Below are positions 1 to 64,000 of a stretch of DNA of 64,000 nt, one piece after another. A program made the position numbers and the translations under genes. The notes below the pieces were generated by a model. It ran no database searches and was not told the DNA's origin. It saw nothing but the letters and a program-made list of their open reading frames with translations. The stretch covers positions 186,001 to 250,000 of the forward strand of contig CP053169.1 of the NCBI GenBank assembly GCA_014607495.2, read 5' to 3'. Every line of letters starts with the position of its first letter. Positions within the stretch are counted from its first letter, which is position 1. Source of the stretch: Carposina sasakii. Lineage: Eukaryota > Arthropoda > Insecta > Lepidoptera > Carposinidae.

Positions 1-340
1 GTATAATGTAGAATATGGCGGAGTAAAAACTCACGTGGAAAATTAATCCAGCTCTGTGTTCCGGCAATTTTAATCCCGGTATAAAATTAGGGTTTCGCAA
101 AAACGAGTTTGCGAGTGAAAATAATCGGTGTGCTTTTTGTTTTTGGATGGATATTTTTAATAGATTTCGTTGGCGTAGGGAGAAAAATAAAATTTTGTGG
201 TGATTCCACTATCTCGACTTTTCATATCATTAAAACTATAATACATACGGGTGTGTTTTCGAAATGGAGTAGCCAAAACTGCAAGACCGTTAAGGAGATC
301 CCACGCCCAGATTAATTTATCACACTGTGTGTTGTTACAA

Positions 341-780
341 GCGGTATGTTAGGCTTCCTACACCAGTAGCATGCCGTCCGTGACTCACGTATATCGCGCT
401 TTTTGTGGCGCCTAAATGTCAAAATTCGCGTCAAAAATGACGTTTCACACTTCAAGCTGACATTGAAACCCGCGTGGCGCCGTGCGCGATATATAACCCG
501 CGGCTGCGAGCATGGCGTTTCAATTCACGCGGGGTCTTATCGCTAATTTTGACGGTTCTCGTGACTGTATTATTCAATTACCGATTCAGTGTTGAACGTA
601 ATAAAGTTCATTTTACTTTCGCAATGGTAGCACGTCCACGGGTTATCCAAAAGACGCGTCGCGCGCGGGTTCCGAATCTCTGTCATTGCCATGCTCCCAT
701 TTCGTTAATGGAAACACGCGCGCGGTTGATAAAAAAAACCCGCGTCGCGTTTTTGCCATGCTACCGGTGCTGATTACCTA
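341..780. other. GC-rich island without a recognisable gene
   Basis: CpG-rich against an AT-rich background, with TATATAA near 490. A 99-codon frame (474-773) contains two related pieces (IQKTRRARVP, LIKKTRVAF) from an internal DNA repeat. It may be a promoter or an old element; I see no protein homology. Confidence 0.3.
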
Positions 781-1472
781 CGTAAAAGCAATAGCAAAGC
801 GATCGCGATAATGGTATAGTTTCCTATGGTTAAATCTTAATAACATTTTATGCTTATCAGAATAAATTATCAAAATCGTACCTATCTGTAAAATTTGATT
901 ATGTGACCAAATGAGGTAGTAATAAGCCTTCAAAGTTAAGTGGGCAAGTCCATTTTTCAAATGTGAAATTAGAAAATTACTACATCACATGTCCACCTAC
1001 ATCATTTACAGCAACTTTTGTTTTATGACCATATTTCTACCGTGCTTTCGATAACAGCAGTAAGTACGAGTACATCTCGGATAGTTTCGAGAAAATGGCT
1101 TCTAAAAAAATTGACACATTTTTTCTTTTTCTGATGTTATATTTAAAGTTACTGCCGATACTTTAAGCATGTCGTGGTTTGTAGTAAACGAGGGTCACTT
1201 GTTGTAACCGCAGTACCTTTAGTTACAGCCATTATCAGTAATAGCTTTAAAACATGAATCTTAGAGTTGTGCCACAAAATTAGGCGTAAGCATACTTTAC
1301 TGCCGTAACACTAAGGATGAGTTCTCGTTTATCAGACTTACTGCCCTTATACTTATCGAAATTTAATTATTAGGTTCTAGGCAAGTAATCAAAATAAGGA
1401 TCGGGTCATGTTGTAGAACTTGTTACGCTGATTTCAAATATATAACTAACTAAAAAAAAAAAACAAAACAAA

Positions 1473-1560
1473 AAGTGAGAGCGCTGGCACGCGGAATGCA
1501 ATGGAAAGAAAATGGAAAAAATTCTTCACCCGAGTGGGAATTGAATGAATTAGAAGAATT
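1473..1560. mobile_element. SINE family 1, rearranged fragment
   Basis: GAGAGCGCTGGCACGCGGAA (+ sense) is joined directly to TTCTTCACCCGAGTGGGAAT (minus sense of the head), so two opposite pieces are fused. Confidence 0.45.
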
Positions 1561-2299
1561 ATTTATTAAGTACCTAGGGTTTTAAAACTACGTAGGTATA
1601 TAATCTGCAAAAGATTGTGGACCTTTTGCTTAAAAAGAAATTATATTTCAGAATGTCATAAATGAGAACCCAACAAAGCTTTGTCTTGGATTTTTTGCGT
1701 ATTTATTTTGAAATATGAACACAAGAATATTAATAAATACATTACAGTTACAGTGAAACCAACTTATCTTTGAACTGAAGGGTGCGCCACCGTCGACTTT
1801 ATGTCGCGAATAATACTCACAATCGAATAACAATTTGAACTTGGTGACTGTAGTTCCTTTTTTCGCCACCTCTTAAGATAAGTTGGTTTGACAGTACAAA
1901 GGGAGTTTTTACATTTTGTAATGAATTTAAGTTTTTGAAGATTTTTTTTCTTTTGAACCGTCATATTCGAGTTGGTGACGTATTACGTGTGCAATCGTTT
2001 TCAGTCGTTATAAATAAGCGCTTTAAGCATATAATTGATTGGTTAATTCCTTAAGCTCTTCAAGAGAAAATGTTTCTAATAAATATAATCCCACCAAAAA
2101 TATTTCCATGTAAAGTTCTGCCAAGCCCCGGAGTGTCAAAAAGTTTTAAAATCACACGAAGAGCCAAGCTTATAACTCTACAACGCCTATCTTCACGAAC
2201 TCTACCTCTCCTCAGTCAAAATAATGTACCTTGGCAGTTTTATTTTCTTTAATCTAATTATGGCACGGGTCAGAGAGACAGACAATGGACTGCTGAGGG

Positions 2300-2526
2300 C
2301 TGTATATGAGAGCTGCAAATTCTCCGTTTGCGGTCTTTAGTACGTCCAGCTACATAATCTTATTTTATACATTGTTTTAATTTATTTAAGTTTTTAATTG
2401 TTAATTGGTTTTTAATTGTTAATTTTGATTGTTAATTGGTTTTTATTTGTTTTGATTGTCTATCTAAATTTATAATATGGGTGTATACCTGAAATAAATG
2501 AATTTATTATTATTATTATTATTATA
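2300..2526 (+). mobile_element. retroposon 3' tail with TTA microsatellite
   Basis: TTTTTAATTGTTAATTGG repeats, then GAAATAAATGAATT and a TTA run at 2505-2525, typical of LINE 3' ends. Confidence 0.4.
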
Positions 2527-2844
2527 CGATTACCAGTTATGTTAATGTGGTACGCAAAAAAAATAGCGTTCTACACACAATTTCCCCCTCAACCAATGTT
2601 TTTTCTGGGAACAGCTACTAAGCCCGTAAAAAGGCGTATCGCCGTAATTAACAACCATGCAATAATTTGTTTGCACATATTTTATGTGTTCATCGCACGA
2701 CCCCGCTCAGCAGTTCCGAAACAGCCCCATAAAACATCCCTTTTATTTATCTGCAACTGGATTAATGAGATATGCTGTAATCCAAAATAATATGGACAAA
2801 AAATCTACAAAAAATTTGCATTGAGATGTGCAAATTTTCTATAC

Positions 2845-2947
2845 CCTAAAAATTGGTCAGAAGTGGCACCATGTGGTTCTATCGGCCCTTAGTGCTCTGC
2901 CTACCCTGTAAGGGATAAAGGCGTAATTATATGTATGTATGTATGTA
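2845..2947 (-). mobile_element. family Z repeat fragment
   Basis: ATTGGTCAGAAGTGGCACCA, then CCCTGTAAGGGATAAAGGCG and an ATGT microsatellite. Confidence 0.5.
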
Positions 2948-3124
2948 AAAATTTGCACAGTAATGAAACTTACCTACTCAAGATAATTATTAATTTGAAA
3001 CTTTATAAAACATAGATATATTAGGTAGATACAAACATGGCTGTATTCCCGAACTCGGGTAGTCAGAACTGCAAGATCGCGGAAGGGATCCTAATGCCAT
3101 GTTTACCATAGCGGGGCTAGATCT

Positions 3125-3310
3125 GGAATATCAGTGACCGGTGGACGTCCGAGTGGACTGCAGAAAAAACAAAATGTCAAAATTATCCTGGATAAAAATA
3201 TTTTGCCAGTATAAAAGTGGCCTATGTGTTAATCCAGGGTGTTAGCTAAGGCCATACCAAATTTTATTAAAATCGCTCAAGCCGTTTTTTTTTACAGTTA
3301 GCTAGGCAAA
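3125..3310 (+). mobile_element. family Y repeat fragment
   Basis: GGTGGACGTCCGAGTGGACT then AATTATCCTGGATAAAAATA, joined to a family X fragment on its left. Confidence 0.5.
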
Positions 3311-4085
3311 CATTTGACCGCCATCGTGCCTGCGGCCTCGGGTGGTACATGTTTGACTAGAAAGTGCCTATTCACTCTAGCTTTGAAGAGACCAATGTTG
3401 TAGTGCTCAGGAAATACATCGGCATGAAGTGCATTCTACTCCTTAGTCGTTCTCATTACAAACAAGTTAGCATAACGTTTGGTGCGGATGGGTGGGATAT
3501 CAACAACATAAGGGTGATACGCTAGTCTGCGTCTAGTATCCCGATGGTGAAAAGGAGCTGGTGGAACTGTATTGTGAAGTTCCCACGCACACTCTCCAAA
3601 GTGTATCTTGTAAAACACTGACAAGGCAGCAATTTTACGGCGGTGAGTCAGGTCCTGGAGTTTCGAATTTGCTACGGTTACATCTCCAATAAGTTTTATT
3701 GCCCGTTTTTCCACCGAGTCCAGTGCGGCTAGCTGGTATTTAGCTGATCCATCCCAAAGGTGGCAACAGTACTCCATACAAGGGCGAATTTGCGCTTTAT
3801 ATAGTGCCAATAGTTGCTGTGGAGTAAAATATCGCCTAACCTTGGATAGGACGCCTAGTTTTTTAGCTGAGATTTTTGCTATGGACTCGATGTACTTGCC
3901 AAAATTTGACGTTGTTGATATATCCAGGCCTAAGAGTTGAAGATGGTCAGTCGTTGCCAAGGACACACCCTGGAAAGTCGGAATCAGGTCGGTTTTTACG
4001 TGAACGAGTAACAAACATCCATGCATGCATACTCACAAACTTTGGCGTTTAGTAGGATAAGTTGGGACTCTGTAAGGGGGTGAAT
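3290..4085 (-). mobile_element. non-LTR retrotransposon (LINE) 3' end, C-terminal part of reverse transcriptase ORF, broken
   Basis: Open for 196 codons (3436-4026). Motifs typical of the C-terminal region of LINE polymerases: LGLDIS, KISAKKLGVLSKVRRYFTP, LALYKAQIRPCMEYCCHLWDG and LDSVEKRAIKLIGD. After an in-frame TAG at 3436-3438 the same frame continues to about 3293 (FPEHYNIGLFKARV) until TAA, so the stop is a nonsense mutation. Upstream of 4026 the frame shifts. The catalytic FADD box region is missing: a 5'-truncated dead copy. Confidence 0.8.
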
Positions 4086-4462
4086 TTTCAAAAAGATACA
4101 CAAATGGTCACATTCTCCGAAAGAGGATAGTAAAAAGTTTTCATCTTTTACCAGACATTCCATTATGTGAGGTAAGAGTTGAGCCTACCTCAACTTTTCG
4201 GCCACAAATATACAGTAATGTTTTCGGGAAATAGGTATAATAATCTGTTCTCGCGTGTGAATGCGATAAAATAATTGCGTAGTATTATTTCGAGTAACAA
4301 GTATAAATATTAATTTGTTAATTGAAACTCCATTATTGCATTAATGAAGATTAATTAAATAATTCAATTTAAACCATCACTGGAATAATGGAACATCAGT
4401 TTACAAATAATTATTGGTTTTAACTCATTATCAACCATATATGCCAACATTATTGAATTTAC

Positions 4463-4545
4463 TAGCATGGAATGCAGAGGTCGTGGATTCGATTCCCACT
4501 CGGGTGAAGAATTTATACCATTTTCTTTATTAATAATTTAATAAA
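4463..4545 (+). mobile_element. SINE family 1, truncated head
   Basis: GCAGAGGTCGTGGATTCGAT (box B) and the downstream TTTCTTTATTAATAATTTAA; box A is missing. Confidence 0.5.
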
Positions 4546-4964
4546 TCTTGTTGAAATTTTGCATACATTTAGGGAGTAGGTACGGAACAAGACATTGGCT
4601 ACATTATATAGTCCATGCGGAACGAAATCGCGGGCAGCGAGGCAACTAGTAGAATATAAATCTGTTAAAATGGAGTATTTATTTATACAAAGACAACCAG
4701 ATAATGTAACAAATAATAAACGTACCGTATCTGTAAATTTTACGGGCCGTAACACTGGTTTAAGATAATCCTTGTTTGCGAATATCGGTATATTTTTGCG
4801 AAAAGATATCGTTTTCATTTAAATTCAATTCATATTTCTACTCAAATACGTCTTAACTTCATATTACCTATATGGAATATAAGATCTGGGCAAGTGCGAG
4901 TCGGACTCGCGCACGAAAGGTCCCGTACCATTATGATCTATAGGTATACAACATATACATGCAT

Positions 4965-5190
4965 ACATATTAAAACGGCTGTGTTTCTGAAATGAGGTAC
5001 CCAGAACTGCACGATCTTAAAGAAGATCCCTCAGCCACGTCTAGTAAAGCTGGGATAGATAATTACAAAAGACATTAACAAGTCGCTAGATAATCATCGC
5101 CTGGTTTAATGATGTATTATAAAAAGCAGCAATAAAACCACGTATCTTATATGAGAGCCCCTTATTTTGTTTATATTTTTAGTGTTTTTT
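4965..5190 (+). mobile_element. family X repeat
   Basis: AACGGCTGTGTTTCTGAAAT, GTACCCAGAACTGCACGATC and AGTCGCTAGATAATCATCGC. Confidence 0.5.
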
Positions 5191-5433
5191 GTTATAGCAG
5201 CAACAGAAATACATCATGTACGAGAATTTCACCTGTCTAGCTATGACGGTTCATGAGATACAGCCTAGTGGTAGACAGCGAATTCTTAGTTTAAAAATGA
5301 AACAGGGTTCCGTTTTTACACTTTAGTTATGGAACCCTAAAAAGATAAAGCTGGAATCATCCAATTCAGGAATTTGTTATCCCGGGATAACAAGAAAATT
5401 TTAATGTGCTAATACAGATTATACTAGGTAATC

Positions 5434-5770
5434 TAATTCAGGAGGTCTACTCTGAAGTGACGATAAACGAAGTATCGGCCGAATATCGAGGTGTTTCCTA
5501 CTACAAACTTCCTTCGATCGGATCAGTCGCGCCGTTTTTTCATTCGGTCCGATCGAACTCTATTTGACAGGTATAAGGCTAGATAATAGAAAGCTCATAA
5601 TATTAGTCAATGTGAATTATTCTCTATGATTCCGAATGAGTTGTGAACTCAGATGAATGAATTCGAAGCAATTTCGCAGTAGGGTCAAAGGCTGTCAAAG
5701 GCTTCGATTCGGTCGGGCTTCGGTCGGACCGAAAGATTCGAAAGCGGCAATTCCGAGTAGACCCTCTGGT
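5434..5770. repeat. degenerate inverted-repeat element
   Basis: AGGAGGTCTACTCTGAA at the left roughly pairs with TTCCGAGTAGACCCTCT at the right; inner blocks such as TCGGTCCGA recur. Decayed. Confidence 0.35.
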
Positions 5771-5848
5771 TTGGAAAAAAATATGCGCAGGTACAACTAT
5801 TATGGATGATTCAAATACAAACTTCATGTGTAAGTACTAAACCACCCT

Positions 5849-5930
5849 GTACCAGTAGCCTGTGGCGTGCCCTGGGGGAGGCCTACGTCCAGCAGTGGAC
5901 TGCAATAGGCTGAAGAAGAAGAAGAAGTAT
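5849..5930 (+). mobile_element. family S SINE tail
   Basis: Only the last about 80 bases, ending CAGTGGACTGCAATAGGCTG and a GAA repeat. Confidence 0.55.
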
Positions 5931-7190
5931 GTACAAAACCGCCCTAAACATTTTGAGTAAAAGTTTTTTAGATTCTTAACGGAATACATTACATTGTGTA
6001 TATACATTGGGATACAAAATTGCCAAAGTATAAGCAGGGAGGCTGAAACAATAATACGATAATTATGTAAGAATTTTGATTTAAATGTGGAATAAGGTAG
6101 GTGCAAGTAAATCAAAGTAATATGTATTAAAATTGCGTAAAATAAATCAATGTGGAAGAAAATCAATAAACAGTAAACACAGCTTTGCCATACTATGTAT
6201 TGAAATTTATTTACTTGCATTCGAATGTTTTGTAAAATCGACATAAAAGGGATATCCCGGACTTTCTAAACAAATAGGTCGCATTTACAAGATGGGCTTT
6301 ACGTTGGGATTACCGTTCTTTCGTTTTGAAACAGGTCGTAGAAAATCGTTATATTTTTGCCAATATCGTAATGTGACTTACTATAAAAGGTAAAATTTTA
6401 ATATTGTTTTTATATCCATCATAATTCTATTCTATTCTTTATTGTACACAGACATTTTATTTGGAAAAACATTTTACATTGACAATAATTTCAAATAAAC
6501 TGTTTGTAGTCTTTTCAAACGACTTAATGGGGTTTGATAAAATTTGGATAAGAAATTATCTGTGTGAAAGGATCGGGGATTTATAAGTAAGAAAAAGAAT
6601 AAGATATCATCAAGAGCAACTAAAAAAAGTAAAAGAATTACTCATTTTTGGGTAATTTTTCGTAATAAAAAACAGCCTTTAACATGTTTAATGGGTAAAA
6701 AGAGAGAAAAATATTGAATAAAATGTTATTGTCAAATAAGTCTTAATATTCCCAGTATTCACTGATAAATACCTTACATTATATAAAACATATAGTAAAA
6801 CTTTTTTATTTCACAGAAATAAATACAGAATTCGAACTCATTCGACCTAAACAGCTTAACTTTTATCGAAAACCTTGTTACTGTTTCTATACTTTAAGTT
6901 CGATATTTCGTAAATGTTCTTGAAAAATATTCTGTCTCTAAAGGTCAAAACAATAATTTAAGTATTAGGTACAGTAACGTTCAAAAATCCAGTGGCAATT
7001 CTACAAAACGATCACTTGCGTACTAGTTCTACTTACGGCATTATGTTTCCCAAGATGTATGCGTATACACATAAATAGGAGCTAAACCTAACAAGCTATT
7101 ATAACATTAAGGTGCTACTGCACTTATGAACCTTGACTGTACCTACTATTGCAGTAACTTAATTGGGCTACTGTTGTTGTTTGTTTCGTT
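5930..7190. other. no gene seen
   Basis: AT-rich sequence with only short frames. A reverse ATTCT-tail scrap is at 6425-6450. Confidence 0.5.
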
Positions 7191-7196
7191 ATTTAT

Positions 7197-8013
7197 ACTA
7201 GACTAGTGGCCCGCCCTCGCTTCGCTTCGGTACATATCAATACATAGATACAACTTTATATGTAGGTACAGCGGTTTTCGTTTAAATTTGGAACTCCCGT
7301 TGGTCCCCTTCCCGTGGGAATTTCGGGAAATCCGTTCTTAGAGCTTCCTTGTAGCCCTAATCCGATTTCAGCTTCGTATAAATAGCTGTTTTCGTAAAAA
7401 AATTAAATTCCCGTAACTCCCCTTCCCATAGGAATTTCGGGAAATCCGTTCTTAGTGCTCCCTCGCAGTCCCTAATGAACATACAGGTCCAATTTCAAAT
7501 TCATATGTATCGCAGTTGTCGTAAAAAAAATGAATTCCCGTTTGTCCCCTTCCCGTGGGAATATCGGGAAATCCGTTTGAATTCCCATTTGTCCCCTTCC
7601 CTTGGGAATTTCGGGAAATCCGTTTTTAGTCCTTCCTCGTTGTCCCCAATGAACATATATGCCCGATTTCAGCTTCATATGTATAGCGGTTCTCGTAAAA
7701 ATTATGAATTCCCGTTAGTCCCCTTCCCGTGGGAATTTCGGGAAATCCGTTTTTAGTCCTTCCTCGTTGTCCCCAATGAACATATATGCCCGATTTCAGC
7801 TTCATATGTATAGCGGTTTTCGTAAAAAATATTAAATTCCCGTTGGTCGCCTTCCCGTGGGAATATCGGGAAATTCTTATAGCCTATGTTCATCCAGGTC
7901 CAATAAGGATTCTAACGGTGAAAGAATTTTTGAAATCGGTCCAGTAGTTTCGGAGCCTATTCATTACAACCAAACAAACAAAGTTTTCCTCTTTATAATA
8001 TTAGTATAGATGG
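7197..8013 (+). mobile_element. minisatellite-bearing element (family U), short copy
   Basis: Begins ACTAGTGGCCCGCCCTCGC and ends TTATAATATTAGTATAGAT. Inside, a 115-128-base unit (CCCGTGGGAATTTCGGGAAA as its core) recurs six times at about 7288, 7403, 7531, 7578 (short), 7706 and 7834. The unit stays open in both directions, giving false ORFs. Confidence 0.7.
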
Positions 8014-8088
8014 ACCTGTGGTGATGCGGGCCTTGACATTGAATACATCAGCCAGCTGCAGCGTTCCACGCACGTAAGAGTCCACTAA

Positions 8089-8516
8089 GGAATTAAGAGG
8101 TGTTGAGGGTCTCGAGCGATGAACTAGCAACTGCGATCAGCAGGATCGTGATCTAGATCCTGCAGACACGTGTAGCATAGCGGGGTCAGAGAGGTAAGCA
8201 CGAACTTCTCGATACTCCGTAACGCTTGCGTCAAACTGTCAATTCCCATAGATTTTGCTAGCGAGTCGCCTAGCTTTACGCCGCGTAAAAAGGTTCGTGC
8301 TTGGAATTAAGAGGTGTTGAGGGTCTCGAGCGATGAACTAGCAACTGCGATCAGCAGGATCGTGATCTAGATCCTGCAGACACGTGTAGCATAGCGGGGT
8401 CAGAGAGGTAAGCACGAACTTCTCGATACTCCGTAACGCTTGCGTCAAACTGTCAATTCCCATAGATTTTGCTAGCGAGTCGCCTAGCTTTACGCCGCGT
8501 AAAAAGGTTCGTGCTT
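8089..8516. repeat. perfect 214-bp tandem duplication
   Basis: 8089-8302 and 8303-8516 are identical as read. Each contains parts of an inverted family X pair and one 105-bp MITE. Confidence 0.9.
8197..8301. mobile_element. 105-bp MITE, duplicated at 8411-8515
   Basis: Ends AGCACGAAC and GTTCGTGCT are inverted. TA flanks the pair at 8195-8196 and 8516-8517. Confidence 0.6.
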
Positions 8517-8677
8517 ACCCCACAGATGTTAAAGGTCAGTAACAAGTTGCTAGCTTATTACTTAAAGAACGCCCCTATATCTTCTAGAATATAAAAATTA
8601 ATGGCTGAATCTGTTGCTAAGTGCAAATCTCGAGAACAGATGAACCGATTTCGCTTATTCTTTTTTTACAATATTTC

Positions 8678-9809
8678 TTAAGGGGGGAAACCAGTTTAGA
8701 CCGATAAAAAAATCGACTTTATTTTTATTGCATAAATCGTTAGTATAACTCGTCAAGAATATGTGGTCAAAATTTGAAAGCAAAATTCGCATTATTTTCA
8801 ATGCTATGAGGACTTGAGTGACCGCCCGTCGGTCCGGAGTCGAAGCGCGCGGTAGTTAGAACGGAGCGGTCGCTCAGTGACCCTTTTTCGGTTACCTGCC
8901 TCAATTATTCCTTAGTACCGCTGTACTAAGAAATAATAGAGAGGGGGGCATCTCGGCAGATGTTGTTGTTTGACCTGGGGTAGAACTTTCTCGAACGTTT
9001 ACGATATTTCGACAGAGCGTCGAGCTTGGCTAGTTCAGCTCTGGCTTTCTTACCGAGTGTTGTCAAAATGTCAGCGTATCCGAAAGGTTCCCGTGAGTTT
9101 ACTGAACGACGTGGTAGACCACGTAAGAGATCATTCCATGGTAATCAACACACCAGAGTGATAAATGTATATATGAATAAAATTAATAATTTTATATAAT
9201 TAATAAAAAATAATTACTGCCTCGAATCTCGTTTTCGCTACATTTTATTTCAAACGCGTTTTTCTCGAAACGACTTTTTTTCCACTTGTGGGCATTCTAG
9301 CTTGAAAAATTATTGACCAATCGTTCTGAAATTTGGTGTGAACATTCTTTATTCAATTCAAATCTAGATGAACCTAATTCTGGAATTATATGATTATTAA
9401 AAATATGTTTTTTTATGCGAAAAAGGTGAAAAAATATGGTATAAAAACATAACATTGTCTTCAAACACCTTAAAAAAATGTAATTTTCAATTTTTTTTTT
9501 ACACAATCAGGTTCATATTCTTAGGAAATATGTTGTTAACGAAGAAAAAAAAAATGTGATGATTACAGATGAAAATTGCTACCACAGGAATGCCCACCAG
9601 CAAAATACTCCGATGGTAATCGTCCATGGACAGCACGATCTAGCGACACTGTTTCCGGCGGAAATCGCTTGAAAAAATTCTCAAGTCTATTTCAAATCAT
9701 GAATAAAATATTCTCAAATTAAAAAAAAAATCTGTTTATATTATCCATATGTAAAAAATTCACGAAAAACAACAAAATTTCGGCCTCCTAAACTGGTTTC
9801 CCCCCTTAA
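8678..9809. mobile_element. 1.1-kb non-autonomous DNA element with TTAA flanks
   Basis: The left end TTAAGGGGGGAAACCAG and the right end CTGGTTTCCCCCCTTAA are perfect inverted repeats extending through CTAAACTGG. TTAA at both edges fits the target duplication of the piggyBac superfamily, though that group usually has other terminal bases. No transposase is present. Confidence 0.65.
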
Positions 9810-10637
9810 GGATGCATATCGAGTATGGTTCTTATGGAGGGAAAAATTTAAAAAATTGAAAAAGTCTAAAAACAACACTTTTCTATATCGGCCGCCCACG
9901 ACTTTATCTACAGGAAAGGGCATTACACCCGAGCAAAGCTGGTACAGTTATGGATCTAAATTTCAAATATAAAGTCAGATTTAATTAAAATAGGGCCTGA
10001 TACCAGTGACGTGATTATTACAATTTCAAACAATTTGTTTATTCCTATAGTGACCCGACATTTTTACTAATATTTCACGAGCGTAGCCGCAAATCAGATA
10101 CAATATTTTTGGACAAATATTTTCCTGTCCGAATCCCCTCGCACCTGAATATTCTCAGAAAACTTTCTGCCCTGACACCAATACATTTTAAAATTTCCTG
10201 CAGAAAATCTTTTGACTGTGCCAAAATAGTCTCTATTTCCACTGTGTAGAGTGCAGGAATTGTACAAAAACAAGGCTATCTAAATCGAATAAATTCAAGT
10301 CAAGGCTTCTAAGCCATAGCCTAGAATATAAAACAGTACGTTATCTTATGGTATAATTTTCATAAACGTAGTATATTCTATTCTGGTAAAAACAATATTT
10401 TCGTACCTAGAAGTAACAAACACCTAATTAGATGGAATGTTTGAGAGAGGATGTACATGTTCCGAGAAACGACATATAACGAATATTAGGTATGAGTAGA
10501 AGAAGACTACATAAACGGCAGTTAGAATTAGAGCTTGTGATTACAATACATACTTTTGTTAAAAACAAACATTGCTTTTCTGGAAGAAATCTCTCTTTGA
10601 GATAAGCACACCTTTGTACATTTTCTTTGTCATAAAC

Positions 10638-10663
10638 TTTATTTATTTATTTATTTATTTATT
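10638..10663. repeat. TTTA microsatellite
   Basis: About six tandem TTTA units. Confidence 0.7.
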
Positions 10664-10665
10664 GT

Positions 10666-10800
10666 CGTCCGAGTAATTGAACCAGTAGCTCAGTGGTATG
10701 AGCGGCTAGCACGGTTTGCAGTGGTCGTGGGTTCGATTCCCACTCGGGTGAAGAATTTTTTCCATTTCTTTATTAATAATTTGATAAACTTTATTTGTGA
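10666..10800 (+). mobile_element. tRNA-derived SINE, family 1
   Basis: The tRNA-like head has box A (TAGCTCAGTGGTATGAGCGG) and box B (GGTTCGATTCC), preceded by GTCGTCCGAGTAATTGA and followed by TTTTTCCATTTCTTTATTAA. The acceptor side ends in CTCGGGTGAAG with no CCA, so it is a repeat and not a working tRNA gene. Confidence 0.65.
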
Positions 10801-11999
10801 AAACTTTACTGTGTACAATAAAGCATAACTAATTTGAGCGTGATGGAAAGTAAAGATTCAGTCAAAAGTGGTGAAAATATTATTTTCCGTGTGATACTGA
10901 TGTATTTCTCCTATATCACACGACAAGTTGGAGGAATAACAAGACGCTCGTAACAGTCCGCGTCGAGCAAATACCCGCGATGTGAATACCTCGGGACGTC
11001 ATCTACACTTGTCTCTGCAATGCTGACCAGGGTAGGACTTTTTCCTTCTTTTTAAATAGGAGAAACACAGACGGGCGGTACGTATTATGTAGGTATGTTA
11101 AAAACTGTACCCGTAATCTTATGGTCATCATCATTTTCATTATTTATGGGGTCGGTGCAATATGTTTTCGAAACTTATATTGCGAAAGATTTGGCATTTG
11201 TTTCACGTCCGGCTGCCTGCCTAACGTCAACTCTCCTTGGCCACCGTAACCTTATAGCCATGCCACGTTAATTTGTAAGAATACATTGAAATTTTGGTTA
11301 TGCTGGGTACAATTGAACGAAGAAATATTGGCTCTATAGCTTATGTGTACTCTATAAGTGAAATCTTTTGCAATAGATTCTTGTATACGATATTTTGACG
11401 ATTGATACAACATCATATTATTATACCTACCTACTTTCAAATAAGATAAAAGCTATTTAATATAAAAGGCAAATTAAAATGACAAAAACAAAGCTTTCCA
11501 TCCGGCTTTCCATGAGCACTGAAACGAAAACATAAGATAAGGACAAGGAATTTAGAACTTCGGTCGTTTAGAAATAAGTATTGTTTTGCAACTATAGGTA
11601 ATTTTTATGATAGGGCATTGGTATGATATTACGATTTTTATTTGTAACTTGTTATTTATTTAGTTCTGGATGTTGTTGAACTGTTAGAAAGACATTATAT
11701 GCAAGATGTTGATCTATACATTGGTGTGTTCTCGAAAATGGGGTGGCCAGATCCTACAGCGCTATGTACTCGTACCTCTAGCGGCCGTCCGCGACGTCGT
11801 CTACGTGGACTTAAGAAATCTGTTATTCAGAAATAAAAGTAGCCTAAGTACCTTATTAGGTACATCAGCTTTGTGCCATTTACTTATTTTATATTTTTTT
11901 TTAGTAAAAAGCGGTTAATTTAATATTACAATCTTAAATATGATTTATTTATTTTATTTATCTGCACAGAATAGCCATGTATAAACTTTTTATAAACTA

Positions 12000-12110
12000 A
12001 AGAAGATGTTATAGTTAGATGTTATAGATAGCGGTGTTAGATGTAAAACATCGGCGACAAGTTGTTAGCTCATTGACTGAGAGAACGCCCAAAATTCCTT
12101 AGCCGACTGG
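12000..12110 (+). mobile_element. family X repeat fragment
   Basis: GCGACAAGTTGTTAGCTCAT, TGAGAGAACGCCC and TTCCTTAGCCGAC. Confidence 0.4.
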
Positions 12111-12934
12111 TATAGTTAGCTCTTAAAATTCAAAAAATCAAAGTGGGGTCTAGAAAATAACATCAGAATTGGAAATAATTCGTTTTCTATCCATTTTTTA
12201 TAGGAGGTAAAAAAAACGAGTAAATAACTATTATACAAAAATGAGTAACATTTAAGGGTTTTATGTTTCCCCCCTTCTTTTCAAGGATATGAGCTTACAA
12301 ACCTATAACAAAGTCTATAAATACCCTAAAAACACTCCATGAATCCCTCAGCTTACGAACTTACCACAGCGAAAACATCGCGGTATTTACAGTATATCGT
12401 ATAATCACAGCAACGGGCTAGCATTGGCCCGAAATCCCGCGGTTCCCGGGATTTCCCGGGATCGTCCCGGGGCGGAGACTGCCCGACTGTGAAATCCCCT
12501 GTCCTCGACATCAATTCCAATCAAAATGCTTTTTTTCTGTCCCTTGTGGAGTTCTGAAGCGCATTCTGGAACCTCAGTTTTAATCTACATATCGCAATAT
12601 TATAAACTACTTATAAACACGAAAGTTTGTGTGTATGGATGGAAGTTTATTACTCTTTCACATAAAAACGGTTGGAGCGATTTAAATAAACTCTACTCTA
12701 CTCATAATTGAATGGCTTGTAACAAGCACTTACAACAACCACTAATTAATCAAAAAACCTATTGTAATGTCTAATTTAAAGTATCCACGAAATACACGAC
12801 AAAGTAAACGAAATTAATCATCTTTCAACAATATTTCATTAAAGTAGGCGCAATAAATAACTTTCGTACATATTTTTCAAATTATAACATCATTTTCCTA
12901 CATAGCTGAATATAGAATAAAATTATTATTATAT

Positions 12935-13205
12935 GGTACTCACTTTATGGCCGCGTTGTGCCGGCAGAGTAAAATTCGTACCACCCCATGTCTGCCCGTG
13001 GGTATCGTACGAGGCGGTTAAGGGTTTCGGGGAGGTGGGCAGCAGCGCCTCCCGTGTTGACAACATAGTTCAAAATACAAACTGCACTCACCAACCCGCC
13101 TGCCCAGCGTGGTGACTATGGGCAAATACCCCCCATGGCAGTCGTGTGGCGTGGCCTGGGGGAGGCCTACGTCCAGCAGTGGACTGCAATAAGCTGATGA
13201 TGTTG
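12935..13205 (+). mobile_element. family S SINE, near full length
   Basis: Runs from GTGCCGGCAGAGTA through GTATCGTACGAGGCG, GGCAGCAGCGCCTCCCGTGT and CCCAGCGTGGTGACTATGG to the tail CCAGCAGTGGACTGCAATA followed by TGATGATG. It serves as the reference copy for this family. Confidence 0.65.
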
Positions 13206-14629
13206 ATAACTCACTTTATACAAAGCGGACTTTGTAATTTCCACTTGCACTTGTAGTAAATAATACCTACCTACTTTAAACGGACACAATTAAAATGAGA
13301 ATATAACCAATATATCTGTCAAAGGCATATTGTAGAAGAACACGCCGTTTTACAAAGCGGCTACCTATGATGCGGCTACGCATTTACATTGACACATTAT
13401 ACCGCTTTAGTCGGTGTCGGGTATATGTAGGTATAGGCCATTATATAATAAAATATAACATAAAAACTACCCGACAAATCCTGATTCTTCAAAATATAAA
13501 CATATTTTCAAAGTTCTATCAGAACTACAGAAGGTGTGATATTGCAAGACTATGATATTTCAAAGCAAGCTAAGTGTGAAAAAGCAAAATTTCAAAACTA
13601 CTTACCACCTCAGCAAATAGTCACCTCCTTACTGACACCAGGTAATATTATCAGTTTCAGAGTCTAAGTTTATGTTCAGAGTTCACTTCGATCAAGTAGA
13701 TCATTGACACTTACAGAACGGACAAACGGCGCGGCAGTGATTTCACGAGTGAAACGCATCCAAACATAGCATAGGTACAAAACGCAGGTAGTATTGAAAC
13801 TAAGTGGCAATAATTTATTATTTTTACCCACAAAATATTTTTTTGGTCGGTTTATCCCGAAGGAAAGGCAAAGGGGAACTATGCCCATACAGCCATTGTC
13901 TTTGGTAAATGATTTCTGAATTTATAATGATGGATGATTATAATGATGAATGGAAACGTCGGGAAAAACCTAAAAAACAAGTGTAAAATTAGTCAAAATC
14001 AATATTAATTGCAGAAACAACTTACATGAGTCCATGAAAAGATCGTATTCCGACTCAAGTTTTACTCAGCTTATCCTTCAGGCAAATTATTATAAGAAAA
14101 TTCATTCTTCATTAGCTGGACAGATCTCGGGCAGTTTCATACATTTAAAAATTTACATAATGTCATGTGTTTTGTATGACAAACGATTTAATACTCTTAA
14201 TTGAATGACAAGGTATAGTACCTGTTCCGGTATAATGTACCTTGATTACCTTTGAAGCAGGATTGTTTTAATAGTTGAAGCGAGATATCGCTCCAGCTAG
14301 TAGCAGCATTTCGTTTTCACAATGAAAACAACCTGCCTTAAGATTTCCTAGTAACGTTTCAGAAGCTATAACTTTAAGACAACAATACAGTTTGTTTTAG
14401 TTCAGAAATTTAATTGTTGACCAGCATTAAGATAAACTTATCAAACCCTCAAATTATTTTAAAGTTTCCTTGATTTCCGAACTTTCTATCTAAGTAACAA
14501 TTAATATGCGATTTGATTTATAGTGGGTGCCTAAAACACAGCTTCGGCCTTGCTGAATAACTATTTTGAAAACTTTTGAAATATAAACTATGCTTTTAAA
14601 CTGCAAGATTACACAAATTTATTATATAC

Positions 14630-14815
14630 ATACATATAAACATAGCTGTATCCCCGAAAGGGGCTAGACAGAACTAGATTTTATATGAAATTCCACAGTC
14701 ACGTCAAGTATAGCGGCGACAGATGTAAATGATCAGTGACAAGTTGCTAGCTTATCGCCTGAGTGACTCTTACGACAGACTTATGTATTCTAGTGAAGCC
14801 CCGCACGCATCAGAC
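14630..14815 (+). mobile_element. family X repeat
   Basis: CATAGCTGTATCCCCGAAAG, GATCAGTGACAAGTTGCTAG, then TGTATTCTAGTGAAGCCCCG. Confidence 0.55.
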
Positions 14816-15169
14816 GGCTTCCGTTGGAAAGAATACTGTATTATTCTTTGGTTACATTGTGTAAAGAATAGGTGCTGAACGAAGAATGAATATGGAGATA
14901 ATATAAACAAAAACAAGCAAACCGGACTTCGTTTTGTACCTTTACCTATAAGTATAGAACGTAATATTCACGTCAATCATGGTTGTTTAGTTGTATTCAT
15001 TATTATCTATCACCTTATTAAATTAGTACAAGCGCCTGTTTAATTATTATTGCATTCCTCATAATTGAATCTTACGACATGTACGGCAAGAGATGCAGGT
15101 GATGTATTCTAGTGGAGTCCCGCATCAACACAGACAAATTTATCAATTTGAGGAAAGTACAAACGGAGT

Positions 15170-15430
15170 CATCGTCATCATCATCATCAGCCTATTGCAG
15201 TCCACTGCTGGACGTAGGCCTCCCCCAGGGCACGTAACAAGACTACCATGAGGGGTATTTGCCCATAGTCTCCACGCTGGGCAGGCGGGTTTGTATTTTG
15301 GACTATGTTGTCAACACGGGAGGCGCTACCGCCCACCTCCCGGAAACCCTTAATCGCTTCGTACGATACCCACGGGCAGACATGGGGTGGTACAAACTCT
15401 ACTCTGCCGGCACCACGCGGCAACAAAAGG
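15170..15430 (-). mobile_element. family S SINE, near full length
   Basis: Reverse-strand copy of the 12935-13205 element. A CATCATCATCAT run at 15170-15186 marks its 3' tail. Confidence 0.65.
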
Positions 15431-15469
15431 AGTACTTAGATAAATTATAACACCCTATATTACGAATTC

Positions 15470-17290
15470 CCGATATCCTACTTATATTGCAAATGTGAAT
15501 GTTCGTGAACTACATAATACCTTTAGGTAACGTAAATAAATGTGGGGTAGGTATCGAAATATCATCATAAGTATAGGTATTGAGAGCAAGCAATACTAAA
15601 TCGTGTTTATTAAATCATAGCGCATCGCAGCTAGCATACCTATTGGTCAACACACAGCCCGTTATTCCACTGCGTTTTTCATCAGCTTCGGGGAACAGCC
15701 GATGAGTTCCAGCAGAGCTACACAATGCGGCCTTTTAGGCCTGCCGATGTCGAAACTTGGAAAATTGATCAGTCCGAAATTCCGATGCGAATGAAAATGG
15801 AAAAATTCTTGCCGAAAATTAGGCTCCCCCATTCACGTCACGCCTGACAAATTGCGGGAGAAATTTTTAATTTTCATCGGCAAAGTGTTTTGACCCTGAG
15901 CGGAAAGTTTACACTCAGAATGTTGGGAAAGTGTGCTGTCATCCGCGCGGAGAGACTCACGGTCGGGGAGGATCGGGAACGAGATGGGGTTTGCACTATT
16001 TTAAAAATTATTTGTAATTATTATTTATGTGTTATTTTGTCGTAAAACCAATTTTGCAATAAAAAAAAACTAAATTTATAGGTAAACAATGTAAGAATTT
16101 AATTTTCTATTCTGTCAAGTACCTTTAATTGTTCTGACTATTAAAGTTTCTTATAGACTTCTTCTTATATATTACAGTTGTTTATTAAAATTTTTGAAAG
16201 CGTTGGGCCTAACAGAACAAGACCTAGGAAGTGTTGGATGATCTGTGTGAGAAAATATATGCGTGTTCTGGGCGTGGGTATCGAGATGATGGGTAGATGG
16301 AATGGAAAAAGAGACAATAAAAGAGGAAGAAGAAAAGACAGGGCATGAAGAAGATAACTTATCATAAATATGAAAGTGACTTTATCTGTTATATCATAAA
16401 ATAAAATGTAAGGGAAAATGAGTGCGCATTTGTCTTTAATTAAATGCTATATATTCTAAATAGCCATACACACTATACACAAAGACAAAGCCTCACATCG
16501 CGTCGTCTAGCTCAGTGACACTTTTATAGGTCACACTAGCTTTCAGAAACGTTCGTTAAAAAATAAAGTTAATTTTGTCACACATGATAATTTTGATCCA
16601 CCTTTGGGATTAAAATATTTTATACTATATACGAGCCATTGTCCTCGACTACAAAATGTAGCCAATGCCTTTCTCTGTACTCCCAAATATAAGTAGATAA
16701 GTATGCGAAATTTCAAGAAGATAAATTGAGTGCTACCAAACAAACAATCTTAGCTAGGATTGTTATTAAATTTTTGCACGCTTTTGTTTAAACTTTTTTA
16801 TCTTCCATATTTACTGTAGTGTCTTGAGTACAATTCAAATTCAAAATAATTTATTCCACATGAAAGCATTAACTACTTGTTTGTCGATGATCATTTTATA
16901 TGTTACTTTATATGTTCGCACCCCAAAATGAAATAAATATGTAAATAACTTTTCACAAACAATTATATTATCTTTATACTCCTCTATATAAACTATGATA
17001 ATTATTATCTTAAACTGTCCCCCTGTGAGAATCGATCTCATTATTATTCATGTCCTGATTTGAGAGCGTATTGCTCTTAAAGACCGACTTACCTAAGTTT
17101 CGGCGTTCCCGGGCTGTCTGACAACTTGAATGACAAAGTTTGTCCCGTCTCGCGTTTGTGCAATCTTATCCTTATATAACATTCAATGAACGTTCTCACT
17201 AATATTTGGAAGCCTTTGACATTTGTTATGTTTTATTTATAAATAGGTACCTACTGCAGAATCTAACCTACATCCTTCTCCGTACTCTGA
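15470..17290. other. no gene seen
   Basis: 15650-15990 is GC-richer and less repeat-like than its flanks (AGCTTCGGGGAACAGCC) but holds no long frame. The rest is AT-rich. Confidence 0.45.
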
Positions 17291-17294
17291 ACTA

Positions 17295-17670
17295 TACAGG
17301 ATGATTATTGGTCGTCAACGTTCCCGAAAACTACGGAATCTCCTCATAATTTTTCTCCATGGAAGCATACCTGGGAAGTGTCTGGTTTCCAAAATATTAG
17401 GGTACAAAGTTGAGTAAATAGACTGCGTTTTTCTGTATAAATGCACATTGACGCGTGTAGCAAGATTTTTTCACGAGAAATAATTAATATCTGTTTATGA
17501 AAAAAACTAGCATAAACACTGGACACTACAAATTTCGCCCGATTAAGTAATTAAATATTAAAAAAAAAAAATTACATCGTTTCCCAGCATTTTTTTTTTG
17601 GCATAAACTTACTTTATTTGATGTATAGAGTACGTACCCTTCGTTAATGGTGGCGACGAAAAAACACCGT
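17295..17670. mobile_element. family T repeat
   Basis: TACAGGATGATTATTGGTCG to the other end GACGAAAAAACACCG. The body contains CATACCTGGGAAGTGTCTGG and CATTGACGCGTGTAGCAAG. Confidence 0.55.
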
Positions 17671-18549
17671 GCAAAATATCAGAAAATTGTTTGAGTAAAT
17701 AAAGTGTGAAGTTAACACATCGACTTATTTGCATATTTATAATATTAGTTTAGTTGGGATATTATTAACTAACAGGTTCATTGTAAGGCTGTTACTAAAT
17801 TATTCTTGTTTCCCACTGCTGGGCTAAGATCCTCCCTTAGGCGACACCTGTATAGTATCATAGGAAGGGTTCGGGGTTATACCAAGCGGGTCAACTTTAA
17901 AGATCTGAAAATACAAACTTTCTCTTTTTCATAGAAGTCCTGCAGTAAATCTTACTCTGATTGAATTATCTAAATAATTGAATCAAAACCCAAAAGATGG
18001 TAAATAACATTTCTGTCAAAAGTTTCTGCAATTAATTGAACTCAATGAATACTGAAAAAGACCTCACAGCACTAAGACATACTGAATAACGTAATTTTAC
18101 CACTCAATAAATGTTATACAATTTTTTTCAATTTTATATAACTTTATCATTTCCGAGCTGAAAACCTTTTCGTTTAAATCCCCGTACCTTGTACAGTGAA
18201 CTAACGAAGTAAAACACAACTAAAAAGGAAAGCGTACGTGTTCCCATCGACTTTAGCAGTTTTCTTGCTGGAAAATCTACTATTTTCTACCAAAAACTCC
18301 TGAAAACTGGAAGTAAAATCCTAAAGTATTGCCACCAATATGTACTCTTCGATATTGGTAAGTATAGGTTATGTGTTACTCTAGGAGCCGACGGACTTTT
18401 ATATGCTACTTTAGAGACTTGGCAATTCTTAGAATTTATGAATTTTATTCGCTTTCAAAATTGGTACATGGCTAGTAATATAATATGTGTCAAAACCAGG
18501 CTTAGTTATGAGTTAAGACCACGTTATAAACTGTGTCTTTCAATTGTTT

Positions 18550-18645
18550 ACATTATATAGATACGGATGTGTTCCCGAAATGGGGTAGCCAGAACGGCAG
18601 AATCATTAGCGAGATCCCACCGCCACATTTCGCATATCTGGGACA
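18550..18645 (+). mobile_element. family X repeat, 5' part
   Basis: GGATGTGTTCCCGAAATGGG, GTAGCCAGAACGGCAG, then GAGATCCCACCGCCAC. Confidence 0.5.
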
Positions 18646-19682
18646 ATATAAATTTTTGAAAAAAAAAAAAAAGTTTCCACGAGAAGTAACCTATATTTAC
18701 TAAAATTCCATTCAAACAAGCAGAGGTCTATTAACTTAAAAAAAAAAAACTTGAATACTCTTAAAATTTAATACCAACCACACTACTTTACTCATTAGAA
18801 GTTTCTCTTGTTTTATTATTCAGCACATGAGTTCAAAACATCAAAATTCCGAAGTCGATCCGTCGGAATTAAACTTTATAGTATAAACCATCGCCATCTC
18901 TTAAGCTATAAGGAACTGTTGTTTCATTTTTGAGAAATTCCTCTGTTTGAAATTGGAAAAGTTGGGGCTTAGTGGAGACGTTAAGACTACCTATAGAACG
19001 AACCTTCATGTAATATGGATACCAAACTCCGTGAAGCTAATACTAGAGACAGCCAATGATGTTGTTATCTCTGTCTAAGAACTCTAAGTTGAATATTAAT
19101 TCATACCATATAATGGTGAACGTTGGGAAGGAGGTTTCAAATTATACATTCGTTTCTCACCTGTCAATTATCATAGATATCTGCAAAGTAACCATGTTAA
19201 AACATGACTGTACCCATTGTAGAAGCGAAACGAGCTCTAAACTGCTATAATTATATACACGAATGATAATAGGGGTGTGTTAAGCGAAAGTCTACGAAAT
19301 TCAAAAGCAGTCCTGTTCTGAGAGTTCATAATACAAACCTGGGCCCAATCGAGTGACATTGACTTCAGATAGGTATTTGCAAGTGTAGGATGCATATACA
19401 TCTACATTCATGGCCTCTGTGCGATCAGGTTCAAGCTACTTGATATCGGATAATACCGGTTTTATCCAGTATCTTAGATTTCAAACCTCGAATTCCCAGG
19501 GACTTTGAAAGTTTTCTTTGGGTGTGTTTAAAAATTCCCCCTAACGCCGGGAATATAAATCTTTTGTTTTGTTTTAGTTGTTAAGTTAATAAATACATTT
19601 TGAGTCGAGATAAATATATTGTTCTCAAGTATTGTAGGTAGGTATAAAATTATGTACGTTATACATTAGAATAGCCTCTTAA

Positions 19683-19945
19683 TGCTGCTCTGGGAGTGAA
19701 AAAAAAACGTATAATACTACAGCTGCTTCTCTTCCCGGGCATACTGTACAAGTCAGTAGAGGGACAAGAGGGTCTTGGTGTTTTGTAGGCGATGGGCTGA
19801 CCACCTGACACTACTAACCGAACTTGTACATCTCAACTATACCCTCAAAATTGGTCAGAAGTGGCACCATGTGGTTCTCTCGGCTCTTGGTGCTCTGCCT
19901 ACCCCGTAAGGGATAAAGGTGTGAATATATGTACTCATATGTATG
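19683..19945 (-). mobile_element. family Z repeat
   Basis: GCTGCTCTGGGAGTGAAAAA, GTACAAGTCAGTAGAGGGAC and GGTCAGAAGTGGCACCATGT. It is the inverted partner of 20413-20675. Confidence 0.6.
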
Positions 19946-19999
19946 TACAAATATACATTAGAATAACAACGGATGTTAACGTCATAAAATAAAAACAAG

Positions 20000-20285
20000 T
20001 TAAAATTCACATGCGTCAAATCTCTAATGTACAACTTATCAACGCAATAGAAACCAAAAGGATGATTTTTGGAATTTTTGTCTGTTTGTCTGTGCGTTTG
20101 TGCACGCTAATCTCAGAAAGGGCTGAATCGATTTCGATGCAGTGTTCAGGAATATATTGTGACAGGTCCCACTTAACATACAGGCTACTTTTTATCCCGG
20201 GAAAATGTTTTTATCCCGGATAATTTGCACATTTTGTTTTTTCTATAGTCCACGCGGACGGAGTCGCGGGCGTCCACCAGTAAAT
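20000..20285 (-). mobile_element. family Y repeat
   Basis: AAATTATCCGGGATAAAAAC in reverse and CGGACGGAGTCGCGGGCGTC at its end. It lies between the inverted family Z pair. Confidence 0.6.
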
Positions 20286-20412
20286 AAATAAATTCGTTCA
20301 GGTGAAACCACCTTGAGACAGATAAACCTATCAAGTTTAACTCATCACTACAGAAGCGAAGACCAATCCATGTAATTGTAGTTGTACGTTTTCTACAACT
20401 AAATATACTAAT

Positions 20413-20675
20413 ATACATACATACATATAATCGCGCTTTTATCCCTTACGAGGTAGGCAGAGCACCAAGGGCCGATAGGAACCACATGGTGTCACTTCTG
20501 ACCAATTTTGAGGGTATAGTTGAGATGTACAAGTTCGGTTAGTAGTGACAGGTTGTCAGCCCATCACTTACAAAACACCAAGACCCTCTTGTCCCTCTAC
20601 TGACTTGTACAGTATGCCCGGGAAGAGAAGCAGCTGTAGTATTATACTTTTTTTTTCACTCCCAGAGCAGCATAG
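20413..20675 (+). mobile_element. family Z repeat
   Basis: CTTTATCCCTTACGAGGTAG, then CACTTCTGACCAATTTTGAG, ending TTCACTCCCAGAGCAGCAT. Confidence 0.6.
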
Positions 20676-21902
20676 AAGAATAATATAATTAAATTATAAT
20701 TAAAATTCATATACAAATGATATAAAGACTGTGTAAATTATGTAATCCAAATTCACAAACATTTGCGAACAAAACATTTTGTCACAATTTGTTCAAACTT
20801 CAAAGATAAAAAGTTCAGCTCAAGGAACATCCGTTTTCTCGTAATACAAGATTTTCACAATTCAAACTTGCAACTGCCATTCAAGATGGGACTTTAAACA
20901 CTTATTACATAAGCCTTAATCTGCCACCTCCGAAAGTGCTGAAGAAATCGACTCATACCGCAAAAATAAACTTTTTAGATTAGGTCAATTCTAGAGTAAA
21001 CCTAACAAGGAGAGAATGGGAAGGAAGATAGCCTTTCCTCAGAAGATGGACGGGGATATAAGATACGAATTCGTTAGTGCAATTTAAAAGTTTTTCTTTA
21101 AAATATGAGTGAGTCGGCAGGAGAAATAAGGAAGATGGAGGAAGGAAGGAAGGAGGTATTATAGCGATGTTTGAAAATAGTGTCACCAATGATAGGCAGA
21201 ACGATAGACTCTAGTGGAATTAGTCCTATAATTATATCTCTAAGTCCTGTGGCATGACTTGATAAATAATACAACTGCAAGTTTTCTAAAATTGTGAATT
21301 TCCCTAGTTCCATTACGACATTTTGATAGTAAAGTTGGTTTGCTGGAAAAAATTAAAGAAATGCTCATCACCTTCTACATTTGTCTTGTGTGTTAAGATT
21401 GTAGTATTTATGTTGTCCCTTTGCATATATGTCGCTTATTGCGTGAAAGAGTTATAAAAATAGTTTACGACCTGTTCTCAGAACTACCCGAATATACAAA
21501 AAAAAAAACAAAAAAATCGGTCAAGCCTTTTCGGAGGAGTTTGGTAACAAACACCGCGACACGAGAATTTTATACATTAGATAAATGGCAAACAAGAATT
21601 TGATACACAGTCGGTCGCAGGTGTATGCCATCTCCTCATGTTTATTCCTTAATGGACAGACTCTTTGAATGGCAAACGTTTGTCAGAATGCAATTTAAAC
21701 TCCAAGTTTGGACGTACATCATAATTCCTGAGAGAAAACTTCCGAACATGGCTCTGACATATTTTAGATGACCTCGGTTGGGAGGTTTGTTCTTATAATG
21801 TCCTACTTATTCACGTATTATATACACATTTTTATACATATATTTGCTTTTTTAGTTAGCATATAGATTGTCTTTTACTTATGTTTAGAGGCTAGTTTAT
21901 TG

Positions 21903-22102
21903 GTGGAGCACACCGCAAGCGTATACGTGCACGTAAGCGTAGACGTACACGTATCTCTGAGTTGTAATGTATGGAACTGTATAGGCACGAGCAGACCGGA
22001 TGCGTATGCGTAGACGTAAGCATAGACATTAAGCGGTGACAGTTCCTAAACTCAGAGATACGTGTACGTCTACGCTTACGCATCCGGTGTGCTCGAGGCT
22101 TA
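21903..22102. mobile_element. foldback element rich in CGTA repeats
   Basis: The left arm (GAGCACACCGCAAGCGTATA to CACGTATCTCTGAG) pairs with the right arm (CTCAGAGATACGTG to CATCCGGTGTGCTC). The arms are internally repetitive (GCGTAGACGTA). Confidence 0.6.
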
Positions 22103-22109
22103 ACTCAGT

Positions 22110-23560
22110 GTTTGAAATTTAAACACAGTTGACCTATTAAAGTTCTTGTATCCTCTAGATCGGGTTGAGAGCCTCAAATTTTCTATATATTTTATTTTCA
22201 TACATCCTTCCTTCACCTTCATTATAAGCACATCGGCTTAGGATACTCTCTACCGACCTTGCTCTAGGATTTCTCTTATTTGATCGGCGAGGTCTTCCCC
22301 TTTTAACTCTTCCATCCAGTCTTTCCTTACACTTTCTACATCAATCTACTCTAATTCGTCAATAAATTATTATTTACCGATGAGCTAGCCATTTGTCTCT
22401 GATCTTATGTACCTGACCCCTAAACTAAACGTTGCTGTTGGATTTCCTTGGTAATCCTGCAGTTTTGGTTACATAATTTTGGAAATTCAGCCTTGTCGTA
22501 TCTATATGTATGTTTCGATGTACGTCTATCTTATTTTATAACATTTTGAAATGCCTTCAGCTGGGCGTCTCTAAGTGATTGTTTTGACTTATTCCATTAT
22601 AGTATATCCTTTTCATTAAGTAAGATTTATAGGTTTTTTCTTCATTCACTATAGCCGATGGTCCTATTTTACGACTGCACATAAACGGGGGCATAAAGGA
22701 GGGAGGAAAAGGAGATCCGTTATGTATGTAGACCTGCGACTGCCAATGCAGCGCACTATGAACAAATCAGTTGCTAATATTTTGCCTTGCTTGCAAATAG
22801 GTTGCATTCCCTTTTATAAATGATTTATCTACGAACATCGAACATTCAACTTTTGTGAACGAGTTTTAAATATAACGAATACCTAAAGTTGTTACGAAGT
22901 TAGGTGATCCTTTGAAACCCCTTGTTAGAGTGAAAATTTCGGATTTATGAATGACAAAAGTGAAAAGAAGAATGAATGGTAGAAATAGATGATTCTTTTT
23001 TCGCTATATAATGTAAGTACGTGTATGTATTTGAATGTACTGCGGCAACACTATTATATGTTATACATAGTTATTTCGCCTCTCCTTTATACTACCTTCA
23101 CGAAAGAGGGTAATTGTCTTTAGCCCTTATCTTCAACGGTATCAGCTTAAGTGCTTTCTATTCCATGCCTATGTATGTTAATAAGTTAGTGACATACCCA
23201 ACTATCAATTTTGTTCTATAACCTAAGGTTAAATCTCCAAAAAGCTCGGTAAACGATGTATAAAGGATGTGTACATGTTTATCAGCAAAATCTCAATCCC
23301 ATGACGTTTTCCCCGTAAGAGAAGAATATTTTCGTAGTCATTTTGTATTGTTTTTGTTTCAAATACTTTTAAGTTTTCCTTGGTGTTTCTTTCTCTTAAA
23401 TAACACTGCGATACAGCAGTGAATGAATGTAAAATGAACGAATGAATCATAAATGTTAGTGTCATAATGGAACCATGAACTCTTTTACAGTATAAAAGGG
23501 TACTTTAGTAGCAGGGTACTTTCAACCCTGCTTTTACTGCATCATGTACACTCTCCTACA
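22110..23560. other. no gene seen
   Basis: A family X scrap in reverse lies at 22380-22460 (GATGAGCTAGCCATTTGTC). No credible coding frame. Confidence 0.45.
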
Positions 23561-23775
23561 CTGCGTTTTTCTGCATAAATGCACATAGACGCGCGTAGCA
23601 GGATTTTTTCTCTGTATAACACTAGACACTATAAATTTCGCACGATCAAGGAATTTAAAATTTTTTTTGAAATAAAAAAATTTTTTCCCAGCATTTTTTT
23701 TGGCATAAACTTACTTTATTTCATGTATAGAATACGTACCCTTCGTTAAAGGTGGCCACAAAAAAACAGCCTGTA
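23561..23775. mobile_element. family T repeat, truncated
   Basis: Starts inside the body (CTGCGTTTTTCTGCATAAAT) and ends AAAAACAGCCTGTATA. Confidence 0.5.
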
Positions 23776-23969
23776 TATGCAATTTAAAGCAAATTGGAGA
23801 AATAAATGCGCCACTTTCCATGGACGTACTACATTATTTGGCTAATTATAGAACCCCGATTGGTAAGCCCGAAACGTTCTATGGTCTTCTATACAACCAA
23901 CTTTTGTTAGTTGAGATAGTAATTTATTTTATTCTTGATTAATAGACAGCTGAGATATTATTGCTGGAC

Positions 23970-24110
23970 AAGGTTATACATACATACATACATATAATCA
24001 CGCCTTTATCCCTTACGAGGTAGGCATACCAAGTGCATGTAGAACCACATGTGCATTTGACCAATATTCTGTAGGGTATAGTTGATGTAAATCTGACGTA
24101 AACTTTGTTA
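23970..24110 (+). mobile_element. family Z repeat fragment
   Basis: CGCCTTTATCCCTTACGAGG and TAGAACCACATGTGC, preceded by a CATA microsatellite at 23975-23995. Confidence 0.45.
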
Positions 24111-24144
24111 AGTCCCAACTATGTAATACCTAACTATACCTCTA

Positions 24145-24630
24145 TATACAGAATGTTTTTTCGTTGCTACCCTTAACGAAGGGTACGAAGGGTACTCTAT
24201 ATATCAAATAAGTAAGTTTTCAAAAATTATTTTTGGGTAACGATGTTTTTTTTGATCGGACGAAATTTTTTTTTTTGCTAGTTTTTTATAGAAATTTTAT
24301 GCCAATATGCAATTTAGAAAAGAGATGGTTTTGATCGGTCGAAATTTATAGTGGTAGAGCGTGACACGCGGAATGCAGTGTGGGTTATGCTAGAATTTTT
24401 CCATTTCTTTTTTATTTTAGAAATATATTAATTATTTCTCGTGAAAAAATCTTGCTACACGCGTCAATGTGCATTTATGTAGAAAAACGCAGTCTATTTA
24501 CTCAACTTTGGACCCTAATATTTTGGAAACCAGACACTTCCCAGGTATGCTTCCATGGAGAAAAATGATCGTGATGATGAGAAGATTCCGTTGTTTTCGG
24601 GAATGTTGACGACCAAAAATCATCCTGTAT
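24145..24630. mobile_element. family T repeat with nested SINE family 1 scraps
   Basis: Reverse-oriented copy: TTTTTTCGTTGCTACCCTTA to GACGACCAAAAATCATCC. Scraps GACACGCGGAATGCAG and TTTTTCCATTTCTTT lie in the middle. Confidence 0.5.
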
Positions 24631-25309
24631 ATATGCGAAAGTAAGTGTGTTTATTTGTTACCTCTTCACGCTTTATGTATACTCAACCATTCTTATAGAA
24701 ATTTTACAAGCATTAGTTAGGATAACATTGAAGGACATCGAGTTCATTATGTAGCTATGCAGATGAAGTCACGGGCAACAGCTAGTCCAAGATAACTGAG
24801 ATAGTATTTTTCATAAACAAAATTTGGTATACAACTGAACATAATGTAATAGGTGCCTATACCTGCCTATTTATATGTTTTCTAACAAGAAATTTTATAT
24901 CCACGATAAACAGTGGGTAATCTAATATTCATAATGATGATTGATAAATTGATCTGTTAGACCTAAATAAAAAATGGGTAATTTATCAACAATGGAATGA
25001 GGGTAAATTTTCAAGTGTCATTGTTTCGATAAATTGGAGTTGACATTATTTTATTGACAAATAACGAAATACCTATACGTGACACAACATAAAAATTATT
25101 GTATTCAGAAATCAGGATTCCTCTTTGTAAATTTTGTAAAGTTTTAATTAGACCACTGTAATTTACTGATTTTTAAAGTACGAACGTGGAGTACGATGAA
25201 TTCAGTACAACGACCCCAACCTTAATTATTTGTCTGCCATTGGCATACAGCTTGAAAGACTTACATACCTAGCTGAAGGAGATATGTTATATGAAATCAA
25301 AATCTATCT

Positions 25310-25525
25310 ACCTATATACGAGTACCTACATATAATAAAATTGTAACGGATCGATGTTTGTGTACGCTAATCTCAGAAACTGCTGAACCGATTTCGATGC
25401 AGTTTTCAGAAATATATTGTGACAGGTCCCAATTAACATATAGGCTACTTTTTATCCCGGATAATTTCGACATTTTATTTTTTCTGCAGTCCACGCGAAC
25501 GGAGTCGCGGGCGTCCACTTGTTTC
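25310..25525 (-). mobile_element. family Y repeat
   Basis: GTTTGTGTACGCTAATCTCA through CGAACGGAGTCGCGGGCGTC. Confidence 0.55.
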
Positions 25526-26294
25526 ATAATATAATTTCACAATATTTTAGAGATAAAATGAAATTGTCATCCTAAATCTCGATAAAGTTTTCAAACAAAC
25601 TGAAAAAATACACATCTGTTTCTGAACTCCAATTTTGAAACTCAATCAAAAACCTACTGAACTCCGCTACGATACTGAACTGATGAAATAAAGGCTACAC
25701 AATATGGCTGTAAAAAGTAGGTACACTGCGTATCCATCAAAACTGTCCAGAGGTCAGTTTTGAAGGTATAAATCATGTCGCGAGAAGATTAACGCAGGCC
25801 GCATCGAGCCACAGAGTAGAAAGGACAGTGGTTAAAAGATTGATTGGCACGATAATATTGATGTCTTTGCCGAAACTCCTGGATTTGAATTACATAAAGA
25901 CAAACGTTGGTGTGGTGTGTATCGATGTTTGTTTTCGAGGCATGATAATTTCTAGTTTATCTAACTAGACCTTTACATAAACAAGCATCTTTACATAATA
26001 TTGTAACAACATCGAAAATCATGCTATCTACTTAAGTATACCCACGCCCACGATACACATGCTAAAATATTATGAACAGTGCTACAGGTATTTATAAAAT
26101 CCATGTTTTTCACCTATCTTACTTTCGTTACGTAAATTCGAAGCAAATAAAAGGCTAAGATTTAAGCCCGCTGGTGTAAGTGAAAATATTAGGTAGTTTC
26201 TCTGCTTATTCATCTATGCTATGGTATATAATACAAATCATAGTCTACATCGCGCAGCGCTCAGCATGGCGTCGCGTGTGGTCGCACCCTATCT

Positions 26295-26630
26295 ATATAC
26301 ATATAATAAAAATGTAACGGATCGCTGTCTGTACATGGAAGATATATAAGAAAAAATATTATAGAATACCTTTATCAACGCAATAGTACCCATAACAATG
26401 ATTTTTTGAATTTTTGTCTGTTTGTCTCTTTGTCTGTGCGTTTGTGCACGCTAATCTCAGAAACGGCTGAACCGATTTCGATGCAGTTTTCAGGAATATA
26501 TTGTGACAGGTCCCACTTAACATATAGGCTACTTTTTATTCCGGGGAAATGTTTTTATCCCGGATAATTTCGATATTTTGTTTTTTTTTCTGTAGTCCAC
26601 GTGGACGGTGTCGCGAGCGTCCACTAGTTG
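26295..26630 (-). mobile_element. family Y repeat, near full length
   Basis: ACGGATCGCTGTCTGTACAT, TTTATCAACGCAATAGTACC, then CAGGTCCCACTTAACATATA, ending GTCGCGAGCGTCCACTAGT. Confidence 0.6.
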
Positions 26631-27139
26631 TAGAATATTGTTTTAAAATGTTCCGTTATAGGTAACTATGAAGGGAAAACCATTGAGCTGTCACCTTCCA
26701 CTTATATATCTCTTATTCTATAAGTATTATTAGATATTCGCTCAGCTCTGAAGAGGCTTCATAAGTTGGTATAATCATTTTCCTGACCTAAGAGTACGCA
26801 AATCCAGGTTTTGCTTGGACCTGTTTTGGAAGTACGCCACCGAAACATTTCTAAATTTGAATACCCGTCTCATATCTTTGGTCCATTATCCCACAATTTA
26901 TATTCAATCCATCCATCGCTAAGCCCCGAAACAACAAACAAAACTAGGCAGTATTACCGACGCGACAATAATGAATTCGAAATAATGAATCTGCAGATTG
27001 GGAACAAACAAAGCTGCGTGTTTCAGTCGATTTGCCAAAGCCGTATTAATGAGGGGTTTGTCACACCGTGGAATGTGGTCGATTGGTTATGTTATGTTTA
27101 TTTTCTTAATTACGACCAATTTGGTGTATTTGGAAGAAA

Positions 27140-27200
27140 ATTACCCTGCCTACGAGCCCATATATCTTGGGTTCGAATACCGGAAGGTGCAAACCATGAA
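27140..27200 (+). mobile_element. SINE family 2 head fragment
   Basis: CCCTGCCTACGAGCCCATAT and TTGGGTTCGAATACCGGAAG. It creates the end of a spurious 139-codon open frame. Confidence 0.45.
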
Positions 27201-27734
27201 GAAGGTATAAAAAAGGAAGTGGGACTATGAACTGAGTCGTGTGGCAATTGTGAGGCCATTACGTCATGATAGGGGCGGAGCTTCAGCGCCAGTGTAACTC
27301 AGTAGCTGTAACCACACGCTTGTGCTCCGAAATGTAGCCATATTAAAATTACAAAGACACTAGCGCTTTTATTAGGGTAATTTTTTACTAAAACGTAGTA
27401 TAATATTGCCATCTAGTAATGAGTAATTGCACTATCAAAACAATCTTGAACCATATTGATAATGAGCAAGTAGTTTGACTAGTCACCACAAGGTGGTTTA
27501 TATGTAAATGGGCAGGGGCTACAGTGTTCAATGCTCACTCGGCAAATCACTCGGCAATATTGTAATAGTGTGCTTGAGGAATAGTATTAGCTGATTTAAG
27601 TGCGAACAGATTCCAAATTCTGCCCGTCCTATGGGCCTCACTCTAGAATTTCATTCCGTAAGGCTTCCTTTGTATATTTTTTTCTCAGTCACAAATATTG
27701 TTTCTTCAATAATCTATGTATACATAGGTATATA

Positions 27735-27890
27735 TACCGTGTTGACAACATAGTCCGATAAATAATCAGACTGGTCACCAACCCGCCTGCCCAGCGTGGT
27801 GACTATGGACAAAAGCCCCTTTAATGGCAGTAGCCTTGTCCTGGCGCTGGGGGAGGCCTACGTTCAGCAGTGGACTGCAATAGGCTGAAG
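27735..27890 (+). mobile_element. family S SINE, 5'-truncated
   Basis: Starts at GTGTTGACAACATAGTCC and ends with the family tail and a GTGTGTGT run. Confidence 0.6.
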
Positions 27891-28006
27891 TGTGTGTGTG
27901 TACCGTAGCTTAGTACCCAAGACACGTCAAGACTTCAGGGATCTTAGTATGCGACTAGCAGTTAATATGTTGTATAATTTGTCAAATAATCAATAAACTT
28001 AAGAAA

Positions 28007-28276
28007 CTTTTGAACGTCGGCGTCGGGAGTGCGTCAGCGCGGCGTCGACGCAGTGTCGACGCGACGTCGGCGCTGTGTGGAAGCCGAACGCACAGAACGC
28101 TGTAATTACGCAGCGCAAACGTCGCGTCGTTTTATTATATGGTAGAAAACGCGGCGCTGGCGTTGCGACGCTCACGTAGCGTAATTACAGCGTTCGGCTT
28201 CCACTTAGCGCTGACGTCGCGACGACGCTGTGTTGACGCCGCGCTGACGCTCGCCCGACGCCGACGTTCAAAAGAC
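28007..28276. mobile_element. GC-rich foldback element
   Basis: CTTTTGAACGTCGGCGTCGG at the left and its complement CCGACGCCGACGTTCAAAAG at the right, with about 110-base arms that include GGAAGCCGAACG/CGTTCGGCTTCC. Far richer in CpG than its surroundings. A fragment of the same family is at 55560-55625. Confidence 0.65.
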
Positions 28277-28559
28277 GTTAGTGTGGTAGGCTCTAATCCC
28301 TTTGTTTTAGCATAATGTATGTTTAATTTTTTGTTCGTTCGTTCTACCGTAGCCGGCAAACTATCCTGCTCATGCGAATACGGATAGTAAGTTTCAACTA
28401 ACGGATGACATAATTTTTAAGTAAAGTCGGTTTACAGATTTTTTATAAAAACGCATTTAAATTATGTACATAAGGAGGTACATAATTTAATTCTTGGAAA
28501 AGAAAAAGACACAATCACTTTTTTCATAATTAGTCTGATTTCTCTTACTACATAATTAT

Positions 28560-28800
28560 GTTCTTCTTCTTCTTCGGCCTATTGCAGTCCACTGCTGGAC
28601 GTAAGGCAAGCCACAAGGCTACTGCCACAAGGGGGTTTTGCCTGTAGTCACTACGCTGGGCAGGCGGATTGGTGACCGCAGTGTGACTTTCGGACTATGT
28701 TGTCAGTACGGGAGGCGCTGCTGCCCATTGATCGCCTCGTATAATACCCACGGGCAGGCAGGGATGGTACAAACTCTACTCTGCTGGCACTACGCGGCTA
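28560..28800 (-). mobile_element. family S SINE, divergent
   Basis: Reverse-strand copy with a TTC-rich tail, followed by body blocks (CTGGGCAGGCGG, GGGAGGCGCTGCTGCCCA). Confidence 0.6.
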
Positions 28801-28933
28801 ACATAATTATGTTAATAAGGGTATAATAACAAACAAGAGCCGTACAAAATAATGTGATAAAAATATAATAAAACTCCAATTGTTAGTTCCGACCACATTA
28901 TCAAAATCAGTTGGACACGGATAATTAATGCGG

Positions 28934-28941
28934 GTATATAA
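28934..28941 (+). promoter_or_regulatory. TATA box of the 123-aa secreted protein gene
   Basis: GTATATAA lies 42-49 bases before the chosen ATG, so transcription would begin near 28965 with a very short 5' UTR. Confidence 0.55.
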
Positions 28942-28982
28942 TAAATTGTTTAATGTCGACCTTGGTATTTTCCGGTGGTAAA

Positions 28983-30029
28983 ATGCATTGTACATTAACA
29001 GTGGTCATCGTGGCCTGTATGGCCGTGGTCGCCCAGACCCAGGATCCTCCTCCTAGAGATGATTTTAAAAATGTTAGTGCGAATTGCCAACGTTTATATG
29101 GTATGTTAGTTCCATATACATTAAGTCTTATTATGCTGTACCTGTCGAGCATTTGCTCTCAACTGGTAAATCTATTTTGTTCTAACAATATGAAATAGAA
29201 AGTGTGGAAGCGCAGAAGGAATACCCCTTATGGCAGTTTTGTGGCGTGACCTGGGGAGGCCCACGTCCAGCAGTGGACTGCAGTAGGCTGATGATGATGA
29301 TTATTGCAATTTTCTGTTTTATAGGAAGAGTAACACCACACCTAGTCGTCTACCAAGATATACCAGTAACAGGACCAACGTTTGTGGTGAAGACAGACAA
29401 GGTATGTACGCTTATGCCATCACTAGCGGTTGCCCGCGACTTTGTCTACGTAAACTTTGTAGCCATATTATTCCAATGTGTATCTACTCTTTCAACTGTA
29501 TCAACTTTCAATGTTTTTCCTGTGTGTTGATACAACTTTCAATGTGTATCTACTTTTTCTTGCATGCTGTATGTTTATGGCTGTATAGGAGATTCTGTAC
29601 TTATATATATCCACCACCTGTAATGTGCCCTATACAATGGCAAATAAAGAAATTCTATTCTATTCTATTCTCATCGTGATGCATAACAGCCAAGTTTTAT
29701 CAAATCTTGTAGAGATTTTTTATAAAAAAAAAAATTAAGACTCAAACACTTGTTTCTTCCAAATAGTGTACAGATTTTTTAAAGAACTCTGGAATATTCA
29801 TACAATCTTGAGAAACAAACACGTATAATATAGTTAATACTTTATATTTCAGAGATGCCCTACGGATCCAACAAAATCCGTCGTGGGCCTACATGTAGTA
29901 CTGGCATTATGCACTGCACAGGACGCCGTCGGAATTGCATTCCATGAGACCTTGAATGACATAGTTACTACCCTAAGCCTACCAACCTCAAAAACATTTA
30001 TTTACCAATCTGTAGGATACTGCGAGTAG
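28983..30029 (+). CDS. small secreted protein of unknown family, 123 aa, three exons
   Basis: Exons 28983-29100, 29325-29401 and 29853-30029 join in frame (372 nt including TAG) with GT donors and AG acceptors at both introns. The start at 28983 is chosen because a TATA box at 28934-28941 places transcription start near 28965; an in-frame ATG at 28953 would lie upstream of that. Residues 1-17 form a hydrophobic signal peptide (LTVVIVACMAVVA). The mature part has a proline/acid stretch (DPPPRDD, 21-27), an N-glycosylation sequon at 30-32 (NVS) and four cysteines (C35, C67, C85, C122), enough for two disulfides. No transmembrane segment follows. A polyadenylation signal lies 28 bases after the stop. 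Intron 1 carries a SINE tail and intron 2 an ATTCT-tailed retroposon end. I do not recognise the family. Gene structure is well supported; function is unknown. Confidence 0.82.
29204..29300 (+). mobile_element. family S SINE tail in intron 1 of the secreted-protein gene
   Basis: Ends CCAGCAGTGGACTGCAGTAG and TGATGATGATGA, 25 bases before the exon 2 acceptor. Confidence 0.6.
29565..29675 (+). mobile_element. ATTCT-tailed retroposon end in intron 2 of the secreted-protein gene
   Basis: AATGGCAAATAAAGAAATTC followed by four ATTCT units. A reverse piece of similar tail is at 6425-6450. Confidence 0.4.
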
Positions 30030-30056
30030 GAAGAGTTGTTACAATGTTGTTACATG

Positions 30057-30062
30057 AATAAA
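30057..30062 (+). terminator. polyadenylation signal of the 123-aa secreted protein gene
   Basis: AATAAA, 28 bases after the TAG stop, the first of several overlapping AATAAA-like hexamers. Confidence 0.6.
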
Positions 30063-30202
30063 ATAATAAATAAATATTCTAAAACCTTACTACATATTTA
30101 CCAGTGTGTGTTATTTTCCCTATTAAATTTAATCTATTGCACAATTTAGTGCAACAATTAACTATACCAGGTTCATGTGTTTGTTATAGGTATGTAATTT
30201 TA

Positions 30203-30515
30203 CTCTATTGAGGGATCGCCGCCACCAGGCCCCTATACCCTCCGCTGACCCTCGGATCTGCCTACTCATGATCACGAACACAAGACACTACAGTCGCAAC
30301 GAGAAGCTATAAAATAAAAAATTTGGTATTAACATTTTTTATTTTATATTTGATTGAGGGTATAAAATGATTTGCAATACATTGGTTTTAGTTGTTAGTT
30401 AGTTGGTTCGGTAGATAGAACTAAACATGGAAAACTAATCCTGATGATGCCACGGGTGTTGGCGAAACATATGTCGATTAAAATTTTAATTGGTTTTTCG
30501 GATTAGCAGCTATGT
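30203..30515 (+). mobile_element. hammerhead-bearing repeat, locus 1
   Basis: The first about 105 bases (CTCTATTGAGGGATCG onward) match the arms of the element at 53740-54207. After an AT-rich insert the hammerhead-like motif follows, then TTCGGATTAGCAGCTATG, shared with the second locus. The two blocks face opposite ways relative to the second locus's unit, so this copy is also a partial inverted arrangement. No reverse transcriptase is present. Confidence 0.55.
30436..30480 (+). ncRNA. hammerhead-ribozyme-like motif, copy 1
   Basis: Core CTGATGA at 30441-30447 and GAAAC at 30464-30468. Stem II is GCCA/TGGC (30449-30452 with 30460-30463) around a 7-base loop. Stem III is AC/GT (30467-30468 with 30473-30474) around ATAT. 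The cleavage triplet GTC ends at 30475. Stem I is TAATC/GATTA (30436-30440 with 30476-30480), perfectly paired. One oddity: an extra T at 30448 separates the core from stem II, compared with the textbook consensus. Very short stem III is typical of hammerheads carried by Penelope-like retroelements. Activity is not shown. Confidence 0.6.
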
Positions 30516-31285
30516 ATTTATTTAATCTATTGCTGTACATCATTTAGGGTACAACAATCCGATAACTATACCAATATGTAATTTTACTGTTCATGTGAAT
30601 TTGTTATTATAGGTATGTAATTTTACTGTTGGCATAGTATAACCACAAATGAATCAGTGACAAGATGAAACTGTTGATTCGAGTAAACTCATACGAGATT
30701 AACAATAGGAAGACGCTGTCTTCCATTCTCAAGTTCTGAATAGGTCCTAGTGTGGAAGGCAGCGAGTTTACTACACCGAGTGTACGATTTTTTTGTGTTC
30801 ACTTCTTGATAAACTTTTTTTTTTAACCGACCTCAAAAAAAGGAGGAGTCATCATTCGTCTGTATGTATAAATTTTTTTTTTTTTTTTATGTATTTTTTT
30901 TAACCTAGTCCCAATTATAAACATCACTTAGTTCATATAACCACCATTTTCACTTTCAGGATAACAGATATTGTCAGGAGAAATCTTAATGCTTGGTGCT
31001 TTTGTTAGTGTCTCAGGTATATGCTTCAGTATGATCTGAAGCTTGAGACGAATAGTAATGTAAAACGATAAACTACTCCTTGTATTTGATATGAAAAACG
31101 ATAGAAATCAGTATGCGCTAAAAACATAACCGTCAGGATTAACAATAGGAAGTATGACATCCAGTCGAAGAGTTCTAACTATCCTGGATCAAGTCCTCTA
31201 CGTATACTTGTCAATGCTGCTGTGCTATCAATAGAACTCCTTAACGGTTAGGAGTTAGGGGACAGCAATTGGTCGAGGAAACTAT

Positions 31286-31578
31286 ACAGGGTGTTTTTGT
31301 GGACCATAACGAAGGGTACGTACTCTATACATCACCTGGGATTTTTTTTTTATTTAATTACTTGATCCGGCGAAATTATAGTGTCTAGTGTTTATGCTAG
31401 GTTTTTCATAGACATTTCAATACGCGCGTCTATGTGCATCATACGCTATTTACTCAACTTTGGACCCTAATATTTTGGAAACCAGACTCTTCCCAGGTAT
31501 GCTTCCAAGGAGAAAATGATAGTGATGATGAGGAGATTTCGAAGTTTTCAGGAACGTTGATGACCAAAAATCATGTAT
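31286..31578. mobile_element. family T repeat
   Basis: TACAGGGTGTTTTTGTGGAC to TTGATGACCAAAAATCATG, with internal deletions. Confidence 0.5.
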
Positions 31579-31719
31579 AAAAGCATCTATTTAAGTCCAC
31601 AACGCATTAACACAACTAAAAATCGAGAAATAACAAACTGACTTTTAGAAAAAAAAATCTTCAAAGTTTAACTAAAAAGCAATAAATAACGTAACTAATT
31701 TATCTACTTAATACATATT

Positions 31720-32065
31720 GAATATCTCAAATTATTTCAATATTTACAACTTAATACCTAATACTTTAACAAAGTCATCTTTAACTATTTAAATATTTAT
31801 AATTATAACTTATTTTTTAGTCGGTGCCAGCCAAACTAAGAAAACTGACCCACACTAAATAGTCAAGAATAGGAAATTGCATTACCGCTGCGTATTGTAT
31901 TTTGCCGTGTGTGTGGCGTTGCCAGTCGCGCGCGTCCATCAATACAACAGACTATTCTTACCTAGGCTGGCACGACTCCAAAAAAAGTGATAATTATAAA
32001 TATTTAAATAGTTAAAGATGACTTTGTTAAAGTATTAGGTATTAAGTTGGTAATTTGAGATACTC
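31720..32065. mobile_element. 346-bp near-perfect hairpin (MITE)
   Basis: AATATCTCAAATTA at the left and TAATTTGAGATACT at the right, then CTTAATACCTAATACTTTAA pairing with TTAAAGTATTAGGTATTAAG and on through TAACTATTTAAATATTTATA. The left arm carries an 11-base insertion. Arms are at least 100 bases. Confidence 0.7.
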
Positions 32066-32511
32066 TTGACTGGACCTTTTTTACATTTTCTATTAATTTG
32101 GTCAGTCCGGCGAGGTCTACCCTTTCCCACCCTTTCATACTTCCATGGTACACTTTTTTTGTTAGTCTACTTTACCCTTATAATTATGCCCCAACTACCT
32201 AAATCTTCGCTACAACGTCTTTATTTACACTCTTCTGTCTGATCAGCGGGTTTATGGCCACCGATGTGAAACTAATAATGGTTGTGATCGCCTAAAGACA
32301 AAATCTGGGAGAACTGTTAAAGTCAATTCTCCTATATGTCAAAACTTAGTTTAACAGGCCATTTGATTCTACTATTAATGTTAACACTATTTTATTGGAG
32401 GGCATTAAGATTGTCTTGTGGGGAGGGCCATTTACTATGCTACGGTTAATGCTAGACAATTAAAATGAATAAATATGGGTAATTTTAAGACAAAGATAAA
32501 ATATAAGATAA

Positions 32512-34495
32512 AGACTAGTGGCCCGCCCTCGCTTCGCTTCGGTACATATCCTCTAAAATTTCCATTTGTCCCGTTCCCGTGGGAATATCGGGAAATATGT
32601 TCTCCGTGCTTCCTTACACTCCCTACTGAATATACCTGCCATATTTCATCATTTTGTGTCAAGTGGTCTTCGTAAAAATTGAGAATTTCCGTTTGTCCCG
32701 TTCCCGTGGGAATTTCGGGAAATCCGTTCAGTGCTTTCTCGCACTCCTTAACGAATATATATGCCCGATTTCTGATTTATTGTATAGCGGTTTTCGTAAA
32801 AAAATAGAATTCCCGTATTGTCCCGTTCTGGTAGAAATTTCGATAAATATGTTCTCATGCCTCCTCACACTCCCTACCAAATTTCATCATTATATTGTGT
32901 CAAATGGTTTTCGTTAGAATTGGGAATTCCCGTTTGTCCAGTTCCCGTGGGAATTACGGGAAATCCGTTCTTTGTGCTCCCTAGCAGTCCCTAATGAACA
33001 ATTTTCGATTTCAGCTTCATATGAATAGCAGTTATCGTAAAAATTAAGAATTTCCGTTTGTTCCATTCCCGAAGAATTTCGGAAAATCCGTTCTACGTGC
33101 TTCCTCGCAGTCCCAATTGAACATCTTCGATTTCAACTTCATAGGTAAAGCGGTTTTCTTATAATTTTGAATTCCAGTTTGTTCCGTTCCAGTGTGAATT
33201 TCGGGAAATATATTCTCAGTGCTTCCTTACACTCCCTACTGAATGTACCTGTCATATTTCATCTCTATATGTCATGTGGTTTACGTAAAAACTTGAAATT
33301 CCTGTTTGCGCCGTTCCCATGGGAATTTCTGGAAATCCGTTCTTAATGGTCTTTTACACCCCCTAACAAACGTGCATACCAAATTTCATCTGTGTACGTG
33401 AAACTGTTTATTTTTATACTTATTGAGTAAGCTTTTGTACTGGTACAGTGAAAATTTCGGTAAAATTTGGAATTCTCGTCTGCCCCGTTCCCATGGAAAT
33501 TTCGGAAAATCCGTTCTTAGTGCTCTCTTAGACCCCCTAATGAACGTACACACCAAATTTTTTCTTATTTTGTGGGAAAAGCTGGAAGGGAGTAGGTGCA
33601 TTTTACTTGTGAAATTCAAAATTTATTTGTATCTGTCCGTTTCTTCGTGGGCTCATGTAGGTATGTTGTTTTTGCAATTCTTTTTGATTTTTACAAATTT
33701 TACACTCTTTTTAAGGATTTTCCCGACGTTTCCATTCATCATCAATATCATCCATCATAAATTCAGAAATCATTAGTATTGGCTGTATGGATGCTATATT
33801 CCTTATGCCCTTTCTTCGGGATAAACAAAAAAATCTGTCATGTTGTGTCATGAAGGTGCCATGTCATGTAGTGTACTGTATCTATAATATAAAATTATTA
33901 ATAAAGAAATGGACAGGAATCGGACCTCTGCATTCCGCGTGTCATAAACTGAGCCACGGGTCAATTACTCGGATGACGAATTTACCATCTCTTTTCTAAA
34001 TTACATATTGGCAACGTTATTTTTCATCCCGATAGCTATACACTAGCCAAATCTCTGAATCACGCCAGTCATCTGACAGCTGAGCCATCTTTTAGTAGGT
34101 CAAATTTTTACAACCTATTTACTGTATCTATAATATTTTTATCGATAGCAATAATCGGCGGGTTAGAAGAGCGGAAGATGCGGGATTTTTGACTCGTTTT
34201 TACTTCATTACCCGGAATACATTTGTCATTGAGGACTCCTTCTGGGGACTTGTTATTCTATGGTGTATGTCAAATATATACCTTCATGCGTCAAATGGTT
34301 TAAAAAAATTGTATTTAATTCATATTTATTCCAGCCCAGTGGAAATTATGCAAAACCCTATAGCCTATAATCATCCAGGTCCAATAAGGATTCTAACGGT
34401 GGAAGAATTTTTGAAATCGGTCCAGTAGTTTCGGAGCCTATTCGCTGCAAATAAACAAACAATCAAAGTTTACCTCTTTATAATATTAGTATAGA
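32512..34495 (+). mobile_element. minisatellite-bearing element (family U), long copy
   Basis: Same ends as 7197-8013. Eight core units begin near 32561, 32686, 32811, 32926, 33051, 33172, 33298 and 33472, mostly 115-126 bases apart. The tail AATTTTTGAAATCGGTCCAG matches the short copy. A family 1 SINE is nested at 33893-34100. Confidence 0.7.
33893..34100 (-). mobile_element. SINE family 1 inside the minisatellite element
   Basis: Minus-sense head with GAGCCACGGGTCAATTACTC and the body GTCAATTACTCGGATGACGA, inserted in the 3' part of the element at 32512-34495. Confidence 0.55.
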
Positions 34496-35337
34496 TAAAA
34501 TAAATTTATTCTCTACAGTACACAAACAACATTACACAGTAAAATATATACAAACATATAATGTATAAAAATTGACAGTACATAAGTCAAATATGCACGT
34601 GAAGGCAATAGCCAACCATACCTAACTTAATCTAGATTTATCCAAGCTTTACCCGTGACATACTATACCAAATCCTTGTATGTTCTTTCCTAATAACTTA
34701 ATTTCAACTGGTTGACTGGAAGAAATCTCTGTTGGAGATAAGCTCGCCTTATTACATTATCTTTGTAAATATAGACGGGTAGCGTGACATATACGAGGAT
34801 TTGCGCTATGCACCACTGCTGGGACCAAAATAATGAATTACCTTCAAGTATTTAATAGTTCTGTTCTCGTAGCTTGGTCCAGCTGTCTCCACAGTAGCCA
34901 GGTTCGGGCACTGCGCAGCAACACTCTCCAGATATGCGTCAATCTGATAACAATTCATTCAGTAATTATTGATTAACTATCTCATTTTTAAAATGTATGA
35001 TGTCCACCATTTTAAATATGAATGTAATTTATTAGGTTTGTAAAACTACCAAACTGTCTCATACTGTTTAAGATGTCAGACTAAACTATTATGTCTGAAA
35101 CATACGTATGTGAATTGGAACGAACGAATGGGCAAAGACAAAAGAAAAGAGCTAAATTACAGTTAATAGTTTTTAACGTTAGACATTTTAACTACGCTGA
35201 CATGAAAAATAACATTTTTTATAACTACAAAATGTTGCTTAAATAAATGACGAGATAGTATATTAAATTACTTGATAAAACTAAAATTGTAAGCCACATA
35301 AATTATTATTGCTAACCATAGAATTTAGGTTATTAAG

Positions 35338-35795
35338 AATTATAAAATTATTAATAAAGAAATGGAAAAAATTCTTCACCCGAGTGGGAATCGAACCCAC
35401 GACCACTGCAAATGGTGCCAGCCGCTCTAACCACTGAGCTACCGGGTTAATTACTCGGATGACGAATTTTACCATCTCTTTTCTAAATTACATATTGGCA
35501 ACGTTATTTTTCATCCCGATAGCTATACACCAGCTAAATCTCGGCAAACAAAGCTGAATCCCTCAGCACAATGTTTAAAGATGAAACGATCAACCATATC
35601 CTAACGGATTATATTAATGGAGAAGTGTTTTTATAAATTTATCTTAGTCAAGATATTATATATTATAAAATTATTAATAAAGAAATGGAAAAAATTCTTC
35701 ACCCGAGTGGGAATCGAACCCACGACCACTGCAAACCGTGCCAGCTGCTCTAACCACTGAGCTACTAATTATTAAGAATGAAGAATTAAAATGAG
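35338..35795 (-). mobile_element. SINE family 1, two tRNA-like heads in tandem
   Basis: Minus-sense heads at about 35378-35445 and 35698-35765, each with GGGAATCGAACCCACGACCA, are about 320 bases apart. Between them is a full spacer (ACTCGGATGACGAATTTTAC, then TTTTCATCCCGATAGCTATA). Confidence 0.6.
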
Positions 35796-35949
35796 CTATT
35801 ATTAAGAATTTTCCAAATCAGCAGGTTTTACGATAATTTTGTTCATATTAGGTTCTTATCGAATTGATTATCGTTAATTTAATAAACTTAAGATAAATAC
35901 CAGACAGGCGCAGTGAATTATAATAATAGTAGGTAGGTATATTAGTATA

Positions 35950-36394
35950 CAGGGTGTTAGTGAAAGCCAGGTAAATACTGATATGCTGAATAAGTACCAC
36001 TGGGTTGAGTTCAACGAAGAGTGTTATTACTCGCAGGAAATACGAGTTTAATTTGATTATCCGCAATGTTTGCTTTTTGCCTCAATTCTGTTATTAGATA
36101 ATAGGGCCTATTAGTTATTGTGTGATCACATCACATTTTTTGGATCACATCGTGACTGTGTTAGGGTTGAAGAGTTATTTGAGTGCAACTTTTTATTTGA
36201 ATCATCTATTGGTTAAAATTTTGTTTTTAAATCATTATCTAAGGCCTAATTAAAGGAACTATGTTTATCCAGTAATTTATTCAATTTTCCGAAATTTTTG
36301 GAATTTTCCTGCAAATATTTCCAGTGGTTTACGCCTCAGAATGATGGTCTGAAGTCAGCATATCAATATTAGCCGGGCTGTCATTCACACCCTG
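35950..36394. mobile_element. 445-bp MITE inside the carboxypeptidase pseudogene
   Basis: Starts CAGGGTGTTAGTGAAAGCC and ends with GGCTGTCATTCACACCCTG, inverted over about 45 bases including CTGATATGCTG/CAGCATATCA. TA lies on both sides (35948-35949 and 36395-36396). Confidence 0.7.
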
Positions 36395-36904
36395 TATGTC
36401 TTGTTTTAATTTACGCATAAGCGCTTTTCCACTGTCATTCAATGTCCTCAAGAAGCCGTCTCTCTGATCCGAAGACACCATCACCAGGGCATCCCTCTGT
36501 CCAGCCGCTCCGTGCTGCCATACGTCCAGGTCGTTCTGTGTATCCAGAGAGTGCAGGAGCTCCATGTTAGAGCGGTCACGGAGGTCAACTCGTGGACCTC
36601 GAAGCTGAAATGTAATACACACAAACTCCTTCGAAAACTTTCGTATTTAAAAGACTAATGTTCAAAGTAAAGATGGGGTCAAATAGCATAAAAATTTATA
36701 CTTACTAATTACTTCCATCGGATGCATCTCGATAAGTTTTTGCTTGATAACTATAAGTTATATATCGATTAAAAATAGTCAAGATAGACTTGACATTACG
36801 AGGAAATTATGGTATCTCGAGGTAGCCTGTAATATATGACTAAAATCCGATTTTTTTATTTTATTAATTCTTAAACTAAATAATTGCACTTTCTACTTGC
36901 GTTA

Positions 36905-37095
36905 GTGTGGTGCTTCGCCAGAATACATGAGCTGCATCCCCTTCCGTGCATGTCGTATTATTTGACTAAGAAACTGTAACTGTACATTTTTCCAGGCCAT
37001 TAGTTAGCAATTGGTCACTAATCTTTTACACCTGACCCAGCTATGCAGAATGTAATTAGGTCTCCTATGTGATTCCTACATTTCTGGTTAACCGT
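36905..37095 (-). mobile_element. family X repeat
   Basis: GAATACATGAGCTGCATCCC, TTCCGTGCATGTCGTA, then TAGTTAGCAATTGGTCACTA. It lies between the pseudogene and a family Y copy. Confidence 0.5.
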
Positions 37096-37137
37096 AGTTC
37101 AAGGCATAATATGAAACTTGGCAATGTTTTATTATAA

Positions 37138-37480
37138 AGACTAGTGGACGCCGCGTGGACTATAAAAAAAACAAAATATCGAAATTATCCGGGATAAAAA
37201 CATTTTCCCGGGATAAAAAGTAGCCTATATGTTAAGTGGGACCTGTCACAATATATTCCTGAAAAATGCATCAAAATCGGTTCAGCCGTTTCTGAGATTA
37301 GCGTGCACAAACGCACAGACAAACAGACACACAGACAAACCGACGAACAGACAAAAATTTCAAAACTCATTGTTTTGGGTACTATTGCGTTGATAAAGGT
37401 CTCCTATAATATTTTTTCTCGTATATCTTTCATATACAGACTGCGACCCGTTACATTTTTATTATATGTATAGATAGATA
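37138..37480 (+). mobile_element. family Y repeat, near full length
   Basis: Starts GACTAGTGGACGCCGCGTGG and ends TTATTATATGTATAGAT. These ends resemble those of the minisatellite elements (ACTAGTGGCCCGCC, TATTAGTATAGAT). Confidence 0.6.
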
Positions 37481-37999
37481 GATTTTACTTGGCACGAGCT
37501 ACATGGCGTGTCATAAAAATAATAATAATTATTATTATAATATATACTGTATTCAAGTAGAATTGGAGAAAGGATTACCGCCTAATCAAATTAATTATTG
37601 AGATAATCCAGCTTATGTACCTTGTTGTATTATTGATGTTAAGAAATTATTAATTTGAAGATACTGTTATTGTCTAATGGTAAAGTTCCTTCATCTTCTA
37701 TCCCAACTACGATTTTAAATTGTTATATTTATTTGTTTCCTCTTCGTGCTTCATTTAATCATCCACATGATCCACAGGACGGCTTCCGGCATAGAAGCAG
37801 GCCAAAACAGCGATGACGGGACGACCTCGATAAGTTACTGCCAGGTTGGCCAGAGTTGGCAAAGAATCGAGGGGTGTGGACTCAAAAAGGGTAGGCCTAT
37901 GCCCAGCAGTGGGACACCACTAGGTTTCCATAAGAAATTTGTTGTTTATGACGGTAACAAATAGTCACTAGTCAATACAATATATTAGCTCATATTACC

Positions 38000-38345
38000 A
38001 TATTTTTTTAATAACTCAACATAAAGTAACTACTGCGTAGATGTACGATTACAGAACGTTGTTTACCGCAACTTACAATAAAATTCGTCTCACATTTCAC
38101 AATTCGTCTTACATTTACTCCATGGTTATATATAAGCTGGTTCAAAGGGATCATTTCTTAAGGAGTGGCTCCATAGAGATTTTGTATTCGATTTTCATTG
38201 CGTAAGCATGATTGATATACGGTCCTTAATGTCAAAATGTCAATTTTATTCCGGGAATAAACATAATGTTTCCAGTGTATACGTAGCTTTTGCATGTAGC
38301 TATATGCATGATTGCATTTTTTTATATACACATTGTAAGTGCTTT
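38000..38345 (+). repeat. 5' flank of the carboxypeptidase gene, copy 1 of a direct duplication
   Basis: This stretch matches 45612-45950 in the same orientation. Shared blocks include AAGTAACTACTGCGT, TGTTTACCGCAACT, GTGGCTCCAT, ATTGATATACGGTCCTTAAT and GGGAATAAACATAATGTTTC, in the same order with similar spacing. Only this copy is followed by carboxypeptidase exons. It may hold distal regulatory sequence or be a leftover of tandem gene duplication. Confidence 0.75.
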
Positions 38346-38439
38346 GTTTTGTTTAGAGGCGGACGGAAGCTATTTAAAAAATATAATTCCCAATCAGCGC
38401 AGTTAAAAAGGGCAGTATCTAATACAAAAAATTGCGCAA

Positions 38440-38634
38440 TGTCAGATCTATGTCGATTATTATTTAATCGATAGATAACTTATAGTAATCGCTCAAAATT
38501 TTTACAACTTATCGACATGTCTGACAAAACTTAGCCGTTGTAATTATTTTTAATGCAATTTAACCCTATCTTTAGATTAGATAAATTCCATGATGTTATT
38601 TATTAGTATTAAGTGTGTCAGTCATTCCAGACTG
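38440..38634 (+). promoter_or_regulatory. proximal promoter of the carboxypeptidase gene with GATA-like motifs
   Basis: Several WGATAR-like motifs lie within 170 bases of the start: AGATAA at 38473-38478, TTATCG near 38509, CTATCT near 38567 and AGATAA at 38579-38584. TCAGT at 38618-38622 fits an arthropod initiator, which would make 38635 the first ATG; the in-frame ATG at 38590 would then be untranscribed. GATA factors drive midgut genes in insects (established knowledge), but in AT-rich DNA such motifs also arise by chance. Confidence 0.4.
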
Positions 38635-41600
38635 ATGGGGACAAAGATGTTGGGAATTTTTGTGTTCTCGCTGTTTGTGGTGTTCGTGTGTGGGGGTAAA
38701 CATGATATTTATTCAGGGTAAGTATATAACAAACTGTTATTAAAAAGGTATTTCATCTTTGTAATATTTACGATTTCATTGATTAACGAAAGCCACGACA
38801 TACACCATCATTTTAGCCATAGCAAGAACACTGCTGGACGTAGAACCCACAATACGAGTATCCTTTCATATAATAATGTAAATTCTAAGAGAATATATTA
38901 TATAATCACGCATTTATCCCTTACGGGGTAGGCAGAGCACCAAGGGCCGATAGAACCACATGGTGCCATTTATGACCAATTTTGAGGGTATAGTTGAGAT
39001 GTACAACTTCGGTTAGTAGTGACAGGTGGTCAGCCCATCGCCTACAAAACACCAAGACCCTCTTGTCCCTCTACTGACTTGTACAGTATACCCGGGAAGA
39101 GAAGCAGCTATAGTATTATACGTTTTTTTTTCACTCCCAGAGCAGCATAGAAGAAAAGAGTCATACATATGTTAAATTGGCTGACGACAGTTTTTATATA
39201 CAGAAGTGTGTATTGTTTATGTCTATGAAAACTGTCGTCAGTCAATTTAACATACTTACACATTTTGATCTGTGTTCCCAGAATGGTGTAGCTAGAACTG
39301 CAGAAACCCCAAAGAATGCCTGCACCCACGTTTAGCAGTGCGGGGACAAAATATAAAAGATCACTGATAAGTCGCCAAGCTGATCGCCTGGATCATCTCT
39401 CATAAAGGCACCAGTTTTCCGACGCCTTCACAAGAACTGCATAAACCTGACATTTCAGCTTCGAGGTCCACGGGCTGAGCCTCCGTGACCGCTCTGACAT
39501 GGAGCTCCTGCACTCTCTGGAGACACAGTACGACCTGGACGTATGGCAGCACGGAGCGGCTGGACAGAGGGATGCCCTGGTGATGGTATCTCCGGAGCAG
39601 AGGGACGGCTTCTTGAGGACATTGGATGATAGTGGAGTGGAGCATTACTTGCATGTTGCTGATGTAGCCAAGTGAGCAGTTTATGTTCATCATCTTTATG
39701 TCCTTATTCTATTATTTTTGGGTTCAGCGCAATATTCGCAGGTTTCGAAAGTCATTTTGCCAAGGATTCGACATTTGTTATTGGTTGAGTTAGCAGTTAA
39801 TGCTGTTAGCAATCCAGAGATGCAGTCTGCTTGTGATCTTACATAACTACCCTTATGTACCATTGCCTAATCTCTACATATATCCGCCGATTATTGGAAG
39901 ATATACTAATGCTAATTGACTATAATGTGTATTTTAAACTCGTAGTAAAATTACCTATAGTTGACAGTTAATAGGCCCTGATTCTGGTGAAGAAATGTGC
40001 GTGACGAATCAATAGTTACTGTTCATGAAGTATGTACCCATATATATTTCAGGACTAGTTTTCAGATACTTATATTTCGGACAGGTATGTCTTTATTGTG
40101 TCTTTATAAAAAAACCGACAAAAAATCTTTAACTTTATTTTGATTCCTATGTGCCGTCTCTTTGGGTTAAAAATGGATACCTACGTATTTACAGAGACCT
40201 GGAAGCACATGATATAGAGATTGCCAACTACAGAAGGAGTAGAAGTGGAAGGATTCTGCCCTTCGAGGACTACCCAAGATTCGCAGAGGTAAATTAAAAC
40301 AAAATACATGCTATTTTGCCTTTTAAGAAATTATTATTATAATTTGTGTATATCTTAACTTTAATAGATTAAAGATAATTTACTTCGATAAGAACCTAAT
40401 ATCAACTTTATTATCGTAAACCTGCTGAGTTGGTAATTTATATATACTTTAAATTCCAAATGTTAGCGAAAATGATAGATTATTAAGTTATTTAAAATTC
40501 CATCTCATCATTTTTTAAAGCACATTTTGTTTACTTTGAATAGTTATGAAAATTAATAAAACTAATGTTAATTTTGATGTTTTCACTTTGCCCGTTTATT
40601 TTTTTTATTCACATATAATAGTTTATTTATAACTAGTGGCCGCCCACGACTTTGTCCACGTGGAAGAGCATTACACCTGTGCGAAGCCGGGACGGGTCCC
40701 TAGTTATATATACCTTCCTCTTGAAACTCAAACTCTAAAAATCTAAAAATGCAGAGGTCGTGTGTTCGATTCCCACCCGGGTGAGGAATTTTTCCATTTC
40801 TTTATTAATAATTTTATAATATATAATATCTTGACTCCATCCATCCAATATCAAATAATATCCAACTCGGCTGGGCAGCGTTCGGGAAACTACGAAGCTT
40901 ATTTGGGTCCCTAGTTATGATATGCCGAGACGTGGTCTCTAACTATGTGCCTCATAAAAAAGCTCAGGATCGCACAGCGAGCGATGGAGAGAGCTATGCT
41001 GGGATCTCTCTGCGTGATCGAACAGAAATGAGGAGATCCGCAGACGTACAAAGATCACCGACATAGCTGAACGGTCCAGCAAGCTGAAGTGGCATGGGAG
41101 GGCACATAGCTCGATGGAGTCGGAAAGTTCGATACACGTATCCCACCCGAGGTGGGGTGACCTGGCCAATTGGATGCAGGCTGCTTCCGACCGGTCGGAA
41201 TTTCTTTATGTCCAATAATTTTATAATGATATAATATCTTGACTAAGATAAAAACACTTCTCCATAATATAATCCGTTAGGATGTGGTTGATCGTTTCAT
41301 CATTAAAACATTGTGCTGAGGGATTCAGCTTTGTTTGCCGAGATTTGGCTTATGTATAGCTATCGGGATGAAAAATAACGTTTCCAATAATGTAATTTCA
41401 AAAAGAGATGGTGAAATTCGTCATCCGAGTAATTGACCCGGTGGCTCAGTGGTGAGAGCGCTGGCACGGAATGCAGAGGTCGTGGGTTCGATTCCCACCC
41501 GGGTGAGGAATTTTTCCATTTCTTTATTAATAATTTTCTAAAAATCGTATCAATACGAGTATCCGTTGCGTAGTTTCAAGAATAAAGCATACATAGGGAC

Positions 41601-44600
41601 AGACAGCGGGAAACGTCAACTTTATAATTATGTAGCGATGAATCCATAATTACTGAATGAATTATTATCAGGTTGATGCATATCTGGAGAGTGTTGCTGC
41701 GCTATATCCGAACCTGGCTACTGTGGAGACAGCTGGACCGAGCTACGAGAACAGAACTATCAAATACTTGAAGGTTATTGAAGGGATTACTTTGGACCCA
41801 GTAGTTCTGCACTGAGACTTTGGTTAAAAAGGGCTATTTATAAACTGACGTTCAGATTTGCTAAGGAAAATATTTTTCCCGTCCAACTTTTTGACGGCCG
41901 ATTGGTGTAGTTGGTAGTGGCCCTGCCTGCGACGCCATAGGTCCTGGGTTCGAATCCCGGTAGGTGCAAACATTGATGTGATGAATATCGATGTTTGTTT
42001 CCGAGTCATGGATGTTTATATACTTATCTATGTATTTATATACCGTTGCTTAGTACCCACGACACAAGACCTTAGGGATCTTAGTGTGGGACTAGGTCAA
42101 TGTGTTGTGAAGTGTGTGAATATTTATTATTATTATTTATAACTTATTAGGTACATATTCTGACTGGAACATTAAAAAATGTATCTAAGTACTTGAATGT
42201 TTCGCAGATATTTAATCATGATTTATCTATACTGCTACTTTGCCCTTTAAATTTATGCTATGTCACACTAGTTACGAGAAATATCAGAGCAATTGTGTAA
42301 TTTTAAAGTAATAAAAAAATCCGTACAACAGCAGTATTATAATTATTTACTCGAAACATAATATTTTAAGTCAAAACCTTGTACAAAATATCATTTCTAC
42401 CATTACCCATAACGTAGAAGCCCTCTTCACAAATTAGACCTTCATTTTGGTTCTTCACGGTAAACCAGTGTTACTGTATAATATGAAAAGGAGACTGATA
42501 TGCAAACCTGTCGACTGCAACTATTATTTCTGCCATAGATTTCCACCTCGAACTTCGAGGAAAGCAACAAGCCCATCTACTTCTTGGACGCCATGATCCA
42601 CGCCCGTGAGTGGGTGACCACTCCTGCCTCTCTGTACGCCATCCATCGACTAGTAGAGGACTTGAGGACAGAAGACCAGGATCTGTTGGAACTCTTCGAC
42701 TGGATCATACTTCCTATTGTTAACCCTGACGGTTATGAGTACACGCATACTGATGTAAGTATATTACTAAGTAATGACGACATAAAATGAGTTGCAAGTT
42801 AAATTAAGAAGTCATTATAGCTATTAAACAGTAAGAGGTTTAATTTAGTCCTTAAATCATCAGATCAAGTCGCTGGATTTAAGAAGTATATGTTATTCTC
42901 TTAAACTAGGTTTCATTTAAATCTCAACATGCAAGCACAATGTTTATATATTTGCAGGAGCGTCTCTGGCGTCGCACCCGCTCCAACAATCCCCCTGAAG
43001 TCGACACCACCTGCCTCGGTGTTGACGCTAACCGTAACTTTGACGTCGCTTTCAACACTGTCGGCGTCTCCTCCAACCCCTGCTCCCAAACGTATCCAGG
43101 AACCTTGGCCTTCTCAGAGCCAGAAACTCAATACGTCAGGGACATACTTCACGAGTACGTGGACAGAATTCAGCTGTACCTGAACATACATAGTCATGGA
43201 AACTATGTGCTGTTCGGATTTGGGAACCACAGGTAATTTATTTTGTCCTGTCATTCTTTTTACTGGATCAACTGGTTTGTTGCAAGCTCTGATTTGGATA
43301 AGCTCACCTTTTGTATATTTTGCAAAATATGCAATATTACAGCATAATATGAAATAGGTATCTAACATTTATTTCAATTTAGATAAGAGTAAAATGATTC
43401 CTTAATGTACCTACTGGATTCTACCATGATGATCTCCGACCGTATTTCGGCCAAGGCGACCAATCTCTACTGAGGTTGGCCAGGTACGCAGGAGATATTA
43501 TAGTACACAAGTGTGTGATGCACTCTGAGATGCACTCTCTATTCCCTCACTCTCATAGTCCGATGGGACGGAAAGCCGACACGACCGGAGAGAGATCTGG
43601 CGCAGGACCAACGGTTTTACTTGCTTTCCGAGGCACGAGCTAAGTGACAATTTTGCAACATTTGTCCGACTTCGATCTACCATATAAAACCTAAGAATCT
43701 TACTCTAAGAATATGCTAATGTGTTATGACGTTCATGAATTTTGAGTACCTTTACCACCATCTCCATTAATACTTAACCTCCAATATCCTCCAGTCTCCC
43801 TGCAAATGGAGCTGCATTACACCTGGTTGGAGCCACCTTGGGTGCAGCCATTGACTCTGCAAAACTTCCTGAAGCTCCGTACTACCTCGTCGGCAACAGT
43901 GCCAACCTTTTGTATGCTACGTCAGGCTCAGCGCAGGATTATGCTCAGGTAGATAGAACTCATGTTGATGTGGGGCTTCCTTCACTAGAGTAGATCAGCT
44001 ACATCTTCTTCCGTGAGAGTCGTAAGAGTCGAGCAAAATTATTACTCGATAAGATAGCAATATTTTCCTGATCATTCACATCTGTACCCGCTATGCTGGA
44101 GGTGGCTATGTTATCTCCTTTATGTTTCTGCAGTTCTAGCTACCTCATGTCGTAAACGCAGCCGTGCGTATATGTATTCCAAAGTTACCCAATTTAACCC
44201 TACGTGACTATTTTAACTAGTTGTACTTATAAAATTATTAATAAAGAAATGGAAAAAGTTTCTCACCCGGGTGGGAATCGAACCCACGACCTCTGCATTC
44301 CGCGTGCCAGCGCTCTCACCACTGAGCCACCGGGTCAATTACTCGGATGACGAATTTTACCATCTCTTTTCTAAATTACATATTGTTGTACTTACTCTAT
44401 TACTTTGGTTACAATCCTACTAATATTATAAATTATGAAGGTTAGTGACAATGTTGATTATCTGGATCTTCATATTTCATTCGAGGCATTGTCTCTTTTA
44501 CGGGGTAAGCAGAGCACCAAGGGTCGATAGGATCACATGGTGCCACTTCTGACCAATTTTGAGGGTATAGTTGAGATGTACAACTTCGGTTAGTAGTGAC

Positions 44601-44979
44601 AGGTGGTCAGCCCATCGCCTACAAAACACCAAGACCCTCTTGTCCCTCTACTGACTTGTACAGTATACCCAGGAAGAGAAGCAGCTGTAGTATTATACGT
44701 TTTTTTTTTCACTCCCAGAGCAGCATAGAAGAATACCTTGGTGCTCTGCCTACCCCGTAAGGGATAAAGGCGTGATTATATGTATGTATTATATGTAAGT
44801 TATCTCTTTTATTTCATTACTTTCAGCATATCGGCATCCCGTTCTCGTACACCCTGGAGATGCCAGGTCTGGGCTACGACTTCAGAGTGCCTCCTCAGTT
44901 CATTGAGCAGATCAACTCGGAGACTTGGAAGGGGATTGCAGCTTCAGCCCGCGCCGCCAGGCCTTACTATGAACTCTAG
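38635..44979 (+). CDS. secreted zinc carboxypeptidase zymogen, peptidase family M14A, 429 aa, eight exons
   Basis: Exons: 38635-38717, 39459-39671, 40195-40288, 41672-41773, 42539-42754, 42958-43232, 43795-43948, 44827-44979. All splice sites are GT/AG and phases agree, giving 1290 nt with stop. Residues 1-20 are a signal peptide (LGIFVFSLFVVFVCGG). Residues about 28-110 are the activation propeptide (MELLHSL, DVWQHGA), and RRSRSGR near residue 110 is a likely trypsin-type activation site. In the catalytic domain HAREW gives zinc ligands H185 and E188, and H314 (LNIHSHG) is the third. R241 matches bovine Arg127, N261-R262 match Asn144-Arg145, C255/C278 the family disulfide, Y368 Tyr248 and E390 the catalytic Glu270. 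The residue matching specificity position 255 is Gln375 (Ile in CPA, Asp in CPB), and Tyr198 is replaced by His316. Family members remove C-terminal residues in the gut lumen. Introns hold several repeats. Intact by reading; substrate preference not assigned. Confidence 0.93.
38893..39154 (+). mobile_element. family Z repeat, carboxypeptidase intron 1
   Basis: Close copy of 20413-20675 in the same orientation. Confidence 0.6.
39169..39253. repeat. 85-base hairpin in carboxypeptidase intron 1
   Basis: GTTAAATTGGCTGACGACAG pairs with CTGTCGTCAGTCAATTTAAC, with one position G.T on one strand, around a loop of about 30 bases. Size resembles a microRNA precursor, but a small MITE is equally likely. 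Confidence 0.5.
39258..39415 (+). mobile_element. family X repeat, just before carboxypeptidase exon 2
   Basis: ATCTGTGTTCCCAGAATGGT, GTAGCTAGAACTGCAG, then GATCACTGATAAGTCGC. Confidence 0.5.
40743..40830 (+). mobile_element. SINE family 1 head, 3' half, intron 3
   Basis: GCAGAGGTCGTGTGTTCGAT then TTTTTCCATTTCTTTATTAA. A LINE fragment follows. Confidence 0.5.
40965..41195 (+). mobile_element. LINE fragment, reverse transcriptase C-terminus, in carboxypeptidase intron 3
   Basis: In several frames the + strand encodes pieces of a LINE C-terminal domain: AQRAMERAMLGISLRDR, then IAERSSKLKWH and a degenerate GHIAR motif, ending WMQAAS. Frameshifts break it. It sits between two tRNA-like repeat pieces; TAATTTTATAAT followed by ATAATATCTTGACT recurs on both sides, so it interrupted that repeat and left a long target duplication. 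Confidence 0.6.
41205..41545 (+). mobile_element. SINE family 1 unit with spacer and head, intron 3
   Basis: Spacer from TAATATCTTGACTAAG through GAGGGATTCAGCTTTG to the head at 41430-41510 (GGTGGCTCAGTGGTGAGAGC, then GTGGGTTCGATTCCC). Confidence 0.6.
41882..42125 (+). mobile_element. tRNA-derived SINE, family 2, intron 4
   Basis: Head GACGGCCGATTGGTGTAGTT with box B GGTTCGAATCC. The body contains ATCGATGTTTGTTTCCGAGT and TTAGTACCCACGACACAAGA, and the tail is TTATTATTATT. Confidence 0.65.
43425..43690 (-). mobile_element. SINE family 3 body, intron 6 of the carboxypeptidase
   Basis: Matches 52085-52345 in the same orientation (CTCATAGTCCGATGGGACGG, GCTTTCCGAGGCACGAGCTA) but lacks the tRNA-like head. 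Confidence 0.6.
43960..44175 (-). mobile_element. family X repeat, carboxypeptidase intron 7
   Basis: TGTGGGGCTTCCTTCACTAG, CTTCTTCCGTGAGAGTCGTA, then TTCTGCAGTTCTAGCTACC. Confidence 0.5.
44222..44395 (-). mobile_element. SINE family 1, intron 7
   Basis: Minus-sense head with GGGAATCGAACCCACGACCT, plus the ACTCGGATGACGAATTTTAC spacer block. Confidence 0.6.
44490..44790 (+). mobile_element. family Z repeat, carboxypeptidase intron 7
   Basis: A full body (44490-44735) followed by a short inverted piece of its own start (44737-44790: GGTGCTCTGCCTACCCCGTA), which suggests the family has inverted ends. Confidence 0.55.
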
Positions 44980-44987
44980 ATCATTGC

Positions 44988-44993
44988 AATAAA
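44988..44993 (+). terminator. polyadenylation signal of the carboxypeptidase gene
   Basis: AATAAA, 9 bases after the TAG stop. The 3' UTR is therefore very short, as is usual for abundant insect digestive enzymes. Confidence 0.7.
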
Positions 44994-45095
44994 ATATTGT
45001 ATATCTACGAAAGTCAGCATTGTTTCTTTTTGTATCGTTGGTAATATTTGATTATGAAGTAGTTATATACATTTATACACGAACATAGGTAATAT

Positions 45096-45224
45096 GGTCG
45101 ATTCTGGCAGTCACACTTAAACCTAAACGTAAATTTAGTCCTACCTGTCCTTTTCTCTCTCAGCCATAGAGATAGACCTGACTAAGATTAGGTTTAGGTT
45201 TAAGTGTGACTGCCGGAATCGACC
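45096..45224. mobile_element. 129-bp hairpin MITE downstream of the carboxypeptidase gene
   Basis: GGTCGATTCTGGCAGTCACA at the left pairs with TGTGACTGCCGGAATCGACC at the right; arms are 33 bases. Confidence 0.7.
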
Positions 45225-45611
45225 CTAATGTAACTTGTAATACATAAACGGATTCATCGACTTCCGCCTCATCGACTTTCATGTCATAAAGTCCTTCGCC
45301 TATTATACAAAGTTACATGTCTTGACTGATTCATCAACGCCGACACAAAACTACAAAAGCTATAAGAATATTTGGCTTTTTTTTGACGTTTAAGTCCACT
45401 ACGAAGGGATTTAATTCTCACGGGAATGGGAAATAACGGTAATTCTCAAGTTAACGTGGACAAAATTTTGTCATAAACTAACTACGGGCCGGATGCAAGG
45501 TTTCCCAAATTTTGTTGATTTATATTTATAAGTGGTAGGAGCACAATGAGCAAAAATCAATAAACTGTAACAATTTGCTATAAATTTTACAGTGTGTTAC
45601 GTAATGTTACC

Positions 45612-45950
45612 GTATTTTTTGAGTTACTTTACATGAAGTAACTACTGCGTGGAAATACTATTATAGTTCAACAATGTTTACCGCAACTCCTATTACATTC
45701 CCTCTGCGGCTATAAGCCTGTTCAAGGGGATTTTTTCTCGAAGTGGCTCCATGGAGATTTTGCATCCGAATTTTCATTGCGTAAGCGTGATTGATATACG
45801 GTCCTTAATGTCTTAATGCCAATTATTCCGGGAATAAACATAATGTTTCCGGTTTGTAAGTAGATTTTATCCTGTTCAATTGAGTTGCTTATGTGCATTT
45901 AAAAAATAATAATATACGTTGTAAGTGTTTTGTTTTGTTTGTAAGTAGAC
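45612..45950 (+). repeat. orphan second copy of the carboxypeptidase 5' flank
   Basis: Direct duplicate of 38000-38345, located about 630 bases after the carboxypeptidase stop. No exon follows: from about 45973 the sequence turns into a family Z repeat fragment, then a family X repeat and a LINE end. It is best read as the promoter region of a neighbouring tandem copy whose body is gone. Confidence 0.7.
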
Positions 45951-45972
45951 ATTTTTGAAGTTGTGCTTTGAA

Positions 45973-46100
45973 ACACTACAGCTGCTTCTCTTCCCGGGTT
46001 ACAAGCAGTAGAGGGAAAGAGGGTCTTGGTGTTTTTACTGACCAAAAAGAACTGAATACAGAAAATCTAGGTACCCCGTAAATAAAGGCATAATATTGTA
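45973..46100 (-). mobile_element. family Z repeat fragment
   Basis: CTACAGCTGCTTCTCTTCCC and GAGGGTCTTGGTGTTTT, abutting the orphan promoter copy. Confidence 0.45.
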
Positions 46101-46109
46101 AACATATTA

Positions 46110-46340
46110 CCTACCTGTGTTGATGCTGTACCCGCTTACCAGAATACATCAGCTGCATCTCCTTCCGTGAATGTCGTAAGAGTCGACTAAGGAACTCGAG
46201 TATTCTCTCAGGCGATGAGCTAGCAACTTGTCACTGATTATTAACATCTAACCTGGTATGCTAAACGTGGCTGCAGAATCTCCTTTATGATCCTGCAGTT
46301 CTAGCTTCCCCATTTCGGGACTTCTGCCGTATGTAGGTAT
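46110..46340 (-). mobile_element. family X repeat
   Basis: CAGCTGCATCTCCTTCCGTG, GATGAGCTAGCAACTTGTCA, then CCTGCAGTTCTAGCTTCCCC. Confidence 0.6.
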
Positions 46341-46566
46341 AATGGTTCTTATGAGTTCATTATATTTTAAAACATTGTCTTTAGTAAAAAAAAAATGACC
46401 AACTGCAGTTCTGTATTCCTAGGCACGTAATTAAACCAGTGTGCTATTCATATTATACTATTTCGATATTATTAATAATGTAAATTTTAATACTTGCAAA
46501 AAAAGAGAATATTAATAATTTCAAAGGCCATTTTTGCCAACAAATGTTTCTTGCTAGTTGTTATTA

Positions 46567-46870
46567 TTACGAGATTATCCGGCAGAAGGCCAAAGTGACA
46601 GACATAGTCTCGAAATGTAGCAGACTGAAGTGGCAGTGGGCAGGCCACATCTGCCGTAGAACCGGTGGACGGTGAGGTAAACGGGTTCTCGAATGGAGAC
46701 CGCACCTCGGCAAGCGTAGCGTTGGGCGCCCTCCGGCCAGATGTACCGATGACTTAAAGAGGACGGCTGGTAGTGACTGAATGGCGAAAATGGGAGATCG
46801 AGCCATGTGGCGTACTCTGGGAGAGGCCTACGTCCAGCAGTGGACTGCAATAGGGTGACGACGACAACGA
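46567..46870 (+). mobile_element. LINE 3' end sharing its tail with family S SINEs
   Basis: The + strand encodes RQKAKVTDIVSKCSRLKWQW and AGHICRRTG, the C-terminal LINE reverse transcriptase signature, then broken frames. It ends in GCCTACGTCCAGCAGTGGAC and TGCAATAGG, the same tail as the family S SINEs. Confidence 0.65.
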
Positions 46871-47695
46871 GTTGTAATTATCTATATTAGAGTGTTTGTT
46901 ACTTACTATTACAATAGTAATCATTCTCTGTTGATATATTTAACACAATGAACAATGGATATCAAGAGTACCTATCTACCTACCTATAGGTAACTCCATT
47001 ATACTGAATATAGTTTTTAAGATTTTTCTCAAAAGGTGTTACCGTCTCTTATACTAGACAAGCATGTTACAATACATAACAAACTTATGATGGCAACATT
47101 ATAAACAAATTAGGCTGCGCTTGCGCAAACTCAAATGACAGTAAAATGCGATGTTGCCGTTTCGCTCAAACACGCTGACGTCAAACGCGTTTTCCAAACA
47201 CAGTCAACTCATATTACAAGTTTACTGCGAAGTCGTGTGTTGCAATAACAATCGATTATTTTAAGTCTTATAACGGAGAGATAAGGTTCAAGATATTCAC
47301 GACTAAATTGTGTTAGGTAGACTGCAAGTTGTTATTGCGTTGACTGGGGGCAGCACTGTCGTTTGTGATAACAAAAATTTGTATAAAAAATACTATTTGG
47401 TAAAAATCGTCGCGTGAATTTATAGTTAGTTTATTGCATTATCTTAAAAGGAGGCGTTACTATCGACGTGAGGGTTTCGAAATGGTATTATAAGATTATG
47501 TTAGAACAGTTTATCGTTAGTAAAATAAAGTTGGTGTTGGTTATGTGCGCATTTTGACGTGTTCCAAGAGCTATTTCGCATTTTGTAATGTCAAATGAGA
47601 CTTTAGTTTCGCAAAGCGCATGCCTTGTCTGCACGTCACTGTTCTGTTTACATTTTTTTTTACATAAAACAAAAGAAGAGTAGCGTTTTTTGAAA

Positions 47696-49298
47696 ATGTT
47701 TGTTTCTTACGAAGCGTTGGCCACTTTCGGAGTTTCCACGGTAAGTTTTAATTAATATTGTTTGCTCAATTTTACCTTTTTCAGTTCCTTGGCCTTAAAA
47801 TTGGGTTATCTTTGAGATACGTGATTTGTTTATATAAATATAGTTATCTTTGTTAGTTTAAGAATGTTGAACCTAATTACAACACGTTTAATGTAACTTT
47901 TTGATTTTTGATTTGATTTATTTTGTATTTTAATTATTTCCCGTATGTACCTTCTTTATTACTTATTATCTGTGATGGATGTCTCTAGACTACTAGACTA
48001 TGGTACTCTAGATTGTGAACATGTTGACGTCATGTTGTGTCAGTAAAATTCGGGTCTAGAAGACCTAATCGCTAGAACAGTTCAACGTATGTCCTACTTT
48101 TATTTGTTGCGTCTCAGAATACTTATTAGAAATATACAGGTAGGTACGGAGGTAGGAAGTAGGTAGCTATAGGTTAGTATGGAAGGCGCTCTGTGCATTA
48201 ACTTTAAATGACTGGATTATTCTTAACTCCACTTGTTTAGCCATAATAGATTGTAAATCAGGTCGCACGGCACATAACTATGGCAAATAACTAGAAGCTT
48301 AGACAATATAATATATTTTTTTCGCTATATTCCCGCCAATAGCGATCAGTGAAGAGATTAAACGAACGTGCGAAAATTAAGGTTTCCTATAAATGCTTCT
48401 ATCTAAGCGCTGTCATTTCCATTTGGTCCCGATATACTCTACGTAACTATAGGATCTCTTTTACGTTCTTGCGCTTCAGGTCACTCTATTTGGGGAACAT
48501 GACGGTGTGTAGTTGTGTATATGTTTTTTTGTATGTAACGGAGATTTAGGTGATAGTGTGATTTACCCGTAAGGTACCACTAACATACAATAGTATCTAG
48601 GTAGTTTAGTTAGTCTCACTATCTACCTCTCTAACAAGGGAAAAGTAACAAATCAACCAGTGAAAGGGCTTACTCCATACATGAACGTATAAAGAATAAC
48701 GGACAGAGTCCGTCAGTGTTGTCAATACACAGAGTGAAGCATTCATAGTAAGATATTCCATGGAGTAGGGATGTGTATTGACGCGTTATCCACCCACACA
48801 TACAAACCATAGTAAGCTCGGCGCCTACTAGAAAATACGCTTACATGCGCAACGCGCCGCCACTACGGTGCTTCAATCTGTGCTTTGACAGCATAACGTC
48901 CGTTGTTCTTTATACGTTCATGACTCCATATCAATAAATCATTGAGTGCGATCCCTCAACCAAAGTTTACTCAACGCTTACCTACTCAGGGGTACACTCG
49001 TAATTGCCATTAAGAATTCTCAGAAGCTTAAATTCAAATGTTTGGGTGAAAAAATCTACCTTATCTTGAATGAATCGCCTCTTCAACAATCATCTGTTAC
49101 TTAAACTAATTTCTCCCATTTCAGATAATCTCCTTCTCAGTATCCATAGCCATATTGCTAACAGTAGCTGCTAAGAGAGGGTACTTCCGAGTGGGCAAGC
49201 CCAGAGGTGGGCAAGTTCTGCTCCCTCCCGCTGACCAGCCGAGGCCCACCGCGCCAGAACTGACCCCTCTTGCAAGCACTAAGCTGCAGCATTCGTAA
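47696..49298 (+). CDS. 72-aa single-pass membrane microprotein, family unknown, two exons
   Basis: Exon 1 (47696-47740, 15 codons) and exon 2 (49125-49298, 57 codons plus TAA) join in phase 0 across a 1.4-kb intron with a GTAAGT donor and a TTTCAG acceptor. The ATG is preceded by AAA. Residues about 13-30 form one hydrophobic helix (STIISFSVSIAILLTVAA), followed by a basic stop-transfer patch (KRGYFRVGKPRGG) and a proline-rich tail (LLPPADQPRPTAPEL). This suggests a short N-terminus outside and a C-terminal tail in the cytosol. The region upstream (47000-47690) has scattered CpG and no TATA box, which fits a broadly expressed gene. I cannot name the family. The reading depends on one intron prediction, but frame, splice sites and protein composition agree. 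Confidence 0.65.
48670..48930. mobile_element. MITE in the microprotein gene intron
   Basis: ATGAACGTATAAAGAATAAC at the left pairs with GTTGTTCTTTATACGTTCAT at the right, about 35-base arms. Confidence 0.6.
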
Positions 49299-49399
49299 AT
49301 ACTGACGTGATGAAGTAGAATAGCTTCGAAGAATGATGGTCCAGTCCAAACTCGCCACCTTCCTAATTCGACCTTTTATAATCGATGCATAACCTGTGC

Positions 49400-49980
49400 T
49401 AATGCGGGGCTTGACTAGAATATATCAGCTGCATCTCCTACCGTACATATCGTAAGAGTCGACTGAGGAACTCAGGGGTGTTCTCTCAAGCGATTAGATA
49501 GCAGTTTGTTTCAGATCTCTTACAACTGGCTCCGCTATGCTAAACGTGACTATAGGATTTTCTTCGTGGTCTTGTACTTCTGGCATAGAGGAATTAGATG
49601 TCATAGAGTGCTGATGTCCTACTAACTGCGTCGATGCACCATAAGACTTTCCGGTAGCTCACAGTTCCAGTCCTTGACCGTTAGATTGCATTACTGTAAT
49701 GTACACTAATGTACGTAATGTACAGTAATGTTTTTTTGAGGCAAGCGCGCTCCATCTTAGACTGCAATGGTGCATACCACCAGGCCCGTTGTGGTCAAGC
49801 GTAATCCTATTTAATATTTAAAAAAGTCAATCTAAGAGTCAAGGACTGGAACTGTAGGTACCGGAAAGTCTCATGGTGCATATACGCAGTTAGTAGGACA
49901 TTAGCACTCTATGACATCTTATTCCTCTATGCTTCCGGTTAACCTATTTTTGTGAACACAGTCGTATATATTTTTGTGTA
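49400..49980 (-). mobile_element. family X repeat split by the 350-bp inverted repeat
   Basis: TCAGCTGCATCTCCTACCGT on the left side; the rest (GTGAACACAGTCGTATATAT) resumes after 49932. Confidence 0.55.
49583..49932. mobile_element. 350-bp inverted-repeat element after the microprotein stop codon
   Basis: GCATAGAGGAATTAGATGTC at the left and its near complement ending CCTCTATGC at the right, with about 95-base arms (TCCTACTAACTGCG, GACTTTCCGG, TCCAGTCCTTGAC). Inserted in a family X repeat. Confidence 0.65.
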
Positions 49981-51889
49981 TAATGTGTATCGTATTTATA
50001 AGAGTTAAGAAGGTGATTAGTTGGGACTAAACACTGTGTTCGAACTATATTAATATGTTAAGCTAAGATGTCACAAAATCTTTTAGAAAATGTAAATCTA
50101 AAGTTAATAACACAATTATCTTCACTGTTTAAAAATGACATTTGATAGCAATATAACATTCATATTTAGGCAATGTTTAGCGTGAACCATGTTTAAATAG
50201 ATAATGTTTAGGAGTTAAAAAAATCTCGAATTTACTTAACTTAAAAATGGTACGTTTTTTTAGTATACATGTAATAGTTACGTTTAGTAAAGAAGGTGTC
50301 AAACTTCAGATCAATCTCTTGTTATGAATATTATAGGTACTTATTTAGGTACAAGTCTATATATAAAGCATTTATACATTTGTATTTCACTTTATATAAC
50401 ACGATATGATGAACCGATTTATCGAGATTTAGCCTGTCAAAATACGATACCTAAATATAGCCGCCATGTTGAATTTTGTATAGAGACGATACGATATCCA
50501 CGATGCGTGGTCATGTTAGGGGGGCTGGTATAGGTTACCAATTGTCCTATTTACAGCTAGTGATAAATAATTGGTTACAATATAGGTTAACTCCTATTAC
50601 TATAACAAACCGGATATTATATAATTCTAGAATATTACATACATGGTTATTTTTAAAACATCAATAACCTCGTAGGACTAGATAGCTAAAATCATAAACA
50701 ATAACATTTGTTCTACGAGTTTTATCATAACTCAATACATTAATTAAATGATTTTCCAAGGTTTTATTGTACTGTCGTGACATTTGTAAGTCTATGTTCC
50801 ATTCGTAGGTATACGAAAAGGTTGACGCCCGCGATCGCGCGCGCCTCAGTATTATGTATGTATGTACCAGACTTAAGAACATTCAGAGGTATGTAATATT
50901 AAATTGATATTTATTTTTGTATGAAAGTAAAATGTGACAAATTATCAAAACTAGTAGAACAAATGTTGTTGTTTATGATGGTAGCTACTACCTAGTCTTG
51001 CGAGGTTATTGATGTTTCTAATATTAACCCTGTATATTATTAATTAAGGGTCACTTTCATTATTGTTCTTTCATACCCATCGTCTACCTTAATTAAATTG
51101 ACCTATTAAATTAGTCTCTAATGATATGATATACTTATACGAGTATATTATGTAATATTTATGTAGGTATTTGACGTAAGTAATTATGTGCCATTATATT
51201 ATTTTTAGACTAAATTTGGCGTATAACAAAATTTATTAAAGATAAAAAATTATAAAAGATTTTTTTGGTTTCTTTTTATAGTTCCTTTTTTCTACACTAA
51301 CCCTGACTTAGTTAGACTAGACCCTGAGTTAGGGCTCCTGTCTCCATATATTTAGGTGTATAGTTACCAACAGTAAAAGCAAGCCAGTAGTAGAAGACCA
51401 AACGTTTCAAAAAGGGTTTCTTTGTAGAAAGATAACATGGAGATGATACAAATCAATATGTATAGACGATGTACATTGACCATTGATCAAAGACACTTAA
51501 CATTGGAGTTTACAACAATTTTTGACTCAGCTAAGTGAGCAACTGGCACGCAAACTAGGGAAACCCTGTATCTGAGGACTTTGCTCAGCCAAGGTTGTTG
51601 TTTTACATGCTACTGTTTATACTGCCTTTAAATTATACATACTCAGTTACTTTTATTGCCAAAGTGAGCATTTAGAGTACCTAAGTGTACAATTATCATC
51701 TGTATTGTAAGTGTATTTAACATGGCCCATACATGAAAAAGCCAGATCTGCACGATTACCTCACGAATGAGAATCTACATGAGCACGAGAAGTTGGTCAA
51801 ACTGAGAGAACGCCCCTTAATTCGACTTTTACGACATGCGCAGTAGGAACTTTTTTATGTTGTTTAAATTTACCTCCTTTTTTTCTGTG

Positions 51890-52000
51890 GTAGCGGTTTC
51901 ATTTTGGGGTTAGAACATAGAAAGTAACATATAAATAGACCATCGACAAACAAGTTGTTAATGCTTTCATGTCGAATAAATGATTTTGAATTTTGAATTC
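51890..52000 (+). mobile_element. retroposon 3' tail
   Basis: GTCGAATAAATGATTTTGAA then TTTTGAATT repeats, a LINE-type tail. Confidence 0.35.
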
Positions 52001-52084
52001 AGATACAGCTGAAGTATTATACTGAAGCCCTGCATCAGCACAGGGGACCTTTACAAAGAGCAAGCAATATTAATCAATACTGAT

Positions 52085-52450
52085 TCCACAGGTACTGGCA
52101 AATGATGATGATGATCTCTGACCGTATTTCAGCCAAGTCGACCAATCTCTACGGAGATTGGCCAGGTACGCATGATATATTATAGTGCACAAGTGTGTGC
52201 GCAAATACGGATGCACTTTCTATTCCGTTACTCTCATAGTCCGATGGCACGGAAAGCCGATACGATCGGAGAGATATCAGACGCAGGAGCAACGGTTTTA
52301 CGTGCTTTCCGAGGCACGAGCTAAGTGACAATTTTACAACATTAAAATCTGTACATGAAATAAATTCATTGGTACAGGCCCGTGACTGGGATCGAACTTA
52401 CGCCTCCCGCTTGGAAGGTGCACGTCTTAACCACTGGGCTATCACTGGTA
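52085..52450 (-). mobile_element. tRNA-derived SINE, family 3, full length
   Basis: The minus-sense head at 52380-52450 reads GTGATAGCCCAGTGGTTAAG and AGTTCGATCCCAG. The body at 52085-52345 contains CTCATAGTCCGATGGCACGG and GCTTTCCGAGGCACGAGCTA. Confidence 0.6.
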
Positions 52451-52744
52451 AATATACGCCTAATAATCTATCTTTTCATACGTCACTATGAATATTTAAA
52501 CACCATCTCCTATTCGCACTTTCTCCATGGATGAACCTATAACCTGATTGGTTAAGGCCACGGTTAAGGAAACGAGTGTCTGTAATGAAATGAAACTTCT
52601 CCGCAGCGGGCGGAAAACGGTGGGGAATCAAATCTCACGGGGAGCAGTATTCTTGAAGTAGGCTTTACTATCGAATAGACCTCAGGTAAAGTAATATATT
52701 AACTATATAAACATATATTAACTTCCTATAGTTTACCTTTACAT

Positions 52745-52850
52745 CGCATCGGCCTATTATAGTCCATTGCTGGACATGGGCCCTAAGGCACCCTACGAGG
52801 CTGGTAGTAGCCTCGCTGGTAGTAGATTTTGCCCATAGGGTGTTTACTTG
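52745..52850 (-). mobile_element. family S SINE, old divergent copy
   Basis: CGGCCTATTATAGTCCATTG, then TGCTGGACATGGG and TTTTGCCCATAGG, matching the tail in reverse. Confidence 0.4.
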
Positions 52851-53888
52851 TTATCTCCTCGAAGCCTCAAAGTACAATGTATCCAATTTGGAATTTAGAG
52901 TGGGTTGTTTGAGTTTCTCAAAAGACGCCATGTATAGGAAGACTCGCTGAGTTATTCTAATAGAGGGCTAGGTTGGTTTACGACTTTTATCTTGACTGTA
53001 CTGTTAATAAACCATGCGTCAAGTTACAACCTCGTTATATTTGATAGCAAAATATATTGAATATCAGCCACATTAACTGTGAATATGTAGCTTATACCTA
53101 GTGTTACGGAACGTTGTAGTCAGCCTATAGCAGCGAGCCATTAGCCACTACCTAGCCATTTGCCGTGCCCCTAAGTTACACCCCAAGCCATTCAGCCATT
53201 GCCTTGCCATAAGCTTAGACCTCTTACTGGCCTGTATGAGTAAGCCTTGACGGGGTGGGCGTATGGCCTAGCCATGCCATGCCTGCCTTTATAACCAAGT
53301 GCACGCCGCATTCGTGACTCGATTCCGCCAGCGACAACTAGTCTTGTAATCACTGTCTGATTCTTATTGGAAAATTATAACAAGTCAAGCCTATTGTGGA
53401 CCTTTTATTTACTCGTCGTTACACTAGTTTACAAATTTTTATTAGTAAGGCCCTTAATCTTTTACCAGAAACACAGTCTACTTTGTATTCAAAGATCTTC
53501 TAGAATAAGCCCGTCGTCAAATATTGAGTGGAAGCGACGACTTTTTTGAAAAACGTTTTGCCTCAGAATAAGATTTTGCCATCACTGCTGCAGGAAGGAA
53601 GGAAGCACTGAAGTCGACTGCGAACAAATAGAGCGACGACGACTAATCCTATTTGTTTTATAGATTTACGCTCGTATTCTTTGTGGTTACTTTACCTTAG
53701 AGGCACTCGGGTGAGTGAGAAGTAATCTAGCAGTCTCTTCTCTATTGAGGGATCGCCCACCACCGGGCCCTATACCCTCCGCTGACCCTCGGATCTGCCG
53801 ACTCATGATCACGAATACAAGACACTACAGTCGCAACGAGAAGCCAGTTCCAAGCACCTAGCATCATAAATACAACTAATCCGAAAAC

Positions 53889-53933
53889 CTATCGACATAT
53901 GTTTCGCCAACACCCGTGGCATCATCAGGATTA
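53889..53933 (-). ncRNA. hammerhead-ribozyme-like motif, copy 2
   Basis: Minus strand, identical to copy 1 through both core boxes, stem II, stem III and the GTC triplet. Stem I keeps only three pairs directly after the cleavage site (ATC/GAT) before mismatches. It lies in the left arm of a palindromic element (53740-54207). Confidence 0.5.
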
Positions 53934-53973
53934 GTTTTCCATGTTAATCTACCATGGAAAACCAACTGAAGAG

Positions 53974-54014
53974 TTTTGATGCCACGGGTGTTGGCGAAAC
54001 ATATGCAGGATTAT
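53974..54014 (+). pseudogene. degenerate hammerhead-like motif, copy 3
   Basis: The right arm of the palindrome keeps the stem II block and GAAACATATG, but CTGATGA has become GTTTTGATG and the cleavage triplet GTC has become GCA. It should be inactive. Confidence 0.5.
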
Positions 54015-54564
54015 GTTAGTTCTATCCGAAAACCTAAAATTTTAATTGGTTTTCGGATTAGCAGCTATGTATTTATGGTTGCATGCTAGGTGCTTGGATC
54101 TGGCTTCTCGTTGCGACTGTAGTGTCTTGTGTTCGTGATCATGAGTCGGCAGATCCGAGGGTCAGCGGAGGGTATAGGGCCCGGTGGTGGGCGATCCCTC
54201 AATAGAGATTTGAACTTCCGAATAGTGACGCCTGATACAATTCAATATAGCAGTCTCTTGTTTTCCTTATTATAACATGAGAGATGATTAAAATTTGAGT
54301 CATCGTCTAATGATATCGGGATTAGCCCCACCTGGACAAAAAATTGTTGATTCTCGATTTCTTATTATTTGTATATTCTAACAATGTTTTTCCAAATAGA
54401 AATCCACTTGTTCAGAGGGAGGGTAGGGGAGGGGTCAGTAATAAGCAGTAACCATTCTCGGCCGACCGCACGATCCTCGATTGTTTCTCGATATTACTGT
54501 TTATTGTTATGACCACTATGTAAATCGACTTCACACGAATTGCTTTTAATTTAGTAAAGGAGTA

Positions 54565-54690
54565 GGTACAGCATTCGTGCCGTGTGGTCACGGGCAGTCA
54601 GTGACGGGAGGTGGGCAGTAGCGCCTCCCTTGTTGAGGACATAGTCCGCAAATCACAATGCTCACCGTGGTGACTATGGACAAAAATAAG
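54565..54690 (+). mobile_element. family S SINE fragment
   Basis: Body blocks only (GGTGGGCAGTAGCGCCTCCC, GTGGTGACTATGGACAAAA); the LINE-like tail is missing. Confidence 0.5.
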
Positions 54691-54957
54691 CAATCTTATT
54701 TAACTTTTTGAATAATACTAGAAAAGACTAGAGTGATTATTGTTGATATAAAAAAAATTTACTTCTGTCCGCCTATACATATAAGCTAAAACTCCGGCTT
54801 ACAGTAGACCCTAAAAAGTTCCACTATCCCATCTGCTCTATCATCAGAGGCTTGTTATTAATGTACAAATTATAGGTTAGGTGAAGCCAAGATAAGGGAA
54901 CCTAAACTCGAAGGGTTCGGCTTGCGAAAAAGTTTCTTGCCGTCAGAATTATCATTT

Positions 54958-55170
54958 TGACAACCGAATAGCATAATTGGTAATGATCCTACCCATCACC
55001 ATACTTCTGGGTTCGAATCTTGGTAGGTGCAAACGTTGATGTAAGGAATATTGATTTTTGTTGCTTCAAGTTGATTTAATATCTATGTATTTATGGTTGC
55101 TTAGTACCCACATCCGAAAGGGATCTTAGTGTGAGACTAGGTTAATCTGTTGTAAAATGTGTGCATCACT
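54958..55170 (+). mobile_element. SINE family 2, divergent copy
   Basis: GACAACCGAATAGCATAATT head, GGGTTCGAATCTTGGTAGG, then GCTTAGTACCCACATC and GGGATCTTAGTGTGAGACTA. Confidence 0.55.
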
Positions 55171-55559
55171 TAACCAGACCCACAGGCTATCTAACACTGA
55201 AAGAATTTTTCTGTCTGTTCTGGATGGAAAATCTGACTAGTAATTTCAAACAAACAAACTCTTCAGTTTTACATTATTTCTACCTATATAGATTTTCCAT
55301 TTCATAAGGCTTATTTTTATAAAAAAGTTTTTTTTAATAATGCACAGCTTTTATATCCGCAAACATCAACATCAATTAATTTCCACATGTCCGGCGCATC
55401 GCGCTAAATTGTTTACTTTTAATTTTAAAAAACCAATTATTTACGTAATTACAGTGCCGAGTTTAATTATTTTAAATCATTGGATATTTTCGTTACCTTA
55501 ATTGAAACTGCTTCATTACTATTTATATTGGGAACGGTTAAGCATTTCACCTAATAGCC

Positions 55560-55625
55560 GCACACTAGCGTCTTTTGAACAACGCTGCGTCGACGCTGCG
55601 TCGACGCCGCGCTGACTAGTGTGGG
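55560..55625. mobile_element. fragment of the GC-rich foldback family
   Basis: CACACTAGCGTCTTTTGAAC, then AACGCTGCGTCGACGC and CGCCGCGCTGAC, resembling one end of 28007-28276. Confidence 0.45.
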
Positions 55626-55784
55626 GGGTCTCACTCGTTACCTGTATAACTATAATAATCCGACGTTATTTCTCGATCGAATCGATTCAGATTGATTATC
55701 GACGCTCAAAATACACTCGGACAGGAGACTCGAGACGTTGGCGTGAAAAAATGGGGCAATTAATTTGCATGTGTGTAGTGTTTT

Positions 55785-56135
55785 GACGGCCGACTGGTGT
55801 ATGTTTGTAGTGGCCCTGCTCGCTGTGCCATAGGTCCTGATCAAACTGTACCATTTTTCGGTTATTGTGGGTTCGACGTAATCCTAAATAACATTTCTAG
55901 AATCCCGGTAGGAGCAAATTTTCAAGATTCGTCGACTTTGACAGGCCCTCCTATATGATGGCAATGAGTTCGATGATGTGTTAGTTCCGAGTCATGATTT
56001 TTGCTATCAGATGTTTGTATACTTATCTATGTATTTATATACCGTAGCTTAGTACCCACGACATAAGACATTAGGGATCTTAATGTGGGACTAGGTTAAT
56101 GTGTTGTGTAGTGTGTGAATATTATATTATATATT
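55785..56135 (+). mobile_element. SINE family 2, copy with an internal insertion
   Basis: Head GACGGCCGACTGGTGTATGT to CATAGGTCCTG, then about 50 foreign bases before the box B side (AATCCCGGTAGGAGC). The tail is complete to ATTATTATTAT. Confidence 0.55.
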
Positions 56136-56490
56136 ATTTTATTATTATTATAGTATTGGACTTGTTGCCTGCAACTTTGGGGTAACGTGTTGGCATACCG
56201 AAATGCTACCATGCCTAACCGTACACGCTTTACAAGAATATTTTTAACATAGCACCTCATATAAAGTGCAGATTAAGGTTTTCTAGACTTTAGTGAAAGA
56301 TACAGAACCCGGATCATGATAATGTACCGTTTATTGAATACACGAATCAAAAACTGGATTTTCCAGGAAGAAGTCATTGCAAGATCGCACGTGACCTTCC
56401 TGTATGGAATTAAAATTACGAAAAGCACTGCTCATCGGTATTTTCGAAATGTCATCCAAGCACGTGAACGAGATAGTTCAACCTCGAGCA
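56135..56490. other. no gene seen
   Basis: Unique-looking sequence with short frames only. Confidence 0.4.
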
Positions 56491-56930
56491 GGGGAAAAAA
56501 TGCTCAGAAATAGGATGGTTACATGTGCACGAGTGGCATGTAATCCACCAAGATCCCTGAACCTGTGGACCGGAGTTATTGAACTGCCTGAGAAGAATGG
56601 TTCCCAAAGTAGCAGATCTTCGCGACAGGTAGACCCCCAGTGGTGTCCAGGCCAGGCACTAGACCTCGATGGGGTCTACGCCCATTTAGCCGGCGTGAAA
56701 AAAAGGGGGTATCACAGATTAGATAGGGCTTGTGATGATGGTGGGCCTGGTAAAAGTGGGGTCCACTCAGAACCAGAGAGCTTAACTAGAAAGGAGGTCT
56801 ATTGTATATGAGGAAATTAAATGCGTAATTTGGGAACCCCTGGTTTAATCTTAAAATGAGATTGCTGGGTAGTTCAAATGACATAATAATGTTTAAGTGC
56901 CAATAAATAAAAAAAAATATATAAATCACA
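56490..56930 (+). mobile_element. retroposon 3' end ending in AATAAA and an A-run
   Basis: GC-richer block (CCCAGTGGTGTCCAGGCCAG, GGCGTGAAAAAAAGGGGGT) followed by AT-rich sequence and AATAAATAAAAAAAAATAT near 56904. It resembles the 3' UTR of a LINE. It gives a misleading 135-codon frame at 56404-56811. Confidence 0.4.
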
Positions 56931-57562
56931 TCTAAACAAGAATTCCGTTGACCGAGTACCTAAGTACAAAGGTAATGATAGTATATTGCGTTTAATAATT
57001 TGCAATTATTATTTATTGATAATCTAATTATTGCAATGTTATTTATTCGCAAAAAAGATTTCTTCACAAAAGCAAAGATAACAGAAACTTTATACAAAAT
57101 TTTTTAATCACAGCCCAGCCCAATTATTGGAAAGATTTCATATTATATTCAATACCCAACTGGCGTCCGAAACTTCGTACTTATGAGTAAAATAAATATT
57201 TCTGTTCCGGACTACGACGCAGATATAAATAGATAACGCAAGTGTCTTTTGTTTTTAGTGTATACAGGTAACCTATGCTATGGTTTCAACTGGATCAATA
57301 AGCAGGCGGCGTAATAAAATTTCTGATCAATCCAGTGATATAGGTAAAACTAAAAAGTTTTCTTATAAATAACTTTACACACACGCGCACTACCTTTATG
57401 AAAAAGATTTTAAATATCCTTCTATTTAATACACATTACTTACAGGTAGCTCGCCTAGATTTTCTAACACAGGCGACCAGATTACCTCAAACAGATCTCA
57501 CAGCGACATCTGCGAAATATGCGCTTAATCCGAATAAGAATGATACTTCTTTCGCCTTGTAC

Positions 57563-57932
57563 TACAGGGTAATTTTTGGTCGTCAATGTTCCCGAAAACT
57601 ACGGAATCCCCTCATCATCACGATCATTTTTCTCCATGGAAGCATACCTGGGAAGTGTCTGGTTTCCAAAATATTAGGGTACAAAGTTGAATAAATAGAC
57701 TGCGCTTTTCTGTATAAATGCATATTGACGCGTGTAGCAAGATTTTTCACGAAAAATAATTTATATCTGTCTATGAAAAAACTAGCATAAACTCTGGACA
57801 CTATAAATTTCGCCCGATCAAGAAATTAATAATTTAGATCGTTTCCCAGCATTTTTTTGGCATAAACTTACATTATTTGATGTATAGAGTACGTGCCCTT
57901 CGTTAAGGGTGGCGACGGAAAAACACCTGTAT
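57563..57932. mobile_element. family T repeat, best preserved copy
   Basis: TACAGGGTAATTTTTGGTCG to GACGGAAAAACACCTGTA. Its ends resemble the CAGGGTG-type termini of two MITEs in this window. Confidence 0.6.
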
Positions 57933-58332
57933 AAGATCCTCATACTCCTGATATTTTTTTTTACAACATAATCCATCAACGAGTGGGTATCACCTTATAG
58001 TTTCTTTAGATGATGGCGCTAGTTACCATTTTGTCTCACAGAAATTGTTAGTTTCGAAATCAGGAATAGGAGTTATTCCATGAAACGTACTCTACTAGCT
58101 TAGCAACCGCGCACCTATTGGTACCTACACCCATGGTTCCTGAACGATAGAAAACAAGTTGCTTTGTCGGAGTGTTGTTGATTTAATTAATTCCCTTTCC
58201 CTAGGGGTTATAAGTTGGACAGCGATCAAGTTTGATCCCGTGTTACTAATCCTTATGCAAAATCTATATTTGATTGTTTTTGGATCATCATCTTCCTGCC
58301 CTTATACCATTATTTATGGGATCGGCGCAACA

Positions 58333-58600
58333 TGTTTTTATATCATCATCATCATCAGTCTACTGCAGTCCACTGGTAGATATAGGCCTCCCCCAGGGCA
58401 CGCCACAAGACTGCCATGGGGGGTATTTGCCCATAGTCACCACGCTGGGCAGGCGGGTTAGTGACTGCAGTTTGTATTTTGGACTATGTTGTCAACACGG
58501 GAGGCGCTGCTGCCCACCTCCCGGAAACCCTTAATCGCCTCGTACGATACCCACGGGCAGACATGGGGTGGTACGAATTCTAATCTGCCGGCACTATATT
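58333..58600 (-). mobile_element. family S SINE, near full length
   Basis: Reverse-strand copy with an ATCATCATC tail at 58331-58350 and all body blocks, close in sequence to 12935-13205. Confidence 0.65.
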
Positions 58601-58607
58601 GAAATAA

Positions 58608-58690
58608 ATTGCAGTGATAGCCCAGTGGTTAAAGACGTGCGCCTTCCAAGCGAGGGGCGTAAGTTCGATCCCATTATATATCAGCCATGT
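58608..58690 (+). mobile_element. SINE family 3 head
   Basis: GTGATAGCCCAGTGGTTAAA, GCCTTCCAAGCGAGGGGCG and AGTTCGATCCC, with no body attached. Confidence 0.5.
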
Positions 58691-58714
58691 GAGATTCACA
58701 AAGTGTATATAAAA

Positions 58715-58890
58715 TACGTACATATTACACAACTGTCTCGGTATGGGGCAGCCAGAACTGCAAGTTCATAAGGGGGATCCCGCAGCCACCTAGCTTATTG
58801 CCTGAGAGGGGGTTCCTTAGTCGACTTTTACGACATGCACGGAATGAGATGCAGCTGATTTATTGCAGCCTCGCATCAGCACAGAAATCA
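58715..58890 (+). mobile_element. family X repeat
   Basis: GGTATGGGGCAGCCAGAACT, CTTAGTCGACTTTTACGACA, then GAGATGCAGCTGATTTATTG. Confidence 0.55.
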
Positions 58891-59422
58891 GCACAGACTG
58901 TTCATTAAATTAAATTTCAAAATGCGCTGTTGATTTTTCATTCTGTCACTTGTTTAAGTGGAAAATAAAATTGTTGAGAAAAGTTTCAAGACAATTTTAT
59001 CGTGTTCCCGTTCAGTCTCTGTCATTTATATTATTCTATGTCAACGGCTCTGAACAAAACATGAGATATCATAGAGTAGTCTACACAAAGAGGTAGTCTC
59101 TGGTAAAGATAAGCTTGCCATTTGCATCTCTTCTTTAATGTTGTATGCCATATTTCTTTTTGTGTATGTGCAAGAAAGAATAAGAAAGAGTTGCTTGAAA
59201 TAAAATATCGCTTTTCACAGTTCAGGGAGCCGCGGCCTAAAAAATATTTCTTTATGTATGGTGCAATGAATAGACTACAACTTCTACTGGGATACTCAAT
59301 TACTTCTACTATATAATCCAAGTAATATAAATTCTTGTTTGTGAGAATGCATGTTTTTATGTATGTATCACGTTAAAACTACAGAACAGACTTTGGTGAA
59401 ACTTGTCAGTTAGGTATATAAC

Positions 59423-59441
59423 GATATATATATATATATAC
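59423..59441. repeat. TA microsatellite
   Basis: A run of alternating TA, about nine units. Confidence 0.7.
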
Positions 59442-60599
59442 AGGACAAATGTACAATGGCGAACTTATGTCTTCAAGAGATTTCTTCCAGCAAACCAAGC
59501 AAAAGTGACTAGTGGATGCTTTTAACTCGTTCTCGTGACTCGCATTAACTATAAACTTATGTATTATTCTGATGCTTAAACTATACCTATAACTATCAAG
59601 TTTCATCAAAATAAGATGAGTAGTATTTGAGTAAAATACCTACAGTAACTAATAAACATTTACACTATTTGCACGATATGATTCAATGCTCAAAATGGAA
59701 GAACAATATAAGTTTTGTTTCCTAGGCTGACGGTGCAGTCATATAGCGGTTTTACGTATGCAAAACCACGCCCCCTTTATGGTGCCGGCATGTGAAATGT
59801 TCCTTGAAGGCCGCCATATAACGGCAACGCTATTCTAGAAGACCAAAGTCACCTCGGTCATTTACAGTGGACAATAACCTCGCTTTTTCTTCTGACGTCA
59901 CAGTTTATAAAGAAAAGCATAAATTGTAGAGAGATAACGAAAAATATACGTCTTGATATTTTTAGTGAGCGTTTTCTGAATATTCATGACAAATGAATAA
60001 CAATGCAGTTGGAGACAACAGAGGTGTTTGAGAGACAAACTTTGTGAGGTACAGGAGTAATGGCGATATTAAAAAAATGTGGTCGAGTAGAGAAACCTCC
60101 TCCTTTTTTCAGTCGGTTAAAAAACATTATGTCAATGCCGCCGTTATATTTGGTTGCTTAATAAACATTAAATTTCATTTAAGTACCTATTAATTTTCAT
60201 TTATTAATCCAACATTCATTTTCGTCAAGCTAACAAAAATATAAAAATTATATTTTTCTAAATAGACTGAATAGAGATTGTTATTCAATTGCCTCGGTTT
60301 TTCACATAAAAAAAAAACAAATAGATGACCGTCTTCGAAAAATATTATTATTTTTCTATATTATAGGCTGATAGAGATTGTTAATTCATAATCTTAGTTT
60401 TGAACTTAAAAAAAAACAATTAGAAATAGCGTTTGGCGGCGTGCTGCCGCCACCGGCGCCGTTCTGTCTCCATTTTCAAAATTAATATGTTGGTAGAACT
60501 GCAAATTGTGTAGGTGAATTTGGTAGTACACCAACCTTTGACGTGATTGGTTGGTTTGAATCTCGCCCTGCGTTTACGCATAGTTTTCCGCCATTCGTA

Positions 60600-60736
60600 A
60601 TGGGACACATCGATTTTCGCGATTTACAAAAATTACATGACATTTTATGAAAATTTGTGTGCGTGTTAGTGAAAATGTGAAACTGTTCTGGAATTTGCAG
60701 TGCTTTTGTTGAAAATAAAGCAACAGATGTTGCAGG
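60600..60736 (+). other. possible non-coding first exon with CpG-rich promoter
   Basis: 60430-60600 is CpG-rich. The following stretch ends CAGATGTTGCAG then GTAGGTGC, a good splice donor at 60737. No coding continuation could be found before the window ends, so this is only a candidate for a gene running off to the right. Confidence 0.2.
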
Positions 60737-60904
60737 TAGGTGCTTTTTATGTTATCTCTAACTATTTAATTATATTCTAATGAGTTGGTGATATCTAAAA
60801 AAATACTCTAGTAATATTTAGTGATAACTTCTCCCTCTCACTTCTCTTCTTCTCATAACTCGGATGAGCAATGATAGCATATGTATCGTGGTTTCTTGGA
60901 TATA

Positions 60905-61030
60905 CATAAGTACATACATATGTACACAGCTGTGTTTCCCAAACAAAAGGAACATCTAGAAGTGCAAGATCATAAAGGAGATCACTCACAGCCACGCACG
61001 TTTAGAAAAACGGGGATAGATGTTAGATTT
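60905..61030 (+). mobile_element. family X repeat, 5' part
   Basis: CACAGCTGTGTTTCCCAAAC, then AAGTGCAAGATCATAAAGGA and CAGCCACGCACG. Confidence 0.5.
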
Positions 61031-61359
61031 TGATGTATACAAGCTGTTTACCCGACTGCGCCAGATGTAGGGTTATGTTTATCGAGTGTATGTAATTAGG
61101 TATATTCCTTAGGCACGCTCAGTACATAATATAAAATATGTATTTTTTTTAATCAATCCGTACCATTTTAAACGACTTTTTGTTTTCGATAAAAGCGAAG
61201 AGAGACACAGGCGTTCGGTAGTTTAAATAGTTCATAACTTCTGTTGACAGGTCTAGATTGGCTTCGCTTCTAAGTTGGACGTTTAAAGTTTCATACAGTT
61301 GATTTGTCGAAGTTAGAAGTTCTTTAGTAGCCGTCGAATGTCATATTGAATGAGAAATG

Positions 61360-61735
61360 AAGTTCCCGAAATTGGGGTAGACAGAACTACAGAATCGTGA
61401 TGAAGACCCCACAGCCACGGTTAGGTTAGCGGGGTGTGGGACGGATGTTGCTACAAATTGCTAGCTTATCATATGAGAGAAGGCCTGAGTTCCTTAGTCG
61501 ACTCTTAGGCCGAAAACTGGATGTCAGACGGCGGACGCGGGCGCGGCTCGTTGCTCGGACGCCGCTCCCCGCGCCGCTGCCATCCAGTTCCCTTCAATAA
61601 GAATCTATGTGTTTATCGTACCGCTCCCGCCTCGCTGCCGCCGTCGCCCCGCTAATCGCAGACATCCAGTTTTCGGCCTTACGACATGTACAGAGGAGAT
61701 GCAGCTCTATTCTAGTGAAGCCCCGCATCAGCAGA
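61360..61735 (+). mobile_element. family X repeat split by the TTA-flanked MITE
   Basis: TTCCCGAAATTGGGGTAGAC, GCTAGCTTATCATATGAGAG, then after 61681 ACGACATGTACAGAGGAGAT. Confidence 0.65.
61509..61678. mobile_element. 170-bp GC-rich MITE, PIF/Harbinger-like
   Basis: Ends GGCCGAAAACTGGATGTC and GACATCCAGTTTTCGGCC. The 3-base duplication TTA lies at 61506-61508 and 61679-61681. Removing the element restores the family X sequence GACTCTTACGACATG exactly. Confidence 0.75.
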
Positions 61736-62234
61736 TCAAATTAGCTAATTTCAATGTGTAATATAGAGATAAAAGAATCTTAGATATTTTATTCCTTGAG
61801 TGAAGTTTAAATCTGATATATGCAAAAAATCTCTCAAGATTGGTTATTGAAATTGGCTGTAATTGCTTGTAGTTTTATTAAATTACCTACGCCTTTTTAT
61901 ATAGGTACTTAGTTACTTGATTGTACTTATTGCAAGTGTCTAAACATTAATAGCTGCGTTTTGCAAGTCATCCATTTTTGTAACGCGTAAATAAATATTT
62001 CGTGGTTATTTTATATCTTTTGTGTGTAAATAGGGACGACAACGGGACGTAGCGGGACGCTTGACTAATGTGCCGTGAGATAGTGCGAGCTATAACTAAC
62101 AAATTACACAAATTATGTGCATTTTTACAAGCTTTTATTTAACTTGCAATGTATATTTGTTCGGGTGAAATCTTACAACTACAACCGATTGGGCTGAAAA
62201 ACGTTCAGTTCGGATGACAATGCATGATTAACAA

Positions 62235-62590
62235 ATTCTAAATCCGGGATAAAAACATTTTCCCGGGATAAAAGTAGCCTATAGTAACTAAGTGGGACCT
62301 GTCACAATATATTCTAAAACTGAAAATCTATTTTGAAACAGATATTCAGCCGTTTCAATTGAGTTGAAATTTTAAGCTCCTCATTGAAGAGCTGGACTGT
62401 TCAAAATTAACTGGCAAACGACCTTGCAATAATGATGCGTTGAATGAGATGAACAGACAAACTGACAAACAGACAAAAATTCAAAAAATCATTGTTTTGG
62501 GTACTATTGCGTTGATAAAGTATTCTATAATATTTTTCCTTATATATCTTCCATGTAACACATTTGACACAATATTATATGTATAGATCG
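62235..62590 (+). mobile_element. family Y repeat, divergent
   Basis: TCCGGGATAAAAACATTTTC, GTGGGACCTGTCACAATATA, ending TATATGTATAGAT. Confidence 0.55.
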
Positions 62591-63034
62591 CGACATTTAA
62601 GTACCTACTTTCTTAGTTTTAAATTTTTTATAAGTCAAGGTGAGGCCGTGCCGAGGACTGAGTGGCATGATGACATGATGTCGTGAACATACCACCTCGG
62701 GGCACCGGGGCGAACCCTTTGTATATTACTTTTACTCTTCTACACGAAGCTCTGGAAGGGTCGACGGATATTTCTTCGATATGAACTGCAGGAACAATAT
62801 GGGAAAATATCAACACAAAGATGCTGCCTAATAACGTTTACATTTAAAAGTAAGATAAATGTTAATCGCGACAAGCTTTTATAACATATAAATTGTGTCA
62901 AATGTGTGAAATGACGTTATAAATTAACAGTAAAAGTTTTAGTGTAAAAGTTTATTTTTTCTTTTTAGCGCATTTAAATAAAAGCTTGTTTTTAAAAAGG
63001 TTTATTTACCTAAATTTTATCCTTATTGACTAAA

Positions 63035-63293
63035 CTAGTGTACGCCCGCGACATGGACTACAGAAAAAATAAAATGTCTAAATTATCCGGGATAAAAACA
63101 TTTTCCCGGGATAAAAAGTAGCCTAATGTTAAGTGGGACCTCAACAATCTTTTATATTCCTAAAAACTATATCGAAATCAGTTCAGCCGTTTCTGAGATT
63201 AGCGTGCACAAACAAACAGACAAACCGACAAACAGACAAAAATTCAAAAATCAGGTACTATTGCGTTGATAACCTATAATATTTTTTCTTATA
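63035..63293 (+). mobile_element. family Y repeat, left arm of an inverted pair
   Basis: CTAGTGTACGCCCGCGACAT to ATAATATTTTTTCTTATA, stopping exactly at the MITE. Confidence 0.6.
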
Positions 63294-63546
63294 CAGGGTG
63301 TAACAAAAAGGGTATGTTAAGCTAAAAGCTATGTAAATAGCCCATTATAGAGAACCTATTAAAAATTTTGAGACTCGAAATCACATTATTTTTCAAGATT
63401 GTATGAAAATTTCTGAGATTTAAAAATTCTCCGTAGTATCGGGAAAAATAAACATGTGATCCTTCGGGTCTCAAATGTTGTGGATAGGTTCTCTATCAGA
63501 ACAGTGGGCTATTTACATATTAACATACCCTTTTTGTTACACCCTG
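63294..63546. mobile_element. 253-bp MITE between inverted family Y copies
   Basis: Ends CAGGGTGTAACAAAAAGGG and CCCTTTTTGTTACACCCTG, with perfect inverted termini and TA on both sides. Inner bases AATAGCCCA/TGGGCTATT also pair. Confidence 0.75.
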
Positions 63547-63800
63547 TATAAGAAAAAATGGTCTTATTATAGAATACCTTTATCAACGCAATAGTACCCA
63601 AAACAATATTTTTGGATTTTTTTTGTCTGCTTGAAAGTGCCGGTAGACTTGTCTGTTTGTTTGTGCACGCTAATTCAGAAACGGCTGAACTGTTTCGATG
63701 TAGTTTTTAGGAATATATTTGACAGTCCCACTTAACATATAGGCTACTCAAATTATCCCGGGAAAATGATTTATATTAGATAATTTAGACATTTTATAAA
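63547..63800 (-). mobile_element. family Y repeat, right arm of an inverted pair
   Basis: TATAAGAAAAAATGG and TTTATCAACGCAATAGTACC, continuing as the mirror of 63035-63293. Confidence 0.6.
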
Positions 63801-64000
63801 AAGTAATTTATGAAAAATTCGTATAACTAAACAGCAATGTTGAAGAATTTCTCTCGCAGTCGTATTGCAAGGCCCGCCCAAGTTCCATAGAAAGAAATCG
63901 CTTTTGATAACAGAGAAGGAACTTTTAGTAGTTGTAGGGCACATAAAAGAATTAAATACAAATTGACGAAAATGTTACCATCATTGGCCTCCAACCATAG

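Follow-up and report, generated by a model that had tools for sequence, protein, structure and literature searches.

The motif at 30436-30480 (+) of the window, by which we mean the whole stretch of 64,000 nucleotides analysed, is, with high probability, a genuine minimal hammerhead of type I, judging from its letters, its copies and covariance models, and cleavage is predicted after C30475. The repeat that carries it is likely a non-autonomous Penelope-like repeat of a lepidopteran. With reasonable though far from complete confidence, we also consider that this is a minimal type I hammerhead of the Penelope kind, located in a pLTR-like terminal unit of a short retroelement copy devoid of ORFs in a lepidopteran genome. 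This explanation draws on the observed letters, copies, possible pairing, model matches and repeat anatomy.

On re-reading of the sequence, every letter and every part of the motif was found as the first-pass annotation describes it. The core box CTGATGA (30441-30447, +) is followed by an extra T at 30448 (U in the RNA), which also supplies the U of an ATG (30447-30449). Next come the stem II strands GCCA (30449-30452, +) and TGGC (30460-30463, +) with the loop CGGGTGT (30453-30459, +) between them, GAAA (30464-30467, +), C at 30468, the ATAT loop and the cleavage-site triplet GTC (30473-30475, +). CTGATGA, GAAA and GTC are all intact in this copy (copy C), and the core (C3 U4 G5 A6 N7 G8 A9, G12 A13 A14 A15.1, U16.1 H17) is complete and in type I order both here and in copy A described below. 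Stem II does not follow A9 directly, as one U intervenes in copy C. Stem I, first noted as TAATC (30436-30440, +) with GATTA (30476-30480, +), does pair; its limits did not hold, since it can be extended beyond them, the folding suggesting GAAAACTAATC (30430-30440, +) as the longer 5' strand.

Three instances of the pattern CTGANGA...CGAAAC are present in the window, versus a mean of 0.12 in shuffles. Copy A (53883-53939, -) is a hammerhead with an extended stem I; its 35-nt core (53894-53928, -) is identical to the core of copy C, and 55 nt are common to the two copies with zero differences. Because the intact cores are identical, these copies provide no information on covariation. Copy B (53966-54000, +), found by the pattern search, is a broken hammerhead: eight bases, not one, separate CTGAAGA from GCCA, and the GTC of the cleavage site is gone. 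Examined by eye in 53966-54040, the bases of copy B that follow GAAACATATG match, in reverse complement, the sequence upstream of the hammerhead in copy C, as if a template switch had occurred.

Stem II comprises 4 bp. Stem I comprises 5 bp in copy C and 10 of 11 positions in copy A, where the extended stem GAAAACTAATC/GATAGGTTTTC has a mismatch at the fourth position. In the constrained fold of 79 nt of copy C, stem I has three inner and nine outer pairs, together with a 12-nt insertion in its 3' strand; the five inner pairs of the first-pass annotation are an alternative to this three-pair arrangement. Stem III is limited to 2 bp in a monomer; however, ACATATGT (30467-30474, +) is a perfect palindrome, and because it is self-complementary, two RNAs could share a stem III of 8 bp.

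The fold energies below are predictions only, computed in kcal/mol without tertiary contacts. For the copy C core, the hammerhead has -3.5 vs. a minimum of -8.3 as a monomer and -18.8 vs. -24.0 as two strands; for the extended copy A, the values are -9.9 vs. -14.3 and -31.6 vs. -34.0, respectively; and for the 79 nt of copy C, -7.1 vs. -15.1. The hammerhead was the minimum-energy fold in none of the forms computed (copies C and A, monomer and two-strand). The two-strand hammerhead lies well below two monomers (-18.8 vs. -7.0 for copy C and -31.6 vs. -19.8 for copy A), and the gap to the minimum fold narrows per strand on dimerising. The palindrome and this computed gain fit a dimer model.

The chance level was estimated on both strands of 1413 random 64-kb sequences, generated from the window as a first-order Markov chain. 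Under a strict descriptor (at least 4 bp in stem II and 5 bp in stem I) there were 5 matches in total, and under a loose one 48. Given the number of windows scanned, a single motif of this type is uncommon yet not impossible by chance; the case is carried by the second copy with a long stem I of its own, the matches to models of unrelated viral hammerheads and the self-complementary stem III.

Two covariance models were applied to the window, and their E-values are rough according to the tool's own statement. Model R1 was built from 25 sequences, 16 of them from loci found by a bait that contained the GCC/GGC of the window; it reported copy C (34.0 bits, E 1e-7) and copy A (24.9 bits, E 5.4e-5) and nothing else up to E 10. 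The pair counts of R1 (99% of cells paired) were rejected as evidence, the 25 sequences having been chosen for pairing stems. Model R2 was built from ten viral-contig hammerheads that came from an unbaited scan, had equal tail length and had stem I trimmed off; an earlier alignment for it (A2) was dropped, as the stem III ends did not align. We consider R2 the fairer test because no bait derived from the window entered it. It ranked copies A and C at the top (19.0 bits each, E 1.2e-4), followed by three weaker matches (E 0.086, 1.7 and 2.2). The initial assignment of the motif to type I hammerheads, with a stem III of two pairs, is thus backed by a model that contains neither the window sequence nor its stems. 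The match with E 0.086 (15741-15774, +) has an altered core without a real stem II and is probably due to chance.

The search with the Rfam models, which the first-pass annotation named as a check, listed no hammerhead at the gathering threshold in the whole window, in 351 nt, in 56 nt or at copy A; RF00163 gave 10.7 bits (E 4.9) on the 56 nt, short of its gathering score of 34 bits. In 13 viral loci that contain well-paired type I motifs, with and without the extra U, Rfam release 15 at gathering likewise reported no hammerhead, and one of the viral motifs taken alone produced only a type II match (12.5 bits). Because these hammerhead-bearing loci are also unlisted, we judge the Rfam result uninformative here and do not treat a match at that score as defining for the type.

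In IMG/VR, there were 0 matches to the exact 29-nt core and 0 to an arm sequence. A relaxed bait that kept the stem II ends of the window yielded 66 viral stretches (IMG/VR) and at least 118 bacterial ones; among the matches listed, these 184 loci contain 21 motifs with at least 3 stem I pairs, and several of the motifs look like chance. Several hammerheads and a Pistol ribozyme lie within a few kilobases in the viral contigs L031 (799-4404) and L030 (1279-about 4970), and L215 has six hammerhead matches in 4 kb.

The extra T was initially considered "either a variant or a decayed form"; we read it as a variant and not as decay. The IMG/VR scan, in which CCGC/GCGG was prescribed for stem I and any stem II or III was allowed, returned at least 120 stretches. 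Among the matches listed, 66 of 148 distinct motifs have an extra T with stem II pairing after it; 5 have G, 1 has A, 60 have no inserted base, and the other 16 lack a stem II of 3 bp at the offsets tested. (This tally supersedes a smaller one, in which 42 of 92 motifs from 80 of the 120 loci listed had the extra T.) Judging from these sequences, a one-base insertion after A9 seems to be a common natural form, at least for hammerheads with a CCGC/GCGG stem I. Since it is common to 66 of the 148 listed viral-contig motifs, and since one or two inserted bases are allowed in PMC10085705, we take the extra U as a tolerated variant. In PMC3088659, matches mispaired beside the core were discarded unless their activity had been measured.

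The motif was first assigned to a repeat. To correct its extent, it is part of a larger inverted-repeat insertion (insertion 1, about 30205-30519, the limits following from the flanking repeats). Insertion 1 includes an outer antisense arm (30205-30307, -), which shares 94-95% identity with the insertion 2 arms, a middle part and a 3'-truncated sense hammerhead unit. Its left flanking repeat (30127-30204) pairs with the right one (30520-30627); they align with one mismatch and many small gaps, which is odd for a simple target duplication, and could have arisen as a long target duplication or from a tandem repeat of older date. No one-sided tail was seen in insertion 1.

Insertion 2 (53740-54243) consists of head-to-head inverted arms, 98% complementary over 126 nt, a palindromic junction (53931-53965, with 53931-53946 88% complementary to 53950-53965) and a 35-bp extension, or "tail", of the right arm only (54209-54243, +). 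It is flanked by a 16-bp target duplication (53724-53739 and 54244-54259) with 15 of 16 positions identical, and among 2000 random flank pairs, 2 matched this well. Inclusion of the 35-bp extension is required for the 16-bp repeat; no duplication is flush with both inverted-repeat ends of insertion 2. Pseudo-LTR-like (pLTR-like) head-to-head inverted units with a palindromic junction are thus present in insertion 2 and, in part, in insertion 1, and the one-sided tail together with the target duplication is specific to insertion 2. No direct tandem of the hammerhead unit was found at either locus, the units being inverted, and neither inverted-repeat locus contains a recognised ORF. With insertion 1 truncated and copy B broken, the family may be dead here.

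Comparison of 120 Penelope proteins with the window gave no match below E 0.025; these proteins may be distant from insect families. A Penelope reverse transcriptase query in IMG/VR gave 3 stretches that fit the pattern, none of them confirmed, and Pfam identified 0 families in the ten ORFs searched out of the 65 of at least 80 aa in the window. The frame from 54141, a possible start of an ORF whose first codons would lie in the pLTR, stays open through the arm and the tail of insertion 2; 5 candidates shared words with it, none at E 10 or better. The ATG of the hammerhead was considered as the start of a Penelope ORF, as in Anolis, and rejected, since in copy A this frame runs for 37 codons before it closes; a resemblance to Anolis remains. 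No Penelope ORF with reverse transcriptase and GIY-YIG domains having been found, the repeat is therefore at most a non-autonomous derivative.

As for the host, the window contains a LINE reverse-transcriptase fragment (3313-4032, -), closest to lepidopteran proteins. Its part 3439-4032 (-) has 60 database relatives; where an organism is named (29 rows), it is in every case a moth or butterfly, with examples from Cydia, Mythimna, Parnassius, Pararge, Papilio and Ostrinia. The lepidopteran origin proposed from the letters is supported by these relatives. Four Rfam tRNA matches (35376-35448, 35707-35764, 41435-41506 and 44263-44336) are possibly genes or tRNA-derived SINEs.

Descent of the hammerhead-bearing insertions from Penelope is likely. 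The statement that a short stem III marks Penelope-like elements has a literature basis: the minimal type I hammerheads of Penelope elements lack most of helix III and possibly cleave as dimers (PMC7761336), and PMC7229834 refers to "minimal variants". The hammerhead reported here resembles these (Cervera and de la Pena 2014; Lunse et al. 2017, via PMC7229834 and PMC7761336) in its full core, type I order and near absence of helix III, as well as in its position: the published ones, for which dimer action was proposed, are sited in repeats and Penelope-like pLTRs. It differs in that the window has no Penelope ORF and the units are inverted, and perhaps also in the extra U after A9. Penelope-like elements of many animals carry minimal hammerheads, whose in vivo activity and role are "still a mystery" (PMC7761336).

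The anatomy of insertion 2 has a close parallel, although the likeness rests on one insertion. A Penelope insertion of Adineta vaga, as described in PMC3846280, has an inverted pLTR, palindromes at mostly head-to-head junctions, target duplications and a 31-bp tail, optional on one inverted pLTR. Insertion 2 shares with it the head-to-head units, the palindromic junction, the one-sided tail (35 vs. 31 bp) and the target duplication; the Adineta vaga insertions differ in having reverse transcriptase/endonuclease ORFs or captured DNA and duplications of 8-9 bp vs. 16 bp here. In the Anolis Penelope-like element PAc, the ORF opens where stem II begins, and no cleavage was observed in vitro without the element's protein (PMC11167929). 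C3 and G8 precede the ATG there as in our case, where it spans A9, the extra U and the first base of stem II; unlike PAc with its ORF, the frame here is the short one noted above. The type I hammerheads of IMG/VR viral contigs have the same core, often with the extra U before a pairing stem II (66 of 148 motifs listed), but differ in longer stem III hairpins, GC-rich stems and the viral setting; no common descent is claimed.

Several other explanations deserve consideration. The insertions could be a foldback (MITE-like) DNA transposon that captured a hammerhead, in which case the arms would be TIRs bound by a transposase rather than inverted pLTRs. The nearly perfect complementarity of the arms (98% over 126 nt) and the failure to find a Penelope coding remnant in the window agree with such an origin; however, insertion 2 has no target duplication adjoining its arms on both sides, the 16-bp repeat requires the 35-bp extension, and the hammerhead is located in the inner part of both arms, as expected for inverted pLTR units. 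We consider the foldback transposon unlikely.

Even less probable is a non-autonomous metazoan retrozyme, i.e., a tandem repeat with a type I hammerhead spreading through circular RNA. Retrozymes have been reported from many invertebrates including insects (PMC7229834), and the repeat here is likewise short, AT-rich and non-coding with a type I hammerhead; but retrozymes are direct tandem repeats according to the same source, while the units at both loci are inverted, and a stable helix III is reported for those of invertebrates (PMC7761336). We assign an equally low probability to a chance resemblance, or to a repeat in which the hammerhead letters were never part of a working ribozyme. The 5 (strict) and 48 (loose) descriptor matches in 1413 random windows speak for it, as does the fact that copies of one repeat are not independent; against it are the E of 1.2e-4 per copy by R2, a model without the motif or its stems, the palindromic stem III and the long stem I of copy A.

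Returning to the Penelope-derived hammerhead, we can outline how it would operate; the dimer action, the cleavage, the Penelope origin and the role are our interpretation. Two copies of the RNA are probably needed for cutting. The repeat would be transcribed, and two hammerhead units (from two transcripts or from a tandem copy elsewhere) would pair via the palindrome ACAUAUGU. The pairing would create the shared 8-bp stem III, and stem I could form across the pair. Each core would then cut after C17 (C30475), thereby releasing the unit ends of the element RNA. The two loci would be inverted non-autonomous remnants that spread by means of a Penelope reverse transcriptase and GIY-YIG nuclease provided from elsewhere. 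It is tempting to go further and propose lepidopteran foldback mini-Penelopes without ORFs, composed of head-to-head pLTR units only, with a palindromic stem III functional only in dimers, and spread in trans by an autonomous Penelope; we regard this generalisation as speculative and rather doubtful.

The kind of hammerhead reported here is already known (Penelope-type minimal hammerhead); for a lepidopteran family of this kind, no description was found in the open-licence literature. Two practical points concern those who search for hammerheads: viral contigs often have a single base inserted between A9 and stem II (66 of 148 motifs listed), and the 13 viral loci, with or without the extra base, yielded no hammerhead with Rfam at its gathering threshold. 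This family is compact, its core is intact at both loci, its stem III is palindromic and dimerising is predicted to favour the hammerhead; it would be an easy test bed for the dimer model. If true, foldback mini-Penelopes would be a further non-autonomous hammerhead design beside tandem retrozymes.
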